This document shows positions 1 to 62,513 of a stretch of 62,513 nt of DNA, in pieces. Within the stretch, counting starts at the first letter, position 1, and every line of letters starts with the position of its first letter. This stretch comes from Thermodesulfovibrio sp. N1 (GTDB taxonomy: Bacteria > Nitrospirota > Thermodesulfovibrionia > Thermodesulfovibrionales > Thermodesulfovibrionaceae). The position numbers were made by a program, and so were the translations under genes. The notes under the pieces are model-generated. The model was given only the letters and a program-made list of their open reading frames with translations. It did no database searches and was not told the origin of the DNA. The DNA is taken from positions 1-62,513 of the forward strand of contig NZ_MAVV01000004.1 of assembly GCF_001707915.1 (NCBI RefSeq). Direction: 5' to 3'.

Positions 1-1
1 A

Positions 2-121
2 AGTAATATTATTTTAAGTATAATAGATAAAGGTCTTGCTAATGGATTTCATATAATGGCAATATCAAAGGTTGAAGAAGTGAAAAATTTATTAAATTAT
101 ATTAAAATTAAAAAGATATAA
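2..121 (+). CDS. C-terminal fragment of an unidentified protein
   Basis: An open frame enters from the left edge and ends at a TAA at 119-121, giving 39 residues. The fragment ends in a lysine-rich tail and has no motif I recognise. It stops 3 nt before the ATG of the PilB/GspE-like ATPase, so it is probably the preceding gene of the same operon. It could belong to a pilus/secretion gene or to an unrelated one. The frame is open throughout and the spacing is operon-like, but the product cannot be named. Confidence 0.55.
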   Translation, partial: SNIILSIIDKGLANGFHIMAISKVEEVKNLLNYIKIKKI

Positions 122-124
122 GTT

Positions 125-1837
125 ATGGGCATTGTTGGTGCAACATCACTTGGGCAGTACTTAGTTAAAAAGGGAGTTATTACAGAAGAACAGCTCCTGC
201 AGGCTGTTAGAGTTCAAAAAATAGAAGGAATCAAAATTGGCTCTGCATTGATGAAATTGGGATACATTAATGAAGAGCAACTCTTTAACTCCCTAAGTGA
301 AATTTATGGGTATCCTTTAATTAATATTTTAAAAATTGATAAAGATCCTCAGGTTATTAAATTGATCCCCCAAGAAATTATGAAAAAATATAAAGTAGTT
401 CCTTTTGGAAAAGAAAGTAGCACAGTAAAGGTAGCAATTTGCGATCCATCAAATACAACAATAGACTATGTAAAATTCCTTCTTACTGGTTTTAATTTGG
501 ATATATATCTTACCAAATACTCAGATATGATGCAGTATTTAAATGAGGCAGACAAAAAATCAGCAGAAGAAGAGAAAAAATCAGATAATTTCAATGAGCT
601 AATTGAAAGTGCTGTTATAGACATGACAGCTATTGATGAATCAGAAACAAAAGAAGAAGAAACTATTAAAGTAGATGCACCTATAATAAAACTTGCCAAT
701 AAAATTATTTTTGACGCAATAAAAATGAAGGCAAGTGATATTCATATTGAACCCCACGAAAAAGGAGTAACAGTAAGATATAGAATTGATGGAGTTTTAC
801 ATAATATTTTGAATTTACCACTTCAAATTAAAAGTGCTTTGACAACACGATTCAAAATAATGTCTCATCTTGATATTTCAGAGAGAAGACTCCCCCAAGA
901 TGGCAGGATAAAAGCAACAATTTCAGGAAAAGAAGTTGATTTCAGAGTATCTACTTTACCAATAATTCATGGAGAAAAGGTTGTCTTAAGGATTCTTGAG
1001 AAAGGTTCTTTACAACTTGATTTAACAAAATTAGGATTTGAGGAAATTTCCTTACAGTTTTTCTTAGATGCCTTAGAAAAACCCTATGGAATGATATTAG
1101 TAACTGGTCCAACTGGTTCAGGCAAAACCACAACCCTTTATTCTGCTTTAATGAGACTTAACAAACCTGAAGTAAATATAATGACTGTTGAAGACCCAGT
1201 TGAATATAGCTTTCAGGGAATAAATCAGGTTCATGTAAAAGAAGAAATTGGATTAACTTTTGCAGCTGCCTTAAGATCCTTTTTAAGACAAGATCCAGAT
1301 ATAATTATGGTCGGTGAAATAAGAGATTTTGAAACAGCTGAAATTGCTGTTAAAGCTGCTTTAACAGGACATCTTGTATTAAGCACTCTTCATACAAATG
1401 ATGCTCCAAGTACAATTACAAGGTTGATAAATATGGGTATAGAACCATTTTTAATTTCATCCTCTGTTTTATTGGTTGTTGCCCAAAGACTTGTAAGAAA
1501 ACTTTGTCCCCACTGTAAAAGAGAAGAAACTGTTTCAAAGGAAACTCTGTTAAAATTAGGTTTTACAGAGGCAGAAATAGAAAATTTAAAAATATACGGG
1601 CCTGTTGGATGCTCAGAATGTAATCTTACAGGATACAAAGGTAGAATAGCTCTCTATGAAGTAATGCCAATAACTGATGAAATAAAAGAAATGATTCTGA
1701 CAGGAGCTACATCTTTAGATATAAAAAGGCAAGCTGTTAAAGAAGGAATGTTAACTCTAAGAAGAAGCGGACTTCATAAAATAATGCAAGGAATCACTTC
1801 TATTAAAGAAGTTCTGCGCGCTACTTTCGAGGATTAA
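125..1837 (+). CDS. pilB: Type IV pilus assembly / type II secretion ATPase (PilB/GspE family)
   Basis: This is a cytoplasmic hexameric ATPase that powers pilin polymerisation or type II secretion. The 570 residues comprise an N-terminal MshEN-type domain (about 1-150, with the LGxxLVxxGxIxxEQL pattern), an acidic linker, and a GspE motor domain. Visible motifs are Walker A GPTGSGKT at 328-335, an Asp box around MTVEDPVEY, Walker B IIMVGEIRD, a His box (STLHTND), and a C-terminal tetracysteine zinc motif (CPHC...CSEC). The length is normal for PilB/GspE. No strong Shine-Dalgarno is seen, and the start follows the upstream stop by 3 nt. The partner platform gene pilC lies far away at 49103-50317. 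PilB versus GspE cannot be settled without pilin or secretin neighbours. Confidence 0.93.
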   Translation: MGIVGATSLGQYLVKKGVITEEQLLQAVRVQKIEGIKIGSALMKLGYINEEQLFNSLSEIYGYPLINILKIDKDPQVIKLIPQEIMKKYKVVPFGKESSTVKVAICDPSNTTIDYVKFLLTGFNLDIYLTKYSDMMQYLNEADKKSAEEEKKSDNFNELIESAVIDMTAIDESETKEEETIKVDAPIIKLANKIIFDAIKMKASDIHIEPHEKGVTVRYRIDGVLHNILNLPLQIKSALTTRFKIMSHLDISERRLPQDGRIKATISGKEVDFRVSTLPIIHGEKVVLRILEKGSLQLDLTKLGFEEISLQFFLDALEKPYGMILVTGPTGSGKTTTLYSALMRLNKPEVNIMTVEDPVEYSFQGINQVHVKEEIGLTFAAALRSFLRQDPDIIMVGEIRDFETAEIAVKAALTGHLVLSTLHTNDAPSTITRLINMGIEPFLISSSVLLVVAQRLVRKLCPHCKREETVSKETLLKLGFTEAEIENLKIYGPVGCSECNLTGYKGRIALYEVMPITDEIKEMILTGATSLDIKRQAVKEGMLTLRRSGLHKIMQGITSIKEVLRATFED

Positions 1838-3412
1838 ATGTCTGAAGACATATACACTGACTATCTTATAATCGGCAGTGGTGTAGCCGGTTTAAGAGCA
1901 GCAATTGAACTTTCAAAAAGAGGGAATGTTTTAGTTGTAACTAAGGATTTACCTACAGAAAGCAGTACAGAGTATGCTCAAGGAGGTATCGCAGTTGCCC
2001 TCAGTGATGAAGATGAAATAAGTATCCATTATGAAGATACAATAAAGGCAGGAGACGGACTTTGTAATGAAGAAGCTGTAAAAATTCTTGTAACTGAAGG
2101 ACCTGAACGTATCATTGAATTAATAAATTGGGGAGCAGAATTTGATAAAGAAGGCTCAAGACTTGCATTCACATTAGAAGGAGCTCATTCACGAAAAAGA
2201 ATACTTCATGCCCATGGTGATTCAACTGGCAGAGAAATTGAAAGGGTTTTAATAAATAAAGTTTCTACCTTAGAAAATGTGAAAAAAGCTTCCTTTACAA
2301 TGGCATTAGATTTAATTATAGAAGATGATCAGTGTTTTGGAGCTTGTCTATTAAAGGATTTTAAAATAATCAGATGTTTTGCTAAAGCCACATTGCTTGC
2401 AACAGGTGGTGCCGGACAAGTCTATTCAAGAACAACAAATCCAAGAGTCATTACAGGTGATGGGATGGCAATGGCTTTTCGGGCGGGTGCATATCTGAAG
2501 GATATGGAATTCGTTCAATTTCATCCAACCGCTCTTTATAAAAAAGGTGCTCCCAATTTTTTACTTAGTGAAGCTATGAGAGGTGAGGGAGCTATTTTAA
2601 GAAATATTCTCGGAGAAACATTTATGGAAAATTATCATCCCCTCAAAGAATTAGCTCCAAGAGATATAGTATCAAGGGCTATAATTTCTGAAATGGTAAG
2701 AACAAACAGCCCTTATGTTTACTTAGATATAACCCATCTGGATAGTGATTTTATAAAAAAAAGATTTCCAACTATATATTCAACATGTTTGAATTATGAT
2801 TTAGACATAACTAATCAGCTAATTCCTGTGTCTCCTGCTGCCCATTATATCATGGGTGGTGTAGAAACAGATATTGATGGAGCAACTAATATAAAAGGTT
2901 TGTTTTCAGCTGGTGAAGTAGCATGCACAGGCGTTCATGGAGCAAACAGATTAGCAAGTAATAGTTTACTTGAAGGACTTGTCTATGGTTATAGATCAGC
3001 CTATGGAGCAATAAAATATGTAGAAGGATTTGAAAAATTTAATTTTTTAAAGGATACTAAAATCAAAGGTAAACCAGATTATATTAACTCAGCAGAAATG
3101 TTAAGTATAAAAAATACTCTGAAGGAGACAATGTGGGAAAAAGTTGGAGTTATAAGGTGTGCTGAATCTTTACAAATAGCAAAATCCATCATAAATTCTC
3201 TATATGAAAGATTTGCAAATTCTTTATTTTTTGACCCTTTATCAATAGAAATTAAAAATATGATAACAGTAGGTTTGATAATTACAGAATCTGCTCTTGC
3301 AAGAAAAAATAGTGTTGGAGCCCATTTTAGAACAGACTATAAAGAAAAATTTCCAAACTGGCAAAGACATATAAGAGTAAGAAATATAAATGAAAGAGTC
3401 GAAGTTTTTTAA
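1838..3412 (+). CDS. nadB: L-aspartate oxidase
   Basis: This FAD flavoenzyme oxidises L-aspartate to iminoaspartate, the first step of de novo NAD synthesis with NadA. The 524 residues show an N-terminal dinucleotide-binding motif GSGVAG at 13-18, the family TEYAQGGIA segment, an HSRKRILHAHGD active-site region, and the FHPTAL substrate-loop signature. It belongs to the succinate dehydrogenase/fumarate reductase flavoprotein superfamily, but it lacks the covalent-FAD His context and has the shorter NadB C-terminus. Its ATG directly follows the pilB stop codon (0 nt gap), so the two are co-transcribed. nadA and nadC are not in the window. In an anaerobe the electron acceptor would be fumarate rather than oxygen (inference from the family). 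Confidence 0.92.
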   Translation: MSEDIYTDYLIIGSGVAGLRAAIELSKRGNVLVVTKDLPTESSTEYAQGGIAVALSDEDEISIHYEDTIKAGDGLCNEEAVKILVTEGPERIIELINWGAEFDKEGSRLAFTLEGAHSRKRILHAHGDSTGREIERVLINKVSTLENVKKASFTMALDLIIEDDQCFGACLLKDFKIIRCFAKATLLATGGAGQVYSRTTNPRVITGDGMAMAFRAGAYLKDMEFVQFHPTALYKKGAPNFLLSEAMRGEGAILRNILGETFMENYHPLKELAPRDIVSRAIISEMVRTNSPYVYLDITHLDSDFIKKRFPTIYSTCLNYDLDITNQLIPVSPAAHYIMGGVETDIDGATNIKGLFSAGEVACTGVHGANRLASNSLLEGLVYGYRSAYGAIKYVEGFEKFNFLKDTKIKGKPDYINSAEMLSIKNTLKETMWEKVGVIRCAESLQIAKSIINSLYERFANSLFFDPLSIEIKNMITVGLIITESALARKNSVGAHFRTDYKEKFPNWQRHIRVRNINERVEVF

Positions 3413-3432
3413 TCTATAAAGAGAGGATTTTT

Positions 3433-4851
3433 ATGCGTCGAGCAAAGATAGTTTGTACAATTGGACCATCATCTGAACAAAGAGAAACTATCAGACAAAT
3501 GATATTATCTGGAATGGATGTAGCAAGATTAAATTTTTCGCACGGAAATCACGATTGGTTTAGAAAAATAGTCAAAATCATTCGTGAGGAATCTGAAAAA
3601 TTAGGCAAAGCAGTAAGTATTATCCAGGATTTACAAGGTATAAAAATAAGAATTGGTGAGGTACAAAATGGTGAGGTAATATTAACAGAAGGGCAAACAA
3701 TTGAAATATTTCCTGGAAATCAATTATCTAATGAAAAAAAGCTCTATATTTCATATCCTTCCCTAATAGAAGATGTAAAAGCAGAAGAAGAAATTCTTAT
3801 AGATGACGGACTTCTTAGGATAAAAATAATTGAAAAACTATCAGATAGATTAATAGGAGTTGTTGTTGAAGGTGGAGTACTAAAATCTAAAAAAGGAGTA
3901 AATCTCCCTTTTACAAGAACAACAGTAAGCTCTTTTACAGAAAAAGATCAGGCGGATCTATTATTAGGGATTGAAATAGATGTAGACTATATTGCAATCT
4001 CTTTTGTAAGAAATAGACATGATATAGAAAAAATCAAAAAATGGGCTAAGGAAAAAAATATACTACTTCCTTCGATTATATCTAAAATTGAAAAAAGAGA
4101 AGCCCTGAAAAACATAGAAGAGATTTTAGAATTAAGTGATGGCATCATGGTTGCCAGAGGTGATCTTGGCGTTGAACTATCACCTGAGGAGGTTCCAGTA
4201 TATCAAAAAATGTTAATTGAATTGGCAAATCAAAAAAAGAAGATTGTAATAACTGCTACACAAATGCTTGAGTCAATGAAAGAACATTCAAGACCAACAA
4301 GGGCAGAAGCAAGTGATGTAGCAAATGCAGTTCTTGATGGTACTGATGCATTGATGCTTTCTGCCGAGACAACAGTTGGTAAATATCCAGTTGAAGCAGT
4401 TAGAACAATGGATTCAATTATTAGATTTACAGAGGAAAGATTAGGAGAAAAAATCCTTCCATCTTTTAAAGTAAGTAACTATTTTCCTGAAGCAATTGCA
4501 TCAGGTGCTGTAAGAGTAGCACAAGATATAAATGCTAAAGCAATTGTTGTATTTTCTCATTCTGGATTCGCAGCATTACTTATATCAAAATTAAGACCTA
4601 AAATGCCTATTGTTGCCTTTACTCCTGATTATAAAGTTTATAGGAAACTTTCATTACTATGGGCAGTTATACCTATGCACATACCACAAAATATTGATTT
4701 TATTGATAATGCTTTTTTAAGGGAAACAGAAAAACAATTGAAAAGTTTAAATCTCGCAATGGATGGTGACGCCGTTGTTTTTGTAGCAAGTTCTCCCTTT
4801 ATGGGAAATAAAAATGTCATAAGACTTCATAGAATTGGTGATTCTCTATAA
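3433..4851 (+). CDS. pyk: Pyruvate kinase
   Basis: This glycolytic enzyme converts phosphoenolpyruvate and ADP to pyruvate and ATP. The 472-residue protein has the N-terminal AKIVCTIGP start, the substrate-binding RLNFSHG segment (about 33-39), the pyruvate kinase signature around the catalytic lysine (SKIEKREAL, about 217-225), the MVARGDLGVE metal-binding strand, and TATQMLESM. A C-terminal PK_C regulatory domain follows. There is no extra PEP-utiliser domain, so it is the standard bacterial length. The start is preceded by GAGAGGA with a 20 nt gap from nadB, so it is likely part of the pilB-nadB-pyk transcript. Its stop overlaps the stop of the convergent LysR gene by 6 nt. Confidence 0.95.
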   Translation: MRRAKIVCTIGPSSEQRETIRQMILSGMDVARLNFSHGNHDWFRKIVKIIREESEKLGKAVSIIQDLQGIKIRIGEVQNGEVILTEGQTIEIFPGNQLSNEKKLYISYPSLIEDVKAEEEILIDDGLLRIKIIEKLSDRLIGVVVEGGVLKSKKGVNLPFTRTTVSSFTEKDQADLLLGIEIDVDYIAISFVRNRHDIEKIKKWAKEKNILLPSIISKIEKREALKNIEEILELSDGIMVARGDLGVELSPEEVPVYQKMLIELANQKKKIVITATQMLESMKEHSRPTRAEASDVANAVLDGTDALMLSAETTVGKYPVEAVRTMDSIIRFTEERLGEKILPSFKVSNYFPEAIASGAVRVAQDINAKAIVVFSHSGFAALLISKLRPKMPIVAFTPDYKVYRKLSLLWAVIPMHIPQNIDFIDNAFLRETEKQLKSLNLAMDGDAVVFVASSPFMGNKNVIRLHRIGDSL

Positions 4852-5754
4852 AAGCATATCATTATAAGGATAATTTTTAATATAAGTTATAAACTCCTCT
4901 ACAGCAGGTGAAAGAATTGAATTTTTAGGCAATACAATATAAAAATCTCTTTTGATTTTTCCCTCTTTAAGTTTTAAAATCTTCAAATTACCACAGGAAA
5001 CCTCTTTTCTAATTGCCCATTTAGAAACAATAGAAAGCCCCATTCCTCTTTCCACAGCTTCTTTAATTGAACCTGTTGAACCTAATATAAGAGCAATATG
5101 AAGGTCTGAAATACTTAATCCATGTTCAGCAAGAAATCTCTCTATTATTACTCTTGTACTTGATCCTTCTTCTCTTATTACAAAGGGCTCCTTTACAACA
5201 TCATATATTGATACTGACTTTTGATTACATAAAGGATGATCAGCAGAACAAATTACGCACAATTCATCGGATATAATAGATTCAACAGAAAATTTACTTT
5301 TTCCCGGCATCTCCGAAATTATTCCAAAATCAATCATGCTTGAATTTAGCATTTCCAAAATTTTTTTTGCATTTCCAATTGATACACTTACTCTAATCTT
5401 TGGATGTCTTTTTTTGAAATCTACAGCCACCGCAGGCAGAATATAATTTCCAACAGTTGTACCAGCTCCAATTTTTACACATCCTTTTATTAAACCAGTT
5501 ATTTTACTTATTTCCTTAGCAGCCTCAGCATATAAGGTTAAAATCTGCTTTGCATATTTATAAAGTATTTCACCTGCTGGAGTAAGAGTGATGCTTCCTG
5601 AAGAACGATCAAACAATTTAGTTTCATATAATTCTTCAAGAGCCTGAATCTGAAGACTAACAGCAGGCTGCGTAAGATGAATAATCTCTGAAGTTTTAGA
5701 GAAACTCTTTGTTTCAGCTACTGTGCAAAATACCTTTAATTTATGATCTTCCAT
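4846..5754 (-). CDS. LysR-family transcriptional regulator
   Basis: This is a DNA-binding regulator with an N-terminal winged helix-turn-helix (residues about 4-62, with the LysR pattern FSKTSEIIHLTQPAVSLQIQ) and a C-terminal type 2 periplasmic-binding-fold sensor domain. I chose the ATG at 5754, giving 302 aa (MEDHKLKVF...), because LysR proteins begin there. The open frame extends 22 codons upstream with no family similarity. The sensor resembles the CysL/CbbR-like group (IGAGTTVGNYILP), but the effector cannot be deduced. It diverges from the CstR-like gene at 5874 across a 119 bp shared region and may regulate that promoter or its own. The 3' end overlaps pyk tail-to-tail. Confidence 0.88.
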   Translation of the reverse strand: MEDHKLKVFCTVAETKSFSKTSEIIHLTQPAVSLQIQALEELYETKLFDRSSGSITLTPAGEILYKYAKQILTLYAEAAKEISKITGLIKGCVKIGAGTTVGNYILPAVAVDFKKRHPKIRVSVSIGNAKKILEMLNSSMIDFGIISEMPGKSKFSVESIISDELCVICSADHPLCNQKSVSIYDVVKEPFVIREEGSSTRVIIERFLAEHGLSISDLHIALILGSTGSIKEAVERGMGLSIVSKWAIRKEVSCGNLKILKLKEGKIKRDFYIVLPKNSILSPAVEEFITYIKNYPYNDMLL

Positions 5755-5813
5755 TAGCAAATTTATTTTAGCATAAAAATTTTTAATAGGCAAGATAAAG
5801 TATACCTTAATAC

Positions 5814-5873
5814 TTGACAAGTATAATACTATTTATTTTATTATAAAATAAACTTATAGGGGGGTTAGGTATA
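5814..5873 (+). promoter_or_regulatory. Promoter/operator region of the CstR-like gene, with a G6 tract
   Basis: Seen directly: TTGACA at 5814-5819, an 11 nt palindrome AGTAT-A-ATACT at 5820-5830, a 9 bp inverted repeat (5832-5840 with 5844-5852), and a run of six G just before TTAGGTATA and the ATG at 5874. CsoR/RcnR/CstR-family proteins commonly bind G-tract operators in their own promoters. The G run could also serve as the ribosome-binding site. The best -10 candidate (TATTAT, 5839-5844) has a 19 nt spacer, so promoter assignment is tentative. Confidence 0.4.
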
Positions 5874-6137
5874 ATGGAAAAAGATAAAACCAAACTTATC
5901 CAAAGATTAAGAAGAATTGAAGGACAGATTAGAGGACTGCAAAGGATGATTGAAAGTGGAAGAGCCTGTGAAGAAATTATAACTCAGTTTGCTTCAATTA
6001 ATGGAGCTTTAAAAGGAGCAGGATTTTTAATTGTAATGTATTATCTAAATGACTGTTTAACACGTAAAGCAGATTCTGTAGAAAACCTTGAAAAGGAAAT
6101 TGAAAAGGTTATAAAAACTTATATATCTTCAATGTAA
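5874..6137 (+). CDS. CsoR/RcnR-family repressor, CstR-like (dithiol, persulfide-sensing type)
   Basis: This 87-residue all-helical repressor belongs to the DUF156 (CsoR/RcnR/FrmR/CstR) family, recognisable by RLRRIEGQIRGLQRMI and the two-helix core. Only two sensing residues are present: Cys32 and Cys61, 29 residues apart, the same spacing as the two Cys of copper-sensing CsoR. The position of the copper-ligand His (four before the second Cys) is Tyr57. A Cys pair without that His is the signature of CstR, which senses persulfide/sulfane sulfur through di- to tetrasulfide bridges. The assignment as a sulfur rather than copper sensor is therefore inferred from residues. It heads a run with an FmdB protein, a ferredoxin and a cytochrome b. 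Confidence 0.85.
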   Translation: MEKDKTKLIQRLRRIEGQIRGLQRMIESGRACEEIITQFASINGALKGAGFLIVMYYLNDCLTRKADSVENLEKEIEKVIKTYISSM

Positions 6138-6150
6138 GGAGGGTTAAAAT

Positions 6151-6333
6151 ATGCCACTGTATGAGTATAAGTGTAAACAGTGTAATATAACTTTTCAGGT
6201 TTTGAAATCAGTGAACAAAAGAGATGAACCTGAAAAATGTCCAAACTGCGGAAGCAATCAAACATATCGATTAGTTTCTTCATTTATAACTAATACTGTG
6301 AGTTGCGATTCCTTTAATTACGCAGGTAGTTGA
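6151..6333 (+). CDS. FmdB-type small zinc ribbon protein
   Basis: This 60-residue protein begins MPLYEYKCKQC, the hallmark of the FmdB/CxxC_CXXC_SSSS putative regulatory family. Two CxxC pairs (CKQC at 8-11 and CPNC around 30-33) would bind one zinc or similar metal. FmdB was named for proximity to formylmethanofuran/formamidase genes, and a molecular function has not been firmly shown. A strong AAGGAGGG site precedes the ATG. It lies 13 nt after the CstR-like gene and about 40 nt before the ferredoxin gene, so the three are probably co-transcribed. Family assignment is secure; the role is unknown. Confidence 0.85.
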   Translation: MPLYEYKCKQCNITFQVLKSVNKRDEPEKCPNCGSNQTYRLVSSFITNTVSCDSFNYAGS

Positions 6334-6371
6334 AAAATAAGATAATCGGCAGTTTGCCGAAGGAGGTAAAA

Positions 6372-7349
6372 ATGAAGCTATCACGAAGAGGATTTTTGGC
6401 TTTTTCTGGAGCAGTTTGTGGTTCCCTTATTTTAGGAAATGATGTTGAAGCTAAAGAAGGCAAATATGCTGTGCTTGTAGACCTTACAAAATGTGATGGA
6501 TGCAAGTACGAACCTGTTCCAAGATGTGTAAAAGCCTGTAGACAGTACAATCAAAATAGATTTCCAGAACCCCAAAAACCAATTCAACCTTACTGGCCAA
6601 GAAAAACCTATGAAGACTGGTCTGACAAAAGAGAAAAACTTGATACACTCACTCCCTATAACTGGATTTTTGTTCAGAAGGTAAATATTGATGGACAGGA
6701 GATTAATATTCCAAGAAGATGTATGCATTGTGATAATCCACCATGTGTTAGAGGGTGTCCTTTTGGAGCATTGACAAAGCAACCTGAGGGAAACTCTGTT
6801 ATTAATGATAAACTCTGCTTTGGTGGAGCAAAATGCAGAGATGTCTGCCCATGGCATATTCCACAAAGACAAGCCGGAGTTGGAATATATTTACAGATTC
6901 TTCCTAAATATGCAGGTGGTGGCGTTATGTATAAATGCGATCTATGTAAAGATAAAATTAAAAAAGGTGAAGAACCAGCCTGTGTGATTGCTTGCAAGGA
7001 AAGACTCGGACAGCAGGCAGTTTTTACCTTTGGTGAAAGAAAAACTATTTATGAATTGGCTTATAAAAAAGTCAAAGAAGAAGGGCTTTACATTTATGGA
7101 GACAAACAAAACGGAGGAACTTCAACACTTTATCTTTCAAAAATCCCCTTTGAAAAAATAGAAAAGGCTTTAAAAGAAAAGAAAGAAAGATTTCAGATGT
7201 CTGTAAATGTAGAAAATAAAATAGAGTCAAAATTTAATTCTATTGGTAAAATTGTTTTATCTTCAGGAATTATTTCAATGATTGGAGCAGTAATAGGAGC
7301 TCTTTCTTCTAATAAAACAAAAAAGGAGGATGAGACAGATGAAAAATAA
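6372..7349 (+). CDS. Tat-exported four-[4Fe-4S] electron-transfer subunit (FdnH/HybA-like)
   Basis: This is the iron-sulfur electron-wire subunit of a membrane oxidoreductase facing the periplasm. I chose the ATG at 6372 (325 aa) because AGGAGG sits at 6361-6366 and the protein then starts with a twin-arginine signal (SRRGFL at 4-9). The longer frame from 6330 has no ribosome site. Four Cys groups follow: CxxC...CxxxC, CMHCDNPPCVRGC, CFGGAKCRDVCP and CDLC...CVIAC, as in FdnH. A hydrophobic helix near the C-terminus (VLSSGIISMIGAVIGAL) anchors it to the membrane. The 3' end overlaps the cytochrome b gene. No molybdopterin catalytic subunit is adjacent, so the electron donor is unknown. Confidence 0.88.
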   Translation: MKLSRRGFLAFSGAVCGSLILGNDVEAKEGKYAVLVDLTKCDGCKYEPVPRCVKACRQYNQNRFPEPQKPIQPYWPRKTYEDWSDKREKLDTLTPYNWIFVQKVNIDGQEINIPRRCMHCDNPPCVRGCPFGALTKQPEGNSVINDKLCFGGAKCRDVCPWHIPQRQAGVGIYLQILPKYAGGGVMYKCDLCKDKIKKGEEPACVIACKERLGQQAVFTFGERKTIYELAYKKVKEEGLYIYGDKQNGGTSTLYLSKIPFEKIEKALKEKKERFQMSVNVENKIESKFNSIGKIVLSSGIISMIGAVIGALSSNKTKKEDETDEK

Positions 7350-7995
7350 AATAAAAAGACACACCCTTATTGAAATTATTGAACACTGGAGTATAGCTCT
7401 GTCAGGAATAGTATTACTTTTTACAGGACTTGGCTGTCTTCCCCTTTATAAAAGATATTACATAACCGAAATTCCTGGATTTGGATGGACTTCAGATTTT
7501 TACAATGTAACAATGGTTCATTATATTGCCTCTGTTGTTTTTGTAGCTGGAGTAATTTTCCATATTTTTTATCATGGATTAAGAAAGGATTTCGGACTGT
7601 TGCCTAAAAAAGGTGATTTATCTAAAAGTATTAAAGTTATTGCAGCAATGATTGGAATTGGGAAAGAACCTCCGTCAGATAAATATCTTCCTGAACAAAG
7701 AATTGCCTATGTTGGTATTGGGTTAATAATTTTAATTCTAACTGTTACAGGAATTATAAAAATACTCAAAAATCTTCAATGGATTGTTCTATCGCCAACT
7801 ATGGAATCAATCAATACGCTGATTCATACTCTCACAGGATTTTTATTTATGTTTGCCTTTATTGTGCATGTTGGAACAGTTCTTTTATTTAAATCAAATT
7901 GGCCACTTCTTAAAAGCATGTTTACAGGATGGATAGATGAAGAATATGTTAAACGTAGACATTCAATATGGTATGAAAAAATTAAGATGCATTAA
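7339..7995 (+). CDS. Cytochrome b subunit (formate dehydrogenase gamma / FdnI-like)
   Basis: This membrane diheme cytochrome b of the FdnI/cytochrome b561-like family would pass electrons between the periplasmic ferredoxin subunit and the quinone pool. Four hydrophobic segments are visible (about 10-30, 55-80, 120-140 and 155-185 of 218 residues), with conserved histidines in EIIEHW, MVHYIA, IFHIFYHG, NTLIHTLTG and FIVHVG. I prefer the ATG at 7339: AGGAGG at 7324-7329 directly abuts the alternative ATG at 7330 (0 nt) but lies 9 nt from 7339. It overlaps the end of the ferredoxin gene, implying translational coupling and a two-protein complex. Confidence 0.85.
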   Translation: MKNKIKRHTLIEIIEHWSIALSGIVLLFTGLGCLPLYKRYYITEIPGFGWTSDFYNVTMVHYIASVVFVAGVIFHIFYHGLRKDFGLLPKKGDLSKSIKVIAAMIGIGKEPPSDKYLPEQRIAYVGIGLIILILTVTGIIKILKNLQWIVLSPTMESINTLIHTLTGFLFMFAFIVHVGTVLLFKSNWPLLKSMFTGWIDEEYVKRRHSIWYEKIKMH

Positions 7996-8054
7996 TTTTA
8001 GGCAAAGAGCAATTTTTTCTGGTTTTATCGTAAGTTTCTCTGAAGATTAACAAA

Positions 8055-8080
8055 GTTTTTAACAAATTTTGTTTAAAAAC
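8055..8080. terminator. AT-rich hairpin between convergent genes
   Basis: GTTTTTAA (8055-8062) pairs with TTAAAAAC (8073-8080) around a 10 nt loop, in the 92 nt gap between the convergent cytochrome b and zinc-finger genes. It could act as a weak bidirectional terminator. The stem contains only A/T pairs apart from one G-C, so the call is tentative. Confidence 0.3.
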
Positions 8081-8087
8081 AGAAAAC

Positions 8088-8333
8088 CTAATAAATTTCA
8101 AGAAATTTCTTGCGTATGACCTCTCTGATTTTCTCATCAGAGGGGTCTGGTTCAGATAAAAACAACTCTATTAATCTTACTGAATTGTTTGAAAGGCAGT
8201 TTGGACATCTATCCTGTATATGAATTGTAAAACAATCCATGCAGAAAAGAGCTAATCTTAATGTTATAAAACATTTTCCAAATTTTTGTTTCAGTGTACA
8301 TTTTTCTTCAATTTCATATATTTTAGTTTCCAT
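8088..8333 (-). CDS. Small cysteine-rich hypothetical protein
   Basis: This 81-residue protein carries CMDC and CPNC pairs (residues about 31-46) plus two further Cys upstream, suggesting a zinc ribbon. The C-terminal third is acidic then basic (SEPDPSDEKIREVIRKKF). I do not recognise the family. TATAAT on the coding strand (8349-8344) would place the transcript start only a few nucleotides before the ATG, and there is no Shine-Dalgarno. It is convergent with the cytochrome b gene. The open frame and CxxC pairs support a real gene, but function is unknown. Confidence 0.6.
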   Translation of the reverse strand: METKIYEIEEKCTLKQKFGKCFITLRLALFCMDCFTIHIQDRCPNCLSNNSVRLIELFLSEPDPSDEKIREVIRKKFLEIY

Positions 8334-8384
8334 GCTTAATCCAATTATAATACAATTAGTTCTAAAATAGATACAGAAAAATTT

Positions 8385-9575
8385 TTAATATTCACTATAC
8401 AGCTTTTGTTCATACCATTTTCCAAATATATTCTTTAAATTATAGAGTTTACCCATAAATTGAGTTAAATTTCGAGAAAGTTTTATAGGCTTTTCCTTTG
8501 CAAAGGGAGTTCCTGAAAGAGGAATAAAGTAATGACTGTGAATTTTAACTTCTATATTCTTCTTGTGTCCAAGATTTATTAATGTCTCCATCAATTTTAT
8601 AGTATCTGCCTGATCCGAAGCTGTTTCACCGGGAAGTCCAAAAATAAAATCAACATTTACAAAAAATCCTGCATTTATTGCATTATTCACTGCATTGTAA
8701 ACATCTTCAACTGAATGACCTCTATGAATTTTATCAAGAATTCTGTCGCTTCCTGATTGAGCACCAATTGTTAAAGTTTTATTTGATATATATGGTTTTA
8801 TAACTTCCAATGCTTCAGGAGTAACATGTTCAGGTCTTACTTCAGATGGAAAAGTACCAAAAAATATCCTTATATCCTTTGATAAAGATTTGATGCTTTT
8901 AAGAAGTTCTTCAACTGCTACTAAATTTAATGTTTTTCCATCCTTTGACGCATAGGATAAAGCATTTGGGGTAATAAATCTTAAATCCCTCATCCCCTGT
9001 TTAATAAAAATTTCCACATGTTTAAGGATGCTTTCAATGTTCCGATGTCTTGGCTTTGTTCCGAAAAGATAACTTGTTTGACAAAATTTGCAGGCATAAG
9101 GACATCCTCGAGTTATTTCAAGAGGTGAAAATTTTTTGTGTTTCAAACTCCATGCAGGATAATTATCAATATCAACTTTTTCACCATGAATTATATTTGG
9201 AAAAACCTTTCCATGCATTATTTTTTCTATTAATTCTGGGAAATTCTTTTCCCCTTCTCCAACAAAAACATAGTCAAAGCCAGCTTGAAGAGTCTCCTTA
9301 GGAGCACCTGATGGATGAGGTCCACCTGCTAAAAAAAGCGAATTGGGTGATACTGATTTAATTTTTTCTAAAATTTCTTTTATTTTTTCCCACTGAGGTG
9401 AACAAAAGGAAAAGCAAAAAATACCTTTTATCTCTTTATTCAAAATATTTTCAATATCAGTATCTTTAAAAATTTCAATTTCAATTTTATCAATTAATCC
9501 TGCATGCTCTAAAGAAGCAATTAAGACAGTTATGCTGTATCTGTTAAATTTTGTTTCATAGAAAAAAATTTTCAT
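8385..9575 (-). CDS. B12-binding-domain radical SAM protein (MJ_1487-like)
   Basis: The 396 residues comprise an N-terminal cobalamin-binding-like Rossmann domain (about 1-125, with FLAGGPHPSG and VGEGE) and a radical SAM core whose [4Fe-4S] motif is C158-x3-C162-x2-C165 (CPYACKFC). Glycine-rich FGLPGE and the downstream barrel segments fit the family. It resembles the uncharacterised B12-binding/radical SAM group named after archaeal MJ_1487. The reaction is unknown; many such enzymes are methyltransferases or methylthiotransferases. Its start overlaps the end of recN by 4 nt, so it is the last gene of dapA-recN-rSAM. Confidence 0.85.
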   Translation of the reverse strand: MKIFFYETKFNRYSITVLIASLEHAGLIDKIEIEIFKDTDIENILNKEIKGIFCFSFCSPQWEKIKEILEKIKSVSPNSLFLAGGPHPSGAPKETLQAGFDYVFVGEGEKNFPELIEKIMHGKVFPNIIHGEKVDIDNYPAWSLKHKKFSPLEITRGCPYACKFCQTSYLFGTKPRHRNIESILKHVEIFIKQGMRDLRFITPNALSYASKDGKTLNLVAVEELLKSIKSLSKDIRIFFGTFPSEVRPEHVTPEALEVIKPYISNKTLTIGAQSGSDRILDKIHRGHSVEDVYNAVNNAINAGFFVNVDFIFGLPGETASDQADTIKLMETLINLGHKKNIEVKIHSHYFIPLSGTPFAKEKPIKLSRNLTQFMGKLYNLKNIFGKWYEQKLYSEY

Positions 9576-11209
9576 TTACTCTGAAGAAGTTCTTCAGCGT
9601 GAAATAAGGATCTTTCTGTTATTCTGCCACTTAACATCCGGGCAATTTCCTCTTTTCTTTCCGTATCAATTAATAACTGAACTTTTACAACTGTTTTTTC
9701 TTCTTCTGTTATTTTTTCAACCTTCAAATGATACTGAGCCTGTGAAGCAATTTGAGGTAAATGGGTTACACAAAGCACCTGATGATGCTTTGCAAGCTCC
9801 TTTAGTCTTCTTCCTACATTTTCTGCTGCAGTACCTCCAATGCCTGCATCAATTTCATCAAATATCAACGTCATTGATTTTACATTCCTTTTAGCCTCCT
9901 TAAGCTCAACACATTTAAGGGCAAGCATAAGACGAGAAAGTTCTCCGCCAGAGGCAACTTTACTTAAAGGCTTTGGAGGCTCTCCAGGATTTGCTGAAAA
10001 ATAAAACTCCACATCATCCTTACCCTTTAAAGAAATCTCTTTTTCACTAAACCTTATTTCAAACTGAGGATTGCTGAATCCTACTTCCTTTAGTTCTTCA
10101 GTAACTTCTTTTTCAATTTTTTTACCAAGATTTTTTCTTTTTTGTGAAAGCTCTTCTGCCTTTTCATTTAATTGTGATTGAAACCTTTTTAATTCCTCTT
10201 CTAATTTTTTAACTTCTTCCTCAGAAATACTGAACATGTTTAATTCTTTTTTTATATTTTCTGCATATTCAAGAATTTCTTTTATTGAACCTCCATATTT
10301 TGATTTCAACTTGTTTATAAGTGCTATTCTTTCCTCTATCTTTTCAAGAGTAATAGGATCTGGCTCATAGCTTTCTTTGAGTTTTCTTAAAAAATGAATT
10401 ACTTCATCAATCTGGGCAAGACTTGATTCAATAAGAACTTTTGGTTCCTCTGCTTTTGAGTCAAAACGAGAAAGATCCTTAAGAGTTGTTAGTGTTTGAG
10501 ATAGATTTTCATAAACTGAATTTTTACCATCATAAAGAAGGCTGAAGGCTTTCTCAGAGAGTTCCTTAAGCTTTAAAACATTTTTAAGAATGCCTCTTTG
10601 TTCATTTAGCTCCTCTTCCTCTCCTTCTTTAATTTGAGCAGATTCAATCTCATTAAGCTGAAACTCCATGAGCTCCCTTTTTTGTTTTTTTGTGATTAAT
10701 TCTTTTTTTAAACTATCAATTTTATCTTTTAAATCAATAACTTTTTCATAAAGGTTAGTAAACTCTTTTACTTCCTCATTTAATCCTGCAATTGTATCAA
10801 GAAAATCAATATGGTTTTCCTTCTTTAGTAGATATGTATGCTCGTGCTGACCATGAATATTTATGAATTGAGATGCAATTTTTACAAATCCCTGGACTGT
10901 ATAAACTGAATCATTTATATAGGACCTTGTCTTACCATGAATTGAGAGAATTTTTCTAAGAATTACTAAGTCATCTTCTGAATCATCAATTTTTACATCA
11001 GTAAGGACAACCTCTATGACCGCTTCATCTTTACCATGTTTCACAAAATCGGAAGCAGATACTTTTTCTTTCAGTAAAACTCCAATTGCATCAACAATTA
11101 TGGATTTTCCTGCTCCTGTCTCACCTGTAAGGACATTAAAACCCTCTTTTAATGGGATTGAGAGATTGTCAATGATTGCAAAGTTTTTGATCCTAAGTTC
11201 TTCAATCAT
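9572..11209 (-). CDS. recN: DNA repair protein RecN
   Basis: This SMC-like ATPase acts in recombinational repair of double-strand breaks. The 545 residues have the expected architecture: N-terminal ATPase half with Walker A GETGAGKS (29-36) and QHEH loop, a long coiled coil (about 140-380), then the C-terminal half with the LSGGE-like signature ASGGELSRLMLA and Walker B LIFDEIDAG. The length is typical. It overlaps dapA upstream by 4 nt and the radical SAM gene downstream by 4 nt, so all three are translationally coupled. Confidence 0.95.
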   Translation of the reverse strand: MIEELRIKNFAIIDNLSIPLKEGFNVLTGETGAGKSIIVDAIGVLLKEKVSASDFVKHGKDEAVIEVVLTDVKIDDSEDDLVILRKILSIHGKTRSYINDSVYTVQGFVKIASQFINIHGQHEHTYLLKKENHIDFLDTIAGLNEEVKEFTNLYEKVIDLKDKIDSLKKELITKKQKRELMEFQLNEIESAQIKEGEEEELNEQRGILKNVLKLKELSEKAFSLLYDGKNSVYENLSQTLTTLKDLSRFDSKAEEPKVLIESSLAQIDEVIHFLRKLKESYEPDPITLEKIEERIALINKLKSKYGGSIKEILEYAENIKKELNMFSISEEEVKKLEEELKRFQSQLNEKAEELSQKRKNLGKKIEKEVTEELKEVGFSNPQFEIRFSEKEISLKGKDDVEFYFSANPGEPPKPLSKVASGGELSRLMLALKCVELKEAKRNVKSMTLIFDEIDAGIGGTAAENVGRRLKELAKHHQVLCVTHLPQIASQAQYHLKVEKITEEEKTVVKVQLLIDTERKEEIARMLSGRITERSLFHAEELLQSK

Positions 11210-12081
11210 TTAATAAGACCAGTGCTACGCAAAACCTCCGCAAGTTTTTGTTTATTTGCCTCAGACATCTCACATAGAGGAAGTCTGAATTCTTCTTTAA
11301 TTTTACCCATCATTGCAAGAGCTGTTTTTACAGGTATTGGATTTGTCTCAATAAACATTGCTTTGTTAATTGGTTCAAGTTTATAATGAATCTCCCTGGC
11401 ACGGGCAATATCTCCTCTTTCCCATGAATTAAACAATTCTGCCATATCTTTTGGACAAATGTTTGCAGTTACGGAGATAAAACCTTTTCCACCAAGTGCT
11501 AAAAGAGGAAGATTTGTAAAATCATCACCAGAAATAACAGCAAAGTCAGGGCCACAAAGTCTTATTATTTCGCTTACTTGCTTCATATCTCCTGTGGCTT
11601 CTTTAATTCCAACGATTCTTGGATGCTCTGCAAGTCGAGCCACTGTCTGAGGAAGCATATTCAGTGAAGTTCGTCCAGGAACATTATAAAGAATCATTGG
11701 TAATCCTGTTTTGTCTGCAATTTCCTTGAAATGTCTATAAAGTCCTTCCTGTGTTGGTTTATTATAATAAGGAGTTACTGAAAGAGAGCCATCGGCACCT
11801 AATTTTTCTGCTTTACTTGCAATCATTATTGCCTCTTCTGTTGAATTGGAACCTGTTCCTGCAATAACTGGTATTCGTTTGTTAACTACCTTTACTGTAA
11901 TTTCAATCACCCTGTAATGTTCTTCATAATCAAGGGTTGATGCTTCACCTGTTGTACCACAGGGAACAATAGCATGGGTTCCTTCTTTTATATGCCATTC
12001 AATAAGCTTTTCCAAAGCCTTCTCATCAATCTTACCCTTCTTAAAGGGTGTTACAATTGCAACCATTGAACCTTTAAACAT
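11206..12081 (-). CDS. dapA: 4-Hydroxy-tetrahydrodipicolinate synthase
   Basis: This enzyme condenses pyruvate and aspartate semialdehyde, the first committed step to lysine and meso-diaminopimelate. The class I aldolase fold shows Schiff-base Lys160 (VGIKEATGD), Tyr132 in YNVPGR, Arg137, and the GTTGE loop at 42-46. The length of 291 aa is normal. Its ATG is preceded by AAGGAGGAATAAG, a strong ribosome site. It is the first gene of a coupled run with recN and a radical SAM gene. DAP production fits the DAP-type MurE encoded at 43034-44512. Confidence 0.96.
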   Translation of the reverse strand: MFKGSMVAIVTPFKKGKIDEKALEKLIEWHIKEGTHAIVPCGTTGEASTLDYEEHYRVIEITVKVVNKRIPVIAGTGSNSTEEAIMIASKAEKLGADGSLSVTPYYNKPTQEGLYRHFKEIADKTGLPMILYNVPGRTSLNMLPQTVARLAEHPRIVGIKEATGDMKQVSEIIRLCGPDFAVISGDDFTNLPLLALGGKGFISVTANICPKDMAELFNSWERGDIARAREIHYKLEPINKAMFIETNPIPVKTALAMMGKIKEEFRLPLCEMSEANKQKLAEVLRSTGLIK

Positions 12082-12130
12082 CTTATTCCTCCTTAAAAAG
12101 TTTTTATGAAATTATACCATAACTTAAAAA

Positions 12131-12147
12131 TGTGATATAATTTTTTA
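12131..12147 (+). promoter_or_regulatory. Extended -10 promoter for a leaderless transcript
   Basis: TGATATAAT at 12133-12141 is a perfect extended -10 element (TGnTATAAT). The nitroreductase ATG is at 12147, so the predicted start site falls on or next to the A of the ATG. No Shine-Dalgarno exists in the T-run before the ATG. No good -35 is present, which is usual for extended -10 promoters. Confidence 0.5.
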
Positions 12148-12656
12148 TGCAAGATATTTTTGAAATAATAAAAAGCAGAAGAAGCATCAGAAAATACAAA
12201 AAAGATGCTCCACCAGAGGATTTAATTAAAAGATGCATTGAAGCAGCCCTTTATGCTCCATCTGCAAGAAATTCACAGCCTTGGTATTTTATCATTGTTA
12301 AAGATAAAGAAAAGATCATGGAGATTTCAAAAGCCCAACCTTTTACAAAATTTCTTGAAAGCGCACCCTATGTTGTTATTGCCCTTGCTGATGAAAAAAA
12401 GAGTAATCACTGGCTTGAAGATATGGGATGTGCTTTAATGTGTCTTTTACTTGAAGCTCATTCCTTAGGATTGGGAGCCTGCTGGGGAGCAATCTATAAT
12501 CCAGAATCTCAAGAAAGAGAAGATCATATAAGAAAAGTAATCCCCATACCTGAAAATATAAGAATTATTGCCTGTATAGGCATTGGCTATCCTGATGAAA
12601 TACCTCATCCTAAAAAAGTTAAAACTCTCGAAGAAGTAATAATGAAAATTATATAA
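12147..12656 (+). CDS. Nitroreductase-family FMN oxidoreductase
   Basis: This 169-residue flavoprotein has the nitroreductase pattern: SRRSIRKY near residue 10, APSARNSQPW (about 37-46) for FMN binding, and GLGACWGAI in the C-terminal half. The compact length suits the small ferredoxin-independent group. The substrate is unknown; the family includes nitroreductases, flavin reductases and dehalogenase-like enzymes. It diverges from dapA and appears to be transcribed alone, from an extended -10 promoter that leaves no leader. The decayed IS relic follows it. Confidence 0.85.
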   Translation: MQDIFEIIKSRRSIRKYKKDAPPEDLIKRCIEAALYAPSARNSQPWYFIIVKDKEKIMEISKAQPFTKFLESAPYVVIALADEKKSNHWLEDMGCALMCLLLEAHSLGLGACWGAIYNPESQEREDHIRKVIPIPENIRIIACIGIGYPDEIPHPKKVKTLEEVIMKII

Positions 12657-12729
12657 TTTTAAGTCTTTTTAAAGACCTCTGCCCATCATCCATCTTTTTT
12701 GTCAGTTTATGAACAATACTTGACCTGCA

Positions 12730-12774
12730 CCCATTTTTGGAATAACAAAAGTGTGAATGTATAATAAAAATGGG
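12730..12774. repeat. 9 bp inverted repeat upstream of the transposase relic
   Basis: CCCATTTTT (12730-12738) and AAAAATGGG (12766-12774) are perfect inverted copies separated by 27 nt, just before the relic's ATG. The left arm sits in TGACCTGCACCCATTTTT, which resembles a terminal inverted repeat of an IS3-type element. No matching right terminus was found downstream. Confidence 0.45.
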
Positions 12775-12784
12775 AGTGTTTGTA

Positions 12785-13114
12785 ATGAGACAAACAAAAT
12801 ATCCAGTAGAAAAAATCATCCAAATTCTATCTTAAGCTGAACTTCCAGGTAACTCTATAGCTGGAGTATGCAGAAAATACTCAATATCAAGAAGTGCCTT
12901 CGACAAGTGGATACAGAAATTCAAAGGCATGTCCTCTTCTGAGGCAAAACGACTAAAAGTCCTTGAAGATGAAAACTTAAGACTCAAAAGACTCTTAGCA
13001 GAAAAGGAACTTGAAATACAGGTTCTTAGGGACATTGTTAAAAAACTTTTGACACTTCAGGGAAACCACCTAAAATTGTTGATTGAAGAAAGTCTGTCTT
13101 TCGTTTATCTGTAA
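12785..13114 (+). pseudogene. IS3-family transposase OrfA relic (in-frame stop, orfB missing)
   Basis: Translation from the ATG at 12785 gives a typical OrfA: an N-terminal helix-turn-helix (KYPVEKIIQIL...GVCRKYSISRSAFDKW) and a leucine-zipper tail (EAKRLKVLEDENLRLKRL...LRDIVKK). Codon 17 is TAA (12833-12835), where relatives usually have a sense codon such as GAA. The frame is otherwise intact for about 90 codons, then runs into unrelated sequence. No DDE-domain orfB follows in any frame. It is therefore a truncated, inactivated insertion sequence. Confidence 0.75.
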
Positions 13115-13123
13115 TTTTAGGGA

Positions 13124-13146
13124 CCAAAAAGTCATGGACTTTTTGG
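13124..13146. terminator. Perfect 10 bp hairpin downstream of the transposase relic
   Basis: CCAAAAAGTC (13124-13133), loop ATG (13134-13136), GACTTTTTGG (13137-13146). A looser outer pairing of GGGAC near 13120 with GTCCC near 13160 encloses it. It could be a terminator, a remnant of the IS end, or a dispersed repeat. There is no long T-run after it, so terminator function is uncertain. The rest of the gene-free stretch 12657-13292 shows nothing else recognisable. Confidence 0.4.
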
Positions 13147-13292
13147 GATGCTTTTGTCCCGAGGCATCATACTGAGGCGTTGCTGAATGAACTCATTCCA
13201 ATTATATGATTACGAGGTTGTTCAAAACGCTGAAAAATAATGGCAATTTTTGATATACTTAAGAAAGATTTACTGAAAAAGGAGGTGAAAAA

Positions 13293-13538
13293 ATGATTGA
13301 TGAGGAAAGACTTGAAGAAGAAATAAGACAGGTTGCCTATGAAATTTATGTTAAAAGTGGCTGTATTCCTGGAAGAGATCTTGACAACTGGCTCGAAGCT
13401 AAAAGAATTATTTTTGAAAAATATGGGCTTATTCAATCAGAAGAATCTGAAGAAAAAACAGAAAAGAAAAAAACTAAGAGAGTATGCAAAAGAGGTTCCT
13501 CTACCAAAAGAGAAAGTAAAGAAAAAAGGAAAAAATAA
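13293..13538 (+). CDS. DUF2934-domain small protein
   Basis: This 81-residue protein has the DUF2934 pattern in residues about 9-50: IRQVAYEIYVKSG, then PGRDLDNWLEAKRII. Such domains are common in small proteins of environmental bacteria and have no established function. The C-terminal 30 residues are highly basic (Lys/Arg-rich), which could favour nucleic-acid or membrane contact. A strong AAAGGAGGTG site precedes the ATG. Its stop codon overlaps the start of the AmrS-like gene by 1 nt. Confidence 0.8.
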   Translation: MIDEERLEEEIRQVAYEIYVKSGCIPGRDLDNWLEAKRIIFEKYGLIQSEESEEKTEKKKTKRVCKRGSSTKRESKEKRKK

Positions 13539-14548
13539 TGAAAGAAGCTTTATTTTATGAAAAACTCTCCGATGGAAAGGTAAAATGCGGACTTTGTAAT
13601 CATCATTGTATAATCTCTCCAGATGCAAGAGGAATTTGTGGAGTAAGAGAAAACAAAGATGGCAAACTTTATAGTCTCGTCTATGGCAAAATAATTGCTT
13701 ATCATATTGATCCAATTGAAAAAAAACCTCTTTTCCATTTTTATCCAGGGTCTGCTTCTTATTCAATTGCTACAATAGGATGTAATTTTAAATGCCTTCA
13801 TTGCCAAAACTATACCATATCTCAATATCCAAAGCTTTACAAGGATATTCCAGGAGAATATTTTTCTGCTGAAGATGTAGTAAAAGAAGCAAGAGCAAGC
13901 GGTTGTAAAAGTATATCTTATACTTATACAGAACCGACTATTTTTCTTGAATTTGCATATGATTGCATGGTTTTAGCCTATAAAGAAAGAATTAAGAATG
14001 TATTTGTAAGTAATGGTTACATGTCTGAAGAAGCTCTCCGTTTCATTGCACCATATCTTGATGGAATAAATGTAGATCTTAAAGGAGACGAAGAATTTTA
14101 TAAAAAAATCTGTGGTGCAAGGTTAGAACCTGTACTGAAAAACATAGCACTTCTAAGGGAACTTGGAGTATGGGTGGAAGTAACTACTTTAGTAATACCT
14201 GAACTAAACAGTTCCGAAGATTTTTTAAGAAAAACTGCTAAATTTCTTGTTTCTGTAGATCCTGCGATACCGTGGCATGTAACTCAATTTTATCCAACCT
14301 ACCAACTGACAAATAAACCAAGAACACCTGTAGAGGTCTTAAAAAGAGCAAGACAAATTGGTTTTGAAGAAGGATTGAAGTTTGTTTATACTGGAAATGT
14401 TCCAGGTGAAGGAGGAGAAAATACATATTGCCCGAACTGTAAAAATCTTGTTATTGAAAGATTTGGCTATTTTATTAACAAAATAAATTTAAAGGGTTCC
14501 CGCTGTAATAATTGCGGAAACCCTATAGAAGGAGTTGGACTACCTTAA
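13538..14548 (+). CDS. amrS: AmmeMemoRadiSam-system radical SAM enzyme
   Basis: The 336-residue protein matches the AmrS group of pyruvate-formate-lyase-activase-like radical SAM enzymes. It has an N-terminal Cys cluster (C17, C20, C24, C34), GVRENKDGKLYSLVYG, the [4Fe-4S]-SAM motif C82-x3-C86-x2-C89 (CNFKCLHC), and a C-terminal zinc-ribbon pair (CPNC...CNNC). Its reaction is unknown. In many genomes it co-occurs with MEMO1- and AMMECR1-like proteins, neither of which is in this window. It is coupled by a 1 nt overlap to the DUF2934 gene and ends tail-to-tail with the adenosine-specific kinase gene. Confidence 0.88.
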   Translation: MKEALFYEKLSDGKVKCGLCNHHCIISPDARGICGVRENKDGKLYSLVYGKIIAYHIDPIEKKPLFHFYPGSASYSIATIGCNFKCLHCQNYTISQYPKLYKDIPGEYFSAEDVVKEARASGCKSISYTYTEPTIFLEFAYDCMVLAYKERIKNVFVSNGYMSEEALRFIAPYLDGINVDLKGDEEFYKKICGARLEPVLKNIALLRELGVWVEVTTLVIPELNSSEDFLRKTAKFLVSVDPAIPWHVTQFYPTYQLTNKPRTPVEVLKRARQIGFEEGLKFVYTGNVPGEGGENTYCPNCKNLVIERFGYFINKINLKGSRCNNCGNPIEGVGLP

Positions 14549-15027
14549 AGTTTATAATTAATTTTTCTTAAAAATTCCTTTCTGCGCTGACGGTCATCTT
14601 CTTTTTCTACTCCCTTTGGAGATGAACCGTCTATTACGCCCATTATTCCCCTTCCCTGTTCTGTTTCTGCAACTACGACTTCAAGAGGATTTGCTGTTGC
14701 ACAATAGATATTACATACTTCCTGACACATTTTAATTGCATTCAAAATGCTTATTGGAAAAGCACCTTTTATTAGAATACAAAACACATGTCCTGCACCA
14801 ATATTTAAAAGATTTTGTATACATGCCTCTTTGAGTTCTTCATCATTTCCCTCTGAACGAATCAAGCAGGGACCTGAGGCTTCTGTAAAAGCAACAGCAA
14901 ACTTAGCATGAGGTATATGGGTTGCAAGTATCTCATACAAATCTTCAGCTGTTTTTATAAAGTGAGTCTGTCCAATAATAATATTACAACCATCTGGAAT
15001 ATTAACTTTTACGCTTTTAATTTCCAT
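14545..15027 (-). CDS. Adenosine-specific kinase (DUF355 family)
   Basis: This 160-residue protein belongs to the small family annotated as adenosine-specific kinase, found mainly in archaea and thermophilic bacteria. Recognisable segments are NIIIGQTHFIKTAEDLYE, FTEASGPCLIR, NIGAGHVFCI and the glycine-rich RGIMGVIDGSSPKGVE. Enzymatic annotation rests on few studied members, so the activity is tentative. A CTGGAGGTGG ribosome site precedes the ATG. It overlaps the convergent AmrS-like gene by 4 nt at the 3' ends and lies downstream of feoAB on the same strand. Confidence 0.82.
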   Translation of the reverse strand: MEIKSVKVNIPDGCNIIIGQTHFIKTAEDLYEILATHIPHAKFAVAFTEASGPCLIRSEGNDEELKEACIQNLLNIGAGHVFCILIKGAFPISILNAIKMCQEVCNIYCATANPLEVVVAETEQGRGIMGVIDGSSPKGVEKEDDRQRRKEFLRKINYKL

Positions 15028-15096
15028 AATCCACCTCCAGGAAATAAATGATATGATTAATTATAACGAAAAATTTAATATTTAGCTAATATTCTT

Positions 15097-17010
15097 TTAT
15101 CCAAAAATCGATAGCAATATTCTGATGATTAATGAAAGAATTATAGCTAACAAAATGGTTAAAATACTTACTATAAGAGTTTTTTTAGTTCCTAATTCTC
15201 TTATTAATGCACCAATTGTCCCTACACAGGGAATGTAGAAGATTGTGAAGATTGTAAAAATAATCAACTGTGTATTTGTCATAACTTTGCTTAAATCTGT
15301 TGTATCCATAGCCTGAAAGAGCATTATCATTGAAAGTTCTTTTCTTAAAATACCAAAAAGAAGTGTTAAACCTGTTTGCTCTGGTAGTCCTAAAATCCAG
15401 CTAACCAATGGGAAGAAAACTAAATTAATTATTGTATCAATTTTAAAATACTCTAAGAAACTTAAAATTATACTACTAATAATTAAAAGGGGCCAAGCAA
15501 CTAAAATAAAATCCTTTAATCTAAGCCATGTTTTCATAAAGACATTTTTAAAAGTTGGAATCCTTAAGGGAGGAATTTCCATAATTAATCCAGGTGTAAT
15601 CTCAGGAATAAATTTTGTTAATATAGCTCCCAATATCATAATTACAAATAGATTAAAAATGTATAATCCAGCTGCTGCTATTCCACCAATATAAGCTCCT
15701 ACAAGTCCAAATATTACAGTAGTTCTTGCTGCACAGGGTATTAGAACCGAGAGAGTTGCCGTAATAAAACGATCTCTTGGTGATTCAAGTATTCTTGTTG
15801 CCATAACACCAGGAACATTACATCCATAGGAAATAATGAAAGGAAGAACACTTTTACCATGTAATCCAATGCGATGCATTACTGTATCCATTAAAAAAGC
15901 CATTCTTGGAAGATATCCAATATCTTCCAAAATTGTAAGACCTATGAAAAAAGGTATTAAATAAGGTATAGCAACACCAAGACCTCCAGAAAATCCCTCT
16001 AACAATCCTTTTAGGATAAAAAAGGTTAGAGAATCTTCTTTCACAATGGTAGGCAGCTTCTGAATAAAAGAATCAAAAATTGAAATTAACGGTTCTTCAA
16101 TTAATTTTCCTATCTCAAAAACTATAAAAAAAATTCCAAATAAAATTAAAAATAATAGTGGATAGCCGAGGTATCTATTGGTAAGTAAATCATCAATTTT
16201 TTCTCTTGTCGATTTTAATGGTTCACCTATTTTAGTCACTTCTTCAAAAATATTCATTGTTAAAGCATGTCTTTCTGAGGAAATCACAGTATCAGCATGA
16301 CGACCATGGGAAGATTTTATTTCTTCTCTTATTTCCCTGACTTTATTTAAAACTTCAGGATATTTTTTAATTTCTTCAGTTAATTCCTCATCTCCTTCTA
16401 ATAGTTTTACAGCTATATACCTTTTGGGAATCTTTGAAAAAAATTCCTCTGGAATTATCTTTTCAATTTCCTCAATTCTTTCTTCTATATCCTTATGAAA
16501 TGATTGTATATTGGGAATTAATCTTTTATAATAAGCCTCCTTAGCAGAAATAAATATTTTATCAAGTCCTATTCCTTTATTAGCAACAGTCTCAATAACT
16601 GGAACACCGAAAATTTTAGAAAGTTTCTCTATATTAATTTCCATTCCCTTTCTTCTTGCTTCATCAATCATATTTAGACAGATAACCATCGGAACTTGTA
16701 ATTCTGTAAGTTGTAAAGTCAATTCAAGACTTCTTGAAAGTGTTGATGCATCAATTACATTTACTACCACATCTGTTTGTCCAGAAAGAATATATTTTCT
16801 TGACTCTAATTCAGCCTTATCAATTGCTGTAAGGGAATAAATACCTGGCAAATCAACGATTTCAAAAGTTTCATCTCCGACAGTTACTTTACTGACTGTG
16901 TAATGAACTGTTTGTCCAGGGAAATTAGCTGTTATTGTCTTATACCCAGCGAGCCCATTGAATATGGTACTTTTTCCTGCATTGGGTTGCCCGACAAAGG
17001 CTATTCTCAT
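15097..17010 (-). CDS. feoB: Ferrous iron transporter FeoB
   Basis: This is a GTP-dependent inner-membrane Fe(II) importer. The 637 residues contain an N-terminal G domain with G1 GQPNAGKST (7-15), G3 DLPGIYS and G4 NMID, a helical GDI-like spacer (about 170-280), then two gate regions with many transmembrane helices (GYLPRMAFLMD; NVPGVMATR). It is slightly shorter than E. coli FeoB but complete. Its ATG overlaps the feoA stop by 4 nt. Fe(II) import suits an anaerobe. Confidence 0.95.
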   Translation of the reverse strand: MRIAFVGQPNAGKSTIFNGLAGYKTITANFPGQTVHYTVSKVTVGDETFEIVDLPGIYSLTAIDKAELESRKYILSGQTDVVVNVIDASTLSRSLELTLQLTELQVPMVICLNMIDEARRKGMEINIEKLSKIFGVPVIETVANKGIGLDKIFISAKEAYYKRLIPNIQSFHKDIEERIEEIEKIIPEEFFSKIPKRYIAVKLLEGDEELTEEIKKYPEVLNKVREIREEIKSSHGRHADTVISSERHALTMNIFEEVTKIGEPLKSTREKIDDLLTNRYLGYPLLFLILFGIFFIVFEIGKLIEEPLISIFDSFIQKLPTIVKEDSLTFFILKGLLEGFSGGLGVAIPYLIPFFIGLTILEDIGYLPRMAFLMDTVMHRIGLHGKSVLPFIISYGCNVPGVMATRILESPRDRFITATLSVLIPCAARTTVIFGLVGAYIGGIAAAGLYIFNLFVIMILGAILTKFIPEITPGLIMEIPPLRIPTFKNVFMKTWLRLKDFILVAWPLLIISSIILSFLEYFKIDTIINLVFFPLVSWILGLPEQTGLTLLFGILRKELSMIMLFQAMDTTDLSKVMTNTQLIIFTIFTIFYIPCVGTIGALIRELGTKKTLIVSILTILLAIILSLIIRILLSIFG

Positions 17011-17237
17011 TCAACTTCCTCAACTTCAATCCTTGATGCTACCCCTTTGCCCAATGCAACATCATAACCATTTATTTCTAAAAGAACAGGACCACCTAAA
17101 AAAGAACTTTTTTTGATAGTAACAATATCACCTATATGAATACCCAAACACTGAAGATGCTGCCTAATTCCTCTTCCACCTGAAATTTTTAAAATTTTTA
17201 CCTTTTTTCCATTATCTATATTAACCAATGTTTTCAT
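17007..17237 (-). CDS. feoA: Ferrous iron transport accessory protein FeoA
   Basis: This 76-residue SH3-like cytosolic protein is required for FeoB activity. Visible family pattern: LKISGGRGIRQHLQCLGIHIGDIVTIKK and a closing LGKGVASRIEV. The ATG is preceded by TGTGAGGG. It is the first gene of feoAB. Upstream, arms ACTATT (17258-17263) and AATAGT (17283-17288) could be part of a metalloregulator site, but they do not match a Fur or DtxR consensus well. Confidence 0.92.
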   Translation of the reverse strand: MKTLVNIDNGKKVKILKISGGRGIRQHLQCLGIHIGDIVTIKKSSFLGGPVLLEINGYDVALGKGVASRIEVEEVE

Positions 17238-17335
17238 TATACCCTCACATTAAAAAAACTATTGTTAATAATAAAACATTTTAATAGTCTGTTGCAATAA
17301 AATGGTAATGCACAATATGTATGTATTTCTAAAAT

Positions 17336-17365
17336 TTGCCAAAAAAATGATGATTTTGATATATT
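17336..17365 (+). promoter_or_regulatory. Candidate promoter of the tRNA gene
   Basis: TTGCCA (17336-17341) and TATATT (17360-17365) are separated by 18 nt and end 10 nt before the mature tRNA 5' end, the usual arrangement for a stable-RNA promoter. Confidence 0.4.
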
Positions 17366-17375
17366 ATTACTGTTC

Positions 17376-17449
17376 GGCGGCGTAGCTCAGTTGGTCAGAG
17401 CAGACGGCTCATATCCGTCGTGTCAGGGGTTCGAATCCCTTCGCCGCCA
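17376..17449 (+). tRNA. tRNA-Met (anticodon CAT), probably elongator
   Basis: A full cloverleaf can be drawn: a 7 bp acceptor stem (GGCGGCG with CGCCGCC, discriminator A), a D arm with AGTTGGTCAGA, anticodon stem GACGG/CCGTC with loop CTCATAT giving anticodon CAT, and a T arm AGGGG-TTCGAAT-CCCTT. The 3' CCA is not encoded. The fully paired acceptor (first base pair G-C) excludes the initiator. A tRNA-Ile2 with modified CAT is possible, but the body resembles elongator Met. A T-run follows directly. Confidence 0.93.
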
Positions 17450-17453
17450 TTTT

Positions 17454-18689
17454 TTATTCTATAATTTCCCAGAAAGGTAAAAATTTTACCGAAGTATTAT
17501 CAACTTTCACTGTTTCTTTAAAACCAAGATTTACAATCCATGCTTCCTCAGTTTTATATTTTGCAATAAAACTTTTAAGTGACCTCTCTATTTTTGGGAA
17601 TCTTGTACACTTTGCCTCTACTGGAATTATCCTGTCTTTTAAATCTACTATAAAGTCTACTTCTGCTTTATCTTTAGTTCGCCAGTAATGAATTGTTACA
17701 CCAGTTCTTGCAAATTTATCAATCAGAAGATTGTAAATAAGATTTTGAAATAGGAAACCAGCTTGAAAAGTTTCTGTTAATTTACCAAATAATCCTATCG
17801 CATAATTTCTTAAACCCAAATCATTAAAATAAAAAATAGGAGTTTTAGAAATTTCCTTTCTTATATTTCTGAAAAAAGGCGTTATTCTTCTTATAACAAA
17901 AGTTTTTTCAGCATAGTAAATATAATTCTTAATTGTCTGAAGAGATGCTCCTACAGTGGTTGATAATTCATTGAAATTAACAAGATTTCCTATCTGAGAT
18001 GAAAGAATTTTTATTAGATTTGAAAATACACCAATTTTCTCAATTTTCAATAAAAATGATATGTCCTTTTCTATGTAACTTCTAAATATCTCATCAATAA
18101 TCATTTTTTTTTCGTGAAGAGTCTCTTCAAGAACAACTCTTGGATATCCACCAAAATTCATATATTCCATAAATAAATTCATTGCCTGCTGATCTATTTT
18201 CAAGTATTCATTGAGCATTTCTTCATATTTATATTCTGTTTTAAAGTTTAAAAACTCCTTTAAAGACAGTGTGTTTAACTCAAAAATTCTTTTTCTACCA
18301 ATTAATGATTCTTTTATTTTTTCTTTCAAATCAACACCACCAGAACCAGAAACAATAAACTTATATGGTAAGTTCATATCATAAAGTCCTTTTAAAAAAA
18401 ATCCAGCATTTTCCTTTCTCTGTATCTCATCAATGAAAACATAGCCTTTCTTATTTCCAAACTCAAGCTTAAGCCTTTGAACCAGATCTAACTGTGTTTT
18501 GAAATGTGGCATATCCCTCTCAAAATCAAGACTTAAAAAAAGAGTTTTTTCTCCTTTTTTATTGAGATAATCTTGTAAAATATTCATAAGTGTAGTTTTT
18601 CCTGCCTGTCTTGGACCAACTATGAAGGAAATCTCCTTCTTATATAGATGCTCAATTAATTCTTGAAAAATGTATCTTTTTATAAGCAT
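17454..18689 (-). CDS. AAA ATPase with DUF4143 domain
   Basis: This 411-residue protein is of the widespread ATP-binding AAA_14/DUF4143 family. Walker A is GPRQAGKTT (25-33) and Walker B is YVFIDEIQ. A winged-helix middle region follows, and the C-terminal DUF4143 part contains a nuclease-like D-x(n)-ExK core (EVDFIVDLKDRIIPVEAKC). The function is unknown; related genes are often scattered, strain-variable and sometimes linked to mobile DNA or toxin-like roles. The 3' end stops 4 nt from the tRNA-Met gene, convergent to it. It appears monocistronic. Confidence 0.85.
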   Translation of the reverse strand: MLIKRYIFQELIEHLYKKEISFIVGPRQAGKTTLMNILQDYLNKKGEKTLFLSLDFERDMPHFKTQLDLVQRLKLEFGNKKGYVFIDEIQRKENAGFFLKGLYDMNLPYKFIVSGSGGVDLKEKIKESLIGRKRIFELNTLSLKEFLNFKTEYKYEEMLNEYLKIDQQAMNLFMEYMNFGGYPRVVLEETLHEKKMIIDEIFRSYIEKDISFLLKIEKIGVFSNLIKILSSQIGNLVNFNELSTTVGASLQTIKNYIYYAEKTFVIRRITPFFRNIRKEISKTPIFYFNDLGLRNYAIGLFGKLTETFQAGFLFQNLIYNLLIDKFARTGVTIHYWRTKDKAEVDFIVDLKDRIIPVEAKCTRFPKIERSLKSFIAKYKTEEAWIVNLGFKETVKVDNTSVKFLPFWEIIE

Positions 18690-18740
18690 GCTTTATTATA
18701 AACCCGAGAAAAATAAAAGTCAAGTTAAAAAATTATCGGA

Positions 18741-20870
18741 TTATTTTATTATTGGTTCCATTTCTAAAGCGGGATGGTTAACTTTTGTGAGAAATTCTAA
18801 TAGGCATTCTATGTCTTCACAGACTGTTTCATCGGCAATTTTATCCATTAGATCAGATATGCCTTCTTCATCAACTCTTTTCTTGAAGCTCTCTTTTATT
18901 CTTTCTTTTAACTCCTTTGGCATCCATACAATTCTTCTTATTCCACCATCACCTTTAAGAAACTTTCTTGAAGTAATGTAATTTACTCCAACTCCCATAA
19001 ATCCCGGAGTTTGAACTCCACCACCTATCATACCTGCAAGGGTTGAAAACTTCATACCAATTGGTGTCATTCCACCATATCCTCTGTTTACAATCAATAC
19101 TCCGTTTGCCTCTGGAACTACTGCTACAATACATTCAAAGCATCCACAGGATGTCATAGGATTTTCCATTATTGAGTAAAGATTTATTGTCTCTGTTTCA
19201 CCGCCAGAGTGTTTTTTTACATATTCATCTATTCCACTGTATCTACCATAAACTGGATCAAGTAGCTCACCTTTTTCAACTGGCTGATTTCCACCTGTTG
19301 GTTCAATCTCATAGGCTGCCTTTGCATCAAGCCATGTAAAGGCTCCGCATAATCCAGGACGTTCTGGTGTTATCACACATACATGCTTTGGAGCAAAACT
19401 CTGACAGAGCAAACAGGAGTAAAATTTATCAACATCTTCATCTGTTAGCTTGGCAAGCCTTAAATCTCTCTCCTTGTACTGTTTTCTTGCCTCTTGTCTT
19501 AAATTAATAACATCTTCTTGATTAATATAAAGATAAACCTCAACTTTATCAACAATACTACGAAATCTTGCCTTTGTCATTGTGGTCAAGATTACTCCAA
19601 GATGTTCCAGGGTTATGCCAGCTTCCTTTGCTTTTTTGCTTATTCTTATCCAGTTTATGTCTCTCTGACCGATGTGCCAAAGTCCCTCTGCTTCATTTAT
19701 AAAAGTATGAATCTGACGCTCAATGACAGGTTCAAAATCCTTCTGCATCTTTTTACCAGCCACATTAATAATTATTCCGAGAGGCATCTGTCCACCCTTT
19801 TCATAACGAAATTGCCATTCTTTGCCAATTATGTGAATTTTTTCATCCTCTATTTCTGTTAAATCTTTCATTTGGACTAATTCAAAGGCTGGTGTTCTTT
19901 GTCCACCAAATTCAATAAATGTATCTTCCTTCCTTACTCTCTCTCCTTCAAAGGCTGGTCCATAGGAAACTGGAATTGGAGGTTTTTCAACAACTATCTT
20001 TAATCCCCTTGTCTCAATTGCTTTTTTAACAATTTTTGAATAGTCCTTTTCAGTGACTAAAAGGGGATATTCAGCAATCTCATTAATAATTATTTCTGGT
20101 AAATCCTGATCTATTATTACAGGGCAGGCAAAAAACATAGCTACTGAAGCAGTAGCCACTGCTAATTCATTAATTTGTCCAAAAGAGATTGCAAAGGCGT
20201 TAACTCTCTTTCTTACATAATCAATGATCGCATCTTTCTGTCCTGGAGTCTGACCTCCAAAAATAAGAGAAGCTCTTAAAGCCCAGTCTATTACATACAA
20301 TGTTTCTTCAATATTTTTGCCTACAGGAACAACATAGGCTTCAAAACCGAATCTTTCACCTGCTGTTATAAATTCTTCAGCAACAGGACCAATTAAAAAA
20401 GTAAGAATTTTCTTTTCCTGAAGCTCTTTCACAATTTTCAACAAATCATCTGGATTTAATTCCCCAAGTAAAACTGCCACTGCTGGAATTCTTCCATCAA
20501 CAAGCTGAACTCCAAGAGTTCTCTGAATTGTATCGCCAAGAAAACCATAGTAAGGAGTTTCTTTATTTTCCTGATTAATGTATTGAAGAGTAAGATAAAT
20601 TTCTCCAATATATAAATATGCAAGGCCAAGATTTTTTAAGTCATTCTGGTTTTTAAGTTTAGGTATGATTTCCTCAAGAAATTTTTTCATTTCATCAACT
20701 CTGTTGATTTTTATACCTTCAAGAGCATAAATTAAAGGAATTCCATAAGCAGTATCTGGAAGTTCAAAAGAAACTATACCTTTTTTTGAGACAATCTTTA
20801 AAAGATTGTTTATCTTGTCTGATAGATTATCTATAACTTTTCTTGTGATTTCTAAAATCTGATCTATCAA
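18741..20870 (-). CDS. acsB: Acetyl-CoA synthase (CODH/ACS beta subunit)
   Basis: This enzyme joins a corrinoid-bound methyl group, CO and CoA into acetyl-CoA at its nickel A-cluster (Wood-Ljungdahl pathway). The 709-residue protein is of full bacterial length, so it keeps the N-terminal CODH-contact domain missing in archaeal CdhC. All six A-cluster cysteines are present: Cys486, 489, 498 and 508 (CLLC...C...C) and Cys575/577 (SCGCF). The start codon is TTG at 20870, with AAGGAG upstream; it overlaps the acsC stop as TTGA. It follows acsC directly. CO dehydrogenase, the small corrinoid subunit and the methyltransferase genes are not in this window. Confidence 0.95.
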   Translation of the reverse strand: MIDQILEITRKVIDNLSDKINNLLKIVSKKGIVSFELPDTAYGIPLIYALEGIKINRVDEMKKFLEEIIPKLKNQNDLKNLGLAYLYIGEIYLTLQYINQENKETPYYGFLGDTIQRTLGVQLVDGRIPAVAVLLGELNPDDLLKIVKELQEKKILTFLIGPVAEEFITAGERFGFEAYVVPVGKNIEETLYVIDWALRASLIFGGQTPGQKDAIIDYVRKRVNAFAISFGQINELAVATASVAMFFACPVIIDQDLPEIIINEIAEYPLLVTEKDYSKIVKKAIETRGLKIVVEKPPIPVSYGPAFEGERVRKEDTFIEFGGQRTPAFELVQMKDLTEIEDEKIHIIGKEWQFRYEKGGQMPLGIIINVAGKKMQKDFEPVIERQIHTFINEAEGLWHIGQRDINWIRISKKAKEAGITLEHLGVILTTMTKARFRSIVDKVEVYLYINQEDVINLRQEARKQYKERDLRLAKLTDEDVDKFYSCLLCQSFAPKHVCVITPERPGLCGAFTWLDAKAAYEIEPTGGNQPVEKGELLDPVYGRYSGIDEYVKKHSGGETETINLYSIMENPMTSCGCFECIVAVVPEANGVLIVNRGYGGMTPIGMKFSTLAGMIGGGVQTPGFMGVGVNYITSRKFLKGDGGIRRIVWMPKELKERIKESFKKRVDEEGISDLMDKIADETVCEDIECLLEFLTKVNHPALEMEPIIK

Positions 20871-22210
20871 ACTTTACTCCTTACATAATTTTTCAAAAAT
20901 GCCGGGATTGCACTTGCTTCTTTAGTTCCTATTATAACCTTCCATCCTGGGAGTTTATCTTCAATGGCACTTTTTAGCATGGCAACATATCCGGGAATTA
21001 TTAATTCTCTGTGAGCTAATTTTTGTTCTATTCCACTTTCTTTTATAAACTGAGCAATTTTACTTGCTGAAAATTTACCTGCAGCCCAGGCTGTAAGAAC
21101 ACTTAACCCATCACAATCCATTATAGCAAGCCAGGTTGGAACTTTACTATTTTCAATCTCACCTTTAACAAGGAAATAGGTAAGAGCAAAATTAGTTGTA
21201 ACAATAAGAGGACTATTTTCATCGGGCTCGCCAACTTTATATATATCCTCTTTTACCTGCATAGGCACTTGCGGATCTGAATATATATTCTGTCTCAATG
21301 TAAATAAAATGAGATTTTTCCATTTTGGAATTTCATTCAAAACTACAATTGATGAATATTTAAGAATTGCTACAGAGGCAAGAACTGTCTCATAAAATGA
21401 TTCTTTTTCTTTAATAAAAGTGAAAATCGGATATCCAACTGCTTTAACTCTCTTTTTTAATGAAGCACGCCTTATCAATGTATTGTCAATTAAAAGTTCA
21501 CGGGCGCTATTTGGTTGAGTATCAATAAGTATATCTTCAAATCCAAGATTTTGAATTCTCTCAACAATTGAAATAACATTCTGTATTCCATAAGCTGTAA
21601 CAGTAAGTGGAACATTATATTTTTTAGCTAAAGATGTCATTTGATTTACATTTTTCTCATTTGCTCCATAAAGAATTGGACGATTGTTTGATATAAGGGG
21701 CAAAGATTGTTCTACAGATTCAGGATTGAAGGTTCCGAAGATTATAGGAATTTCGGCTTTTTTGATTATTTTTTCTACAGCTTCTTTAAATTTCTGTGGA
21801 TTATTAGATTCATTTTCAAGAAAAACAGCATCAATTTTAAGAAACTCGCCTACTCTTTCAATCTGGGAATCCAAAATTTTATTAACTTGTTCCTCTATAT
21901 TTTCATCAGTGTCTTTTATTCTTAAAGCTAAAACTGTCGGATGAAAAAATTTCTTTTCATGCCTGTATAGGCACTGTTCTTCTCCAATTTTTATAGAATT
22001 ATTTTTAGGTCCAAAAATTATACCTCGAATTGGTGGGGTTGCTGCCTCTTTAAGTTTTGCTTTAACTTCCTCAGATGCCTCAGGGCATTGTTCAATTTCT
22101 GCTTGACTCTGTGCAACTTTCATTGCAAAGGCAAGACATGTTGGAAAGCCACATTTTTTACAATTTGTTTTAGGAAGCAGTTTAAATATTTCTATTCCTG
22201 TAAGTGCCAT
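20867..22210 (-). CDS. acsC: Corrinoid iron-sulfur protein, large (gamma) subunit
   Basis: This protein carries the methyl group on cobalamin to acetyl-CoA synthase. The 447 residues begin with a [4Fe-4S] domain with ligands C17, C20, C25 and C42 (NCKKCGFPTC...QC), then a TIM-barrel-like region and a C-terminal corrinoid-binding domain (AWAAGKFSASKIAQFI). The length equals that of known AcsC/CdhE. It lies 53 nt after alaS and overlaps acsB by 4 nt. The usual partner acsD is not adjacent, so the small subunit must be encoded elsewhere. Confidence 0.94.
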   Translation of the reverse strand: MALTGIEIFKLLPKTNCKKCGFPTCLAFAMKVAQSQAEIEQCPEASEEVKAKLKEAATPPIRGIIFGPKNNSIKIGEEQCLYRHEKKFFHPTVLALRIKDTDENIEEQVNKILDSQIERVGEFLKIDAVFLENESNNPQKFKEAVEKIIKKAEIPIIFGTFNPESVEQSLPLISNNRPILYGANEKNVNQMTSLAKKYNVPLTVTAYGIQNVISIVERIQNLGFEDILIDTQPNSARELLIDNTLIRRASLKKRVKAVGYPIFTFIKEKESFYETVLASVAILKYSSIVVLNEIPKWKNLILFTLRQNIYSDPQVPMQVKEDIYKVGEPDENSPLIVTTNFALTYFLVKGEIENSKVPTWLAIMDCDGLSVLTAWAAGKFSASKIAQFIKESGIEQKLAHRELIIPGYVAMLKSAIEDKLPGWKVIIGTKEASAIPAFLKNYVRSKV

Positions 22211-22263
22211 TTTGTCTCCTTAAAAAAGAATTACCCCATCAAAAGACAAGAAAGAAGTAAATA

Positions 22264-24885
22264 TTAGTTTTCAATTAATTTGTAAAATACCTCTATCGCT
22301 TTGTCAAGGCTTTCACCATCTGGACATCCACCCTGGGCAGAATCAACCCTTCCACCACCTTTACCGCCAACTGTTTGCGATATGTTCTTCAAAAGTTTTC
22401 CAGCATCATACCTGTCTGTTGCATCTTTAGTGACTGAGAGAATCAAAACACCCTGTCCATCTGTTTTAGATGCAAGTAAGATAACGGATGGATGAAGCTT
22501 TTCTTTTAATTTATCTGAAAGAGTTCTTAAAGCTTTTGTGTCAAACCCTTCAAATTTTAATGCTAATGCCTTAACACCCTTTATATCTTTTGCCTGTTTT
22601 ATAAATTCATCAATGTTTTGACTAATAAGTTTTTCCTTAAGGATTTCAATTTCTTGCCCCTTTGTCTTTAAATCATTAATAAGTCTTTCTACTGCTTTTA
22701 CCGGCTCAGCTGATTTAAGAAGTTGCGATATATTTTTTATCTGTTCTCTGTAGGAGTTTGCATATTCATAGGCTTGAGAACCAGTTACAGCTTCAATCCT
22801 TCTAATTCCTGAGGCAACAGAGCCTTCAGAAATAATATAAAAACTTCCTATTTCACCTGTCTGGCTACAGTGAGTACCACCACAAAGTTCTTTGCTAAAT
22901 CCAAGAATTTTAACAACTCTTACAGTATCTTCATATTTATCTTCAAAAAGAGCCATAACTCCCTCATTCAAAGCTTCATCAAGGGATTTTATCTCTGTTT
23001 TGACAGGAAGATTTTCAAGTATTTTTTCATTAACAATTCTTTCAATTTCTCTTAATTCCTCATCAGTTACTGCTTCAAAATGGGTAAAATCAAAGCGAAG
23101 TCTGTCTGGTGCAACAAGACTTCCTGCCTGCTTTACATGTTCCCCAACAATACTCTTTAATGCTGAATGAAGAAGATGCGTTGCTGTATGATTCCTTGCA
23201 ATTGATTTTCTTCTATCTATATCAATCTTTGCAAAAACTCTGTCATCTTCTTTTATGCTTCCTTCAATAACTATAACTTTATGGCAGTGAAGGTCTACTA
23301 TTTTCTTTGTATCAATAACTTCTGCCTTACCTGTATTAGAAATTATTATACCTGTATCACCAACCTGTCCACCTGATTCAGCATAAAAAGGGGTTTCATA
23401 AAGAAAAATTTCTCCTTCTTCACCTGCATCAAGCGTTTTTACAATCTCACCATTTTTGACAATAGCGTATATTGCTGTCTCTGTTTCATGCTCAGTGTAA
23501 CCTATAAATCTTAAACCCTCAGCCTCCTGCCTCAACTGTTTATAAACTTCACTTATTCCAACTTCCTGAGCTTTTCCAGCTGCCTTAGCACGTTCCCTTT
23601 GTTTATTTAATTCCCGATAAAAACCAGTTTCGTCAATCTGTAAATCCTTTTCCTGAACCATTTCCCTTATTAAATCAATGGGCAAACCAAAGGTATCATA
23701 AAGTCTAAAAATCTCTTCCCCAGGAATCATATTTGAGCTGGATTTTTTAATATTTTCAAGAATTTCATCAAAGACTTGCTGAGCCCTTTCAAGGCTTTTT
23801 AAGAATCTCTCTTCTTCTATTTTTATAACCTTTTCAATCCTTTTTCTTTCAGAGACAATCTCAGGATATACTGTTCCAAGAGAGGTAACTACAGGCTCAA
23901 CAAATTTATAAAAAGCAACACTGTCATGCTGAAGAAGTTTAATATGTCTGCAGGCTCTTCTTATAATTCTTCTTAAAACATAGCCTCTACCTTCATTAGA
24001 AGGAATTAACCCTTCAGCTATCAAAAAAGTAGAAGCTCTGATATGATCTGCAATTACTTTTATTGAGATATCAGTTTTTCTCTCTTTACCATAATTAACA
24101 TTCAAAACAGAACAAATTTTTGAAATTATTGGTTCAAAAAGGTCTGTATCGAAATTTGTTCTTTTCCCCTGAAGCACCGCTGTGATTCTTTCAAGTCCCA
24201 TTCCTGTATCAATACTTGGTTTTGGAAGGGGAGTTAGTTTGCCTTCCTCATTTTTGTTATACTGCATAAAAACAAGATTCCACAGTTCAAGAAATCTGTC
24301 ACAGTCACAACCAACAGAGCAGTCTGGTTTACCGCATCCAAAGTCTTCTCCTTGATCAATTATAATTTCTGAACAAGGTCCACAGGGACCTGTATCACCC
24401 ATCTGCCAGAAGTTATCTTTTTCACCAAGGCGAACTATCCTTTCTGATGGAATACCAACTTCTTTTTCCCAAATATGAGCAGATTCATCATCATCTTTAT
24501 ATATTGAAACCCAGAGTTTTTCCTTTGGAAGTTTAAAATACTCTGTTAAAAGCTCCCATGCAAAAAGAATTGCTTCTTTCTTAAAGTAATCTCCAAATGA
24601 GAAGTTTCCAAGCATTTCAAAAAATGTATGATGCCTTGCGGTAAAACCAACATTTTCAAGGTCACTGTGTTTTCCGCCTGCCCGTATGCATTTCTGACAA
24701 GTGGTGGCTCTGCTATAAGGTCTTTGCTCTTCACCAAGAAAAACCCTTTTAAACTGAACCATACCAGCATTTGTAAATAATAAAGATGGGTCATCCTTAG
24801 GAATAAGAGGAGAACTTTTTACAAGTTCATGTCCCTTTGAAACAAAGTATTCGAGAAAGAATCTTCTAATATCTGAACTTTGCAT
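22264..24885 (-). CDS. alaS: Alanyl-tRNA synthetase
   Basis: This class II synthetase charges tRNA-Ala. The 873 residues comprise the catalytic domain (start IRRFFLEYFVSKGH, motif 2 TARHHTFFEMLGNFS), a tRNA-recognition region, the editing domain with zinc-binding HTATHLLH and CGGTHC, and a C-terminal DHHA1-type domain ending in GGKGGGRVDSAQGG. It is complete. It sits downstream of recA-recX as in many bacteria, with a lipoprotein gene inserted 3 nt upstream, and leads into acsC. Confidence 0.97.
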   Translation of the reverse strand: MQSSDIRRFFLEYFVSKGHELVKSSPLIPKDDPSLLFTNAGMVQFKRVFLGEEQRPYSRATTCQKCIRAGGKHSDLENVGFTARHHTFFEMLGNFSFGDYFKKEAILFAWELLTEYFKLPKEKLWVSIYKDDDESAHIWEKEVGIPSERIVRLGEKDNFWQMGDTGPCGPCSEIIIDQGEDFGCGKPDCSVGCDCDRFLELWNLVFMQYNKNEEGKLTPLPKPSIDTGMGLERITAVLQGKRTNFDTDLFEPIISKICSVLNVNYGKERKTDISIKVIADHIRASTFLIAEGLIPSNEGRGYVLRRIIRRACRHIKLLQHDSVAFYKFVEPVVTSLGTVYPEIVSERKRIEKVIKIEEERFLKSLERAQQVFDEILENIKKSSSNMIPGEEIFRLYDTFGLPIDLIREMVQEKDLQIDETGFYRELNKQRERAKAAGKAQEVGISEVYKQLRQEAEGLRFIGYTEHETETAIYAIVKNGEIVKTLDAGEEGEIFLYETPFYAESGGQVGDTGIIISNTGKAEVIDTKKIVDLHCHKVIVIEGSIKEDDRVFAKIDIDRRKSIARNHTATHLLHSALKSIVGEHVKQAGSLVAPDRLRFDFTHFEAVTDEELREIERIVNEKILENLPVKTEIKSLDEALNEGVMALFEDKYEDTVRVVKILGFSKELCGGTHCSQTGEIGSFYIISEGSVASGIRRIEAVTGSQAYEYANSYREQIKNISQLLKSAEPVKAVERLINDLKTKGQEIEILKEKLISQNIDEFIKQAKDIKGVKALALKFEGFDTKALRTLSDKLKEKLHPSVILLASKTDGQGVLILSVTKDATDRYDAGKLLKNISQTVGGKGGGRVDSAQGGCPDGESLDKAIEVFYKLIEN

Positions 24886-24888
24886 TAA

Positions 24889-25224
24889 TTATTCCTCACC
24901 AACTATTCTCTGTTCATTGCTAATTATATATGTCAATTTGCCATCGACAAAAATAAGCCTTGATTTTAAAATTCCCAAAGCTGATGAATAAACCCATTCC
25001 TCTCTCTGTTTTCCCTTTTCAGGAGTAAGAACCCTTACAGAAGAAGGATTACCCCATGCAAGCCTTACCTGCTCCTTTGTCATACCAAGTGCTATTTCTC
25101 CTTTTGCAATTCTTTCCTGAATATCTGGTGGATAATGCTTAATTTCATCATAGGTATATCTAACACCCTGAGAAGCACATCCCAAAATAAATAAGGCAGT
25201 CAATAAAGCAATAAAAAATTTCAT
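24889..25224 (-). CDS. Small lipoprotein, SmpA/BamE-like
   Basis: This is a predicted outer-envelope lipoprotein of 111 residues from the ATG at 25224, which has AAAGGAGGT upstream. The longer frame from 25245 has no such site. It has a signal peptide with lipobox LFILGC and the mature part starts at Cys16 (CASQG). The segment IALGMTKEQVRLAWGNPSSV matches the turn typical of SmpA/BamE-like domains, so an outer-membrane assembly role is possible but unproven. Its ATG overlaps the recX TGA as ATGA, indicating coupling. Confidence 0.78.
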   Translation of the reverse strand: MKFFIALLTALFILGCASQGVRYTYDEIKHYPPDIQERIAKGEIALGMTKEQVRLAWGNPSSVRVLTPEKGKQREEWVYSSALGILKSRLIFVDGKLTYIISNEQRIVGEE

Positions 25225-25667
25225 TTTAATACCTCCTTTAAGCATTTATTTACAGTATCCCATGAAAATCCTCTTCTGAGAAGAAATCCTGTTATTTTTA
25301 ACTTTTTTTTATCTGTAGAATCATTTTTTATTAAATGAAGTTTTCTCTGGATAAGTCTTTGAGCAATTAAAAATTCATCGATTTCTGGAACATTTTCAAG
25401 TAATTCTTTATCAATACCTTTTTTTGCAAGATAGTTTTTTATTCCCATATTTCCAAGAAATCTATCCTGTGCAATTTTTTCTGCTTTTTCAATGAATTTA
25501 GTATCATCTAAAAATCCCTTTTGCTTAAGATAAAAAACTGTCTCATCGATTTCTCTTTCAGAAAATCCTTTTCTGTTAAGTTTATCTATTAATTCAGCTT
25601 CTGTTCTATCCCTTTTAGCTATCAGCCTCAATGCGTATTTCAGTGCTTCATTCTGCTTTGTTTTCAC
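25221..25667 (-). CDS. recX: Regulatory protein RecX
   Basis: This 148-residue all-helical modulator of RecA filaments has three-helix repeats: [28 protein letters not shown], then [15 protein letters not shown]. The start codon is GTG at 25667, inside the 3' end of recA (20 nt overlap), so expression is coupled to recA. Position and sequence agree with the recA-recX-alaS order conserved in many bacteria. Confidence 0.88.
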
Positions 25668-26676
25668 CTTCCATAACCTTTGGTTGTTTTAATCCATAGG
25701 CATCAAAAACTTTTTTATAAATTTCATTAAAAATTTCAGGATGATTTTTTAAATACTCCTTAGCATTTTCCCTTCCTTGAGCAAATCTTGTTCCGTTGTA
25801 ATTGTACCAGGCACCTGATTTTTCAATAATTCCCTTTTCCACAGCAAGATCAAGAATTTCACCTGTCTTTGATATTCCTTCATTAAAGTAGATATCAAAT
25901 TCAGCCTGTTTAAAGGGAGGAGCAACTTTATTTTTTACAATTTTAACTCTTACTCTACCACCTGTTGTATCCTGTCCTTCCTTTAAGGTATCTGTCTTTC
26001 TTATGTCAAGTCTCATTGAGGCATAAAATTTTAATGCTGTTCCTCCAGGAGTTGTTTCAGGATTTCCAAACATTACACCAATTTTCTGTCTTAACTGATT
26101 TATAAAAATAACCACCGTTTGAGATTTTGATATGGCTGCAGTAAGCTTTCTTAAAGCTTGACTCATTAGCCTTGCCTGAAGCCCAGGAAGACTGTCTCCC
26201 ATCTCTCCTTCAATTTCTGCCTTTGGTACCAAAGCAGCAACTGAATCAATAACAATAATATCAACAGCTCCACTACGGACAAGAGTTTCTGTTACTTCTA
26301 AAGCTTGCTCTCCTGTGTCAGGCTGACTTATAAGTAAATTTTCAATATCAACGCCAAGTTTTGAAGCATAATTAACATCAAGGGCATGTTCAGCATCTAT
26401 AAAGGCAGCAACTCCACCAAGCCTCTGAGCTTCTGCAATTGCATGAAGTGCAAGAGTGGTTTTACCAGAGGATTCTGGTCCAAAAATCTCTATAACTCTT
26501 CCTCTCGGATATCCTCCAACACCTGTTGCTATATCAAGAGATATTGAACCTGTTGGAATTACGCTTATTCCTTCTGCCTGACCTTTTGTTCCAAGACGCA
26601 TTATAGCGCCTTTACCAAAATTTTTTTCAATTTGTGAGATGGCAATTTCTAATGCCTTTAATTTTTCCTTATTCAT
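25648..26676 (-). CDS. recA: Recombinase RecA
   Basis: This is the strand-exchange ATPase of homologous recombination and SOS co-protease. The 342 residues show Walker [10 protein letters not shown] (66-74), Walker [11 protein letters not shown], loop 1 EGEMGDS, loop 2 [20 protein letters not shown] and the acidic C-terminus. GAGGTGATTT precedes the ATG. A perfect TATAAT at 26706-26701 in the gap from thpR suggests its own promoter within the long gene run. Confidence 0.98.
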
Positions 26677-26700
26677 AAATCACCTCATAGGCTTTTTTTT

Positions 26701-26706
26701 ATTATA
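26701..26706 (-). promoter_or_regulatory. Candidate -10 element for recA
   Basis: TATAAT on the coding strand in the 38 nt gap between thpR and recA, 25 nt before the recA ATG. No convincing -35 or LexA-type box is visible. Confidence 0.35.
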
Positions 26707-26714
26707 CCATTTAT

Positions 26715-27275
26715 CTATTTAAGCAGAAGAAACCTTTGTAAAACATGGTAAATTGAACCTTTTGGAGTTAAAGTACTCTTCATTAAAACAAAATCTTTGA
26801 CACGAAATTGAAAATCAGGAGATTTCTCAGAAAATCTCCTTAAAATCTTTTCAAAAACATACTTTCCATTTTGGTGATTTTTCACTCTTGCCAAAGTTAT
26901 GTGAGATTTAAATTCCCTTTCTTCTCTCTGAAAGCCAAACTGAGAAAGTTCATCATCAATCTTTTTTGCTAATTTTTTAAGTATATCTGTGTTTTCAGTC
27001 CCTATCCATATAACTCTTGGCTTGAATTTGTCAGGGAAAACTCCAGGATTAGTAATCTTTAATGTAAAATCAGAAAATTCCTCTGCTATTGATTTAAGAA
27101 GATCCGTTAAATCAGGTATGAACTTTTCTTCAACCTCGCCAAGAAATTTCAATGTAATATGGAAATTATCTTTCTGTACAAAATTAACTCCTTCAATGGG
27201 TGATGTAAAAGTATTCAATTCAGAAAGAAATTCTTTGATTTCCTTAGGTATCTCTATTGCTATAAAAAGACGCAT
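26715..27275 (-). CDS. thpR: RNA 2',3'-cyclic phosphodiesterase (LigT/ThpR family)
   Basis: This 186-residue two-lobed 2H phosphoesterase has the two catalytic HxTL motifs, FHITLKFLG (about residue 43) and SHITLARVK (about residue 125). It starts MRLFIAIEIP, as is typical. Family members open 2',3'-cyclic phosphates or ligate tRNA halves in vitro; the physiological substrate is uncertain. It lies between pgpA (6 nt gap) and recA. Confidence 0.92.
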   Translation of the reverse strand: MRLFIAIEIPKEIKEFLSELNTFTSPIEGVNFVQKDNFHITLKFLGEVEEKFIPDLTDLLKSIAEEFSDFTLKITNPGVFPDKFKPRVIWIGTENTDILKKLAKKIDDELSQFGFQREEREFKSHITLARVKNHQNGKYVFEKILRRFSEKSPDFQFRVKDFVLMKSTLTPKGSIYHVLQRFLLLK

Positions 27276-27281
27276 AGGATA

Positions 27282-27728
27282 TCATAACAAAAGAAAAACT
27301 CTTATTAAAAGATTACTGATAACTCCTGATAGAAAATCATCAAGCATAATTCCTAATCCACCAGCTATCTTTTGAGTCTGTCTTATAGGAGGAGGCTTCA
27401 GAATATCGAAAAATCGGAACAACACAAAGCCTGCAACCAGAATCTGCCAATTCAATGGAAGAAAAACAACTGCTGTAAGATATCCTGCAAACTCATCTAT
27501 TACAACATAAGAAGGGTCTTTACTATTAGACTCCTTTGCTACCTTTTCTGATGCCACTGTTCCAAGAATCAACGAAGTAATTAGTATAAATAAAATAACA
27601 GTATCTGATGGAGCAAAAATCAACAAAATAACCATTGCAAATGCTGAAGCCACAGTCCCTGGTGCAACAGGACAGTAACCAATAAAAAAAACAGTAGCAA
27701 TGATTTTATTGAATATCGAAATTTTCAT
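27282..27728 (-). CDS. pgpA: Phosphatidylglycerophosphatase A
   Basis: This inner-membrane phosphatase makes phosphatidylglycerol from its phosphate. The 148 residues carry family motifs GYCPVAPGTVAS, DPSYVVIDEFAGY and RFFDILKPPPI, and four hydrophobic helices. The length is normal. It is sandwiched between the radical SAM gene and thpR with 6 nt gaps on each side, so it is co-transcribed. Confidence 0.93.
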   Translation of the reverse strand: MKISIFNKIIATVFFIGYCPVAPGTVASAFAMVILLIFAPSDTVILFILITSLILGTVASEKVAKESNSKDPSYVVIDEFAGYLTAVVFLPLNWQILVAGFVLFRFFDILKPPPIRQTQKIAGGLGIMLDDFLSGVISNLLIRVFLLL

Positions 27729-27734
27729 TTTCCA

Positions 27735-29375
27735 TCAATCCACTGCTTTTTTAGCTTTCTCATACTCTTGCCAAAGATTCTCTTTGCTTAAACCCTCATG
27801 TTCAATAAAATCCCATGGCAAGTAGTCATCAAAAGATTTTACTTCATATGTATAATCCTTTACTTCTTCAAAGATTTTGCTAAAATTTTCACCCTTTGAA
27901 ATTCTTTCTATATTTTTTAATACTTTTCTATTACCCCTTGAAAAATAACCCTGCATATATGAATATTTAGGCACTTCATGCACCAGCTTAAATCCCTTTA
28001 TTTTATTAGTATCTTTTGTGAGTTTTTTTAATTTTTCTTTCACATTTTCATACTCCTCCATTCTATGCCATTGAAAGGGAGTAAAGGGTTTTGGAACAAA
28101 AACACTCACACTTGCAGTCAGTTTTCTTGGAAAAATATTTCTTATTTTTTTTATTAGATTTACTATCTCGTCTATATCTTCATCCTTTTCAAAGGGTAAT
28201 CCTATCATAAAGTATAATTTTAAATTTTCAAGTTTGGTTTCTGAAAGTTTTTCGCAGATTCTTAATATATCACTCTCAGAGATACCCTTTTTGATAACCC
28301 TACGTAATCTTTCTGAACCTGCTTCAGGAGCTAATGTGAGGGTTTTACGATTTGCCAAAGTATTCAAAATTTCCATTGTAAATCGATCCGCCCTTAAGGA
28401 AGTAAAGGATAATTCAACATCGGAAATTTTAAGTAATTCTTTTAGTTCTTTATAAGCTGTAAGGGATGGAGCAATAATTCCTACTAAAGAATGTCCTTCT
28501 TTTTTGATTTCGTCAATTTTTTCAATTATTTTATTTAAAGATGCTCTTCTTACAGGCTTATAAACATGTCCTACAAGGCAGAATCTACAGCTAAAGGGGC
28601 ATCCTCTCATTGTTTCAAGAAGAAACATTTCAGGAAATACAGATTCAGAAGTTGTAATCTGGGAATAACCGAATCTTTCTGAAAAATTCTCGCAGTAAAC
28701 TCTATTTATTTTATCTGGTGCATCCTTCCATAGAATTTCTCTTCCTTGAGTTTTTCCATTTCTGTAAATCTCCTTGTATGCCTCTGGAACATAAAATCCT
28801 TTGAATTTTATGATTTCTCTTTTTACATTGTTTTTGAAATCTTCTTCATAGGAATGTTCTTTAACCCTTTTATAAAGCTCTACGAAGTTGTCTATTAATT
28901 CTTCTGCCTCTCCAACAAAGATTATGTCAAATATCTCAGCTACTGGTTCTGGATTAGAAAAACATAAAACACCACCAGCAACAACTATGGGATGATGAGA
29001 TTCCCTTTCAGAATTAAGGAAGGGAATTTTTGCTAATTCAAGAATTTTTATAATATTAGGATAATCATTTTCAAAACAAAGACTAAAAGCTAATATATCA
29101 AACTCATAAAGGGGGGTCTTTGTTTCATAGGAAATAAGAGGATAATTATCATAATCGACTATTTCTTCATTAGAAGGGAGAAAAGTTCTTTCACAAACAA
29201 CATCTTTTCTTTTATTTAAAAGTCTATAAACTGTTTGAAAACCTAAATTACTTATTCCTACCTGATAAATATCTGGATAAATTAGGCATATTCTTATTTT
29301 CCCTCCGTGTTCTTTTTTTATTGTTCCCCTTTCTTGCTTAATAATGAAATTAATCTTATCAACTATTTTTCTCAT
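27735..29375 (-). CDS. B12-binding-domain radical SAM protein linked to ftsZ
   Basis: This 546-residue protein has an N-terminal cobalamin-binding-like domain (RICLIYPDIYQVGISNLG; VVAGGVLCFSNPEP; FVGEAEELI) and a radical SAM core with C259-x3-C263-x2-C266 (CPFSCRFC). It resembles the uncharacterised TIGR03960-type group but is shorter than fused members. I prefer the ATG at 29375 over the TTG one codon upstream. The start lies inside the 3' end of ftsZ (17 nt overlap). The function is unknown, though the coupling suggests its dosage follows cell division genes. Confidence 0.85.
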   Translation of the reverse strand: MRKIVDKINFIIKQERGTIKKEHGGKIRICLIYPDIYQVGISNLGFQTVYRLLNKRKDVVCERTFLPSNEEIVDYDNYPLISYETKTPLYEFDILAFSLCFENDYPNIIKILELAKIPFLNSERESHHPIVVAGGVLCFSNPEPVAEIFDIIFVGEAEELIDNFVELYKRVKEHSYEEDFKNNVKREIIKFKGFYVPEAYKEIYRNGKTQGREILWKDAPDKINRVYCENFSERFGYSQITTSESVFPEMFLLETMRGCPFSCRFCLVGHVYKPVRRASLNKIIEKIDEIKKEGHSLVGIIAPSLTAYKELKELLKISDVELSFTSLRADRFTMEILNTLANRKTLTLAPEAGSERLRRVIKKGISESDILRICEKLSETKLENLKLYFMIGLPFEKDEDIDEIVNLIKKIRNIFPRKLTASVSVFVPKPFTPFQWHRMEEYENVKEKLKKLTKDTNKIKGFKLVHEVPKYSYMQGYFSRGNRKVLKNIERISKGENFSKIFEEVKDYTYEVKSFDDYLPWDFIEHEGLSKENLWQEYEKAKKAVD

Positions 29376-30723
29376 CAATTATTCTGTATTTTTTTCTGAG
29401 ATAGGCAGGAATATCTATCTCTTCTTCAACATCATCAGGAATCTCCTTAAAAGGCTCCTGTAATACTTTTACTTTGAATTGAGAATTTGAAAGTTCATCA
29501 TTTTTGATTTCTTTTTTCGTCTCTATTTTATCTACAGCTTCTTCTTCGATTAGTTCTGATGAAGTCTTATTAATTTCTTCAATAGTTTCCTGTGAATACT
29601 TCTTTTGTTGGTCTTCAGTTGGGAATAAGTAAGGCACATCTGGTTTTTTCATAAAAGAGGATAAAGAACCAATATTTTTTGAAATAATTCTTTTTGTTTC
29701 TTTCAGAGAGACATTTGAATTTTTGGGCATCCATTTTTCTGCAGTTGATATCTCAATTTCTTCAGGTTTATCCTCAAACCCTGTTGCTATAACTGTAACA
29801 TATATTTCATTTTCTATCTCTGGTTTGACAACTGTTCCAAATATTATATTAGCCTCTTCATGGGCAACATCATAAATTGTAGATGCAATTTCCTGGACTT
29901 CATCCAGAGTAAGATCAAATCCTCCTGTGATATTTATTAGAATTCTTCTTGCACCTTCTATTGATGTTTCCTCTAAAAGAGGATTTCTAATTGCTTTCAA
30001 TGCTGCTTCTTTAGCACTCTCTCCTTTCAGACAAGTTCCAAGACCGATTACTGCTTTGCCTGAATTTTCAATTATTGTTTTAACATCGGCAAAATCTCTA
30101 TTAATAAATCCCGGACTTAAAATAAGATCAGAAATACCTTGAATCGCTTGTCTTAAAATATCATTGGCTATGGCAAAGGACTTAACCAATGGAGTTCCTT
30201 TTTCAACAACAAGATGAATTTTATCATTAGGAATAATTATTATTGTGTCAACATACTTTTTCAACTCTTTAATTCCAACAACTGCATTATGAAGCCTTTT
30301 TTTACCTTCAAAATAAAAAGGCTTGGTTACAACAGCCACAGTTAAAATTCCCAACTGTCTTGCCAAAGATGCTATAACAGGAGCAGCGCCTGTTCCTGTT
30401 CCTCCTCCCATCCCAGCAGTAATAAATATTAAGTCCGATCCCTCTATACATGAAATCAAAGTATCTTTATCTTCTAAAGCTGCCTTTTTACCAAGCTCAG
30501 GGTCTGACCCTGCACCAAGTCCTTTTGTAAGCTCCTTACCAATCTGAACCTTTACAGGTGCTAATGAAATTTCAAGATGTTGTACATCGGTATTTACTGC
30601 AATAAATTCAACTCCATATACACCAGCTGAAATCATTGTATTGACTGCATTTGTACCAGCTCCTCCTACACCTATAACCTTAATTTTTGCAATAGGTCTT
30701 TCAGACTCCTCAATTTCAAACAT
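29359..30723 (-). CDS. ftsZ: Cell division GTPase FtsZ
   Basis: This tubulin homologue forms the division ring. The 454 residues have tubulin signature GGGTGTG (106-112), synergy loop and T7 loop NRDFADVKTII, then a long, variable, mostly acidic linker (about 320-430) ending in the conserved C-terminal peptide DIPAYLRKKYR that binds FtsA. It is longer than most FtsZ because of the linker. AAAGGAGGTTTG precedes the ATG. It ends the classical dcw order after ftsA. Confidence 0.97.
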   Translation of the reverse strand: MFEIEESERPIAKIKVIGVGGAGTNAVNTMISAGVYGVEFIAVNTDVQHLEISLAPVKVQIGKELTKGLGAGSDPELGKKAALEDKDTLISCIEGSDLIFITAGMGGGTGTGAAPVIASLARQLGILTVAVVTKPFYFEGKKRLHNAVVGIKELKKYVDTIIIIPNDKIHLVVEKGTPLVKSFAIANDILRQAIQGISDLILSPGFINRDFADVKTIIENSGKAVIGLGTCLKGESAKEAALKAIRNPLLEETSIEGARRILINITGGFDLTLDEVQEIASTIYDVAHEEANIIFGTVVKPEIENEIYVTVIATGFEDKPEEIEISTAEKWMPKNSNVSLKETKRIISKNIGSLSSFMKKPDVPYLFPTEDQQKKYSQETIEEINKTSSELIEEEAVDKIETKKEIKNDELSNSQFKVKVLQEPFKEIPDDVEEEIDIPAYLRKKYRIIDEKNS

Positions 30724-30738
30724 TGTTCAAACCTCCTT

Positions 30739-32052
30739 TTAAATTTTTATAAAATTCCTTATTAATGCCTTAATCTTATCCACGAATTTACTAAAACCTA
30801 CAACATGGTTATCATACAGTCCTGTTTTTATTTTGTAAATCAATGCACCTATGGCAGATGAAAACTCTGGAGTGTTTACTGTTAAAAAGTTATCGTTTTC
30901 ATAAATATAGCTATCATTCAATCCCATTTCTAAACATAATGAACTAATTCCCGTGTCTGGTTTGCCAACTCTACAGGGGATTGACAGATAAGCTTCAGCC
31001 AAAGAAATAAATCCTGACATCAAAGATGTTCCACCTGTAAAAATAATTGAAGAAAGGGAAATATCATTGGGAAGAGACAAAATTTCTTTTTTGATAATCT
31101 CAAGTATTTCTTCAGACCTTGCATAAATAATTTCTTTTATTATTGACATTGGAATTTTTATAGGTTGTCTGTCTAATCCAATTATCTCTATTTCTGATAT
31201 ATTTTCAATCAACTTTTGATTATTAGACTGGTAATCCTTTTTGGCAAGATTGTCTGATGAAATTAAATTAATATTAGGTAAAAGTACCCCAAATTGCTTT
31301 TTTATTCTCTCTGCTTCAGTATAGGAAATTTTAAGACCTATTGATAAATCATTGGTAATATGATTTCCACCAATTCCATAAGTGGCAATATATCTTATAC
31401 TGCCCTCATAAAATACTGCTAAATCAATTGTACCTCCTCCTATGTCAATAACCATTGTCCCAATCTCTTTGTCATGGGTGCTTAAAACAGCTTCAGAGGA
31501 AGCTATTCCTTGAAGAATTACATCTTCAACCTCAACTCCTGCTCTACTGCAACAAGTAATAATATTTTGTATTTGATTGGAAGAGGCTGTAATAGTATAA
31601 ACCTTTGACTCAAGCCTTAATCCTTTCATACCTACCGGATCTTTTATACCATTATTACCATCAACGATGAATTCTACAGGTAATACATGAATTACCTCCT
31701 GATCTGCAGGCAAAGACATTGCAGTAGCTGATTCTATTGCAAAATTTACATCTTCCTCTGATATCTCTCTTTTTCTTATCCTTACAGCACCATTACTGTA
31801 TATACCCCTTACATCCAATCCAGAATAGCACACAGAGGCTTTTTTTATTTTAATGTTTTGCTGAATCTCTGCATCTTCAAGAGCTCTCTTTATTGCAGAA
31901 CTTAACCCTTCCATATCTATTACTCTACCCTTCTTTAATCCCGCAGAGTTGTAACTCTTTAAAAACTGTATTAAAAATTTGTCGTCATTTAAAATGCCTG
32001 TTGCTATAGATATTTTTGTGCTACCTATGTCAATAACATTAAAAAGACTCAT
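30739..32052 (-). CDS. ftsA: Cell division protein FtsA
   Basis: This actin-like membrane tether for FtsZ has 437 residues with ATPase phosphate loops (NVIDIGSTKIS; MVIDIGGGTIDLAVF; IIFTGGTSLMSGF) and SHS2 insertion domain 1C. The last residues (KFVDKIKALIRNFIKI) form the amphipathic membrane-targeting helix. Position between ftsQ and ftsZ is canonical. Confidence 0.95.
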   Translation of the reverse strand: MSLFNVIDIGSTKISIATGILNDDKFLIQFLKSYNSAGLKKGRVIDMEGLSSAIKRALEDAEIQQNIKIKKASVCYSGLDVRGIYSNGAVRIRKREISEEDVNFAIESATAMSLPADQEVIHVLPVEFIVDGNNGIKDPVGMKGLRLESKVYTITASSNQIQNIITCCSRAGVEVEDVILQGIASSEAVLSTHDKEIGTMVIDIGGGTIDLAVFYEGSIRYIATYGIGGNHITNDLSIGLKISYTEAERIKKQFGVLLPNINLISSDNLAKKDYQSNNQKLIENISEIEIIGLDRQPIKIPMSIIKEIIYARSEEILEIIKKEILSLPNDISLSSIIFTGGTSLMSGFISLAEAYLSIPCRVGKPDTGISSLCLEMGLNDSYIYENDNFLTVNTPEFSSAIGALIYKIKTGLYDNHVVGFSKFVDKIKALIRNFIKI

Positions 32053-32074
32053 TCATCGAACTCCTTTATCAATA

Positions 32075-32773
32075 TTACTGGCTTGGTTTTACAATCACCT
32101 TATCAGGAAATCTTAAATCTACATATTCTAAAGACAGACCACGCTTTTGAGATTCGGTAACAACAATCATATACTTTGAAAATTTTGTCTCATAATCACC
32201 TGTTCCAACAATTATAGGAAAACCATTTACATTTAAAGTTAAATTTTCTGATGTTGAACCCGTAATAATTATTTCATCCTCTGGATTTACATAATTTTTG
32301 GTTTTAACAAAAATTATTAAATTTAAGGCATCTATAAGTGTTTTTTTATCTTTAAAGGGATCTAATTCTTTTATAACAGGGAGAAATATTTTTGACTCTT
32401 TAATTTTATCGGTAAAATCTTCAAGTACTTCTCCATCATTACTAACCAGGTAATATCTGCTGTTGTGTTGCAATATTGCAGTCGGAGTTGACTCTTGAAT
32501 AAAAATCGTAAGCTTTCCATTTAAATCCTTTCTTATTTTTGCCTCTTTAATCCATGGTGATTTTTTCAATCTATCATAAATATTTTTTGAAGAAGGATAT
32601 AAAATTGAATGTCCTTCTTTTATACCTAAAATTGCCCTTATTTCACTGTCTGGTAAATGCTTATTACCAATAATAATTATTTGCTTTACTGTAAAAAATT
32701 TATAAAGTGAAAACACAAAGAACACTGAAAAAATAAAACCAGTAACAATAAAGATTATTTTTTTATTTCTCAT
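32075..32773 (-). CDS. ftsQ: Cell division protein FtsQ
   Basis: This bitopic divisome protein has a short cytoplasmic N-terminus, one transmembrane helix (about 5-27), a POTRA domain ([21 protein letters not shown]) and a beta domain with [13 protein letters not shown]. The 232 residues are typical. It overlaps ddl by 11 nt upstream and is followed by ftsA. Confidence 0.9.
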
Positions 32774-33671
32774 TTTCTTTTATTGCAAGTTCTAAAATCT
32801 CTTTTACCAAAGCCTTAAAATCGTAGCCTGAAAGAGTCGCTATTTTCGGTAAAAGGGAAGTCTCTGTCATTCCTGGAATAGTGTTAATTTCAAGCACATA
32901 GGGATTGCCTTCTTTATCTATAAGCATATCAACTCTTGTTCCTCCCTTACATCCCAATGCCTTATGAGCCTTTAACCCTAAATCCATTAGTTTTTCATAA
33001 AGATATTTATCAATTTCTGGTGGAAGTATGTAATCAGTTAAACCTTTAGTGTATTTTGCTTCGTAACTGTAAAATCCCTGTTTTGGTCTTACCTCAACTC
33101 CACCAAGAGCTTTATTTCCAAGAACACCGATATGAATCTCTTTACCTTCTATGAATTTTTCTATAATTACTCTATCTCCATATTTAAATGCTTCATCAAG
33201 GGCAGATTTTAAATCTTCTTCTTTTTTAACAATACTCACGCCAACAGATGAACCTTCTTGAGAAGGTTTAACAACACAGGGTAGAAATATCTCTTTTATA
33301 TTCAATTCTTCATATTCTTCTATATTGATAACTTTAAATGGAGGAACTGGTATGCCATGATAAAGAAAAATTTTCTTTGTTGCCTCCTTATCCATCGCTA
33401 ATGCTGAAGCTAAAACTCCACTACCTGTGTATGGAATTCCCATAACTTCAAGCATTCCCTGGATAGCTCCATTTTCTCCCCATCCACCATGTAATACTAA
33501 AAAGGCTATATCAATCTTTTCCTTTTTTATTTTTTCACATAGGTCAATATTGGCATCTATGAAGACCACATTATATCCAAGCTCCTTTAATGCATTAAAT
33601 ACTGCCTGCCCACTTCTCAAAGATACCTCTCTTTCTGAAGATATGCCTCCTGCTATTACACCAACTTTCAT
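32763..33671 (-). CDS. ddl: D-alanine--D-alanine ligase
   Basis: This ATP-grasp enzyme makes the D-Ala-D-Ala dipeptide for peptidoglycan. The 302 residues have [14 protein letters not shown] at the N-terminus, the ATP-grasp core ([14 protein letters not shown]) and the C-terminal metal-binding [18 protein letters not shown]. It has DdlB length. Its start overlaps murB by 4 nt. Confidence 0.95.
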
Positions 33672-34561
33672 GGTTTATCCCCCAAAATTTTTATTTCAGG
33701 TTGCAATTCAATTCCAAAATATCTAAAAACCCTATCTTTAACAATTTCCATTAGTTTCAAAAAATCAGAGGCTTTTCCATTGCCTAAATTAATAAAATAG
33801 TTTGCATGAATCGGACTTACCATTATATTCCCGACCTTAAACCCTTTAAGTCCTGCCCTATCAATCAATTCTCCTGCTGAAAAACCTGGAGGATTTTTAA
33901 AGACACAACCTGCAGAGGGAGCACGAAGGGGTTGTGTTAACTGTTTCTTTTTTAAAAAATCTATCATTTTGTTAAAAATTGATCCATTGCTTTCTTTGAG
34001 ATAAAATTTTGCTCGGCATATTATTACATCATCTGGTAATCCTGAACTACGATACTGGAAATTAATTTGATTTTTTGTCAATATTTTTGTCTTTAATTGA
34101 GCATCAATAATTTCACACTCTATAAAACAGTCTTTTATCTCGTATCCAAAGGAACCTGCATTACCTTTTATTGCACCTCCGATAGTTCCTGGAATACCAA
34201 TAAGTCCTTCCATTCCTGATAATCCCCTTTTTGCCAAAAAAGTAACCACTCTTCCAAGCATTACTCCTGCTGATACAGTAAGAGTAAATCCGTCAAGATA
34301 AATTTCATTCATTTTTTTCGTATTTATTATTACACCTTTGAAACCTTTGTCACTAATAAGTAAATTGCTACCACCACCAATAATATAAAAGGGATATTCT
34401 TCATTTTTTAATACTTCAAGTAAATTCAAAATTTGTTCATCCTCTGGAAAAGCTATAAATGAAGCAGCACCGCCAATTCGTAAAGTTGTATAATTAGCAA
34501 GAGCTTCGTTCTTTTTATAAACAATACCCTTTTCTTTAAAAAAGGTTTCCATTAACTGCAT
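33668..34561 (-). CDS. murB: UDP-N-acetylenolpyruvoylglucosamine reductase
   Basis: This FAD enzyme makes UDP-N-acetylmuramate. The 297 residues include the PCMH-type FAD motifs [21 protein letters not shown] and [21 protein letters not shown], and a C-terminal SAGCVFKNP. The length and C-terminal region fit the short type II MurB. Two in-frame ATGs exist (34561 and 34552); both overlap the murC end, so the start is ambiguous by three codons. Confidence 0.94.
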
Positions 34562-35925
34562 AGGTCTCTTACTGCCTCTCCAATCTTATAAACATCACCT
34601 GCTCCAATTGTAAAGACAATATCACCTTTCTTTATTTCTTTTAAAATGTCTTCCTTAATTTTTTCTTTATCTGGATTAAATATGACATTGACTCCTGAGT
34701 CTCTCAATTTTTTATATAAAATCTCTCCAGTTACTCCTTTAATAGGATATTCACTTGCAGGGTATATATCCATAAGAAATAAAATGTCCTTTTTTCTTAA
34801 TGTTGTTTTAAAGGCAGAGACAAATTGTTCCATAAGGTCTCTGGTACGAGTATATCTGTGGGGTTGAAAAATTACACATAGACGTTCTGGCTTTAACAAT
34901 AATGCAGTTTTAATCACTGCTTTAATTTCTGTAGGATGGTGACCATAATCATCATAAAATTTTAATCCCCTTCTTTCCCCTTTAAATTCAAATCTTCTTC
35001 CTATCCCTGTAAAGTTCTCAAAGGCGGATTTTACTTTATCAAGAGGCACAGAAAGTTCCATTGACACAGCTATAGTTGCTAAAGCATTTAAAACATTATG
35101 TCTTCCTGGGATAGGAAGTTTAAAAATTCCCAATGATTTACCCTTGTAAAAAACTTCAAAATAAGTTTTTTGGTCTTTATATTCAATATTTCTACTGTAA
35201 AAATCAGCATTATCATTGAAACCATAAAGAATGTATCTTCTGTTTAAATTAGGTATCAAGCTCCTTATATGTTTACATTCTTTACAAAGAATTGATACTC
35301 CGTAAAAGGGAACTTTATTGGCAAACTCCAAAAAGGCTTTTTTAATTCTTCTTAAATTTTTGAAATAGTCAAGATGTTCTTTATCAATGTTTGTTATAAC
35401 TGATACAGAAGGATTTAGTTTAAGGAAACTACCATCACTTTCATCTGCCTCTGCCACAAGAAACTCACTTTGTCCTAATCTTGCATTACTTCCAATAGAT
35501 TTAAGCTTTCCACCAACTACAACAGTTGGATCAAAACCAGCATGATTTAAAACTTCTGCAATCAAAGAAGTTGTTGTAGTTTTACCATGAGCACCGGCAA
35601 CTAAAACTGAATATTTAAGTCTACAAAGTTCAGCAAGCATTTCAGCTCGTGGAATGACAGGAATACCTAAGGATTTTGCTTTAATAATTTCAGGATTGTC
35701 AGATTTTACAGCAGAAGAAAATACTACAACATCAGTATGATTAATATTTTCCTGACTATGTCCTATAAATACTTTTATTCCTAAACTCTTAAGCCTTTTC
35801 ACAGTATCAGACTCTCTAATGTCTGAGCCTGTTACTGTATACCCCATGTTGTGTAAAACCTCTGCAATGCCACTCATCCCAATCCCACCAATGCCTATAA
35901 AATGAATCTTCTTATACTGATACAT
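34552..35925 (-). CDS. murC: UDP-N-acetylmuramate--L-alanine ligase
   Basis: This Mur ligase adds the first residue of the peptide stem. The 457 residues include the N-terminal Rossmann IHFIGIGGIGMSG, P-loop GAHGKTTTTSLIA, central ADESDGSF and C-terminal DDYGHHPTEI, a MurC-diagnostic HHPTE motif. GGAGGAGG directly precedes the ATG. Overlaps murG upstream and murB downstream. Confidence 0.96.
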   Translation of the reverse strand: MYQYKKIHFIGIGGIGMSGIAEVLHNMGYTVTGSDIRESDTVKRLKSLGIKVFIGHSQENINHTDVVVFSSAVKSDNPEIIKAKSLGIPVIPRAEMLAELCRLKYSVLVAGAHGKTTTTSLIAEVLNHAGFDPTVVVGGKLKSIGSNARLGQSEFLVAEADESDGSFLKLNPSVSVITNIDKEHLDYFKNLRRIKKAFLEFANKVPFYGVSILCKECKHIRSLIPNLNRRYILYGFNDNADFYSRNIEYKDQKTYFEVFYKGKSLGIFKLPIPGRHNVLNALATIAVSMELSVPLDKVKSAFENFTGIGRRFEFKGERRGLKFYDDYGHHPTEIKAVIKTALLLKPERLCVIFQPHRYTRTRDLMEQFVSAFKTTLRKKDILFLMDIYPASEYPIKGVTGEILYKKLRDSGVNVIFNPDKEKIKEDILKEIKKGDIVFTIGAGDVYKIGEAVRDLCS

Positions 35926-37021
35926 TCCTCCTCCTTATCAGACTCTCTGCTATCTCTATTATTTTTTCTCCTGCCTTTGCATTTCCAAAAGCAAGAGATG
36001 CTATTTCCATCTCCTTTCTAATTTTGCTATCATCTAAAATTTTAATTATTTTTTTCGCTAAAATCTCCCCATTAATTTCTCTATCAAGAATAAGTTCACA
36101 GGCACCTCTGCTAAGTAACCGTCTTGCATTAATTTCCTGATGATTATACGCTGCATAGGGGTAGGGAATTAGAATTGATGCCTTCCCTAAAGCTGTAATT
36201 TCTGCCACTGTGGAAGCCCCTGCTCTACAAACTATAAGATCAGAAACAGAGTACGCTTCTGCCATTTCATAGATAAAGGGTAGCACTGTTGCCTTAAATG
36301 AAAGCTTTTCATATTCTTCGGAAACCCATTTGTAATCTGCATCTCCTGTCTGATGAATTATCTGAATTTTATTCCTGAGTGGAATTAAATATGAAAGTCC
36401 ATCTATCATAGCTTTATTTATTTTTCTTGCTCCAAGGCTTCCTCCAAAAACTAAAAGAGTCTGTCTATGCTCCTCGAGATTAAAAATTTTAACCGCTCTT
36501 TTTCTATCGCCCAATAAAATTTCTTTTCTTATGGGAGTCCCTGTAAGATATACCTTTTCTTTAGGAAAATGTTCTATTGTTTCAGGATAAGTTATAGCAA
36601 TGGCTGATACGAAATTACCAAGAATTTTATTAGCTAAACCTGGAACAGTATTTTGTTCAAGTATTACCGTAGGAATTTTTTTTAATGATGCAATTAAAAC
36701 AAGAGGAAAAGAGGCATATCCACCAACTCCAAATACAATTTGAGGTGAGTAAGATTTTATTATCTTTTTACATTCATTAAAGGATTTAACAAGACTAAAT
36801 ATTGATTTTATTTTATCATTGAAGGATTTTCCAACAAAACCTCTGACAGAGATTAATTTAAGCTCGTAATCTGTTTTAGGTATGATCTTTGACTCCAAAC
36901 CTCTTTCAGTTCCAATAAATATAATCTTTGCATCGGGATATTTCTCTTTAATATCAGAAGCAAGAGCTATCCCTGGGAAGAGATGTCCACCTGTTCCACC
37001 ACCTGCTATAATTACTTTCAT
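35912..37021 (-). CDS. murG: Lipid II synthase MurG (UDP-GlcNAc transferase)
   Basis: This peripheral membrane GT-B glycosyltransferase converts lipid I to lipid II. The 369 residues show the N-terminal GGGTGGHLFPGIALA loop, GGYASFP, EQNTVPG and the donor-site CRAGASTVAEI plus PYPYAAYNHQ. It overlaps ftsW by 4 nt and murC by 14 nt. Confidence 0.96.
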   Translation of the reverse strand: MKVIIAGGGTGGHLFPGIALASDIKEKYPDAKIIFIGTERGLESKIIPKTDYELKLISVRGFVGKSFNDKIKSIFSLVKSFNECKKIIKSYSPQIVFGVGGYASFPLVLIASLKKIPTVILEQNTVPGLANKILGNFVSAIAITYPETIEHFPKEKVYLTGTPIRKEILLGDRKRAVKIFNLEEHRQTLLVFGGSLGARKINKAMIDGLSYLIPLRNKIQIIHQTGDADYKWVSEEYEKLSFKATVLPFIYEMAEAYSVSDLIVCRAGASTVAEITALGKASILIPYPYAAYNHQEINARRLLSRGACELILDREINGEILAKKIIKILDDSKIRKEMEIASLAFGNAKAGEKIIEIAESLIRRRNVSV

Positions 37022-38196
37022 GACAGCCTTCTTACTCTATAATAATATCTGTATTTTCTTGTCTTTGAAGTTGGTTGAATAAAAATTTTAGAATATCCAA
37101 CCTCTGAAGAAAATCGTGAAAGGTTTAGCAAAATCCCTACTGCCATAAGATTAACAACCAAAGATGAACCTCCATAACTTATAAATGGTAAAGGCAATCC
37201 CTTAGTAGGTGCTAATCCAGTTACAACTGCAAAATTTATCAGAGCTTGAAATGAAATCATAAGAGTAATTCCAGAAGCAAGAAAATAATTAAAGGGTTCT
37301 GTCTGTCTTAAAGCAATACTTAAACCTCTAATACATAACAAAAAGAAAAGAAAAACAACAGTAAAGGCACCTAAAAAGCCTAGTTCTTCACCAATATGAG
37401 CAAAAATAAAATCAGTATGTATCTCTGGCAAAAAAGCAAGTTTCTGTTTTCCCCCTCCCAATCCCTGACCAGTAAGTCCACCACTTCCCAGTGCTATCAA
37501 TGATTGAACAAGCTGAAATCCGCTTCCCTGAGGGTCTGCCCAGGGATCAAGAAATGAAGTTATTCTGCGCCATCGATAAGGTTCTCTGGCAAGATAAAAT
37601 ATTACAGGAATAGCCATTAAAAATGTTATCCCCATATATCTCAAGTTAGCTCCTGCAAGAAAAAGCATAGTAAAGGTAATTATTCCAAGGGTCAAGACTG
37701 CTCCGAAATCTGGCTGTTTGAGAAAAATTAGTTGAAATATTCCCATTACTCCAATTGGTATTAAAAAATTTTTAATGCTGTCTTTATTATAATCAGGGCG
37801 ACTTATATACCAAGCAAGAAAAAGAACCATTGCAAATTTTACAATCTCAGAGGGCTGAAAAGCACTTGGCCAAAGTTTGAGCCATCGTCTTGCACCTCCA
37901 GCGCTTACTCCTAATGGAGAGAAAACAAGAATTAACATAACAAAAGAGAGAATCAACAAAGGAAAGACAATCTTTTTTAAATTTGCAGGAGAAATAAAAA
38001 TAAATATAAACATTAAAAAAAATCCTATAAAAAGGGTAAATAACTGTTTCTGAAAATAAATCATTCCTCCTTTTTCCGCATATTTTGCTTTCACCGAAGC
38101 TAAAACAGAAGTTGAACTATAAACAGAAATAAGACCTATAATTATAAGGAAAATAACCGTAAATAAAATTGTCTTATCAATTGAGCCTTTATTCAT
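37018..38196 (-). CDS. ftsW: Peptidoglycan glycosyltransferase FtsW (SEDS)
   Basis: This SEDS-family polytopic membrane protein polymerises lipid II at the septum with FtsI. The 392 residues carry about ten hydrophobic segments and the conserved GGARRWLKL, FSPSEIVKF-like (FQPSEIVKFAMV), FAHIGEELGFLG and PFISYGGSS motifs. It overlaps murD and murG by 4 nt each. Confidence 0.96.
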   Translation of the reverse strand: MNKGSIDKTILFTVIFLIIIGLISVYSSTSVLASVKAKYAEKGGMIYFQKQLFTLFIGFFLMFIFIFISPANLKKIVFPLLILSFVMLILVFSPLGVSAGGARRWLKLWPSAFQPSEIVKFAMVLFLAWYISRPDYNKDSIKNFLIPIGVMGIFQLIFLKQPDFGAVLTLGIITFTMLFLAGANLRYMGITFLMAIPVIFYLAREPYRWRRITSFLDPWADPQGSGFQLVQSLIALGSGGLTGQGLGGGKQKLAFLPEIHTDFIFAHIGEELGFLGAFTVVFLFFLLCIRGLSIALRQTEPFNYFLASGITLMISFQALINFAVVTGLAPTKGLPLPFISYGGSSLVVNLMAVGILLNLSRFSSEVGYSKIFIQPTSKTRKYRYYYRVRRLS

Positions 38197-39641
38197 AGGG
38201 AATTCACAATCTCTTTAAATACCTCTCCACGATGTTCAAAATTTCTAAACATGTCAAAACTTGCACAACCTGGAGAAAGTAAAACTATGTCTCCCCTTTT
38301 AGCTTCCATCTTTGCTTTCATAACAGCAGATTTCATATCCTTTTCAAAATACGTTGGTACTAAATCACCTAAAATATCTGCTATTTTCTGACTTGCCTCA
38401 CCAATGAGTATTAAAGCTTTAACTTTCTTTGAAACAATTTCTCTCAAAACTGTAAAATCTCCGTCTTTATCCCTTCCACCCGCAATTAAAATAACTCCTC
38501 CTGTAAAACTTTCAAGAGATTTTTTAACTGCATCTACATTTGTTCCCTTAGAATCGTTTATATATGTAACTCCATCTATCTGTCTTACTATTTCCATTCG
38601 ATGCGGTAGTCCTGGAAATTCCTTTACAACTTCTTTAATGCTTTCTCCTTTACATCCAGCACAAAGGGCTAAAAGAGAAGATGCCATTATGTTTTCAATA
38701 TTATGAACTCCTCTAATTTTGAATGTATCTACTGGTAAAACAGTATTTTCCATTTCTTTTATAACAGAAACAGGAAGTTCTTCTCTTGCATTAAATCTTA
38801 TTGCGTTGTTTTCTAAAAAAGCACCATAGACTCTTTGTAATCTGCTGAAATATAATATATTTGGAAGTTTGCCCCTTCTTAAATAAACATCTCTTAAATG
38901 TTCTATTGTCGATACTGTATTTTTATCATCCATATTAAGAATAAGATAATCATGTCCATCCTGATTTTTAAAAATCCTGGCTTTTGCTTCAATATACTCC
39001 TTCATGTTTGAGTATCTATCCATATGATCTGGTGTTATATTTAAAATTGCAGCATATTGGGCTTTGAAATTTTTTATACCTTCAAGTTGAAAACTTGAAA
39101 GTTCAAGTACAAGGTAATCTAAATCGATATTATTATTTAACAATTGATAAACCACTTCTGCCATAGGAAGACCTATATTTCCTGCAAGGGAAACCTTTTT
39201 GCCATCCTTTTTTAAAAATTCGTACGTTAAAGTAGAAGTAGTTGATTTACCATTTGATCCTGTTATTCCAATTATCTGGATTTCTCTTTTTATTAAATTA
39301 AGTATATTCCAACTAAGTTCTATCTCTCCAATTACAGGAATACCTTTGTAAACTGCTGATACTATAGATGGTGTATTTAAAGGAACTCCAGGGCTTACAA
39401 CAACTAATTCAGCATCTTCTAAGGCTTCTGATGGATGCCCGCCATCTATTACTTTTTCTACTTTATTAGAAAGTTCATTTAAATCTTTTAAAATTTCATC
39501 TTTGCTTTTTTTATCATTAACTGTTAGTTTTGCGCCCAATAAAGAAAGTAATTTTACTACAGCCAACCCACTTTTACCTAATCCAACAACAGAAATATTT
39601 TTATTTTCAAAATCAGATAGATTTTGTATTATTGCTTGCAT
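38193..39641 (-). CDS. murD: UDP-N-acetylmuramoylalanine--D-glutamate ligase
   Basis: This ligase adds D-glutamate to the stem peptide. The 482 residues have an N-terminal Rossmann domain (VVGLGKSGLAVVKLL), P-loop GITGSNGKSTTSTL, LELSSFQLEGI and the C-terminal NDSKGTNVDAV motif. Its start lies within the last 29 nt of the carboxypeptidase gene, so the two are coupled. Slightly longer than usual in the central domain. Confidence 0.95.
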   Translation of the reverse strand: MQAIIQNLSDFENKNISVVGLGKSGLAVVKLLSLLGAKLTVNDKKSKDEILKDLNELSNKVEKVIDGGHPSEALEDAELVVVSPGVPLNTPSIVSAVYKGIPVIGEIELSWNILNLIKREIQIIGITGSNGKSTTSTLTYEFLKKDGKKVSLAGNIGLPMAEVVYQLLNNNIDLDYLVLELSSFQLEGIKNFKAQYAAILNITPDHMDRYSNMKEYIEAKARIFKNQDGHDYLILNMDDKNTVSTIEHLRDVYLRRGKLPNILYFSRLQRVYGAFLENNAIRFNAREELPVSVIKEMENTVLPVDTFKIRGVHNIENIMASSLLALCAGCKGESIKEVVKEFPGLPHRMEIVRQIDGVTYINDSKGTNVDAVKKSLESFTGGVILIAGGRDKDGDFTVLREIVSKKVKALILIGEASQKIADILGDLVPTYFEKDMKSAVMKAKMEAKRGDIVLLSPGCASFDMFRNFEHRGEVFKEIVNSL

Positions 39642-40602
39642 TTTTTGTCCTCTTATTTTTTAATTTTTTGCCTTTATTTTTTGAAGTTTTCTTGGATTTT
39701 ATTTTTTGTTTTTCAGCTATATTATTAACAGATTTATATGATGCCTTTACTATAGGTTTCTCTTCAGTTAAATGTACTATTGGCTCTCCTTTACCTGAAA
39801 GAATTGTATCTGCCTTAACTATAAGTTGTTGGGTATCTTGCCATAGTTTATCTCTATTAGCCTCTCCAAGAACAGCTGTATAAATAAGCCTGTTTCCAAC
39901 TCTTGAAGCACTTACAAAACAATGTTTAGCTGTTCTTGTATATCCTGTTTTACCTCCTATCATGTTGTCTTCTGACCATAAAAGATGATTCGTATTCTGA
40001 ATAAAATGTTCCCTACCTTCTTCTGACCTTACAAGATAAACGCGGGTATTGATTGCCTCTTTTATTAGAGGATATGAAAGGGCATGAGCCATTATTTTTG
40101 TTAAATCATAGGCTGTTGTATATTGTCCCTTCCCTGGCAATCCTGAAGAATTAACAAATCGAGTATCATTGGCTCCAATTTTTTTTACTTTATCATTCAT
40201 GAGTTTAACAAAATCTTTTTCATTCCCTGATACCGCCTCTGCTAAGGCAACTGTTGCACTATTTACTGAACGCATAAGTGCAAGATAAACAAGATCTCTT
40301 ACAGTATAAATCTCTCCAGCCGTTAATTTAGGTGATACACTTTGTGTTTTTGCAGCTTTATTAGAAATTTTTACCTTTTTTTCTGGTGAAAGATTTTCTA
40401 AAGCAACCATTGCAGTTACAAGTTTTGTCGTGCTTGCGGGTGCAAGTTTAAGATGGGGATTTTTTCCATATAATATCTTCCCTGTCTGGGCATCAACTGC
40501 AACTGCACTGGGAGCTGTAATTTCTTCAGCTAAAGCAAAATTAAAGAAGATAAAAACCATAAATGCAGATAAAAAAGCTCTAAAAAACATTTTTACTTTC
40601 AT
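39613..40602 (-). CDS. D-alanyl-D-alanine carboxypeptidase (peptidase S11, PBP5/DacA-like)
   Basis: This exported low-molecular-mass penicillin-binding protein trims terminal D-Ala. It has a signal peptide (cleavage near residue 25, ALAEE), then the catalytic SxxK S57-T-T-K60, an SxN (RSVNSA) and KTG (IGGKTGYT). The 329 residues lack the usual PBP5 C-terminal beta domain and amphipathic anchor. Instead they end in a strongly basic Lys/Asn-rich tail. It sits between mraY (4 nt gap) and murD (29 nt overlap), an unusual place inside the dcw cluster. Confidence 0.9.
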   Translation of the reverse strand: MKVKMFFRAFLSAFMVFIFFNFALAEEITAPSAVAVDAQTGKILYGKNPHLKLAPASTTKLVTAMVALENLSPEKKVKISNKAAKTQSVSPKLTAGEIYTVRDLVYLALMRSVNSATVALAEAVSGNEKDFVKLMNDKVKKIGANDTRFVNSSGLPGKGQYTTAYDLTKIMAHALSYPLIKEAINTRVYLVRSEEGREHFIQNTNHLLWSEDNMIGGKTGYTRTAKHCFVSASRVGNRLIYTAVLGEANRDKLWQDTQQLIVKADTILSGKGEPIVHLTEEKPIVKASYKSVNNIAEKQKIKSKKTSKNKGKKLKNKRTKNASNNTKSI

Positions 40603-40606
40603 TGTA

Positions 40607-41692
40607 TCACCTCAGTTTTAAAGTTAAAAGACTTAATAAGGCAAGTATGATACCTATTATCCAAAATCTTACAATAACTTTTGGTTCTGGCAATTTTTTC
40701 AATTCAAAATGATGGTGAAGGGGTGCCATTCTGAAGATTCTTTTACCACCAGTTAGTTTAAAATAACCAACCTGAAGAATTACAGATAAAGCTTCAACTA
40801 CAAAAATTCCACCAACAAGGGCAAGGACAATTTCGTGTTTTGTAATGACTGCAAGAGTACCAAGGGCTCCTCCAAGGCTTAAAGAGCCCACATCTCCCAT
40901 AAAAACCTCTGCGGGATAAGCATTATACCACAAGAAACCTAAGCAGGCTCCAAGCATTGCTCCACAGAAAACAGCAAGTTCACTTGTTCCTGGTATATAA
41001 AGAACATAAAGATATTTGGCAAACACAGCATGTCCTGATACATAAAGAAGTACTGCATTAACAATTGATGCGATTCCAACAAGTCCTGTAGCCAATCCAT
41101 CCATACCATCAGTAAGATTTACTGCATTTGATGCTCCAACAATTACAAAAATTGCGAAAGGAATGTAAAATAATCCTAAATCTATAAGCCATTGTTTAAA
41201 AAATGGGATACTTAAAACGGTTGTATATGGATCTTTTGGATTAAAATATAAAAAAAGTGTAATTGCTGATGCTAAAACAATTTGAGCAATTAATTTATAT
41301 CGACCAGGCAATCCTTTATAATTTCTCTTTGATACCTTTAAATAGTCATCGATAAATCCTATTAGTCCAAATCCCAAAAAACTCAAAAACATTATCCACA
41401 TATAATGATTTCTTAAATTGCCCCATAATAGCACTGAAACAAGAATAGAGCCAATAATTATAATTCCTCCCATTGTAGGAGTTCCTTCTTTTTTTAAATG
41501 ACTTTTTGGTCCATCATCTCTTATGTGCTGAGTTAAACTGAGACTTCTCAACCATCTGATACAAGCTGGAGCAATTAAAAAGGTAACAAAAAATGATGTA
41601 AGTATGGCAAGTAAGGTCCGAAAAGTTATATATCTAAAAACATTAAATACCGAAATTTGATCACTAAAACTGTAAAGCACTTCGTATAACAT
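40607..41692 (-). CDS. mraY: Phospho-N-acetylmuramoyl-pentapeptide transferase
   Basis: This integral membrane enzyme forms lipid I. The 361 residues have about ten hydrophobic helices with MraY motifs [40 protein letters not shown] and the HHH-type APLHHHFE. The length is exactly typical. 2 nt after murF. Confidence 0.97.
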
Positions 41693-41694
41693 TG

Positions 41695-43029
41695 TCAGTT
41701 ACCTTTCTTTATAATTTCAAGAATTTTTTCCATTTTCATAGCTCTCGAACCCTTAATTAATAAAAGATGAGGTCCTCTAAAATTTCTATTAATAAATTCT
41801 CCGGCTTCCTCTGCTGTATCAAAAACCTGTCCATTGACATATCTTAATGCATTTTTAATAAACTTTCCCACCCCTATAAAGTGTTCTATATCGTAATCCC
41901 TTAACCAAATACCTAATTGCTCATGGGCATGTTCAGAAAACTCTCCAAGTTCCAACATATCACCTAAAACTGCTACAGCTGGTATTCCCTTTTTCCGTCT
42001 TGAAAGCTCCTGCAATGCCACTTTCATAGAAGAGGGATTGGCATTATAGGCATCAAAGAATATTTCAAAATCGCCTACTTTAATGATTTCCCCACGCATT
42101 TTAACTGGAACAAATGTCTCTGCTACTTTCTTTATTGAACATTGAGATACTCCAAAATGTAAGGCAACTGTAGCAGATGCAACAGTATTATACACATTGT
42201 ATAAGCCAACTAAGGATATACTTATAGGAAAACTTGCAATATCGGTATTAAAGACAAATTCAATGTGATCATCCACAAAATTTATATCAGATGCTTTAAA
42301 TTCACAATTTTCACCTATCCCAAAGGTTATAACTTTACCTCGAAAATATTTCAATCCCTCCATTAGAAAATGATCATCTCCATTTGCAAAAACAGTATGA
42401 ACAAAGGGAAGTACTTCAAGTTCTCCATCTCTTACACCCTCAAGGGATCCAAATCCTTCAATGTGTTCGTATCCTATATTTGTAATTAAAGCATACTGAG
42501 GATTTACTATCTCACAAAGTTCTCTTATATCTCCCTTTCTATTTGTTCCAAGCTCAAGAACCATTATTTCTGTATCCTGCTGTATTTTACTTATACAAAG
42601 AGGCACACCAATAATATTATTAAAATTTCCCTCTGTTTTTAAAACTTTGTATTTTTCTGAAAGAAAATGGTAAAGTAACTCCTTTGTTGTTGTCTTTCCA
42701 TTACTTCCTACGACAGCAATAACTTTTCCCTTAAATTGCTTTCTTAAATATTTTGCAAGTGACTTTAAAGCTTCAAGTGTATCTTCAACTTTTATTACTG
42801 TTTTTCCATGAAAATCTATATTTATTTCCTTTGATATTACAGCACCGGAAGCTCTTGTAAGAGCTTCTTCCAAAAATTCATGTCCATCTCTTTTTAAACC
42901 CTTTAATGCAAAAAATATTTCACCTTCACCTATGGTTCTCGTATCAATCGAAGCAGAGGTAAAAACAGTGTTCCCCTCCGATAAAACTTTACCATTTGTC
43001 GCCTTAAGTAAATCATCCAAACTGAACAT
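41695..43029 (-). CDS. murF: UDP-MurNAc-tripeptide--D-Ala-D-Ala ligase
   Basis: This Mur ligase adds the D-Ala-D-Ala dipeptide produced by Ddl. The 444 residues show [19 protein letters not shown]-loop [24 protein letters not shown] and [11 protein letters not shown]. Ends 2 nt before mraY; starts 4 nt after murE. Confidence 0.95.
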
Positions 43030-43033
43030 TAAT

Positions 43034-44512
43034 TTAACCTCTATTCTTTAAGAATTCTATTAATACTTCTTTATCACTAAAGGGATATCTGAGACCTTCT
43101 ATTTCTTGATAATCTTCATGTCCTTTACCTGCAACAATTAAAATATCTCCTCTTTTACAAATTTGTATTCCGATCTTAAGAGCATCTTTTCTATCCTGAA
43201 CAACAATATAATTATCAAGAGCAATCCCTTCCTCGATGTCTTTTATAATTTCTCGTGGTTTTTCCCATCTTGGATTATCTGAGGTAATAATTACATAGTC
43301 ACTTAATTCTGTTGCTATTTTCCCCATCTGAGGTCTTTTACCCCTGTCACGATTACCACCGCAACCAAATATTGTAATAATTCTACCATCCTTTGAAATC
43401 TGATCTTTTAATTTTCTTACACTTTGTAATAGCCTCTCAAGAGCATCAGGAGTGTGAGCATAATCAACAAAGACTAAGAAATCCTGTCCTTGATTAATAT
43501 TTTCAAATCTTCCAGCTGGAGCAGTTGCTTTCATTAAAGCAGACTTAATAATTTCAAGTGGAATATCTAAAGCCAAGGCTACAGCTATTGCGCTAAGGAT
43601 GTTGTATATATTTGGTATTCCTAAAAGGGAAGACTTTATTGAAAAATCTTTATTGCCATCAATTAATAAATCAAGTTCTGTACCATCAAACATCAATTTA
43701 TAATTTTTCACATATATGTTTGCTTCCTTATTTTCAATGGAATATAAAATTTTTCTTCTATCTGTTTCCTTTGAAAGTCTTTTTCCATATTCATCATCAA
43801 TATTTATTATAGCTAATCCATCTTTTTTTAATAGCTCTGTAAAAAGCCTCTTTTTAGCTAAATAGTAATCTTCCATATCTTTATGAAAATCAAGATGATC
43901 TCTTGAGAGATTTGTAAATACTGCTACATCAAATTCGGTATAATCAACTCTCTTAAGAGCAAGGGCATGAGAAGATACTTCAGAAATAACATATTCAACG
44001 CCTCTATTATACATCTCATAAAGAAGCTGTTGAAATTCCCGTGCCTCTGGAGTTGTATGAACTGCTTTTCTTTCTTCATCATCAATTAAATATTTTATAG
44101 TTCCAATCAATCCTGTTCTTTTACAATATTCCCGAAGAATTTCCCTTATGAGATAGGATGTTGTTGTTTTGCCATTGGTGCCTGTGATTCCAATCATTTT
44201 CATTTTCTGGGAAGGATTATTAAAAAATCTTGAAGATATCCATGCAAGAGCATCTCTTGAATCGAAAACAGCAATCCAAGTAATATTTGAATTTGGTATA
44301 GGAAAAAATCTTCCCTTTTCATATACTACAGCCTTAGCTCCTGCCTTTATTGCTTCTTCTATAAAATTATGTCCATCAATATTTTGTCCAGAAATAGCAA
44401 TAAACAGACTTCCATTGTCTACTTCTTTTGAATTGTAATGAACAGAATTTATTTGTATGTCAATATTTCCTAAAATCTCAAAATCATCTCTTATAAGTTC
44501 TGAAAGCATCAT
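43034..44512 (-). CDS. murE: UDP-MurNAc-L-Ala-D-Glu--meso-DAP ligase
   Basis: This ligase adds the third stem residue. The 492 residues show P-loop GITGTNGKTTTSY, the carbamylated-Lys region and the specificity motif DNPRW. DNPR is the signature of meso-diaminopimelate-adding enzymes, so this organism makes DAP-type peptidoglycan (family knowledge applied to the visible motif). The start overlaps ftsI by 4 nt. Confidence 0.96.
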   Translation of the reverse strand: MMLSELIRDDFEILGNIDIQINSVHYNSKEVDNGSLFIAISGQNIDGHNFIEEAIKAGAKAVVYEKGRFFPIPNSNITWIAVFDSRDALAWISSRFFNNPSQKMKMIGITGTNGKTTTSYLIREILREYCKRTGLIGTIKYLIDDEERKAVHTTPEAREFQQLLYEMYNRGVEYVISEVSSHALALKRVDYTEFDVAVFTNLSRDHLDFHKDMEDYYLAKKRLFTELLKKDGLAIINIDDEYGKRLSKETDRRKILYSIENKEANIYVKNYKLMFDGTELDLLIDGNKDFSIKSSLLGIPNIYNILSAIAVALALDIPLEIIKSALMKATAPAGRFENINQGQDFLVFVDYAHTPDALERLLQSVRKLKDQISKDGRIITIFGCGGNRDRGKRPQMGKIATELSDYVIITSDNPRWEKPREIIKDIEEGIALDNYIVVQDRKDALKIGIQICKRGDILIVAGKGHEDYQEIEGLRYPFSDKEVLIEFLKNRG

Positions 44513-46236
44513 CTTGCCACAGCCACCTTTTTACTGTTTTCATTATTTAATGTAATAATTAATCCTTTTTCTTTTGCATCATCTCTTGGTACATTGAGAT
44601 AAGATAGAGCTTCATCAGATATTGCTTTAAATACCGGTGCTGCAACAACTCCTCCATAATGAGCTCCTACTGGATCATGAATAACAACTATCAGAGCAAT
44701 TCTTGGTGACTCAGCAGGGATAAATCCTACAAAGGAACTTACAAATTTATCTTTCGAATATCTTTTAATTTTAGGATCATATTTTTGGGCAGTACCGGTT
44801 TTACCTGCCACATTATTTCCATCAATTTTAGCTGTCCTTGCTGTACCACCTTCCTCAGTTACCTTTTTAAGAATTTCTCTCATTTTTAGTGCTGTATTTT
44901 CAGATAAAATTTTTTCTCTTTTTATAACAGCCTTGAATAAAATATTTCCATCGGGAGAACGGATTTCAGATACTACAAAGGGTTTTACAAGATAACCTCC
45001 ATTTGCAATAGCTGAATAGGCTCTTAAAACCTGTAATGGGGTAACCCCAACTTCCTGTCCAATTGAAACTGCTCCTATAGAAGTTCCAGACCATTTATTG
45101 GGATTTCTTACATATCCAGCAATCTCTCCTGGTAAGTCTATCCCTGTTTTTTCACCAAAACCAAACTTTTTTATATAATGATAGAGCTTTTCTTTACCGA
45201 GCATAAGGGCAATTTTTATTGTACCAACATTCGATGATTTTTGAACAACTTCCTCAAAAGAAAGAACTCCATTTTTGTGAACATCTTTAATTTTTTTACC
45301 TCCTACTTCAATAAAACCTGCGGAACAATCAAACTTTGTAGAAGGTTTCACAATCCCTTCTTCAAGAGCTGCTGAGGCAGTAACAATCTTAAATGTAGAG
45401 CCCGGTTCATATAGGTCTGTAAGTGCACGATTTCTTACTGCATCCATATTTTTTATTGTTTTTAAATCATTGGGATTATAGGTTGGTCTATTTGCCAAGG
45501 CAAGAATTTCACCTGTAAAGGGATCCATCATTATTGCTGTTGCTGAAGAAGCTCGCCATTTAGCCATTGCTTCATCAAGATGTTTTTCAACAATATACTG
45601 TAATCCTTCATCAATTGTTATAAAAATATCATTACCTTTTATATCTGGATAGATTCCGTCAGAAAGCTTTTTACCTGAAGCATCTCTCAAAACAATTTTT
45701 GAACTTTTCTGTGCCTTAAGATATCTGTCATAGAGTCTTTCTAAACCCTCAACTCCTTCCTCATCAATATTTACAAAGCCTATTACATGGGAAGCAATAT
45801 TTCCCTTTGGATAATATCTTGTATGTTCAGTAATAAAGCCTACTCCTTCAAGTTTCATATTTTTAATTTTTTGAACTAATTCATCATCCATCTTTCTCTT
45901 TACCCATAAAAATCTCTTATTATTTGCATAATTAACTATTTGCTGATAATTAACTTTCAGATAATTATTAAGAATATTATTAATCGCTTCCTGATTTTTT
46001 ATCATTACAGGATCAATATACAAAGACTCCTTTTCTAATGAAATAGCAAGCTCTCTTCCCCTTCGATCATATATATTACCTCTTTTGGGAATTATGTCTT
46101 CCTTCTTTACTTGTTGAATTTTTGCTCTCTCAAGATAAACTTCATGTTCAACAAACATGATCAAAAAAAGACGAAATATAATTAAAAGAAAACATAAAAC
46201 AATTAAAGATTTAAGAATTTTTAATCTTGAATGCAT
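44509..46236 (-). CDS. ftsI: Septal transpeptidase FtsI (PBP3)
   Basis: This class B penicillin-binding protein cross-links septal peptidoglycan. It has an N-terminal membrane helix (about 8-28), a dimerisation/pedestal domain (RGNIYDRRGRELA), then the transpeptidase with SxxK in EPGSTFKIV, SxN in KSSNVGT and KTG in AGKTGTAQK. The 575 residues are complete and no PASTA repeats are present. 2 nt after ftsL. Confidence 0.95.
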   Translation of the reverse strand: MHSRLKILKSLIVLCFLLIIFRLFLIMFVEHEVYLERAKIQQVKKEDIIPKRGNIYDRRGRELAISLEKESLYIDPVMIKNQEAINNILNNYLKVNYQQIVNYANNKRFLWVKRKMDDELVQKIKNMKLEGVGFITEHTRYYPKGNIASHVIGFVNIDEEGVEGLERLYDRYLKAQKSSKIVLRDASGKKLSDGIYPDIKGNDIFITIDEGLQYIVEKHLDEAMAKWRASSATAIMMDPFTGEILALANRPTYNPNDLKTIKNMDAVRNRALTDLYEPGSTFKIVTASAALEEGIVKPSTKFDCSAGFIEVGGKKIKDVHKNGVLSFEEVVQKSSNVGTIKIALMLGKEKLYHYIKKFGFGEKTGIDLPGEIAGYVRNPNKWSGTSIGAVSIGQEVGVTPLQVLRAYSAIANGGYLVKPFVVSEIRSPDGNILFKAVIKREKILSENTALKMREILKKVTEEGGTARTAKIDGNNVAGKTGTAQKYDPKIKRYSKDKFVSSFVGFIPAESPRIALIVVIHDPVGAHYGGVVAAPVFKAISDEALSYLNVPRDDAKEKGLIITLNNENSKKVAVAR

Positions 46237-46238
46237 AT

Positions 46239-46568
46239 TTAATCTCTGCGATTAAAACTTACCTTATTAATAGAAGGCTCAATATTCTTTGTAACATATA
46301 CAACTTTATTCCTGTCAGGGAATTGAAATTCTGTTAAACCGTTCTGTTCAACTTTTGCAATAGAAGTAAGAGAAGACTTTTCAGCAATTAAGACCTTTTG
46401 TTCTCTAATAAGATATTTCTTTTTTTCCTCAAGCTGGCTTAGCCTGTATTCAATTGTAATAACATTAGATCTAATCCAAAGTATGGCAAAAATTGAAACA
46501 ACTGTAAGAAAAATTAATAAAACCTGAATTAAATAAAATCCCTTGCCTCCATAACATATTTTACTCAT
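46239..46568 (-). CDS. ftsL: Cell division protein FtsL-like
   Basis: This 109-residue bitopic protein has one transmembrane helix (about 10-31, [19 protein letters not shown]) followed by a coiled coil ([23 protein letters not shown]). FtsL sequences are poorly conserved. The call rests on topology, size and the position between rsmH and ftsI, which is canonical. Its start overlaps rsmH by 4 nt. Confidence 0.82.
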
Positions 46569-47434
46569 AATTTTTCACCTCCTCTCAATCTCGCACTTCT
46601 TGCTGAAGGGTTTTTAGTTATTTCTTCAAGAGAAGGTACAAGAGGTTTTTTAGTAATAATCCTTAATGTATTCTTTCTTTCCTCATCTCTGAAAAAATTT
46701 TTTACAACTCTGTCTTCACCTGAATGGTAAGAAATTACACAAATTCTGCCACCACGATTTAAAACTTCCAAAGCCTGCCTTAATCCTTCTGTGAGTTCTT
46801 CAAGTTCTTTGTTTACTTCAATTCGTATTGCCTGAAAAACCCTTGTGGCAGGATGAATCTTATCTTTTTTGGTCACTATTTTTTTTATCAAATTAGCCAA
46901 TTCTCTGCATGTATCAATTGTTTTTTTACTTCTTTGTCTGACAATTTCACGGGCAATTCTTCTTGCAAAAGGTTCGTCACCATATTCAGTAAATATCTTT
47001 ATTAGCGTCTTTTCTGGATACCTGTTTACAACTTCCCATGCAGTAAGACTCTCGGAATTGTCCATCCTCATATCAAGTTTTTCTTCTGAGTGAAAACTAA
47101 ATCCTCTTGATAAATCTTTAAGTTGCAACATAGAAACACCTAAATCGAAAACAATTCCGTCAATTTCTTCAATATTAAGTTCTGATAAAGTATCCTTTAA
47201 CTGAGAAAATTTTGCCTGTTTTATTAAAATTCTTTTGTCACTTAAAATATCTTTTACACAGGCAATAGCTGATTCATCTCTGTCAAGACCTATTATTCTT
47301 CCATTATTACCGAGTTTCTTAAGGATTTCTGCTGAATGACCACCACACCCTAAAGTTGCATCTACATATATTCCATCTTCTTTAGGATTGAGAATTTTAA
47401 TAACTTCCTTTACCATTACTGGTGTATGAATCAT
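46565..47434 (-). CDS. rsmH: 16S rRNA (cytosine-N4-1402) methyltransferase
   Basis: This SAM-dependent methylase acts on C1402 in the ribosomal P site. I chose the ATG at 47434 (289 aa, [12 protein letters not shown]) because the family starts there. The open frame extends 40 codons upstream into mraZ without similarity. Motifs are [15 protein letters not shown] (SAM), [10 protein letters not shown] and [16 protein letters not shown]. It starts 1 nt after the mraZ stop. Confidence 0.94.
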
Positions 47435-47435
47435 T

Positions 47436-47891
47436 TTATAATCCGTACTTTGCAAGACCATCTTGTATCCTCTTAATATCAACCTTTGTTGGGTCAGTAA
47501 TACTATCCCATGTTGACTTATCCCATATTTCAATCCTTTCAATCTGACCGACAATTACAACCTCTGAATTAATTCCAGCATCTTGTCTGTGTTCATAGGG
47601 AATAAGAATCCTTCCCTGTTTATCCAATTCAGAGGGAATTGCTGAAGCTATAACTCTTCTTAAAAAGTACATTACCGCTTCATCAGACTTCGGAAGCTGC
47701 CTTATTTTTTCTTCAATTTTTATCCATTCTTCAAGAGGATAAAGATGTAAGGCTTTATCAAAGGGAGCATTTGTAAGATAAAGTTTACCTGAAGTATATC
47801 TATTTGCCAGAACCTCTCTTAAGGAGGCTGGTAAAATAACTCTTCCCTTTTGATCAAGATTATGGTAATATTTTCCTATGAAAGATATCAT
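47436..47891 (-). CDS. mraZ: Transcriptional regulator MraZ
   Basis: This AbrB/SpoVT-like regulator controls the dcw cluster. From the ATG at 47891 it is 151 aa and shows two SpoVT-AbrB repeats ([22 protein letters not shown] and [21 protein letters not shown]). The longer frame from 47921 would run through the operator and is unlikely. It is the first gene of the minus-strand run and is preceded by three GTGG repeats at 10 nt spacing. Confidence 0.95.
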
Positions 47892-47894
47892 GTT

Positions 47895-47918
47895 CCACTT
47901 TCCACCACTATTTACCAC
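47895..47918 (-). promoter_or_regulatory. MraZ operator: three GTGG repeats at 10 bp spacing
   Basis: On the coding strand GTGG occurs at 47918-47915, 47908-47905 and 47898-47895, exactly one DNA turn apart, the last ending 3 nt before the mraZ ATG. MraZ binds tandem 10 bp repeats with a TGG/GTG core upstream of its own gene. A repeat array at the right place makes autoregulation very likely. The last unit also lies where the ribosome would bind. Confidence 0.8.
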
Positions 47919-47922
47919 CAAT

Positions 47923-47949
47923 ATTATACTAAGGTGAAAATTTTGTCAA
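47923..47949 (-). promoter_or_regulatory. Promoter of mraZ / dcw cluster
   Basis: Perfect TTGACA (47949-47944) and perfect TATAAT (47928-47923) on the minus strand, separated by 15 nt, shorter than the optimal 17. The MraZ repeats lie just downstream in the transcribed region. The -35 overlaps the ribosome-binding site of bioF on the other strand. Confidence 0.6.
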
Positions 47950-47961
47950 GGGGTATTTTTT

Positions 47962-49137
47962 ATGTATGAAAAAATTTTTGAAATTTTTGAAAAAAAGCTT
48001 GCTGAACTGAAAGAAAGCTCTCTCTATCGTTCAATCAAAGATATTGAACATCGTGAGGGAATGAATATTACTGTTGAAGGTAAAAAATATATAAACTTTG
48101 CATCAAATGACTATCTTGGATTAAGTCAAAATCCTATGGTAAAGGAGGCAGTAAAGGAGGCAGTTGAACTTTTTGGTTCTGGCGCAGGTGCATCAAGACT
48201 TTTATGCGGTGGTACATTTTTAAATGAAAAATTGGAAAGACTTTTATGTGATTTTAAAGATACTGAAAGCTCAATTGTTTTAAACTCTGGCTATACAGCC
48301 AATACTTCTTTAATACCTGCAATAACAGATGAAGGAGATGTGATCTTCAGTGATGAACTTAATCATGCAAGTATAATTGATGGTATTAGATTAAGCAAAG
48401 CACAAAAAATTATCTACAGGCATAATGATATTGATGATTTACTGAAAAAAATAAAAGAAGCTCCCAGCAAAGGCAAAAAGATCATTATAACAGATACAGT
48501 TTTTAGTATGGACGGAGACATAGCACCATTAAAGGAAATATATGAAATTTGCAAATCCTATGAAGTTCTACTTTACATTGATGATGCCCATGGAACTGGT
48601 GTGCTTGGAGATGGACATGGTGCATGGAAACACTTTGCTCTTCCTAAAGAAGACTTTGTAATCCATATGGGAACTCTTTCAAAAGCAATAGGTTGTTTTG
48701 GTGCCTTTGTATGTGGAGCAAATACTTTAATACAATGGTTTATAAACTTTGCAAGAGGATTTATTTTCTCAACAGCACTACCTGCAAGCGTTGTTGCCTC
48801 TGCCATAGCTTCTATAAAAATCATAATGGAAGATAAAACTATTATTGACAGACTCTGGGAAAATACTGAAAAAGTTATAAAAACTATTAAAACTATAAAT
48901 CTAAAAACAACGAATACGCAAACTCCAATTATTCCAATTCTTTTTGACACAATAGATGAGGCAAATAAAGCATCAAAAATATTTAGTGATTTAGGAATCT
49001 ATGCACCTGTAATAAGGCCGCCAACAGTAAAAATTCCAAGAATAAGAATAACTATAAGTGCAGCTCATACAGATAAAGATATTGAGAGGCTTATTGAGGC
49101 TTTTAACCTCCTCCACCAACAACTTCGCCGAGTTTAA
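47962..49137 (+). CDS. bioF: 8-Amino-7-oxononanoate synthase
   Basis: This PLP enzyme of biotin synthesis condenses pimeloyl-ACP/CoA with alanine. The 391 residues show FASNDYLGLSQNP, GSGAGASRLLCGG, the DDAHGTGVLG strand and PLP-lysine Lys241 in TLSKAIG. AAGGGG at 47948-47953 is the ribosome site. It diverges from mraZ, and its 3' end overlaps the convergent pilC gene by 35 nt. Other bio genes are absent, though a BioH-like hydrolase lies at 58358. 2-amino-3-ketobutyrate ligase is a related alternative. Confidence 0.88.
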   Translation: MYEKIFEIFEKKLAELKESSLYRSIKDIEHREGMNITVEGKKYINFASNDYLGLSQNPMVKEAVKEAVELFGSGAGASRLLCGGTFLNEKLERLLCDFKDTESSIVLNSGYTANTSLIPAITDEGDVIFSDELNHASIIDGIRLSKAQKIIYRHNDIDDLLKKIKEAPSKGKKIIITDTVFSMDGDIAPLKEIYEICKSYEVLLYIDDAHGTGVLGDGHGAWKHFALPKEDFVIHMGTLSKAIGCFGAFVCGANTLIQWFINFARGFIFSTALPASVVASAIASIKIIMEDKTIIDRLWENTEKVIKTIKTINLKTTNTQTPIIPILFDTIDEANKASKIFSDLGIYAPVIRPPTVKIPRIRITISAAHTDKDIERLIEAFNLLHQQLRRV

Positions 49138-50317
49138 ATATAGGTAAATAAAGGGATATTACAATAAATCCAATTGTTACACCAAGGAATACAATTAAAG
49201 CTGGCTCAAGCATATTCATGAGATTTGCAACAGCATTGTCAACTTCTTCATCATAAAAATCAGATACCTTATTAAGCATTTCGTCAGTGCCACCAGTAGC
49301 CTCCCCTACATTTACCATTTGAATAAAAACAGGCGGGAAAAGTTCTGGCCTTGATTTTAAAACTTCTGTTAAGGATTTTCCTGCTGTAATATCATCTCTC
49401 ATTTGAATAACTACATCTTCTATTACTTTATTTCCCGATGCCCTTGCAGAAATTTCCATGCTGTTAAGTATTGGCACCCCGCTTCCAAGCAAAGTTCCTA
49501 AAGTTCTTGCAAATCTTGAAAGAGAAGCTTTCAGCAAAATTACTCCTAATATAGGAAACTTTAACAAAATACTGTCTGTTATTTTTTTACCTTTATCAGT
49601 GCGTCTGAATAATTTTATAAAAATAAAAAATCCAATAATTCCAAGAAGAATAAATATTCCTGTCTTTACCATGAAATTACTTATTGCAATTGTAATTCTT
49701 GTTGGAAGAGGTAGTTGCAGTCCCATTTCTCCAAAGAGTTTTGCGAAGGTGGGAATAACAAATATCATAATTATTGCAACAACCAACGTAGCCACACCTA
49801 TCACTAATGAAGGATAAATCATTGCACCGATAATTTTTCTTCTTAGTTTCATCATCTTTTCAAAATAATCAGCCATTCTAAAAAGAACCTTATCGAGCAT
49901 ACCGCCTTCTTCGCCTGCTCTAACCATGTTTACAAAAAGAGAACTAAATACACGAGGATGTCTTTTCATTGCCTCTGCAAGGGAAGAACCCTTTTCAATA
50001 TCAGCTCTCATTTGCATAAGAACTTTTTTGAAAGTTTTATTTTTAATCTGTCCAATGAGAGCATCAAAGGCTTGAACAATAGGAACACCAGAGGAAAATA
50101 AAGTTGCAAATTGACGGGTAAAGAAAAGAATATCTTTTTGAGGAACTCCTCTACCAAAGGTGAAAGCCCGAGCCTCTTGTTTTTCTCTTACATATCTCGG
50201 GATAATTCCCTTTTTTCTTAAAGAAAGAAGAAGTTCACCCTCGTTTTCTGCCTCTGTTTCACCACTTACATAGAGGCCATCTTCTGTTCTACCTCTCCAT
50301 ATATAAACCGTGGGCAT
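49103..50317 (-). CDS. pilC: Type IV pilus / type II secretion platform protein (PilC/GspF)
   Basis: This inner-membrane platform is driven by PilB/GspE. The 404 residues hold two T2SSF repeats: QFATLFSSGVPIVQAFDAL near residue 69 and RFARTLGTLLGSGVPILNSM near 270. Three transmembrane helices are visible (about 168-190, 215-237, 375-395). The length is typical. It lies 20 nt after sdhD on the same strand and converges on bioF. The only other pilus-type gene here is pilB at the window start. Confidence 0.94.
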   Translation of the reverse strand: MPTVYIWRGRTEDGLYVSGETEAENEGELLLSLRKKGIIPRYVREKQEARAFTFGRGVPQKDILFFTRQFATLFSSGVPIVQAFDALIGQIKNKTFKKVLMQMRADIEKGSSLAEAMKRHPRVFSSLFVNMVRAGEEGGMLDKVLFRMADYFEKMMKLRRKIIGAMIYPSLVIGVATLVVAIIMIFVIPTFAKLFGEMGLQLPLPTRITIAISNFMVKTGIFILLGIIGFFIFIKLFRRTDKGKKITDSILLKFPILGVILLKASLSRFARTLGTLLGSGVPILNSMEISARASGNKVIEDVVIQMRDDITAGKSLTEVLKSRPELFPPVFIQMVNVGEATGGTDEMLNKVSDFYDEEVDNAVANLMNMLEPALIVFLGVTIGFIVISLYLPIFKLGEVVGGGG

Positions 50318-50337
50318 TTTTAATCCCTTTTATCTTT

Positions 50338-50652
50338 TTAAAAGATTACAATTTTTATTCCAAAAAATGCAAGTGCCAATGGTAAAATAAATATAAAAAA
50401 TTTTAAAAATTTTTTCAATCCTTCACCTTTGACATATTCCGTTACTAATCCGTTAATTCCGTAAAAACCATGATACAAAGCAGAAATTAAAAAAACAATA
50501 TTAAAAATCTTCCATGATGGTTCACTAAGCCTTTGTATTACAGACTGATACGAATAAGCTTCAGCTTCCATAAAATGCATCATAAAGAAATGATAAATTA
50601 AACCAAAAGTAAGAATAATTCCTGTCACTCTATGCAATAGCCAGCCCCCCAT
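50338..50652 (-). CDS. sdhD: Succinate dehydrogenase/fumarate reductase membrane anchor (SdhD-like)
   Basis: This is a 104-residue anchor with three hydrophobic helices and histidines suited to heme b ligation: GGWLLHRVTGIILTF, IYHFFMMHF and LYHGFYGI. The first helix repeats the SdhC pattern W-L-x-H-R-x-T-G-I-I-L-T-F, so the two anchors look like diverged duplicates. It starts immediately after the sdhC stop. The C/D naming follows gene order. Confidence 0.86.
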   Translation of the reverse strand: MGGWLLHRVTGIILTFGLIYHFFMMHFMEAEAYSYQSVIQRLSEPSWKIFNIVFLISALYHGFYGINGLVTEYVKGEGLKKFLKFFIFILPLALAFFGIKIVIF

Positions 50653-50997
50653 CTAAAACACCTCCTGTAAAAAGTAAAAGGCACCAACAAACCACAACAC
50701 TGCAATAATTAATGCTCCAGCATAGGCAAGCTGTTTTTGATACTTTGTTGAAACACCCATCTCAAGAAGTGTAATTCTAATTCCAGCAAATACGTGTTTT
50801 AAAACTATGGCAAAAAGAACAAGTTCACCAAATTTGATAATCGGATTTTTCATCATAGACATTATTTTCTGATAAGCCTCAGGGTCTTTAAGATGGCTTA
50901 AAACATAAATATGGGCAATCAGATAAAATGTAAGAATTATTCCTGTAATCCTATGAACAAGCCATGCAATAGATCCTGTATTCCATCTGTATCTCAT
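50653..50997 (-). CDS. sdhC: Succinate dehydrogenase/fumarate reductase cytochrome b (SdhC-like)
   Basis: This 114-residue membrane cytochrome subunit has three helices. Conserved SIAWLVHRITGIILTF, a second histidine pair in LIAHIYVLSH and KHVFAGIR provide candidate heme ligands for linkage to menaquinone. Its ATG overlaps the sdhB stop by 4 nt. Confidence 0.88.
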   Translation of the reverse strand: MRYRWNTGSIAWLVHRITGIILTFYLIAHIYVLSHLKDPEAYQKIMSMMKNPIIKFGELVLFAIVLKHVFAGIRITLLEMGVSTKYQKQLAYAGALIIAVLWFVGAFYFLQEVF

Positions 50998-51713
50998 TTT
51001 TCACCTCCTGTGAATCCTTTTTTAACTGCCAGACGTTTTAATTTCAAAATATGCTTTGTAACATCTATCTCTTTTGGACAGACTTCAACACAGTTGAAAA
51101 TTGAATGACATCTCCAGATACCATTTTCTCCTGTAATTCTTGCAAGTCTTTCATCTGTTGCTCTGTCACGGGTATCAAAAATAAACCTGAATGCTTTAAG
51201 AAGTGCACTTGGACCAAGATAATTCTTGTTAGCCCAGAAAACAGGACATGAAGTTGTACAGCTTCCACACATAATACATGTAATTGATTCAAGAATTTTG
51301 TGTTGATCTTGAGGGGATTGAATTCTTTCCCTTTCAGGTGGTGGTTCTTCATTTATTAAATATGGCAAAACTTTATCATTTTTCTCAAAAAACATTGTCA
51401 TATCAACAACTAAATCCTTTATTACTGGTAAAGATGGAAGAGGTTCTATTACTATCAATTCAGGCAGATCTTTGACAAGACTCTGACAGGCAAGCTTGTT
51501 TTTACCATTTATCTTCATCGCACAGGAACCGCATACACCATGGGCACAGGATTTTCTAAAAGTAAGAGTTCCGTCTTTTGTCTCTTTAATTTTGACAAGT
51601 CCATCTAAAACTCTTTCCATGCTGTTAAGCTTAATTCTAAATTCATCCCATCTTTCAGAGGGATTTTCTTCAGGTAAATATCTTTTAATTCTGAAAGTGT
51701 AGTATTTTTCCAT
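50994..51713 (-). CDS. sdhB: Succinate dehydrogenase/fumarate reductase iron-sulfur subunit
   Basis: This subunit transfers electrons between the flavoprotein and the membrane anchors. The 239 residues bind three clusters: [2Fe-2S] CAHGVCGSC...C, [4Fe-4S] CIMCGSCTTSCP and [3Fe-4S] CHSIFNCVEVCPKEID. Length and motif order match bacterial SdhB/FrdB. It overlaps sdhA by 1 nt. Confidence 0.95.
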   Translation of the reverse strand: MEKYYTFRIKRYLPEENPSERWDEFRIKLNSMERVLDGLVKIKETKDGTLTFRKSCAHGVCGSCAMKINGKNKLACQSLVKDLPELIVIEPLPSLPVIKDLVVDMTMFFEKNDKVLPYLINEEPPPERERIQSPQDQHKILESITCIMCGSCTTSCPVFWANKNYLGPSALLKAFRFIFDTRDRATDERLARITGENGIWRCHSIFNCVEVCPKEIDVTKHILKLKRLAVKKGFTGGEK

Positions 51714-53446
51714 CAGTACTTCCTCTCCTCTGGTTTAAATCTTGTTATTTTAACAGGTTTAAATTTGAAATTAATGCCTTTATCTGTAAGAAAAGCAAAA
51801 GTATGCTTAAGCCAGTTTTCATCATCCCTTTCTGGATAATCTTCCCTGTAATGGGCTCCTCTGCTTTCTGTCCTCTGTAAAGCACTTGCAGTTATTGCTT
51901 CAGCTAAAGTAAGCATATGTCCAAGCTCTAATGCATCAAGAAGTTCTGTATTGAATCTATTTGATTTATCTTTTATGGAAATCTCTTTGTATCTTTCTTT
52001 TAGTTGTTTAATTTCCTCAAGAAGTGTTTTCAATTCTTCCTCTATTCTGAATACAGAGCATTTATCCATCATGGCTGTTTGCAAATCTTTTCTAACAGAA
52101 CCTACACTTTCTCTGCCATTGGAGTTTTTAATCATATTTATACAATCAACAATTATCTGAATCCTTTCCTTTGTAACTCTCCCCTTTGTAGCTGTCCTAA
52201 GATTACTTGAAGCTGACTTGCCAGCTCTTCTTCCAAATACAACAGTATCAAGAAGAGAGTTACATCCAAGTCTATTTGCGCCATGAACAGAAACACAAGC
52301 GCACTCACCTGCTGCATAAAGTCCATAAACTGTGCTTCCATCTACATCCTTTAATACTCTTCCATCAATATCAGTGGGAATTCCACCCATTGCATAATGA
52401 GCTGTTGGAACAATTGGAATCGGAGCTTCTGATGGATCGATTCCCATGTATATTTTACAGAAAGTTGTTATCTCTGGAAGTCTTTCCTCAAGAATTTTTT
52501 TATCAACATGTCTTAAATCTAGATAAACATAATCCTTTCCATCAATTCCCCTGCCTTCTCTTATCTCTGTTAGTATAGCCCTTGATACCATATCCCGTGG
52601 AGCAAGGTCTTTTATGGTAGGTGCATAGCGTTCCATAAATCTTTCACCTTTACTATTTATCAGTATTCCACCTTCACCTCTTGCTCCTTCAGTGATAAGT
52701 ATTCCTAATCCATAAAGTCCTGTTGGGTGAAACTGGAAAAACTCCATATCCTCAAGGGGAAGTCCCTGCCTAAAAAGCATGCTTAAACACTCGCCAGTGC
52801 TTGCATAGGCATTAGATGTTACTTTGAATATCTTTCCGTATCCACCACTTGCTACTATTACTGCCTTTGCTTCAAATACATGGATTGAACCATCCTTTAT
52901 ATTAATTGCTATTATTCCCTGAACTGCTTCATTCTCAACAACAATATCAAGAACCTGAAACTCTTGGAAAAATTTTACTCCCTTTAATTGACATTGCTCA
53001 TACAAAGCAAACAAAACAGCATGACCTGTTCTGTCTGCTGAATAGCAGGCTCTACGGACAGGAGCTTTACCAAACTCACGGGTATGTCCACCAAATCTTC
53101 TCTGAGCAATTTTTCCTTCAGGAGTTCGTGAAAAGGGAACCCCCATGTGTTCAAGTTCAATTATTGTTGGAATTGCATCATAACACATAATTTCAATTGC
53201 ATCCTGGTCCCCAAGAAAATCGCTTCCTTTAACTGTATCATAAGTGTGCCACTCTGGAGAATCTTCTTCTTCATTTCCTAAGGCAGCACCTATTCCACCC
53301 TGTGCTGCTGTAGAATGAGAACGAGTTGGATAAAGTTTGCTTAGCACAGCAACTGAACCATTCCCTATACACTCAATTGCAGCACGACAACCTGCTAATC
53401 CAGAACCAATAATCACTGTGTCAAAGTAGTGTTTACTAATCTCCAA
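51713..53446 (-). CDS. sdhA: Succinate dehydrogenase/fumarate reductase flavoprotein
   Basis: This FAD subunit interconverts succinate and fumarate. The 577 residues have [12 protein letters not shown] (about 12-23), flavin-linking His44 in [19 protein letters not shown], the catalytic [12 protein letters not shown]...DMVSRA segments and [13 protein letters not shown]. The start codon is TTG at 53446, with GGGAGG 8 nt upstream. With two short heme-bearing anchors, the direction of the reaction cannot be fixed from sequence. Confidence 0.95.
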
Positions 53447-53463
53447 TTGCCTTACCTCCCTAT

Positions 53464-53518
53464 TTGCAAAAATTATTTTATTTTGTATAATTTATAACAC
53501 AATGTCAAGTATAGGAGG
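53464..53518 (+). promoter_or_regulatory. Divergent sdhA / malic enzyme promoter region
   Basis: Toward the malic enzyme: TTGCAA (53464-53469), 16 nt spacer, TATAAT (53486-53491), then ATAGGAGG before the ATG at 53525. Toward sdhA: TTGACA at 53508-53503 on the minus strand with a weak -10. The two promoters overlap, so co-regulation is plausible. Confidence 0.5.
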
Positions 53519-53524
53519 ATAAAA

Positions 53525-54927
53525 ATGGGATATGTACCAAGCCCGAGTTACAGCATAACAGTCCGGGTGGAAATTGAAAATCGTATTGGTATGTTTGCAA
53601 AAATTGCTTCAGCTATAAGTGGTGCTGGTGGAGATCTTGGTTCAATAGATATTGTCAAAGTTGAAAAGGGAAAGATAATCAGAGACATAACTGTAAATGC
53701 AAGGGATGAAGAACATGAAAAGAAAATAATAAGGGCTCTCAAACACATTGAAGGAGTAAAAATTCTAAGGGTTATGGATAGAACATTTTTAGTTCATGAA
53801 GGAGGTAAAATTGGAATATATAATAAAGTTAATGTAAAGGGAAGGGAAGACCTCTCCAGAGTTTACACCCCAGGTGTTGCCCCTGTGTGCCTTGATATTC
53901 AAAAAATCCAGAACATGTTTATAGGTATACAATCAAAGGAAACACAGTTGCAGTAATCACAGATGGAACAGCAGTCTTAGGACTCGGAAACATAGGTGCT
54001 GAAGCAGCAATGCCTGTTATGGAGGGAAAATGTATGCTTTTTAAAGAATTCGGAAGTGTTGATGCCTTCCCAATTGCCATAAAAACAACTGATGTTGATG
54101 AATTTGTTAATATCGTTAAGAAAATTTCAACTCCCTTTGGAGGAATTAACCTTGAAGACATCGCAGCGCCCCGTTGTTTTGAGATTGAAAAAAGACTAAG
54201 AGAAGAACTTAATATTCCAGTAATTCATGATGACCAGCACGGAACTGCTATTGTTGTTTTGGCTGCATTAATAAATGTAGGGAGGGTCTTAAAAAAAGAG
54301 ATTAAAGATTTTAAAATTGTAATTGCAGGTGCAGGTGCAGCTGGGACTGCTACAGCCTATATGCTTCTTGATTACGGAGTAAAAGATATCATTGTATGTG
54401 ACAGAGCGGGAACCCTTTATGAAGGAAGAAAAGAAGAAATAGACCCTTACAAAGAAGAACTCGCAAGAAAAACAAATCCAAGAAAAATTAAAGGTAAAAT
54501 ATCTGATGCCTTAGAAGGAGCAGATGTTTTTATCGGACTTTCAGCACCAAACATAGTAACTCCTGATGATATAAAGAAAATGAATCCTCCTCGGATTGTC
54601 TTTGCTCTTGCAAACCCAGACCCCGAAATAGCACCAGAACTTGCAATGCCTCTTGTAAGAATAATGGCAACAGGAAGGTCTGATTATCCAAATCAGATAA
54701 ACAATGTTTTAGCATTTCCTGGTTTATTCAAAGGCTTACTTGAAGTTAAAGCCAGAGGCGTTGACAAAGAAATATTCTTTGCTGCCTCACACGCAATTGC
54801 TAACATAATAAAAGATGAAGAGTTAAACGAAGATTACATTATTCCAAGTATATTTAATAAAAAAGTTGCTCAGGCAGTAGCTAATGCTGTTTCAGAAAAG
54901 GCTAAAAAGCTTAAATTAGCAAGATAG
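53525..54927 (+). pseudogene. NAD-dependent malic enzyme with N-terminal ACT domain (frameshift)
   Basis: This enzyme decarboxylates malate to pyruvate. The first 126 codons (53525-53902) encode an ACT regulatory domain (about 8-80) and the malic enzyme start (REDLSRVYTPGVAPVCLDIQK). The frame then stops at 53954-53956. Reading one base back from the A6 run at 53901-53906 restores the expected NPEHVYRYTIKGNTVAVITDG and continues to 54927 with the HDDQHGTA motif and AGAGAAGTA nucleotide site. Both halves are perfectly conserved, so this is a one-base deficit in a homopolymer: sequencing error, recent mutation or slippage. Restored length is about 468 residues. Confidence 0.88.
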
Positions 54928-54987
54928 AGTTGAAAAATTTAATGCTTTTTTAATAATATCATTAAAATCTTAAATAGGAGGGGCAAA

Positions 54988-55998
54988 ATGAAACGAAGTC
55001 TATTTTTAGCAGGTTTATTTTTAATGGCATTTGCTTTCCTTGTCTTGATTGGAGACAAAACAGAGGCAGCTAAAAAAGTTTACATTAAATGGGGTGCTAC
55101 CTCTGTTCGTTCTGGTCTTTATGCAAACACAGTAGCAATGGCAAAGGTTGTAAACAAAGCCTATCCAGGTGAAATTGAGGTAACTGTTGTTGAAACAGGA
55201 GGATTCCTTGAAAATTTATCAAGACTTCAGAGAAAGGCAATCCATATTGGACCAGCAGATGCAGCTGCAGGATATGCAAATTATATGGGAATTATTGATT
55301 ATGAAGGTAAAGCAAATCCCAATTTAAGAACTCTGTGGGGAGGATACATTACACCAATCCATATTGTTGTAAGTGAGAAAAGTGGAGTCAAAGATGTTAG
55401 ACAGTTAAGCGGTGTTGATTTTGCATCTAATCCAGGTACAACCTCAGGAAGAGCTGCTGAATTATTTTTTAAGGCACTTAATATTACACCTAATTATAAA
55501 CCAATGGGTATAGGTGCAAGCGTTGATGCTATGAAATCTGGAGTAGTAAAAGCCTGGTACAAAGCTGGATTCAAAGACTCCGCAATCCTTGATCTTGAAG
55601 CTAATATGGATATAAGAATTCTTCCTGTAACTAAGGAAATGATAGATCAATTTAACAAAGTCTACCCTGGTCAAGGTTTGATGATGGAAATTCCCGCTGG
55701 ACTATTTAAGAGTGTTAAAAAGCCTCAAATGAGTTTAGCCTATGTTGTTACTGACTTTGTCGATAAAGATGTTCCTGAAGATGTCGTATTTAAAATTGTT
55801 AAAGCTGTATGGGAAAACAGAAAAGAAATAGTAGGCTCTCTTGCAACATTAAAAGAGGGTAATTTTGAAGACATGTTTGGAATGGCTGTAAAATATGTAA
55901 ATGTTCCTCTTCATCCAGGAGCTGTAAAATTTTACAGAGATGTTCTTAAATTAAAAGTACCTGATAAATTAATACCACCAGAGATGAAGAAAAAATAA
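54988..55998 (+). CDS. TAXI-family TRAP transporter solute-binding protein
   Basis: This periplasmic receptor delivers substrate to the TRAP permease. The 336 residues have a signal peptide (about 1-28, ending TEAA), then the TAXI-type fold: IKWGATSVRSGLYANTVAMAKVV, ETGGFLENLSRLQR and FASNPGTTSGRAAELFFKAL. AGGAGGGG precedes the ATG. The ligand is not known; some TAXI proteins bind glutamate or other carboxylates. The neighbouring malic enzyme hints at a dicarboxylate. Confidence 0.93.
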   Translation: MKRSLFLAGLFLMAFAFLVLIGDKTEAAKKVYIKWGATSVRSGLYANTVAMAKVVNKAYPGEIEVTVVETGGFLENLSRLQRKAIHIGPADAAAGYANYMGIIDYEGKANPNLRTLWGGYITPIHIVVSEKSGVKDVRQLSGVDFASNPGTTSGRAAELFFKALNITPNYKPMGIGASVDAMKSGVVKAWYKAGFKDSAILDLEANMDIRILPVTKEMIDQFNKVYPGQGLMMEIPAGLFKSVKKPQMSLAYVVTDFVDKDVPEDVVFKIVKAVWENRKEIVGSLATLKEGNFEDMFGMAVKYVNVPLHPGAVKFYRDVLKLKVPDKLIPPEMKKK

Positions 55999-56008
55999 GG
56001 AGGACTCC

Positions 56009-56377
56009 ATGAAAACATTTCTTTCTATAATAACAATAGCCTTTTTCATAATTGTATTACCTCTTTTTGTATTTGCACAGCCAGCAGTAATTATAACTCC
56101 TTCTTCTGGTGCTCCTGCAGACGAAATAACAATCGAGGGAAAAGGATTTCAACCTGATGAGGAAGTTGATATAATCATTACCCTTGATGAAGGTGAAAAG
56201 GTGGCATTAGGCACTGTAAAAGCTGATGTAATAAAAACTGATGCTAATGGAGCATTCTCTGTTAAATCAGGCATTCCGATTAATGCAAAACCAGGCACCT
56301 ATAAAGTTGATGTAATAGGAAACAAGGGAACTCAATTAGATCTAAAAATAGAAGTTAAAGCAAAGGATAAAAAATAG
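56009..56377 (+). CDS. Small secreted Ig-like (IPT/TIG-type) protein
   Basis: This 122-residue protein has a clear signal peptide (about 1-23, FVFAQPA) and a single beta-sandwich pattern: ITPSSGAPADEITIEGKGFQPDEEVDIII, later DANGAFSVKSGIPINAKPGTYKVDVIG. Such IPT/TIG-like domains are found in surface and periplasmic proteins. Sandwiched between the TAXI receptor (10 nt) and the permease (21 nt), it may be an accessory of this transporter. I do not recognise a named family. Confidence 0.82.
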   Translation: MKTFLSIITIAFFIIVLPLFVFAQPAVIITPSSGAPADEITIEGKGFQPDEEVDIIITLDEGEKVALGTVKADVIKTDANGAFSVKSGIPINAKPGTYKVDVIGNKGTQLDLKIEVKAKDKK

Positions 56378-56398
56378 TAAGGAGGCTATTAAAGAATA

Positions 56399-58357
56399 AT
56401 GCGAGAACTGAGGAGCTTCTGGAAATTTATTGTAGGAATTCTTGTTGGAATCTGGGGAGTTTTTATATTATATACAGCCCTTCTTTACGCCCTGCATCCC
56501 TTGTTGCAGGGCGGTATATCTCTATCAATAGGACTTTGTATTGTCTTTCTCGTTTATCCTTTTTCTAAACGAATGCTTAAATGGAATGTCCCTAAATTTT
56601 TTAAACTTCTTCTAACTGGAACAAAAACTTCTCCATCTTTGATTGACTTAATATTTATCATATTAAGTCTTGTCCCATGTATATATATAATGTTACACTG
56701 GGAAGAAATAGCAAGAAATCCTGGTGTATTCGAGACATATCATTTAGTTCTTGGTGGAATCCTTATTTTTGCTCTCCTTGAAGGTACAAGAAGAGCCTTA
56801 GGAATGACAATACCTCTTCTTGTCTTATTTTTCTTATTTTATACTGTATTAGGACCACACATCCCTGGAAGATTCGGTCATCCTGGATTTAACTTCACAG
56901 ATATCCTCTACCAGCTTTACCTTATGACAGAAGGAGTATGGGGATTACTAACTGATATGGCAAGTAGAATAATTGCACCATTTATAATCTTCGGACCGAT
57001 TCTTTTTGCAACAGGAGTTGGTAAAACAGTAATGGAGCTTTCTACCTATTTTGGTGGAAAAATAAGGGGCGGACCAGGTCATGTTGCTGTTATCTCAAGT
57101 TCTCTTTTTGGAATGTTAAGTGGCTCTTCTGTAGCAAATGCAGCTACAACTGGTTCTTTTACAATTCCACTTATGAAAAGATTCGGTTTTTCAAGGGAAT
57201 TTTCATCTGCTGTTGAAGCTGCTGCGTCCTCTGGTGGACAAATAATGCCACCTATCATGGGTGCAGGATGTTTCATAATGGCAGAATTTTTAAATATACC
57301 CTATACACATATAATGATTGCTGGATTAATTCCTGCATTAATATATTTTGCTGGTATTGCTGCAGGAGTATGGATTGAAGCAGGAAGAACAGGAATGGGA
57401 AAGCTTCCTAAGGAATTTATGCCAGAGTTAAAAAAAATTCTCAGACCAAATAGAATTTTAGGTTTTGTCTTACCAATTGGAACTCTTGGTGTGCTACTTT
57501 TTATGTTCTTTCCTGCACAGGTATGTGCTGCCTGGGCAATTGTTGTATCAGTTATCTATTTCACATTTTTTGGCGGACCACTTAATAAAAAAGAAATTTG
57601 GAGAAGAATTAAATCTATATGGGGAGGGCTCTTTGAAGGAGTTGTAAAGGCTTTAGCATGGTTAATGGTAATGATGGCTTGTGTTCAGATAGCTGTAAGT
57701 CTAATCTCTCTTACTGGTTTTGGAGTAAAGGTATCGGAGTTAATAATTGAAATTTCTGGTTACAATGTTTACCTTGCATTGATTGCCACCATGCTTACAG
57801 CAATAATTCTTGGGATGGGAATGACCACAACTGCTGCCTATGTTATTGCTGCAGCTGTGCTTGTACCAGCTCTTCATCAAATGGGAATAAACCCTCTTGC
57901 AGCCCATTTATTTATCTTTTATTTTGCTATAAAATCTGGACTTACTCCACCAGTCTGTATTACTGTATTTACAACAGCAGCAATTTCTGGAGGAAACTGG
58001 CTTAAATCTGCCTGGGATTCTATGAAGCTTGGCATCGGTGGATACATAATGCCTTTTTTCTTCATTTTTGTTCCTGCTTATCTTATGAAAGGTCCTGCAT
58101 GGGAAATAATTTTTATATTCATCGGTGCTTTCATTGCAATGTTTGCCATTGAGGCAGGTGTTTTAGGATACTGGCGGAAACCTTCCACTCCTATTGAAAG
58201 ATTACTTTATCTTGTTGGTGGATTAATTATGATGGCACCTGGATACTGGACTTTTATTGGTATTGCTATATTTTTATTAGGAATACTTCTTGAAAAATTT
58301 GATGTCCAGATACCTGTAATAGGCAAAAGACCTGCCCAGATTGTAAGAAAAGTTTAA
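56399..58357 (+). CDS. TRAP transporter fused 4TM/12TM permease (DctQM type)
   Basis: This is the ion-coupled permease of the TAXI-type TRAP system. The 652 residues have the small four-helix domain fused in front of the large domain, as is usual for TAXI systems. Large-domain motifs include SSLFGMLSGSSVANAATTGSFTIP, EAAASSGGQIMPPIMG and GMGMTTTAAYVIAA. About 16-18 hydrophobic helices are visible. The ribosome site AAGGAGG lies 13 nt before the ATG. A GC-rich hairpin occurs in the early coding region (56488-56513). Confidence 0.93.
   Translation: MRELRSFWKFIVGILVGIWGVFILYTALLYALHPLLQGGISLSIGLCIVFLVYPFSKRMLKWNVPKFFKLLLTGTKTSPSLIDLIFIILSLVPCIYIMLHWEEIARNPGVFETYHLVLGGILIFALLEGTRRALGMTIPLLVLFFLFYTVLGPHIPGRFGHPGFNFTDILYQLYLMTEGVWGLLTDMASRIIAPFIIFGPILFATGVGKTVMELSTYFGGKIRGGPGHVAVISSSLFGMLSGSSVANAATTGSFTIPLMKRFGFSREFSSAVEAAASSGGQIMPPIMGAGCFIMAEFLNIPYTHIMIAGLIPALIYFAGIAAGVWIEAGRTGMGKLPKEFMPELKKILRPNRILGFVLPIGTLGVLLFMFFPAQVCAAWAIVVSVIYFTFFGGPLNKKEIWRRIKSIWGGLFEGVVKALAWLMVMMACVQIAVSLISLTGFGVKVSELIIEISGYNVYLALIATMLTAIILGMGMTTTAAYVIAAAVLVPALHQMGINPLAAHLFIFYFAIKSGLTPPVCITVFTTAAISGGNWLKSAWDSMKLGIGGYIMPFFFIFVPAYLMKGPAWEIIFIFIGAFIAMFAIEAGVLGYWRKPSTPIERLLYLVGGLIMMAPGYWTFIGIAIFLLGILLEKFDVQIPVIGKRPAQIVRKV
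56488..56513. other. GC-rich hairpin inside the permease coding start
   Basis: CGCCCTGCA (56488-56496) pairs perfectly with TGCAGGGCG (56505-56513) around an 8 nt loop. In an AT-rich region such a stem is conspicuous. It lies 90 nt into the coding sequence and has no T-run. Confidence 0.55.
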
Positions 58358-58972
58358 TCAAAGCCCTGGATTGTCTCCAGGGCTTACTTTTATAATATTT
58401 TCAATCTCTTTAAAATTAATCCAGTGAAAACCTTCAACAACAAAAAATGAACAACCTTTAAAAAGGAGTTTCAAATCATAAATAGCCTTAAGTGGTAAGA
58501 TTATGTCTTCTCTGCCATGAATAAATGTTAGATTTTTAAAAATTTTATTTTGATTAATAAAATCAGAATTAATTAAAAATTCTAATCCTTCGATCATTGC
58601 CTTTTTATCAATATTTTCAGGGACATATGGTTTGGCTCCTGCATTTTTAAGAAATTCCTTTATCACAGTCTGTGGTTCTTTTTCCATTTTCTGAATCATT
58701 TTTCTTATAACTCTTGGATTAACATAATCTGTAAACTTTTTAAAGCCTGAAACTATAATGATTTTATCAAATCTTTCTGAAAAAAATTCAAGATTTTTAA
58801 GAACAATATGTCCACCTGTTGACCAGCCTATTAAAAGGCTCCCTGATTTATCCGTTAAAAAATTTAATATACCCTCTTCATCAAAATCAAGGAAGGGAGT
58901 AATAAAATGCCACTCCTCTGGAATATCCAAAGCCTGCCTAAATCCTGCCCAACCTGAAATAAAAAGATTCAT
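58358..58972 (-). CDS. Alpha/beta hydrolase, BioH-like
   Basis: This 204-residue alpha/beta hydrolase has nucleophile Ser51 in GWSTGG, a downstream acid in HGREDIILP and the catalytic His in EGFHWINF. The W-S-x-G-G elbow and small lid resemble pimeloyl-ACP methyl ester esterases (BioH/BioG), and bioF is 9 kb away, so a biotin role is possible but unproven. Its start overlaps the universal stress gene by 1 nt and its stop abuts the permease stop. Confidence 0.75.
   Translation of the reverse strand: MNLFISGWAGFRQALDIPEEWHFITPFLDFDEEGILNFLTDKSGSLLIGWSTGGHIVLKNLEFFSERFDKIIIVSGFKKFTDYVNPRVIRKMIQKMEKEPQTVIKEFLKNAGAKPYVPENIDKKAMIEGLEFLINSDFINQNKIFKNLTFIHGREDIILPLKAIYDLKLLFKGCSFFVVEGFHWINFKEIENIIKVSPGDNPGL
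58362..58384. terminator. Bidirectional terminator between permease and hydrolase
   Basis: AGCCCTGGA (58362-58370) pairs with TCCAGGGCT (58376-58384) around a 5 nt loop, followed on the plus strand by a T-rich tract. It starts 5 nt after the permease stop and also encodes the last residues of the convergent hydrolase. Confidence 0.7.
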
Positions 58973-59910
58973 TAAAGATTTATTATTGCTACTGTGGGCT
59001 CAAGACATTTGTTTATAACTGCTGAACTAACACCACCGAGAATAATATCTTTTAACTCAGAACGGCCCTTTCTTCCCATAATTATTAATTTATAATTTCC
59101 TTCACAAGCTTCTTTCAAAATTTCTTCTGCAGGTATACCAACATTTATTTTTGTTTGAAGAATATCCTCAGAAATTCCAGTGTTTAGGAATCTCATCTTC
59201 GCATTCAATAGAATTTCCTCTGCCTCTATTTCTGGATCTATTCCATGTTTAACCCTTTCCAGATAAAGAGAAATGTTTATTACCCTTAATAAAACAATCT
59301 TTTTTATACCTTTGACTAATTTTGCAAGACATACAGCGTGTTCAACAGCTTTCATTGAATACTCTGAACCATCAACAGGGACTAAAATATCTGAAATCGG
59401 AGTTTCCTCTGAAATTTTCTGTCCGACAAGATATAGATTTTGATTTAAAAGACCATAGACAAGTTTATTAGATATGCTACCTAAAATAATTTTTTTAAAT
59501 TTTGAAATACCCCGTCTTGCAATCATAATAGTCTGAAAGTTGTCCCTATGTGCTACTTCTAAAATTTTGTTTCCTGGGTCACCTTGTTCAACAATCTTTT
59601 TAACTTCTCCAGTAAATCCTTTATTTCTCAATATCTTTTCATAGTTATTCATAAAAGGAATGATATTATCATTAATGTACTTGTTTATAAGTTTCTCTGC
59701 AAAATCTCTATCTCTAATCATAACTAATCTAAAATCAGCATTTTTAAATTTTTCCATTAAATCATCCATTCTAATTATATGCAAGAAATTTAATTCAATC
59801 TGATTACTTATAAAAGAACTTATCAAATTTCCTACAAAATTAATTGCCCTTTTTGAATTTTCACTTTTGTCAATAGGTAATAGAATTTTTTTAAAATGTT
59901 GGCATAACAT
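58972..59910 (-). CDS. Tandem universal stress protein (two UspA domains)
   Basis: I chose the ATG at 59910 (312 aa, MLCQHFKKILLPIDKSENS), 1 nt after the upstream stop. The longer frame from 60039 only adds a shadow of the previous gene. Two Usp domains (about 1-150 and 155-312) each carry the start ILLPIDKS / ILVPVDGSEYS and an ATP-loop pattern GRKGRSELKDIILGGVS in the second and ARRGISKFKKIILGSIS in the first. The role is unknown; Usp proteins are often paired with ion transporters. Confidence 0.88.
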   Translation of the reverse strand: MLCQHFKKILLPIDKSENSKRAINFVGNLISSFISNQIELNFLHIIRMDDLMEKFKNADFRLVMIRDRDFAEKLINKYINDNIIPFMNNYEKILRNKGFTGEVKKIVEQGDPGNKILEVAHRDNFQTIMIARRGISKFKKIILGSISNKLVYGLLNQNLYLVGQKISEETPISDILVPVDGSEYSMKAVEHAVCLAKLVKGIKKIVLLRVINISLYLERVKHGIDPEIEAEEILLNAKMRFLNTGISEDILQTKINVGIPAEEILKEACEGNYKLIIMGRKGRSELKDIILGGVSSAVINKCLEPTVAIINL

Positions 59911-59911
59911 T

Positions 59912-60616
59912 TTATATTTCCAATATAATTTTTTTATTATTAAAAAATACATAGGAATCATGAGGAGAAATATAATTGAAATCTCCATAATGTATCTGGA
60001 TACCACAAAAGAGTGCGTAATCACTGATTGAAGGATCAACTATTTTTTTTGTTAACCCTTCAATTTCATATTTTGTTATTCTCATAACTATTTTAGTAAT
60101 ATTTAAAAGGTCTAAAGTTTCATCTTGTTTAATTTCTTTAAAAAGTCTTTCTTTAAGATAGCTCTGTTCCCTATCCTTTTCATAATTTAGTTCTAAATTT
60201 TTTTCAGAAATATCTTTTAATAAAGATATAAGAGCTCCACAGGCAGTTGAATTGTCTATTCCTCTTCTTTTACAAAAACCTAAACTCCCCTTTTCATCAA
60301 TTCCAATATGTGAAAAAACGTAAAAAATGTATCTTTCCTTTGTATTTAATCTTGGTGCATGGGAGAAAAAAGCTTTTAATCCTGTAAGCCCTGAAGTGAA
60401 TAAGCCTCCAAGACTTGAAAAATTAAAAACATCACCCCACCATCTTTTAATATCTGTTAGAATTGTTTGGGCAAGTTCATCTCTACAAGTACAAACAGAG
60501 GCAATTGTATTTTCATTATTAAAACCAAAATTATTCAAAATTTTATAGGTTTTTTCTATAAAATCATCTTGCCTCTGGCATTTTCCAAAAAACTTCTCTA
60601 AGTGTGAATTGTCCAT
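59912..60616 (-). CDS. LCIB/C-type (beta-class) carbonic anhydrase-like protein
   Basis: This is a predicted cytosolic protein of 234 residues from the ATG at 60616, which has GGAGGAGG 8 nt upstream. The ATG at 60634 lacks a site. The pattern STCRDE-like (VCTCRDEL), FxxSGLGGLFxxGxTG, SHAP, SHIGID and STACGALIS is what I recall for the LCIB/C carbonic anhydrase family of algae and bacteria. Predicted zinc ligands are Cys44, His103 and Cys126, with Asp46 as catalytic partner. It lies between an Mrp-type ion-translocating subunit and a universal stress protein. Activity is unproven; some LCIB proteins are inactive. Confidence 0.62.
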   Translation of the reverse strand: MDNSHLEKFFGKCQRQDDFIEKTYKILNNFGFNNENTIASVCTCRDELAQTILTDIKRWWGDVFNFSSLGGLFTSGLTGLKAFFSHAPRLNTKERYIFYVFSHIGIDEKGSLGFCKRRGIDNSTACGALISLLKDISEKNLELNYEKDREQSYLKERLFKEIKQDETLDLLNITKIVMRITKYEIEGLTKKIVDPSISDYALFCGIQIHYGDFNYISPHDSYVFFNNKKIILEI

Positions 60617-60652
60617 CCGATATTCCTCCTCCATAAATATTATAAATAAATA

Positions 60653-62448
60653 TTATAAAGCAAAATAAAAAATTATTAAACATATAGTTAAAAATATTGT
60701 AGCCCATAAAACTACAGTACCAATTGGAGTGGGCATACTGTGATCTCCTGGATAGGATTCTTTTTCATCCTTTAATCTTTTTTTGATTTCATCTCTTTTT
60801 TCAGGAATAGAAAAAGCAAGAAGTAAAGTATCTTTAGCTATTTTTATTGCAAAAACAGGATTTTTTGTAAACCATACAAGAAATGAAATAACTTTTTCAA
60901 AGATGAAATTGTTAATCTTTGCCATTAACTTTGCTCCCGGATTGTTTAATAACCACATAAATGCTTTTGCTCCCTTTCTGTAAAACCAGTCAGCATCAAG
61001 ATTTGTTGCTCTCATTTCTGCAGGAAAGATACCTGCTTTTACTAATAAAACATAAGCTAAAATTCCAAAAAGAAGAAGTTGACATGTAGTGACAATATGA
61101 TATCCTGTATAAGGTTTAAAATCAACAGGATAAGGAAGAAGACTGTATAATGGTTGAGGGAATACTCCAATAAAAATACACAAAAAAGCAGTTATTCCCA
61201 TAGCTAAAAGCATATGTAGAGGAGCCTCCTTTGTTCTTATTCCTGAATCATGAGCAAAAAAGGCATGATAGGGAACTTTAATACCTGCGTGCTCCAATAC
61301 CCCAACAGATGCGAAAAGAAGCATAATCCATATTACAGTCATTCCTCCCATTGCTGATGCCTCAACAACCATTGACTTACTCACAAAACCACTAAAAAGA
61401 GGAAAGGCTGAAATGGACATGGCACCTACAATACAGAATACGGTTGTCAAAGGCATACTTTTATAAAGACCTCCAAGGTCTGTACACTTAATTTTTCCTG
61501 TTCTGTATAAAACTGCTCCCATAGACATGACTAATAAAGCTTTATATAAAATATGACAAAACACATGGGAAAGCGTTCCATTTAAAGATAACTGAGTTCC
61601 TATGCCAACTCCTGTAACCATGTATCCAAGCTGATTAATAAGACTGTAGGAAAGAACCCTTCTAAGATTATTTTCAATAACAGCAAAGAATATTGGGAAA
61701 ACAGTCATTATAGCTCCTATCCATATTAAGATCTCAGCACCTGGGAATGCTCTAACAAGAACATAAATAGCGGTTTTAGTTGTAAATGTCCACATAAAGA
61801 CACCACCAGCTGGTGTTGTTTGAGGATAAGCATCGGGTATCCAGGCATGAAGTCCTGGAAAGCCACAGTTTATTCCAAAACCAATAAGTATCAACCAAGA
61901 ACTTAAACTTTTTAAACCTATGTAGCCGAATTCTATAGAACCTGTCTCATGAATATGCATAATCATCCCTATTAGAAGACACAAACCACCAAATAAATGA
62001 ACCAATAAATATCTTATTCCCGATCCAAAAGCCTCTTTTGATCTGTTTGCCCATACTAAAAATGTGGCACTTAATGCCATTATCTCCCAAAAGACAAAAA
62101 GTGTTAAAAAATCTCCTGCAAATACAACACCCAAAGCAGCACCACTATAACATATTGCTGCAATATGATGATGATTTTCTCTTACATGAAGAGAATATAA
62201 AATTGCAATTATACTTATAAGATGATAAATGTATCCGAAAAACATGCTAATTTTATCTGCTTTTATAAGGACGAGGTTATAGGAGAGAAAATTTATACTC
62301 CAGTGAACACCCTCAGGAATGTTTATAAGATTTATAAAACCAATAACAGGTATGATTAAAAGATAAATGTTTTTTAATTTTCCCTTTAAAAATGGGATTA
62401 ATATCGCGCCTAATATAAATACTAATGCAGGAGGAAAAAATTAATCAT
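60653..62448 (-). pseudogene. MrpD/NuoM-like proton-translocating membrane subunit (frameshift near N-terminus)
   Basis: A 530-codon frame from 62245 covers most of an Mrp antiporter subunit D/NuoM-like protein: VFWEIMALSA (TM5 Glu), FTTKTAIYV (TM7 Lys), CHILYKALL (TM8) and many helices. In-frame translation upstream continues as FFPPALVFILGAILIPFLKG with no start codon before a stop at 62441. An ATG at 62448 with AGGAGG at 62463-62458 reads MINF, then leaves frame. One extra base in the A6 run (62435-62440) joins them perfectly, giving about 598 residues. It is probably an assembly error or slippage site rather than true decay. Confidence 0.85.
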
Positions 62449-62512
62449 TATAGTAATCCTCCTTTCTTTTTACTATTGGTCTTAAAATATATTTGGCAAT
62501 TAAGATAAGAAA
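62441..62512 (-). CDS. C-terminal fragment of an upstream membrane protein
   Basis: An open frame enters from the right edge and ends at 62441, overlapping the MrpD-like start by 8 nt. The 23 visible residues are a hydrophobic stretch then a basic/acidic tail (RPIVKRKEDYYND). The overlap suggests another subunit of the same Mrp/NuoM-type complex. Too short to identify. Confidence 0.5.
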   Translation of the reverse strand, partial: FLILIAKYILRPIVKRKEDYYND

Positions 62513-62513
62513 T

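Follow-up and report, generated by a model that had tools for sequence, protein, structure and literature searches.

The window, i.e. the whole stretch of 62,513 nucleotides analysed from Thermodesulfovibrio sp. N1, ends within a minus-strand operon in which a carbonic anhydrase-like gene lies next to a gene encoding an Mrp/NuoM-type ion-pumping subunit. Does this linkage correspond to a functional unit and, if so, how would ion transport and CO2/bicarbonate interconversion be combined in it? A sequence-only reading of the locus had proposed a pair similar to DabAB, which would couple a sodium or proton gradient to CO2/bicarbonate capture.

The operon extends into a second contig

The four elements described in this reading, and their order, are real. 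They are followed by a fifth gene, which is the last one of the operon:

62441..62513, minus strand: 3' end (23 codons and stop) of a gene encoding an 81-aa membrane protein; the frame, FLILIAKYILRPIVKRKEDYYND followed by a stop, matches L148 and L067
60653..62448, minus strand: MrpD3, third MrpD/NuoM-type subunit (NF009310), open without stops from 62440
59912..60616, minus strand: LCIB/C-type beta-carbonic anhydrase (CA), 234 aa (PF18599; nearest PDB entry 5k5w; invariant site residues)
58972..59910, minus strand: tandem universal stress protein (two Usp domains), 312 aa (PF00582)
58358..58972, minus strand: alpha/beta-hydrolase-like (BioH-like) protein, 204 aa (weak TIGR01738)

MrpD3 matches NF009310 (PRK12668) with 749 bits, for a cut-off of 564, and also Proton_antipo_M (PF00361). 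The tandem universal stress protein shows two Usp stretches (120.8 bits) and is conserved beside CA in the genus. The match of the hydrolase-like protein is weak (26.7 bits, under the cut-off); its gene is kept after the stress protein gene in Mrp-linked Thermodesulfovibrio loci. The gaps of 18 nt or less announced earlier hold for CA and the stress protein (1 nt), and the stress protein and hydrolase genes (1 nt) as well as the 81-aa and MrpD3 genes (8 nt) overlap, but 36 nt separate CA from MrpD3 when counted from the ATG at 60616. This ATG, preceded by GGAGGAGG, is most likely the CA start; an alternative ATG at 60634, which would give an 18-nt gap, falls within the ribosome-binding site.

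The window end (62513) is also a contig end, and the operon runs upstream past it into contig C10 of the same genome, which overlaps the window by 152 bp (149/152 identical, the differences being three homopolymer gaps). In the window contig, MrpD3 is frameshifted at its start (62448), in a stretch of 6 T. Since C10 has 7 T at this position, giving M-I-N-F-F-P-P-A-L-V, the frameshift is a homopolymer error at the contig end, and a real truncation of the gene was dismissed. The order rebuilt through the overlap is GntR - CBS - DASS - MrpE/F/G/B/C/D/D - 81 aa - MrpD3 - CA - tandem universal stress protein - hydrolase. What had been seen as a membrane-protein tail is the C-terminus of the 81-aa protein, whose gene lies between MrpD2 and MrpD3 (remainder on C10, L148:15164-15409) and is found at the corresponding position in Mrp operons of relatives.

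The proposed operon with Mrp-type subunits is thus confirmed, MrpD3 being the third D-type subunit of an Mrp operon that is complete in L148 plus the window and contiguous in L067/L090. The MrpF and MbhD/94-aa genes lacked separate gene calls in L148; both are present in L067 and L152. As in Mrp (Mnh) Na+/H+ antiporters, the E, F, G, B, C and D-type subunits are found in order. In contrast to these, the operon has three D-type subunits and two small proteins of 81 and 94 aa, is headed by GntR-CBS-DASS and carries CA behind the Mrp genes. Furthermore, the window encodes a CdhC domain (19509-19976) and CODH/ACS is present, indicating that the host is a Wood-Ljungdahl organism, as had been assumed.

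The carbonic anhydrase belongs to the LCIB/C family

Judging from its profile match and modelled fold, the 234-aa protein is a true member of the LCIB/C-type beta-carbonic anhydrase family, in agreement with the initial assignment. PF18599 (LCIB_C_CA), the sole profile matched, covers residues 16-223 with 167.4 bits (E 3.7e-49), for a curated cut-off of 25 bits. The zinc-site set (Cys, His, Cys and adjacent Asp/Arg) is present: C44, R45, D46, H103 and C126, including the four residues predicted earlier (Cys44/Asp46/His103/Cys126), align with CrLCIB and show no variation in 55 homologues. The AlphaFold (AF2) model (pLDDT 94.4) has an LCIB fold, its best PDB match being Chlamydomonas LCIB (5k5w; E 1.5e-21, TM 0.82), which is the nearest PDB entry by sequence too.

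Algal LCIB members are central to CO2 concentration and difficult to assay. For Chlamydomonas LCIB, no quantified CA activity was seen in vitro, and diatom LCIB/C homologues are active CAs (PMC9614477). The window protein shares with algal LCIB/LCIC (PF18599; PDB 5k5w, 5b5x, 5b5y) the profile, the fold and the Cys-Arg-Asp, His and Cys residues, but it is bacterial, short and a predicted enzyme, and its gene shares an operon with those of sodium transporters, the host being an anaerobic Wood-Ljungdahl organism. In the Mrp-linked Thermodesulfovibrio clade, CA evolves faster than the neighbour genes, with dN/dS values of 0.14-0.32 versus 0.03-0.05 in MamN-linked relatives, dS being often saturated. 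Since the catalytic residues are invariant at such dN/dS values, CA is retained under weaker constraint in this clade, and a loss of function was dropped.

CA is associated with interchangeable antiporters and a DASS symporter

An antiporter is encoded within four same-strand genes of CA in 39 of 70 non-redundant loci (NhaD in 13, NhaD and MamN in 2, MamN in 13 and Mrp in 11). This adjacency, which involves three antiporter families, indicates that the linkage exceeds chance, and the sodium/proton link suspected from the window recurs in relatives. In the CA tree (40 labelled rows), Mrp and NhaD/MamN replaced each other at least five times. In most relatives, the CA gene is preceded by that of a DASS (SLC13-type) sodium:anion symporter and followed by the antiporter, the layouts being GntR-CBS-DASS-CA then NhaD, CBS-MamN or Mrp. 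Most of these CA genes sit with DASS and either NhaD or a permease of the MamN-like type, so that CA does not depend on a NuoL-like subunit; the expected CA-Mrp pairing stands as a linkage to antiporters, but not as an obligatory association with a NuoM-like subunit. Tandem Usp genes, histidine kinases and response regulators flank many cassettes, and a PEP-synthase-like gene is divergently transcribed beside the regulator.

The DASS gene found in these cassettes (DASS1) co-occurs tightly with CA in the class: 21 genomes have both, 3 DASS1 only, 5 CA only and 88 neither (Fisher p = 1.5e-15). Three DASS1 genomes carry the cassette without CA and GntR-CBS-DASS2-Mrp units without CA also exist, indicating that CA is an optional part. 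Conversely, two Thermodesulfovibrio relatives have no DASS gene in the operon (L067/L090, GntR-CBS-Mrp-CA; L074, CBS-Mrp-CA). In Myxococcota, the DASS slot is filled by other permeases: in a Polyangiaceae genome, the gene directly before CA encodes an HCO3- transporter of SLC4 type (PF00955, 591 bits; one locus), and in a Kofleriaceae genome this place is taken by a SulP permease (one locus).

The L051 DASS homologue matches TIGR00785 (207.9 bits, cut-off 198.6). Both SNT substrate motifs are replaced (AHT, MNV) in every cassette copy of DASS1, which makes an ordinary dicarboxylate carrier unlikely on sequence grounds. The DASS of the window genome, which matches VcINDY structures, belongs to a different subgroup (28% identical) and does not keep both motifs either (HDA/SNS at these positions).

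A putative sodium-cycle cassette for bicarbonate uptake

We therefore propose, as a reading that has about an even chance of being correct, that these genes form a sodium-cycle cassette for inorganic carbon (bicarbonate) uptake, with a soluble CA supplying CO2. Its conserved parts would be a GntR/UTRA regulator, a CBS-domain protein, the DASS sodium:anion symporter, CA and an interchangeable Na+/H+ antiporter, i.e. the complete Mrp complex in the window genome, replaced in relatives by NhaD or a MamN-like permease. The symporter would bring in HCO3-, its proposed substrate, together with Na+, and Mrp would expel Na+ and let H+ in. From HCO3- and H+, CA would then form CO2, to be used by CODH/ACS, formate dehydrogenase and further enzymes that consume it. 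The proton consumed by CA would be that of Mrp, and the proton-motive force would pay for net uptake. A direct CA-MrpD3 complex would not be needed.

As proposed for the cassette, algal LCIB/LCIC are soluble CAs acting beside bicarbonate transport. The proposed logic also resembles that of cyanobacterial SbtA and BicA with Na+/H+ antiporters (sodium-coupled bicarbonate symport, sodium extrusion by the antiporter). However, the cassette symporter is of DASS/SLC13 type and is encoded in one operon with the antiporter and CA. The cassette would serve to provide CODH/ACS with CO2, whereas cyanobacteria store HCO3- for carboxysomes. Neither SbtA nor a beta-CA of another kind was found by searching the window genome. 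Against the proposed reading, we know of no DASS protein that carries bicarbonate. The cassettes lacking CA or DASS, the separate subgroup of the window genome's DASS, the finding of SLC4 and SulP at one locus each and the lack of quantified in vitro activity for Chlamydomonas LCIB, the nearest structure, also weaken it. A literature search found no published link between an LCIB-type CA and Mrp, and the 2024 survey of DIC uptake mentions neither LCIB nor Mrp. In the heat-loving host of the window and its relatives, this looks like an undescribed way for Wood-Ljungdahl anaerobes to import bicarbonate and convert it to CO2 for fixation. It provides a concrete candidate, in which an algal-type CA is combined with a DASS-type symporter whose substrate motifs are unusual and with a Na+/H+ antiporter that can be exchanged, and would give the LCIB family a sodium-cycle partner. 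The cassette is present in a cultured bacterium, Thermodesulfobacterium thermophilum.

Alternative roles

Three other roles were considered. In the first one, which we regard as unlikely but worth weighing, the cassette serves sodium and pH homeostasis: under stress by alkali or sodium, Mrp, NhaD or the MamN-like permease would acidify the cytoplasm through Na+/H+ antiport, CA would speed the CO2/HCO3- buffer, the Usp and CBS proteins would signal stress or energy state and anion uptake would be secondary. Tolerance to alkaline pH and sodium is the known role of Mrp (PMC12382314), no partner is more persistent than the antiporter, which is kept even where DASS is lost, and the stress and signalling genes around many cassettes fit this role. 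However, it leaves unexplained both the tight DASS1-CA co-occurrence and the SLC4 and SulP transporters in the DASS slot.

Rather improbably, DASS may import sulfate or a dicarboxylate in these mostly sulfate-reducing hosts, the antiporter merely restoring the sodium gradient and CA giving bicarbonate for carboxylation or removing metabolic CO2. In sulfate reducers, DASS transporters count among the candidates for carrying sulfate (PMC5840216), and the PEP-synthase-like gene beside the regulator also speaks for this role. Against this, DASS1 is absent from most genomes of the class, tracks CA and has both SNT motifs altered; moreover, in T. yellowstonii, the published survey did not score any sulfate transporter of the DASS type and placed the CysP homologue in a group with the known sulfate carrier (PMC5840216).

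The least credible role is that of a vectorial pump in which CA docks on MrpD3, with a mechanical coupling between CO2 hydration/dehydration and the flow of ions through this subunit. As in DAB complexes (DabA, PF10070, and DabB), a beta-CA-like gene is linked to a NuoL/MrpD-type subunit, CA directly adjoins MrpD3 in one clade of Thermodesulfovibrio as well as in an Actinomycetota MAG, the faster evolution of CA with a kept active site in that clade could reflect a new interface, and some Thermodesulfovibrio keep CBS-Mrp-CA but have lost DASS. It is hardly to be expected that the Thermodesulfovibrio CA is a working Mrp part of this kind; this would be a vectorial CA that arose independently by joining an LCIB-type enzyme to an entire Mrp antiporter and could run without DASS. 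Unlike DabA, however, CA belongs to another family and is a bare domain without the extra N-terminal domain or the membrane finger. Membership in DabAB was rejected since CA has no PF10070 match, a profile search finding none anywhere in the window genome, and its partner, one subunit of a complete Mrp, is not conserved: in other lineages, CA lies before MrpE or is accompanied by NhaD or MamN-like permeases, which have no NuoL-type subunit. A dedicated CA-NuoM pair as a general rule was rejected too, since MrpD3 also belongs to complete Mrp operons without CA and to a complex-I-like cluster, and CA also occurs with other antiporters. The NuoL/M/N genes near CA in L123 form a separate complex I cluster and were ruled out as partners.

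An LCIB-type carbonic anhydrase encoded in an Mrp operon

The sequence-only reading proposed a minus-strand block that associates a carbonic anhydrase (CA) of the LCIB/C type, an MrpD/NuoM-type subunit and a tandem universal stress protein (USP). This block is real, and the operon continues into a hydrolase-like gene:

58358-58972 (-), hydrolase-like gene
58972-59910 (-), tandem USP, directly after the CA gene
59912-60616 (-), 234-aa CA
60653-62448 (-), MrpD-type protein (NF009310, 749 bits), the third MrpD/NuoM-type subunit (MrpD3)

The window ends where its contig ends. A search of the same genome found MrpD2 and a DASS protein (SLC13-type sodium:anion symporter) near the end of another contig, C10, whose final 152 bases match the end of the window contig with no mismatch and three single-base homopolymer gaps, one of which restores the MrpD3 reading frame. 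Judging from this overlap, the two contigs probably form one operon, with the joined order GntR (gene split in two by a frameshift), CBS protein, DASS, MrpE, MrpG, MrpB, MrpC, MrpD1, MrpD2, 81-aa protein, MrpD3, CA, USP and hydrolase-like protein. MrpF, MbhD-like and 94-aa genes are present at the corresponding places in relatives (L067 and L152), and the Mrp-CA-USP-hydrolase run is uninterrupted on a single contig in the L067/L090 relative. Another split gene (53525-54927 (+); frames 53525-53956 and 54010-54927) encodes a malic-enzyme-like protein whose N-terminal part is ACT-like. This split, as with GntR and PPDK_N on C10, suggests that homopolymer errors are frequent in this assembly.

Assignment of the CA to the LCIB/C family was borne out by the profile search, in which PF18599 (LCIB_C_CA) was its sole match (167 bits); among solved structures, it is closest to LCIB and LCIC of Chlamydomonas. 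The AlphaFold model (input of 55 homologues; mean pLDDT 94.4, pTM 0.92) has the LCIB fold, the best PDB structure match being LCIB (TM 0.82), followed by LCIC, PtLCIB4 and then classical beta-CAs. The site previously pointed out (Cys44/Asp46/His103/Cys126) also held up, C44, R45, D46, H103 and C126 being unchanged in 55 of 55 homologues.

Exchange of antiporters beside the CA gene

PF18599 matches occur in 44 of 296 Nitrospirota genomes. Scanning named genomes yielded 70 loci, with mechanical gene calls for the relatives, several of which are MAGs with frame errors. Neighbours were labelled by BLAST of the called genes against reference proteins with families set by Pfam and NCBIfam. In the commonest gene order, GntR, CBS, DASS and CA are followed by NhaD, by a CBS-like protein with a MamN-like permease, or by Mrp. 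An antiporter-type gene, named from family profiles, lies at most four same-strand genes from CA at 39 of 70 non-redundant CA loci (NhaD 13, NhaD and MamN 2, MamN-like 13, Mrp 11). NhaD is under the TIGR00775 cut-off and over that of NF038006; the MamN-like permease scores below the MamN cut-off, which makes the identity of its ion and substrate uncertain.

CA is followed by MrpE at L073, L103 and L112 and by MrpF at L076. It follows MrpD3 in a Thermodesulfovibrio clade and in an Actinomycetota MAG (L126), where CBS-DASS lies ahead of MrpE. The CA tree has five partner changes between Mrp and NhaD/MamN among 40 labelled rows, against a shuffle mean of 10.6. That Na+/H+ antiporter families have repeatedly replaced one another next to the same CA is the strongest indication of a functional link. 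In one relative (G124), what seems to be the decayed remnant of an LCIB-type CA gene, a 53-aa CA fragment (L070:6773-6934), lies upstream of an Mrp-type cluster, on the same strand and at a distance of about 160 bp.

Transporters associated with the CA

A search with the cassette DASS (DASS1) found a copy with at least 64% identity in 24 genomes of the class Thermodesulfovibrionia. Among its 117 genomes, 21 have DASS1 and CA, 3 DASS1 only, 5 CA only and 88 neither (p = 1.5e-15, a value inflated by the relatedness of the genomes). Since the three DASS1-only genomes carry DASS1 beside a MamN-like gene without CA, CA is an optional member of the cassette.

In all cassette DASS1 copies, AHT and MNV stand in place of both SNT motifs, which bind carboxylates in the VcINDY structure. 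The DASS of the window genome belongs to a second subgroup, with HDA and SNS, whose members also occur in CA-less GntR-CBS-DASS-Mrp units. The two subgroups are only 28% identical and share an N-terminal motif, GLPxPPxEIxVA, that may serve to dock the CBS protein. This motif is cytosolic (residues about 5-25).

Outside Nitrospirota, the gene directly ahead of CA encodes an SLC4-type bicarbonate transporter (L141:5616-7733) or a SulP permease (L122:6784-8829); in some Nitrospira, it encodes a Na+/Ca2+-exchanger-like protein. These neighbours, found at few loci, point to bicarbonate and sodium. Both the SLC4-type and the SulP protein, which are from Myxococcota, are fused to a PTS_EIIA_2 domain, with the LCIB-type CA gene directly next. 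Most cassettes also have, divergent from the GntR gene, a gene for a PEP-synthase-like protein (PPDK_N and PEP-utilizers domain, about 850 aa; L148:4002-6430 on C10, L051:4290-6839), with histidine kinase and response regulator genes ahead of it.

A putative sodium cycle

In the simplest cycle, DASS would bring in Na+ and HCO3- by symport, Mrp would move Na+ out and H+ in, and CA would convert HCO3- and H+ to CO2 and H2O; we infer both the direction of the flux and the transported substrate. Searches of the host genome found no beta-CA, DabA or SbtA. The host encodes CODH/ACS, and does so in the window itself, since the CdhC domain of acetyl-CoA synthase lies at 19509-19976 (-), within an open frame of 710 aa. 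Such a cassette would help the CO2-using steps of the Wood-Ljungdahl pathway when CO2, but not bicarbonate, is in short supply.

Possible direct coupling of MrpD3 and CA

The locus had also been likened to DabAB. In DAB2, DabA has two beta-CA-like domains, a large N-terminal domain and a membrane finger on the NuoL-like DabB (PMC13144422). All these features are absent at the window locus, and the analogy is not supported. Only in one Thermodesulfovibrio clade and in L126 is MrpD3 directly adjacent to CA. In the Thermodesulfovibrio clade, CA evolves faster than its neighbours while keeping its active site (between the window and L090, 45% identity for CA and 74% for MrpD3), and two relatives of the clade have lost DASS. 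Because of these features, direct coupling retains a low probability in this clade. Elsewhere in the window genome, MrpD2-type, 70-aa and MrpD3-type subunits also occur in the order of the CA-linked Mrp operon within a complex-I-like cluster (L149; contig C8, 27678-41656), which has a molybdopterin oxidoreductase subunit and, after the MrpD3-type gene, two further NuoM/N-like genes.
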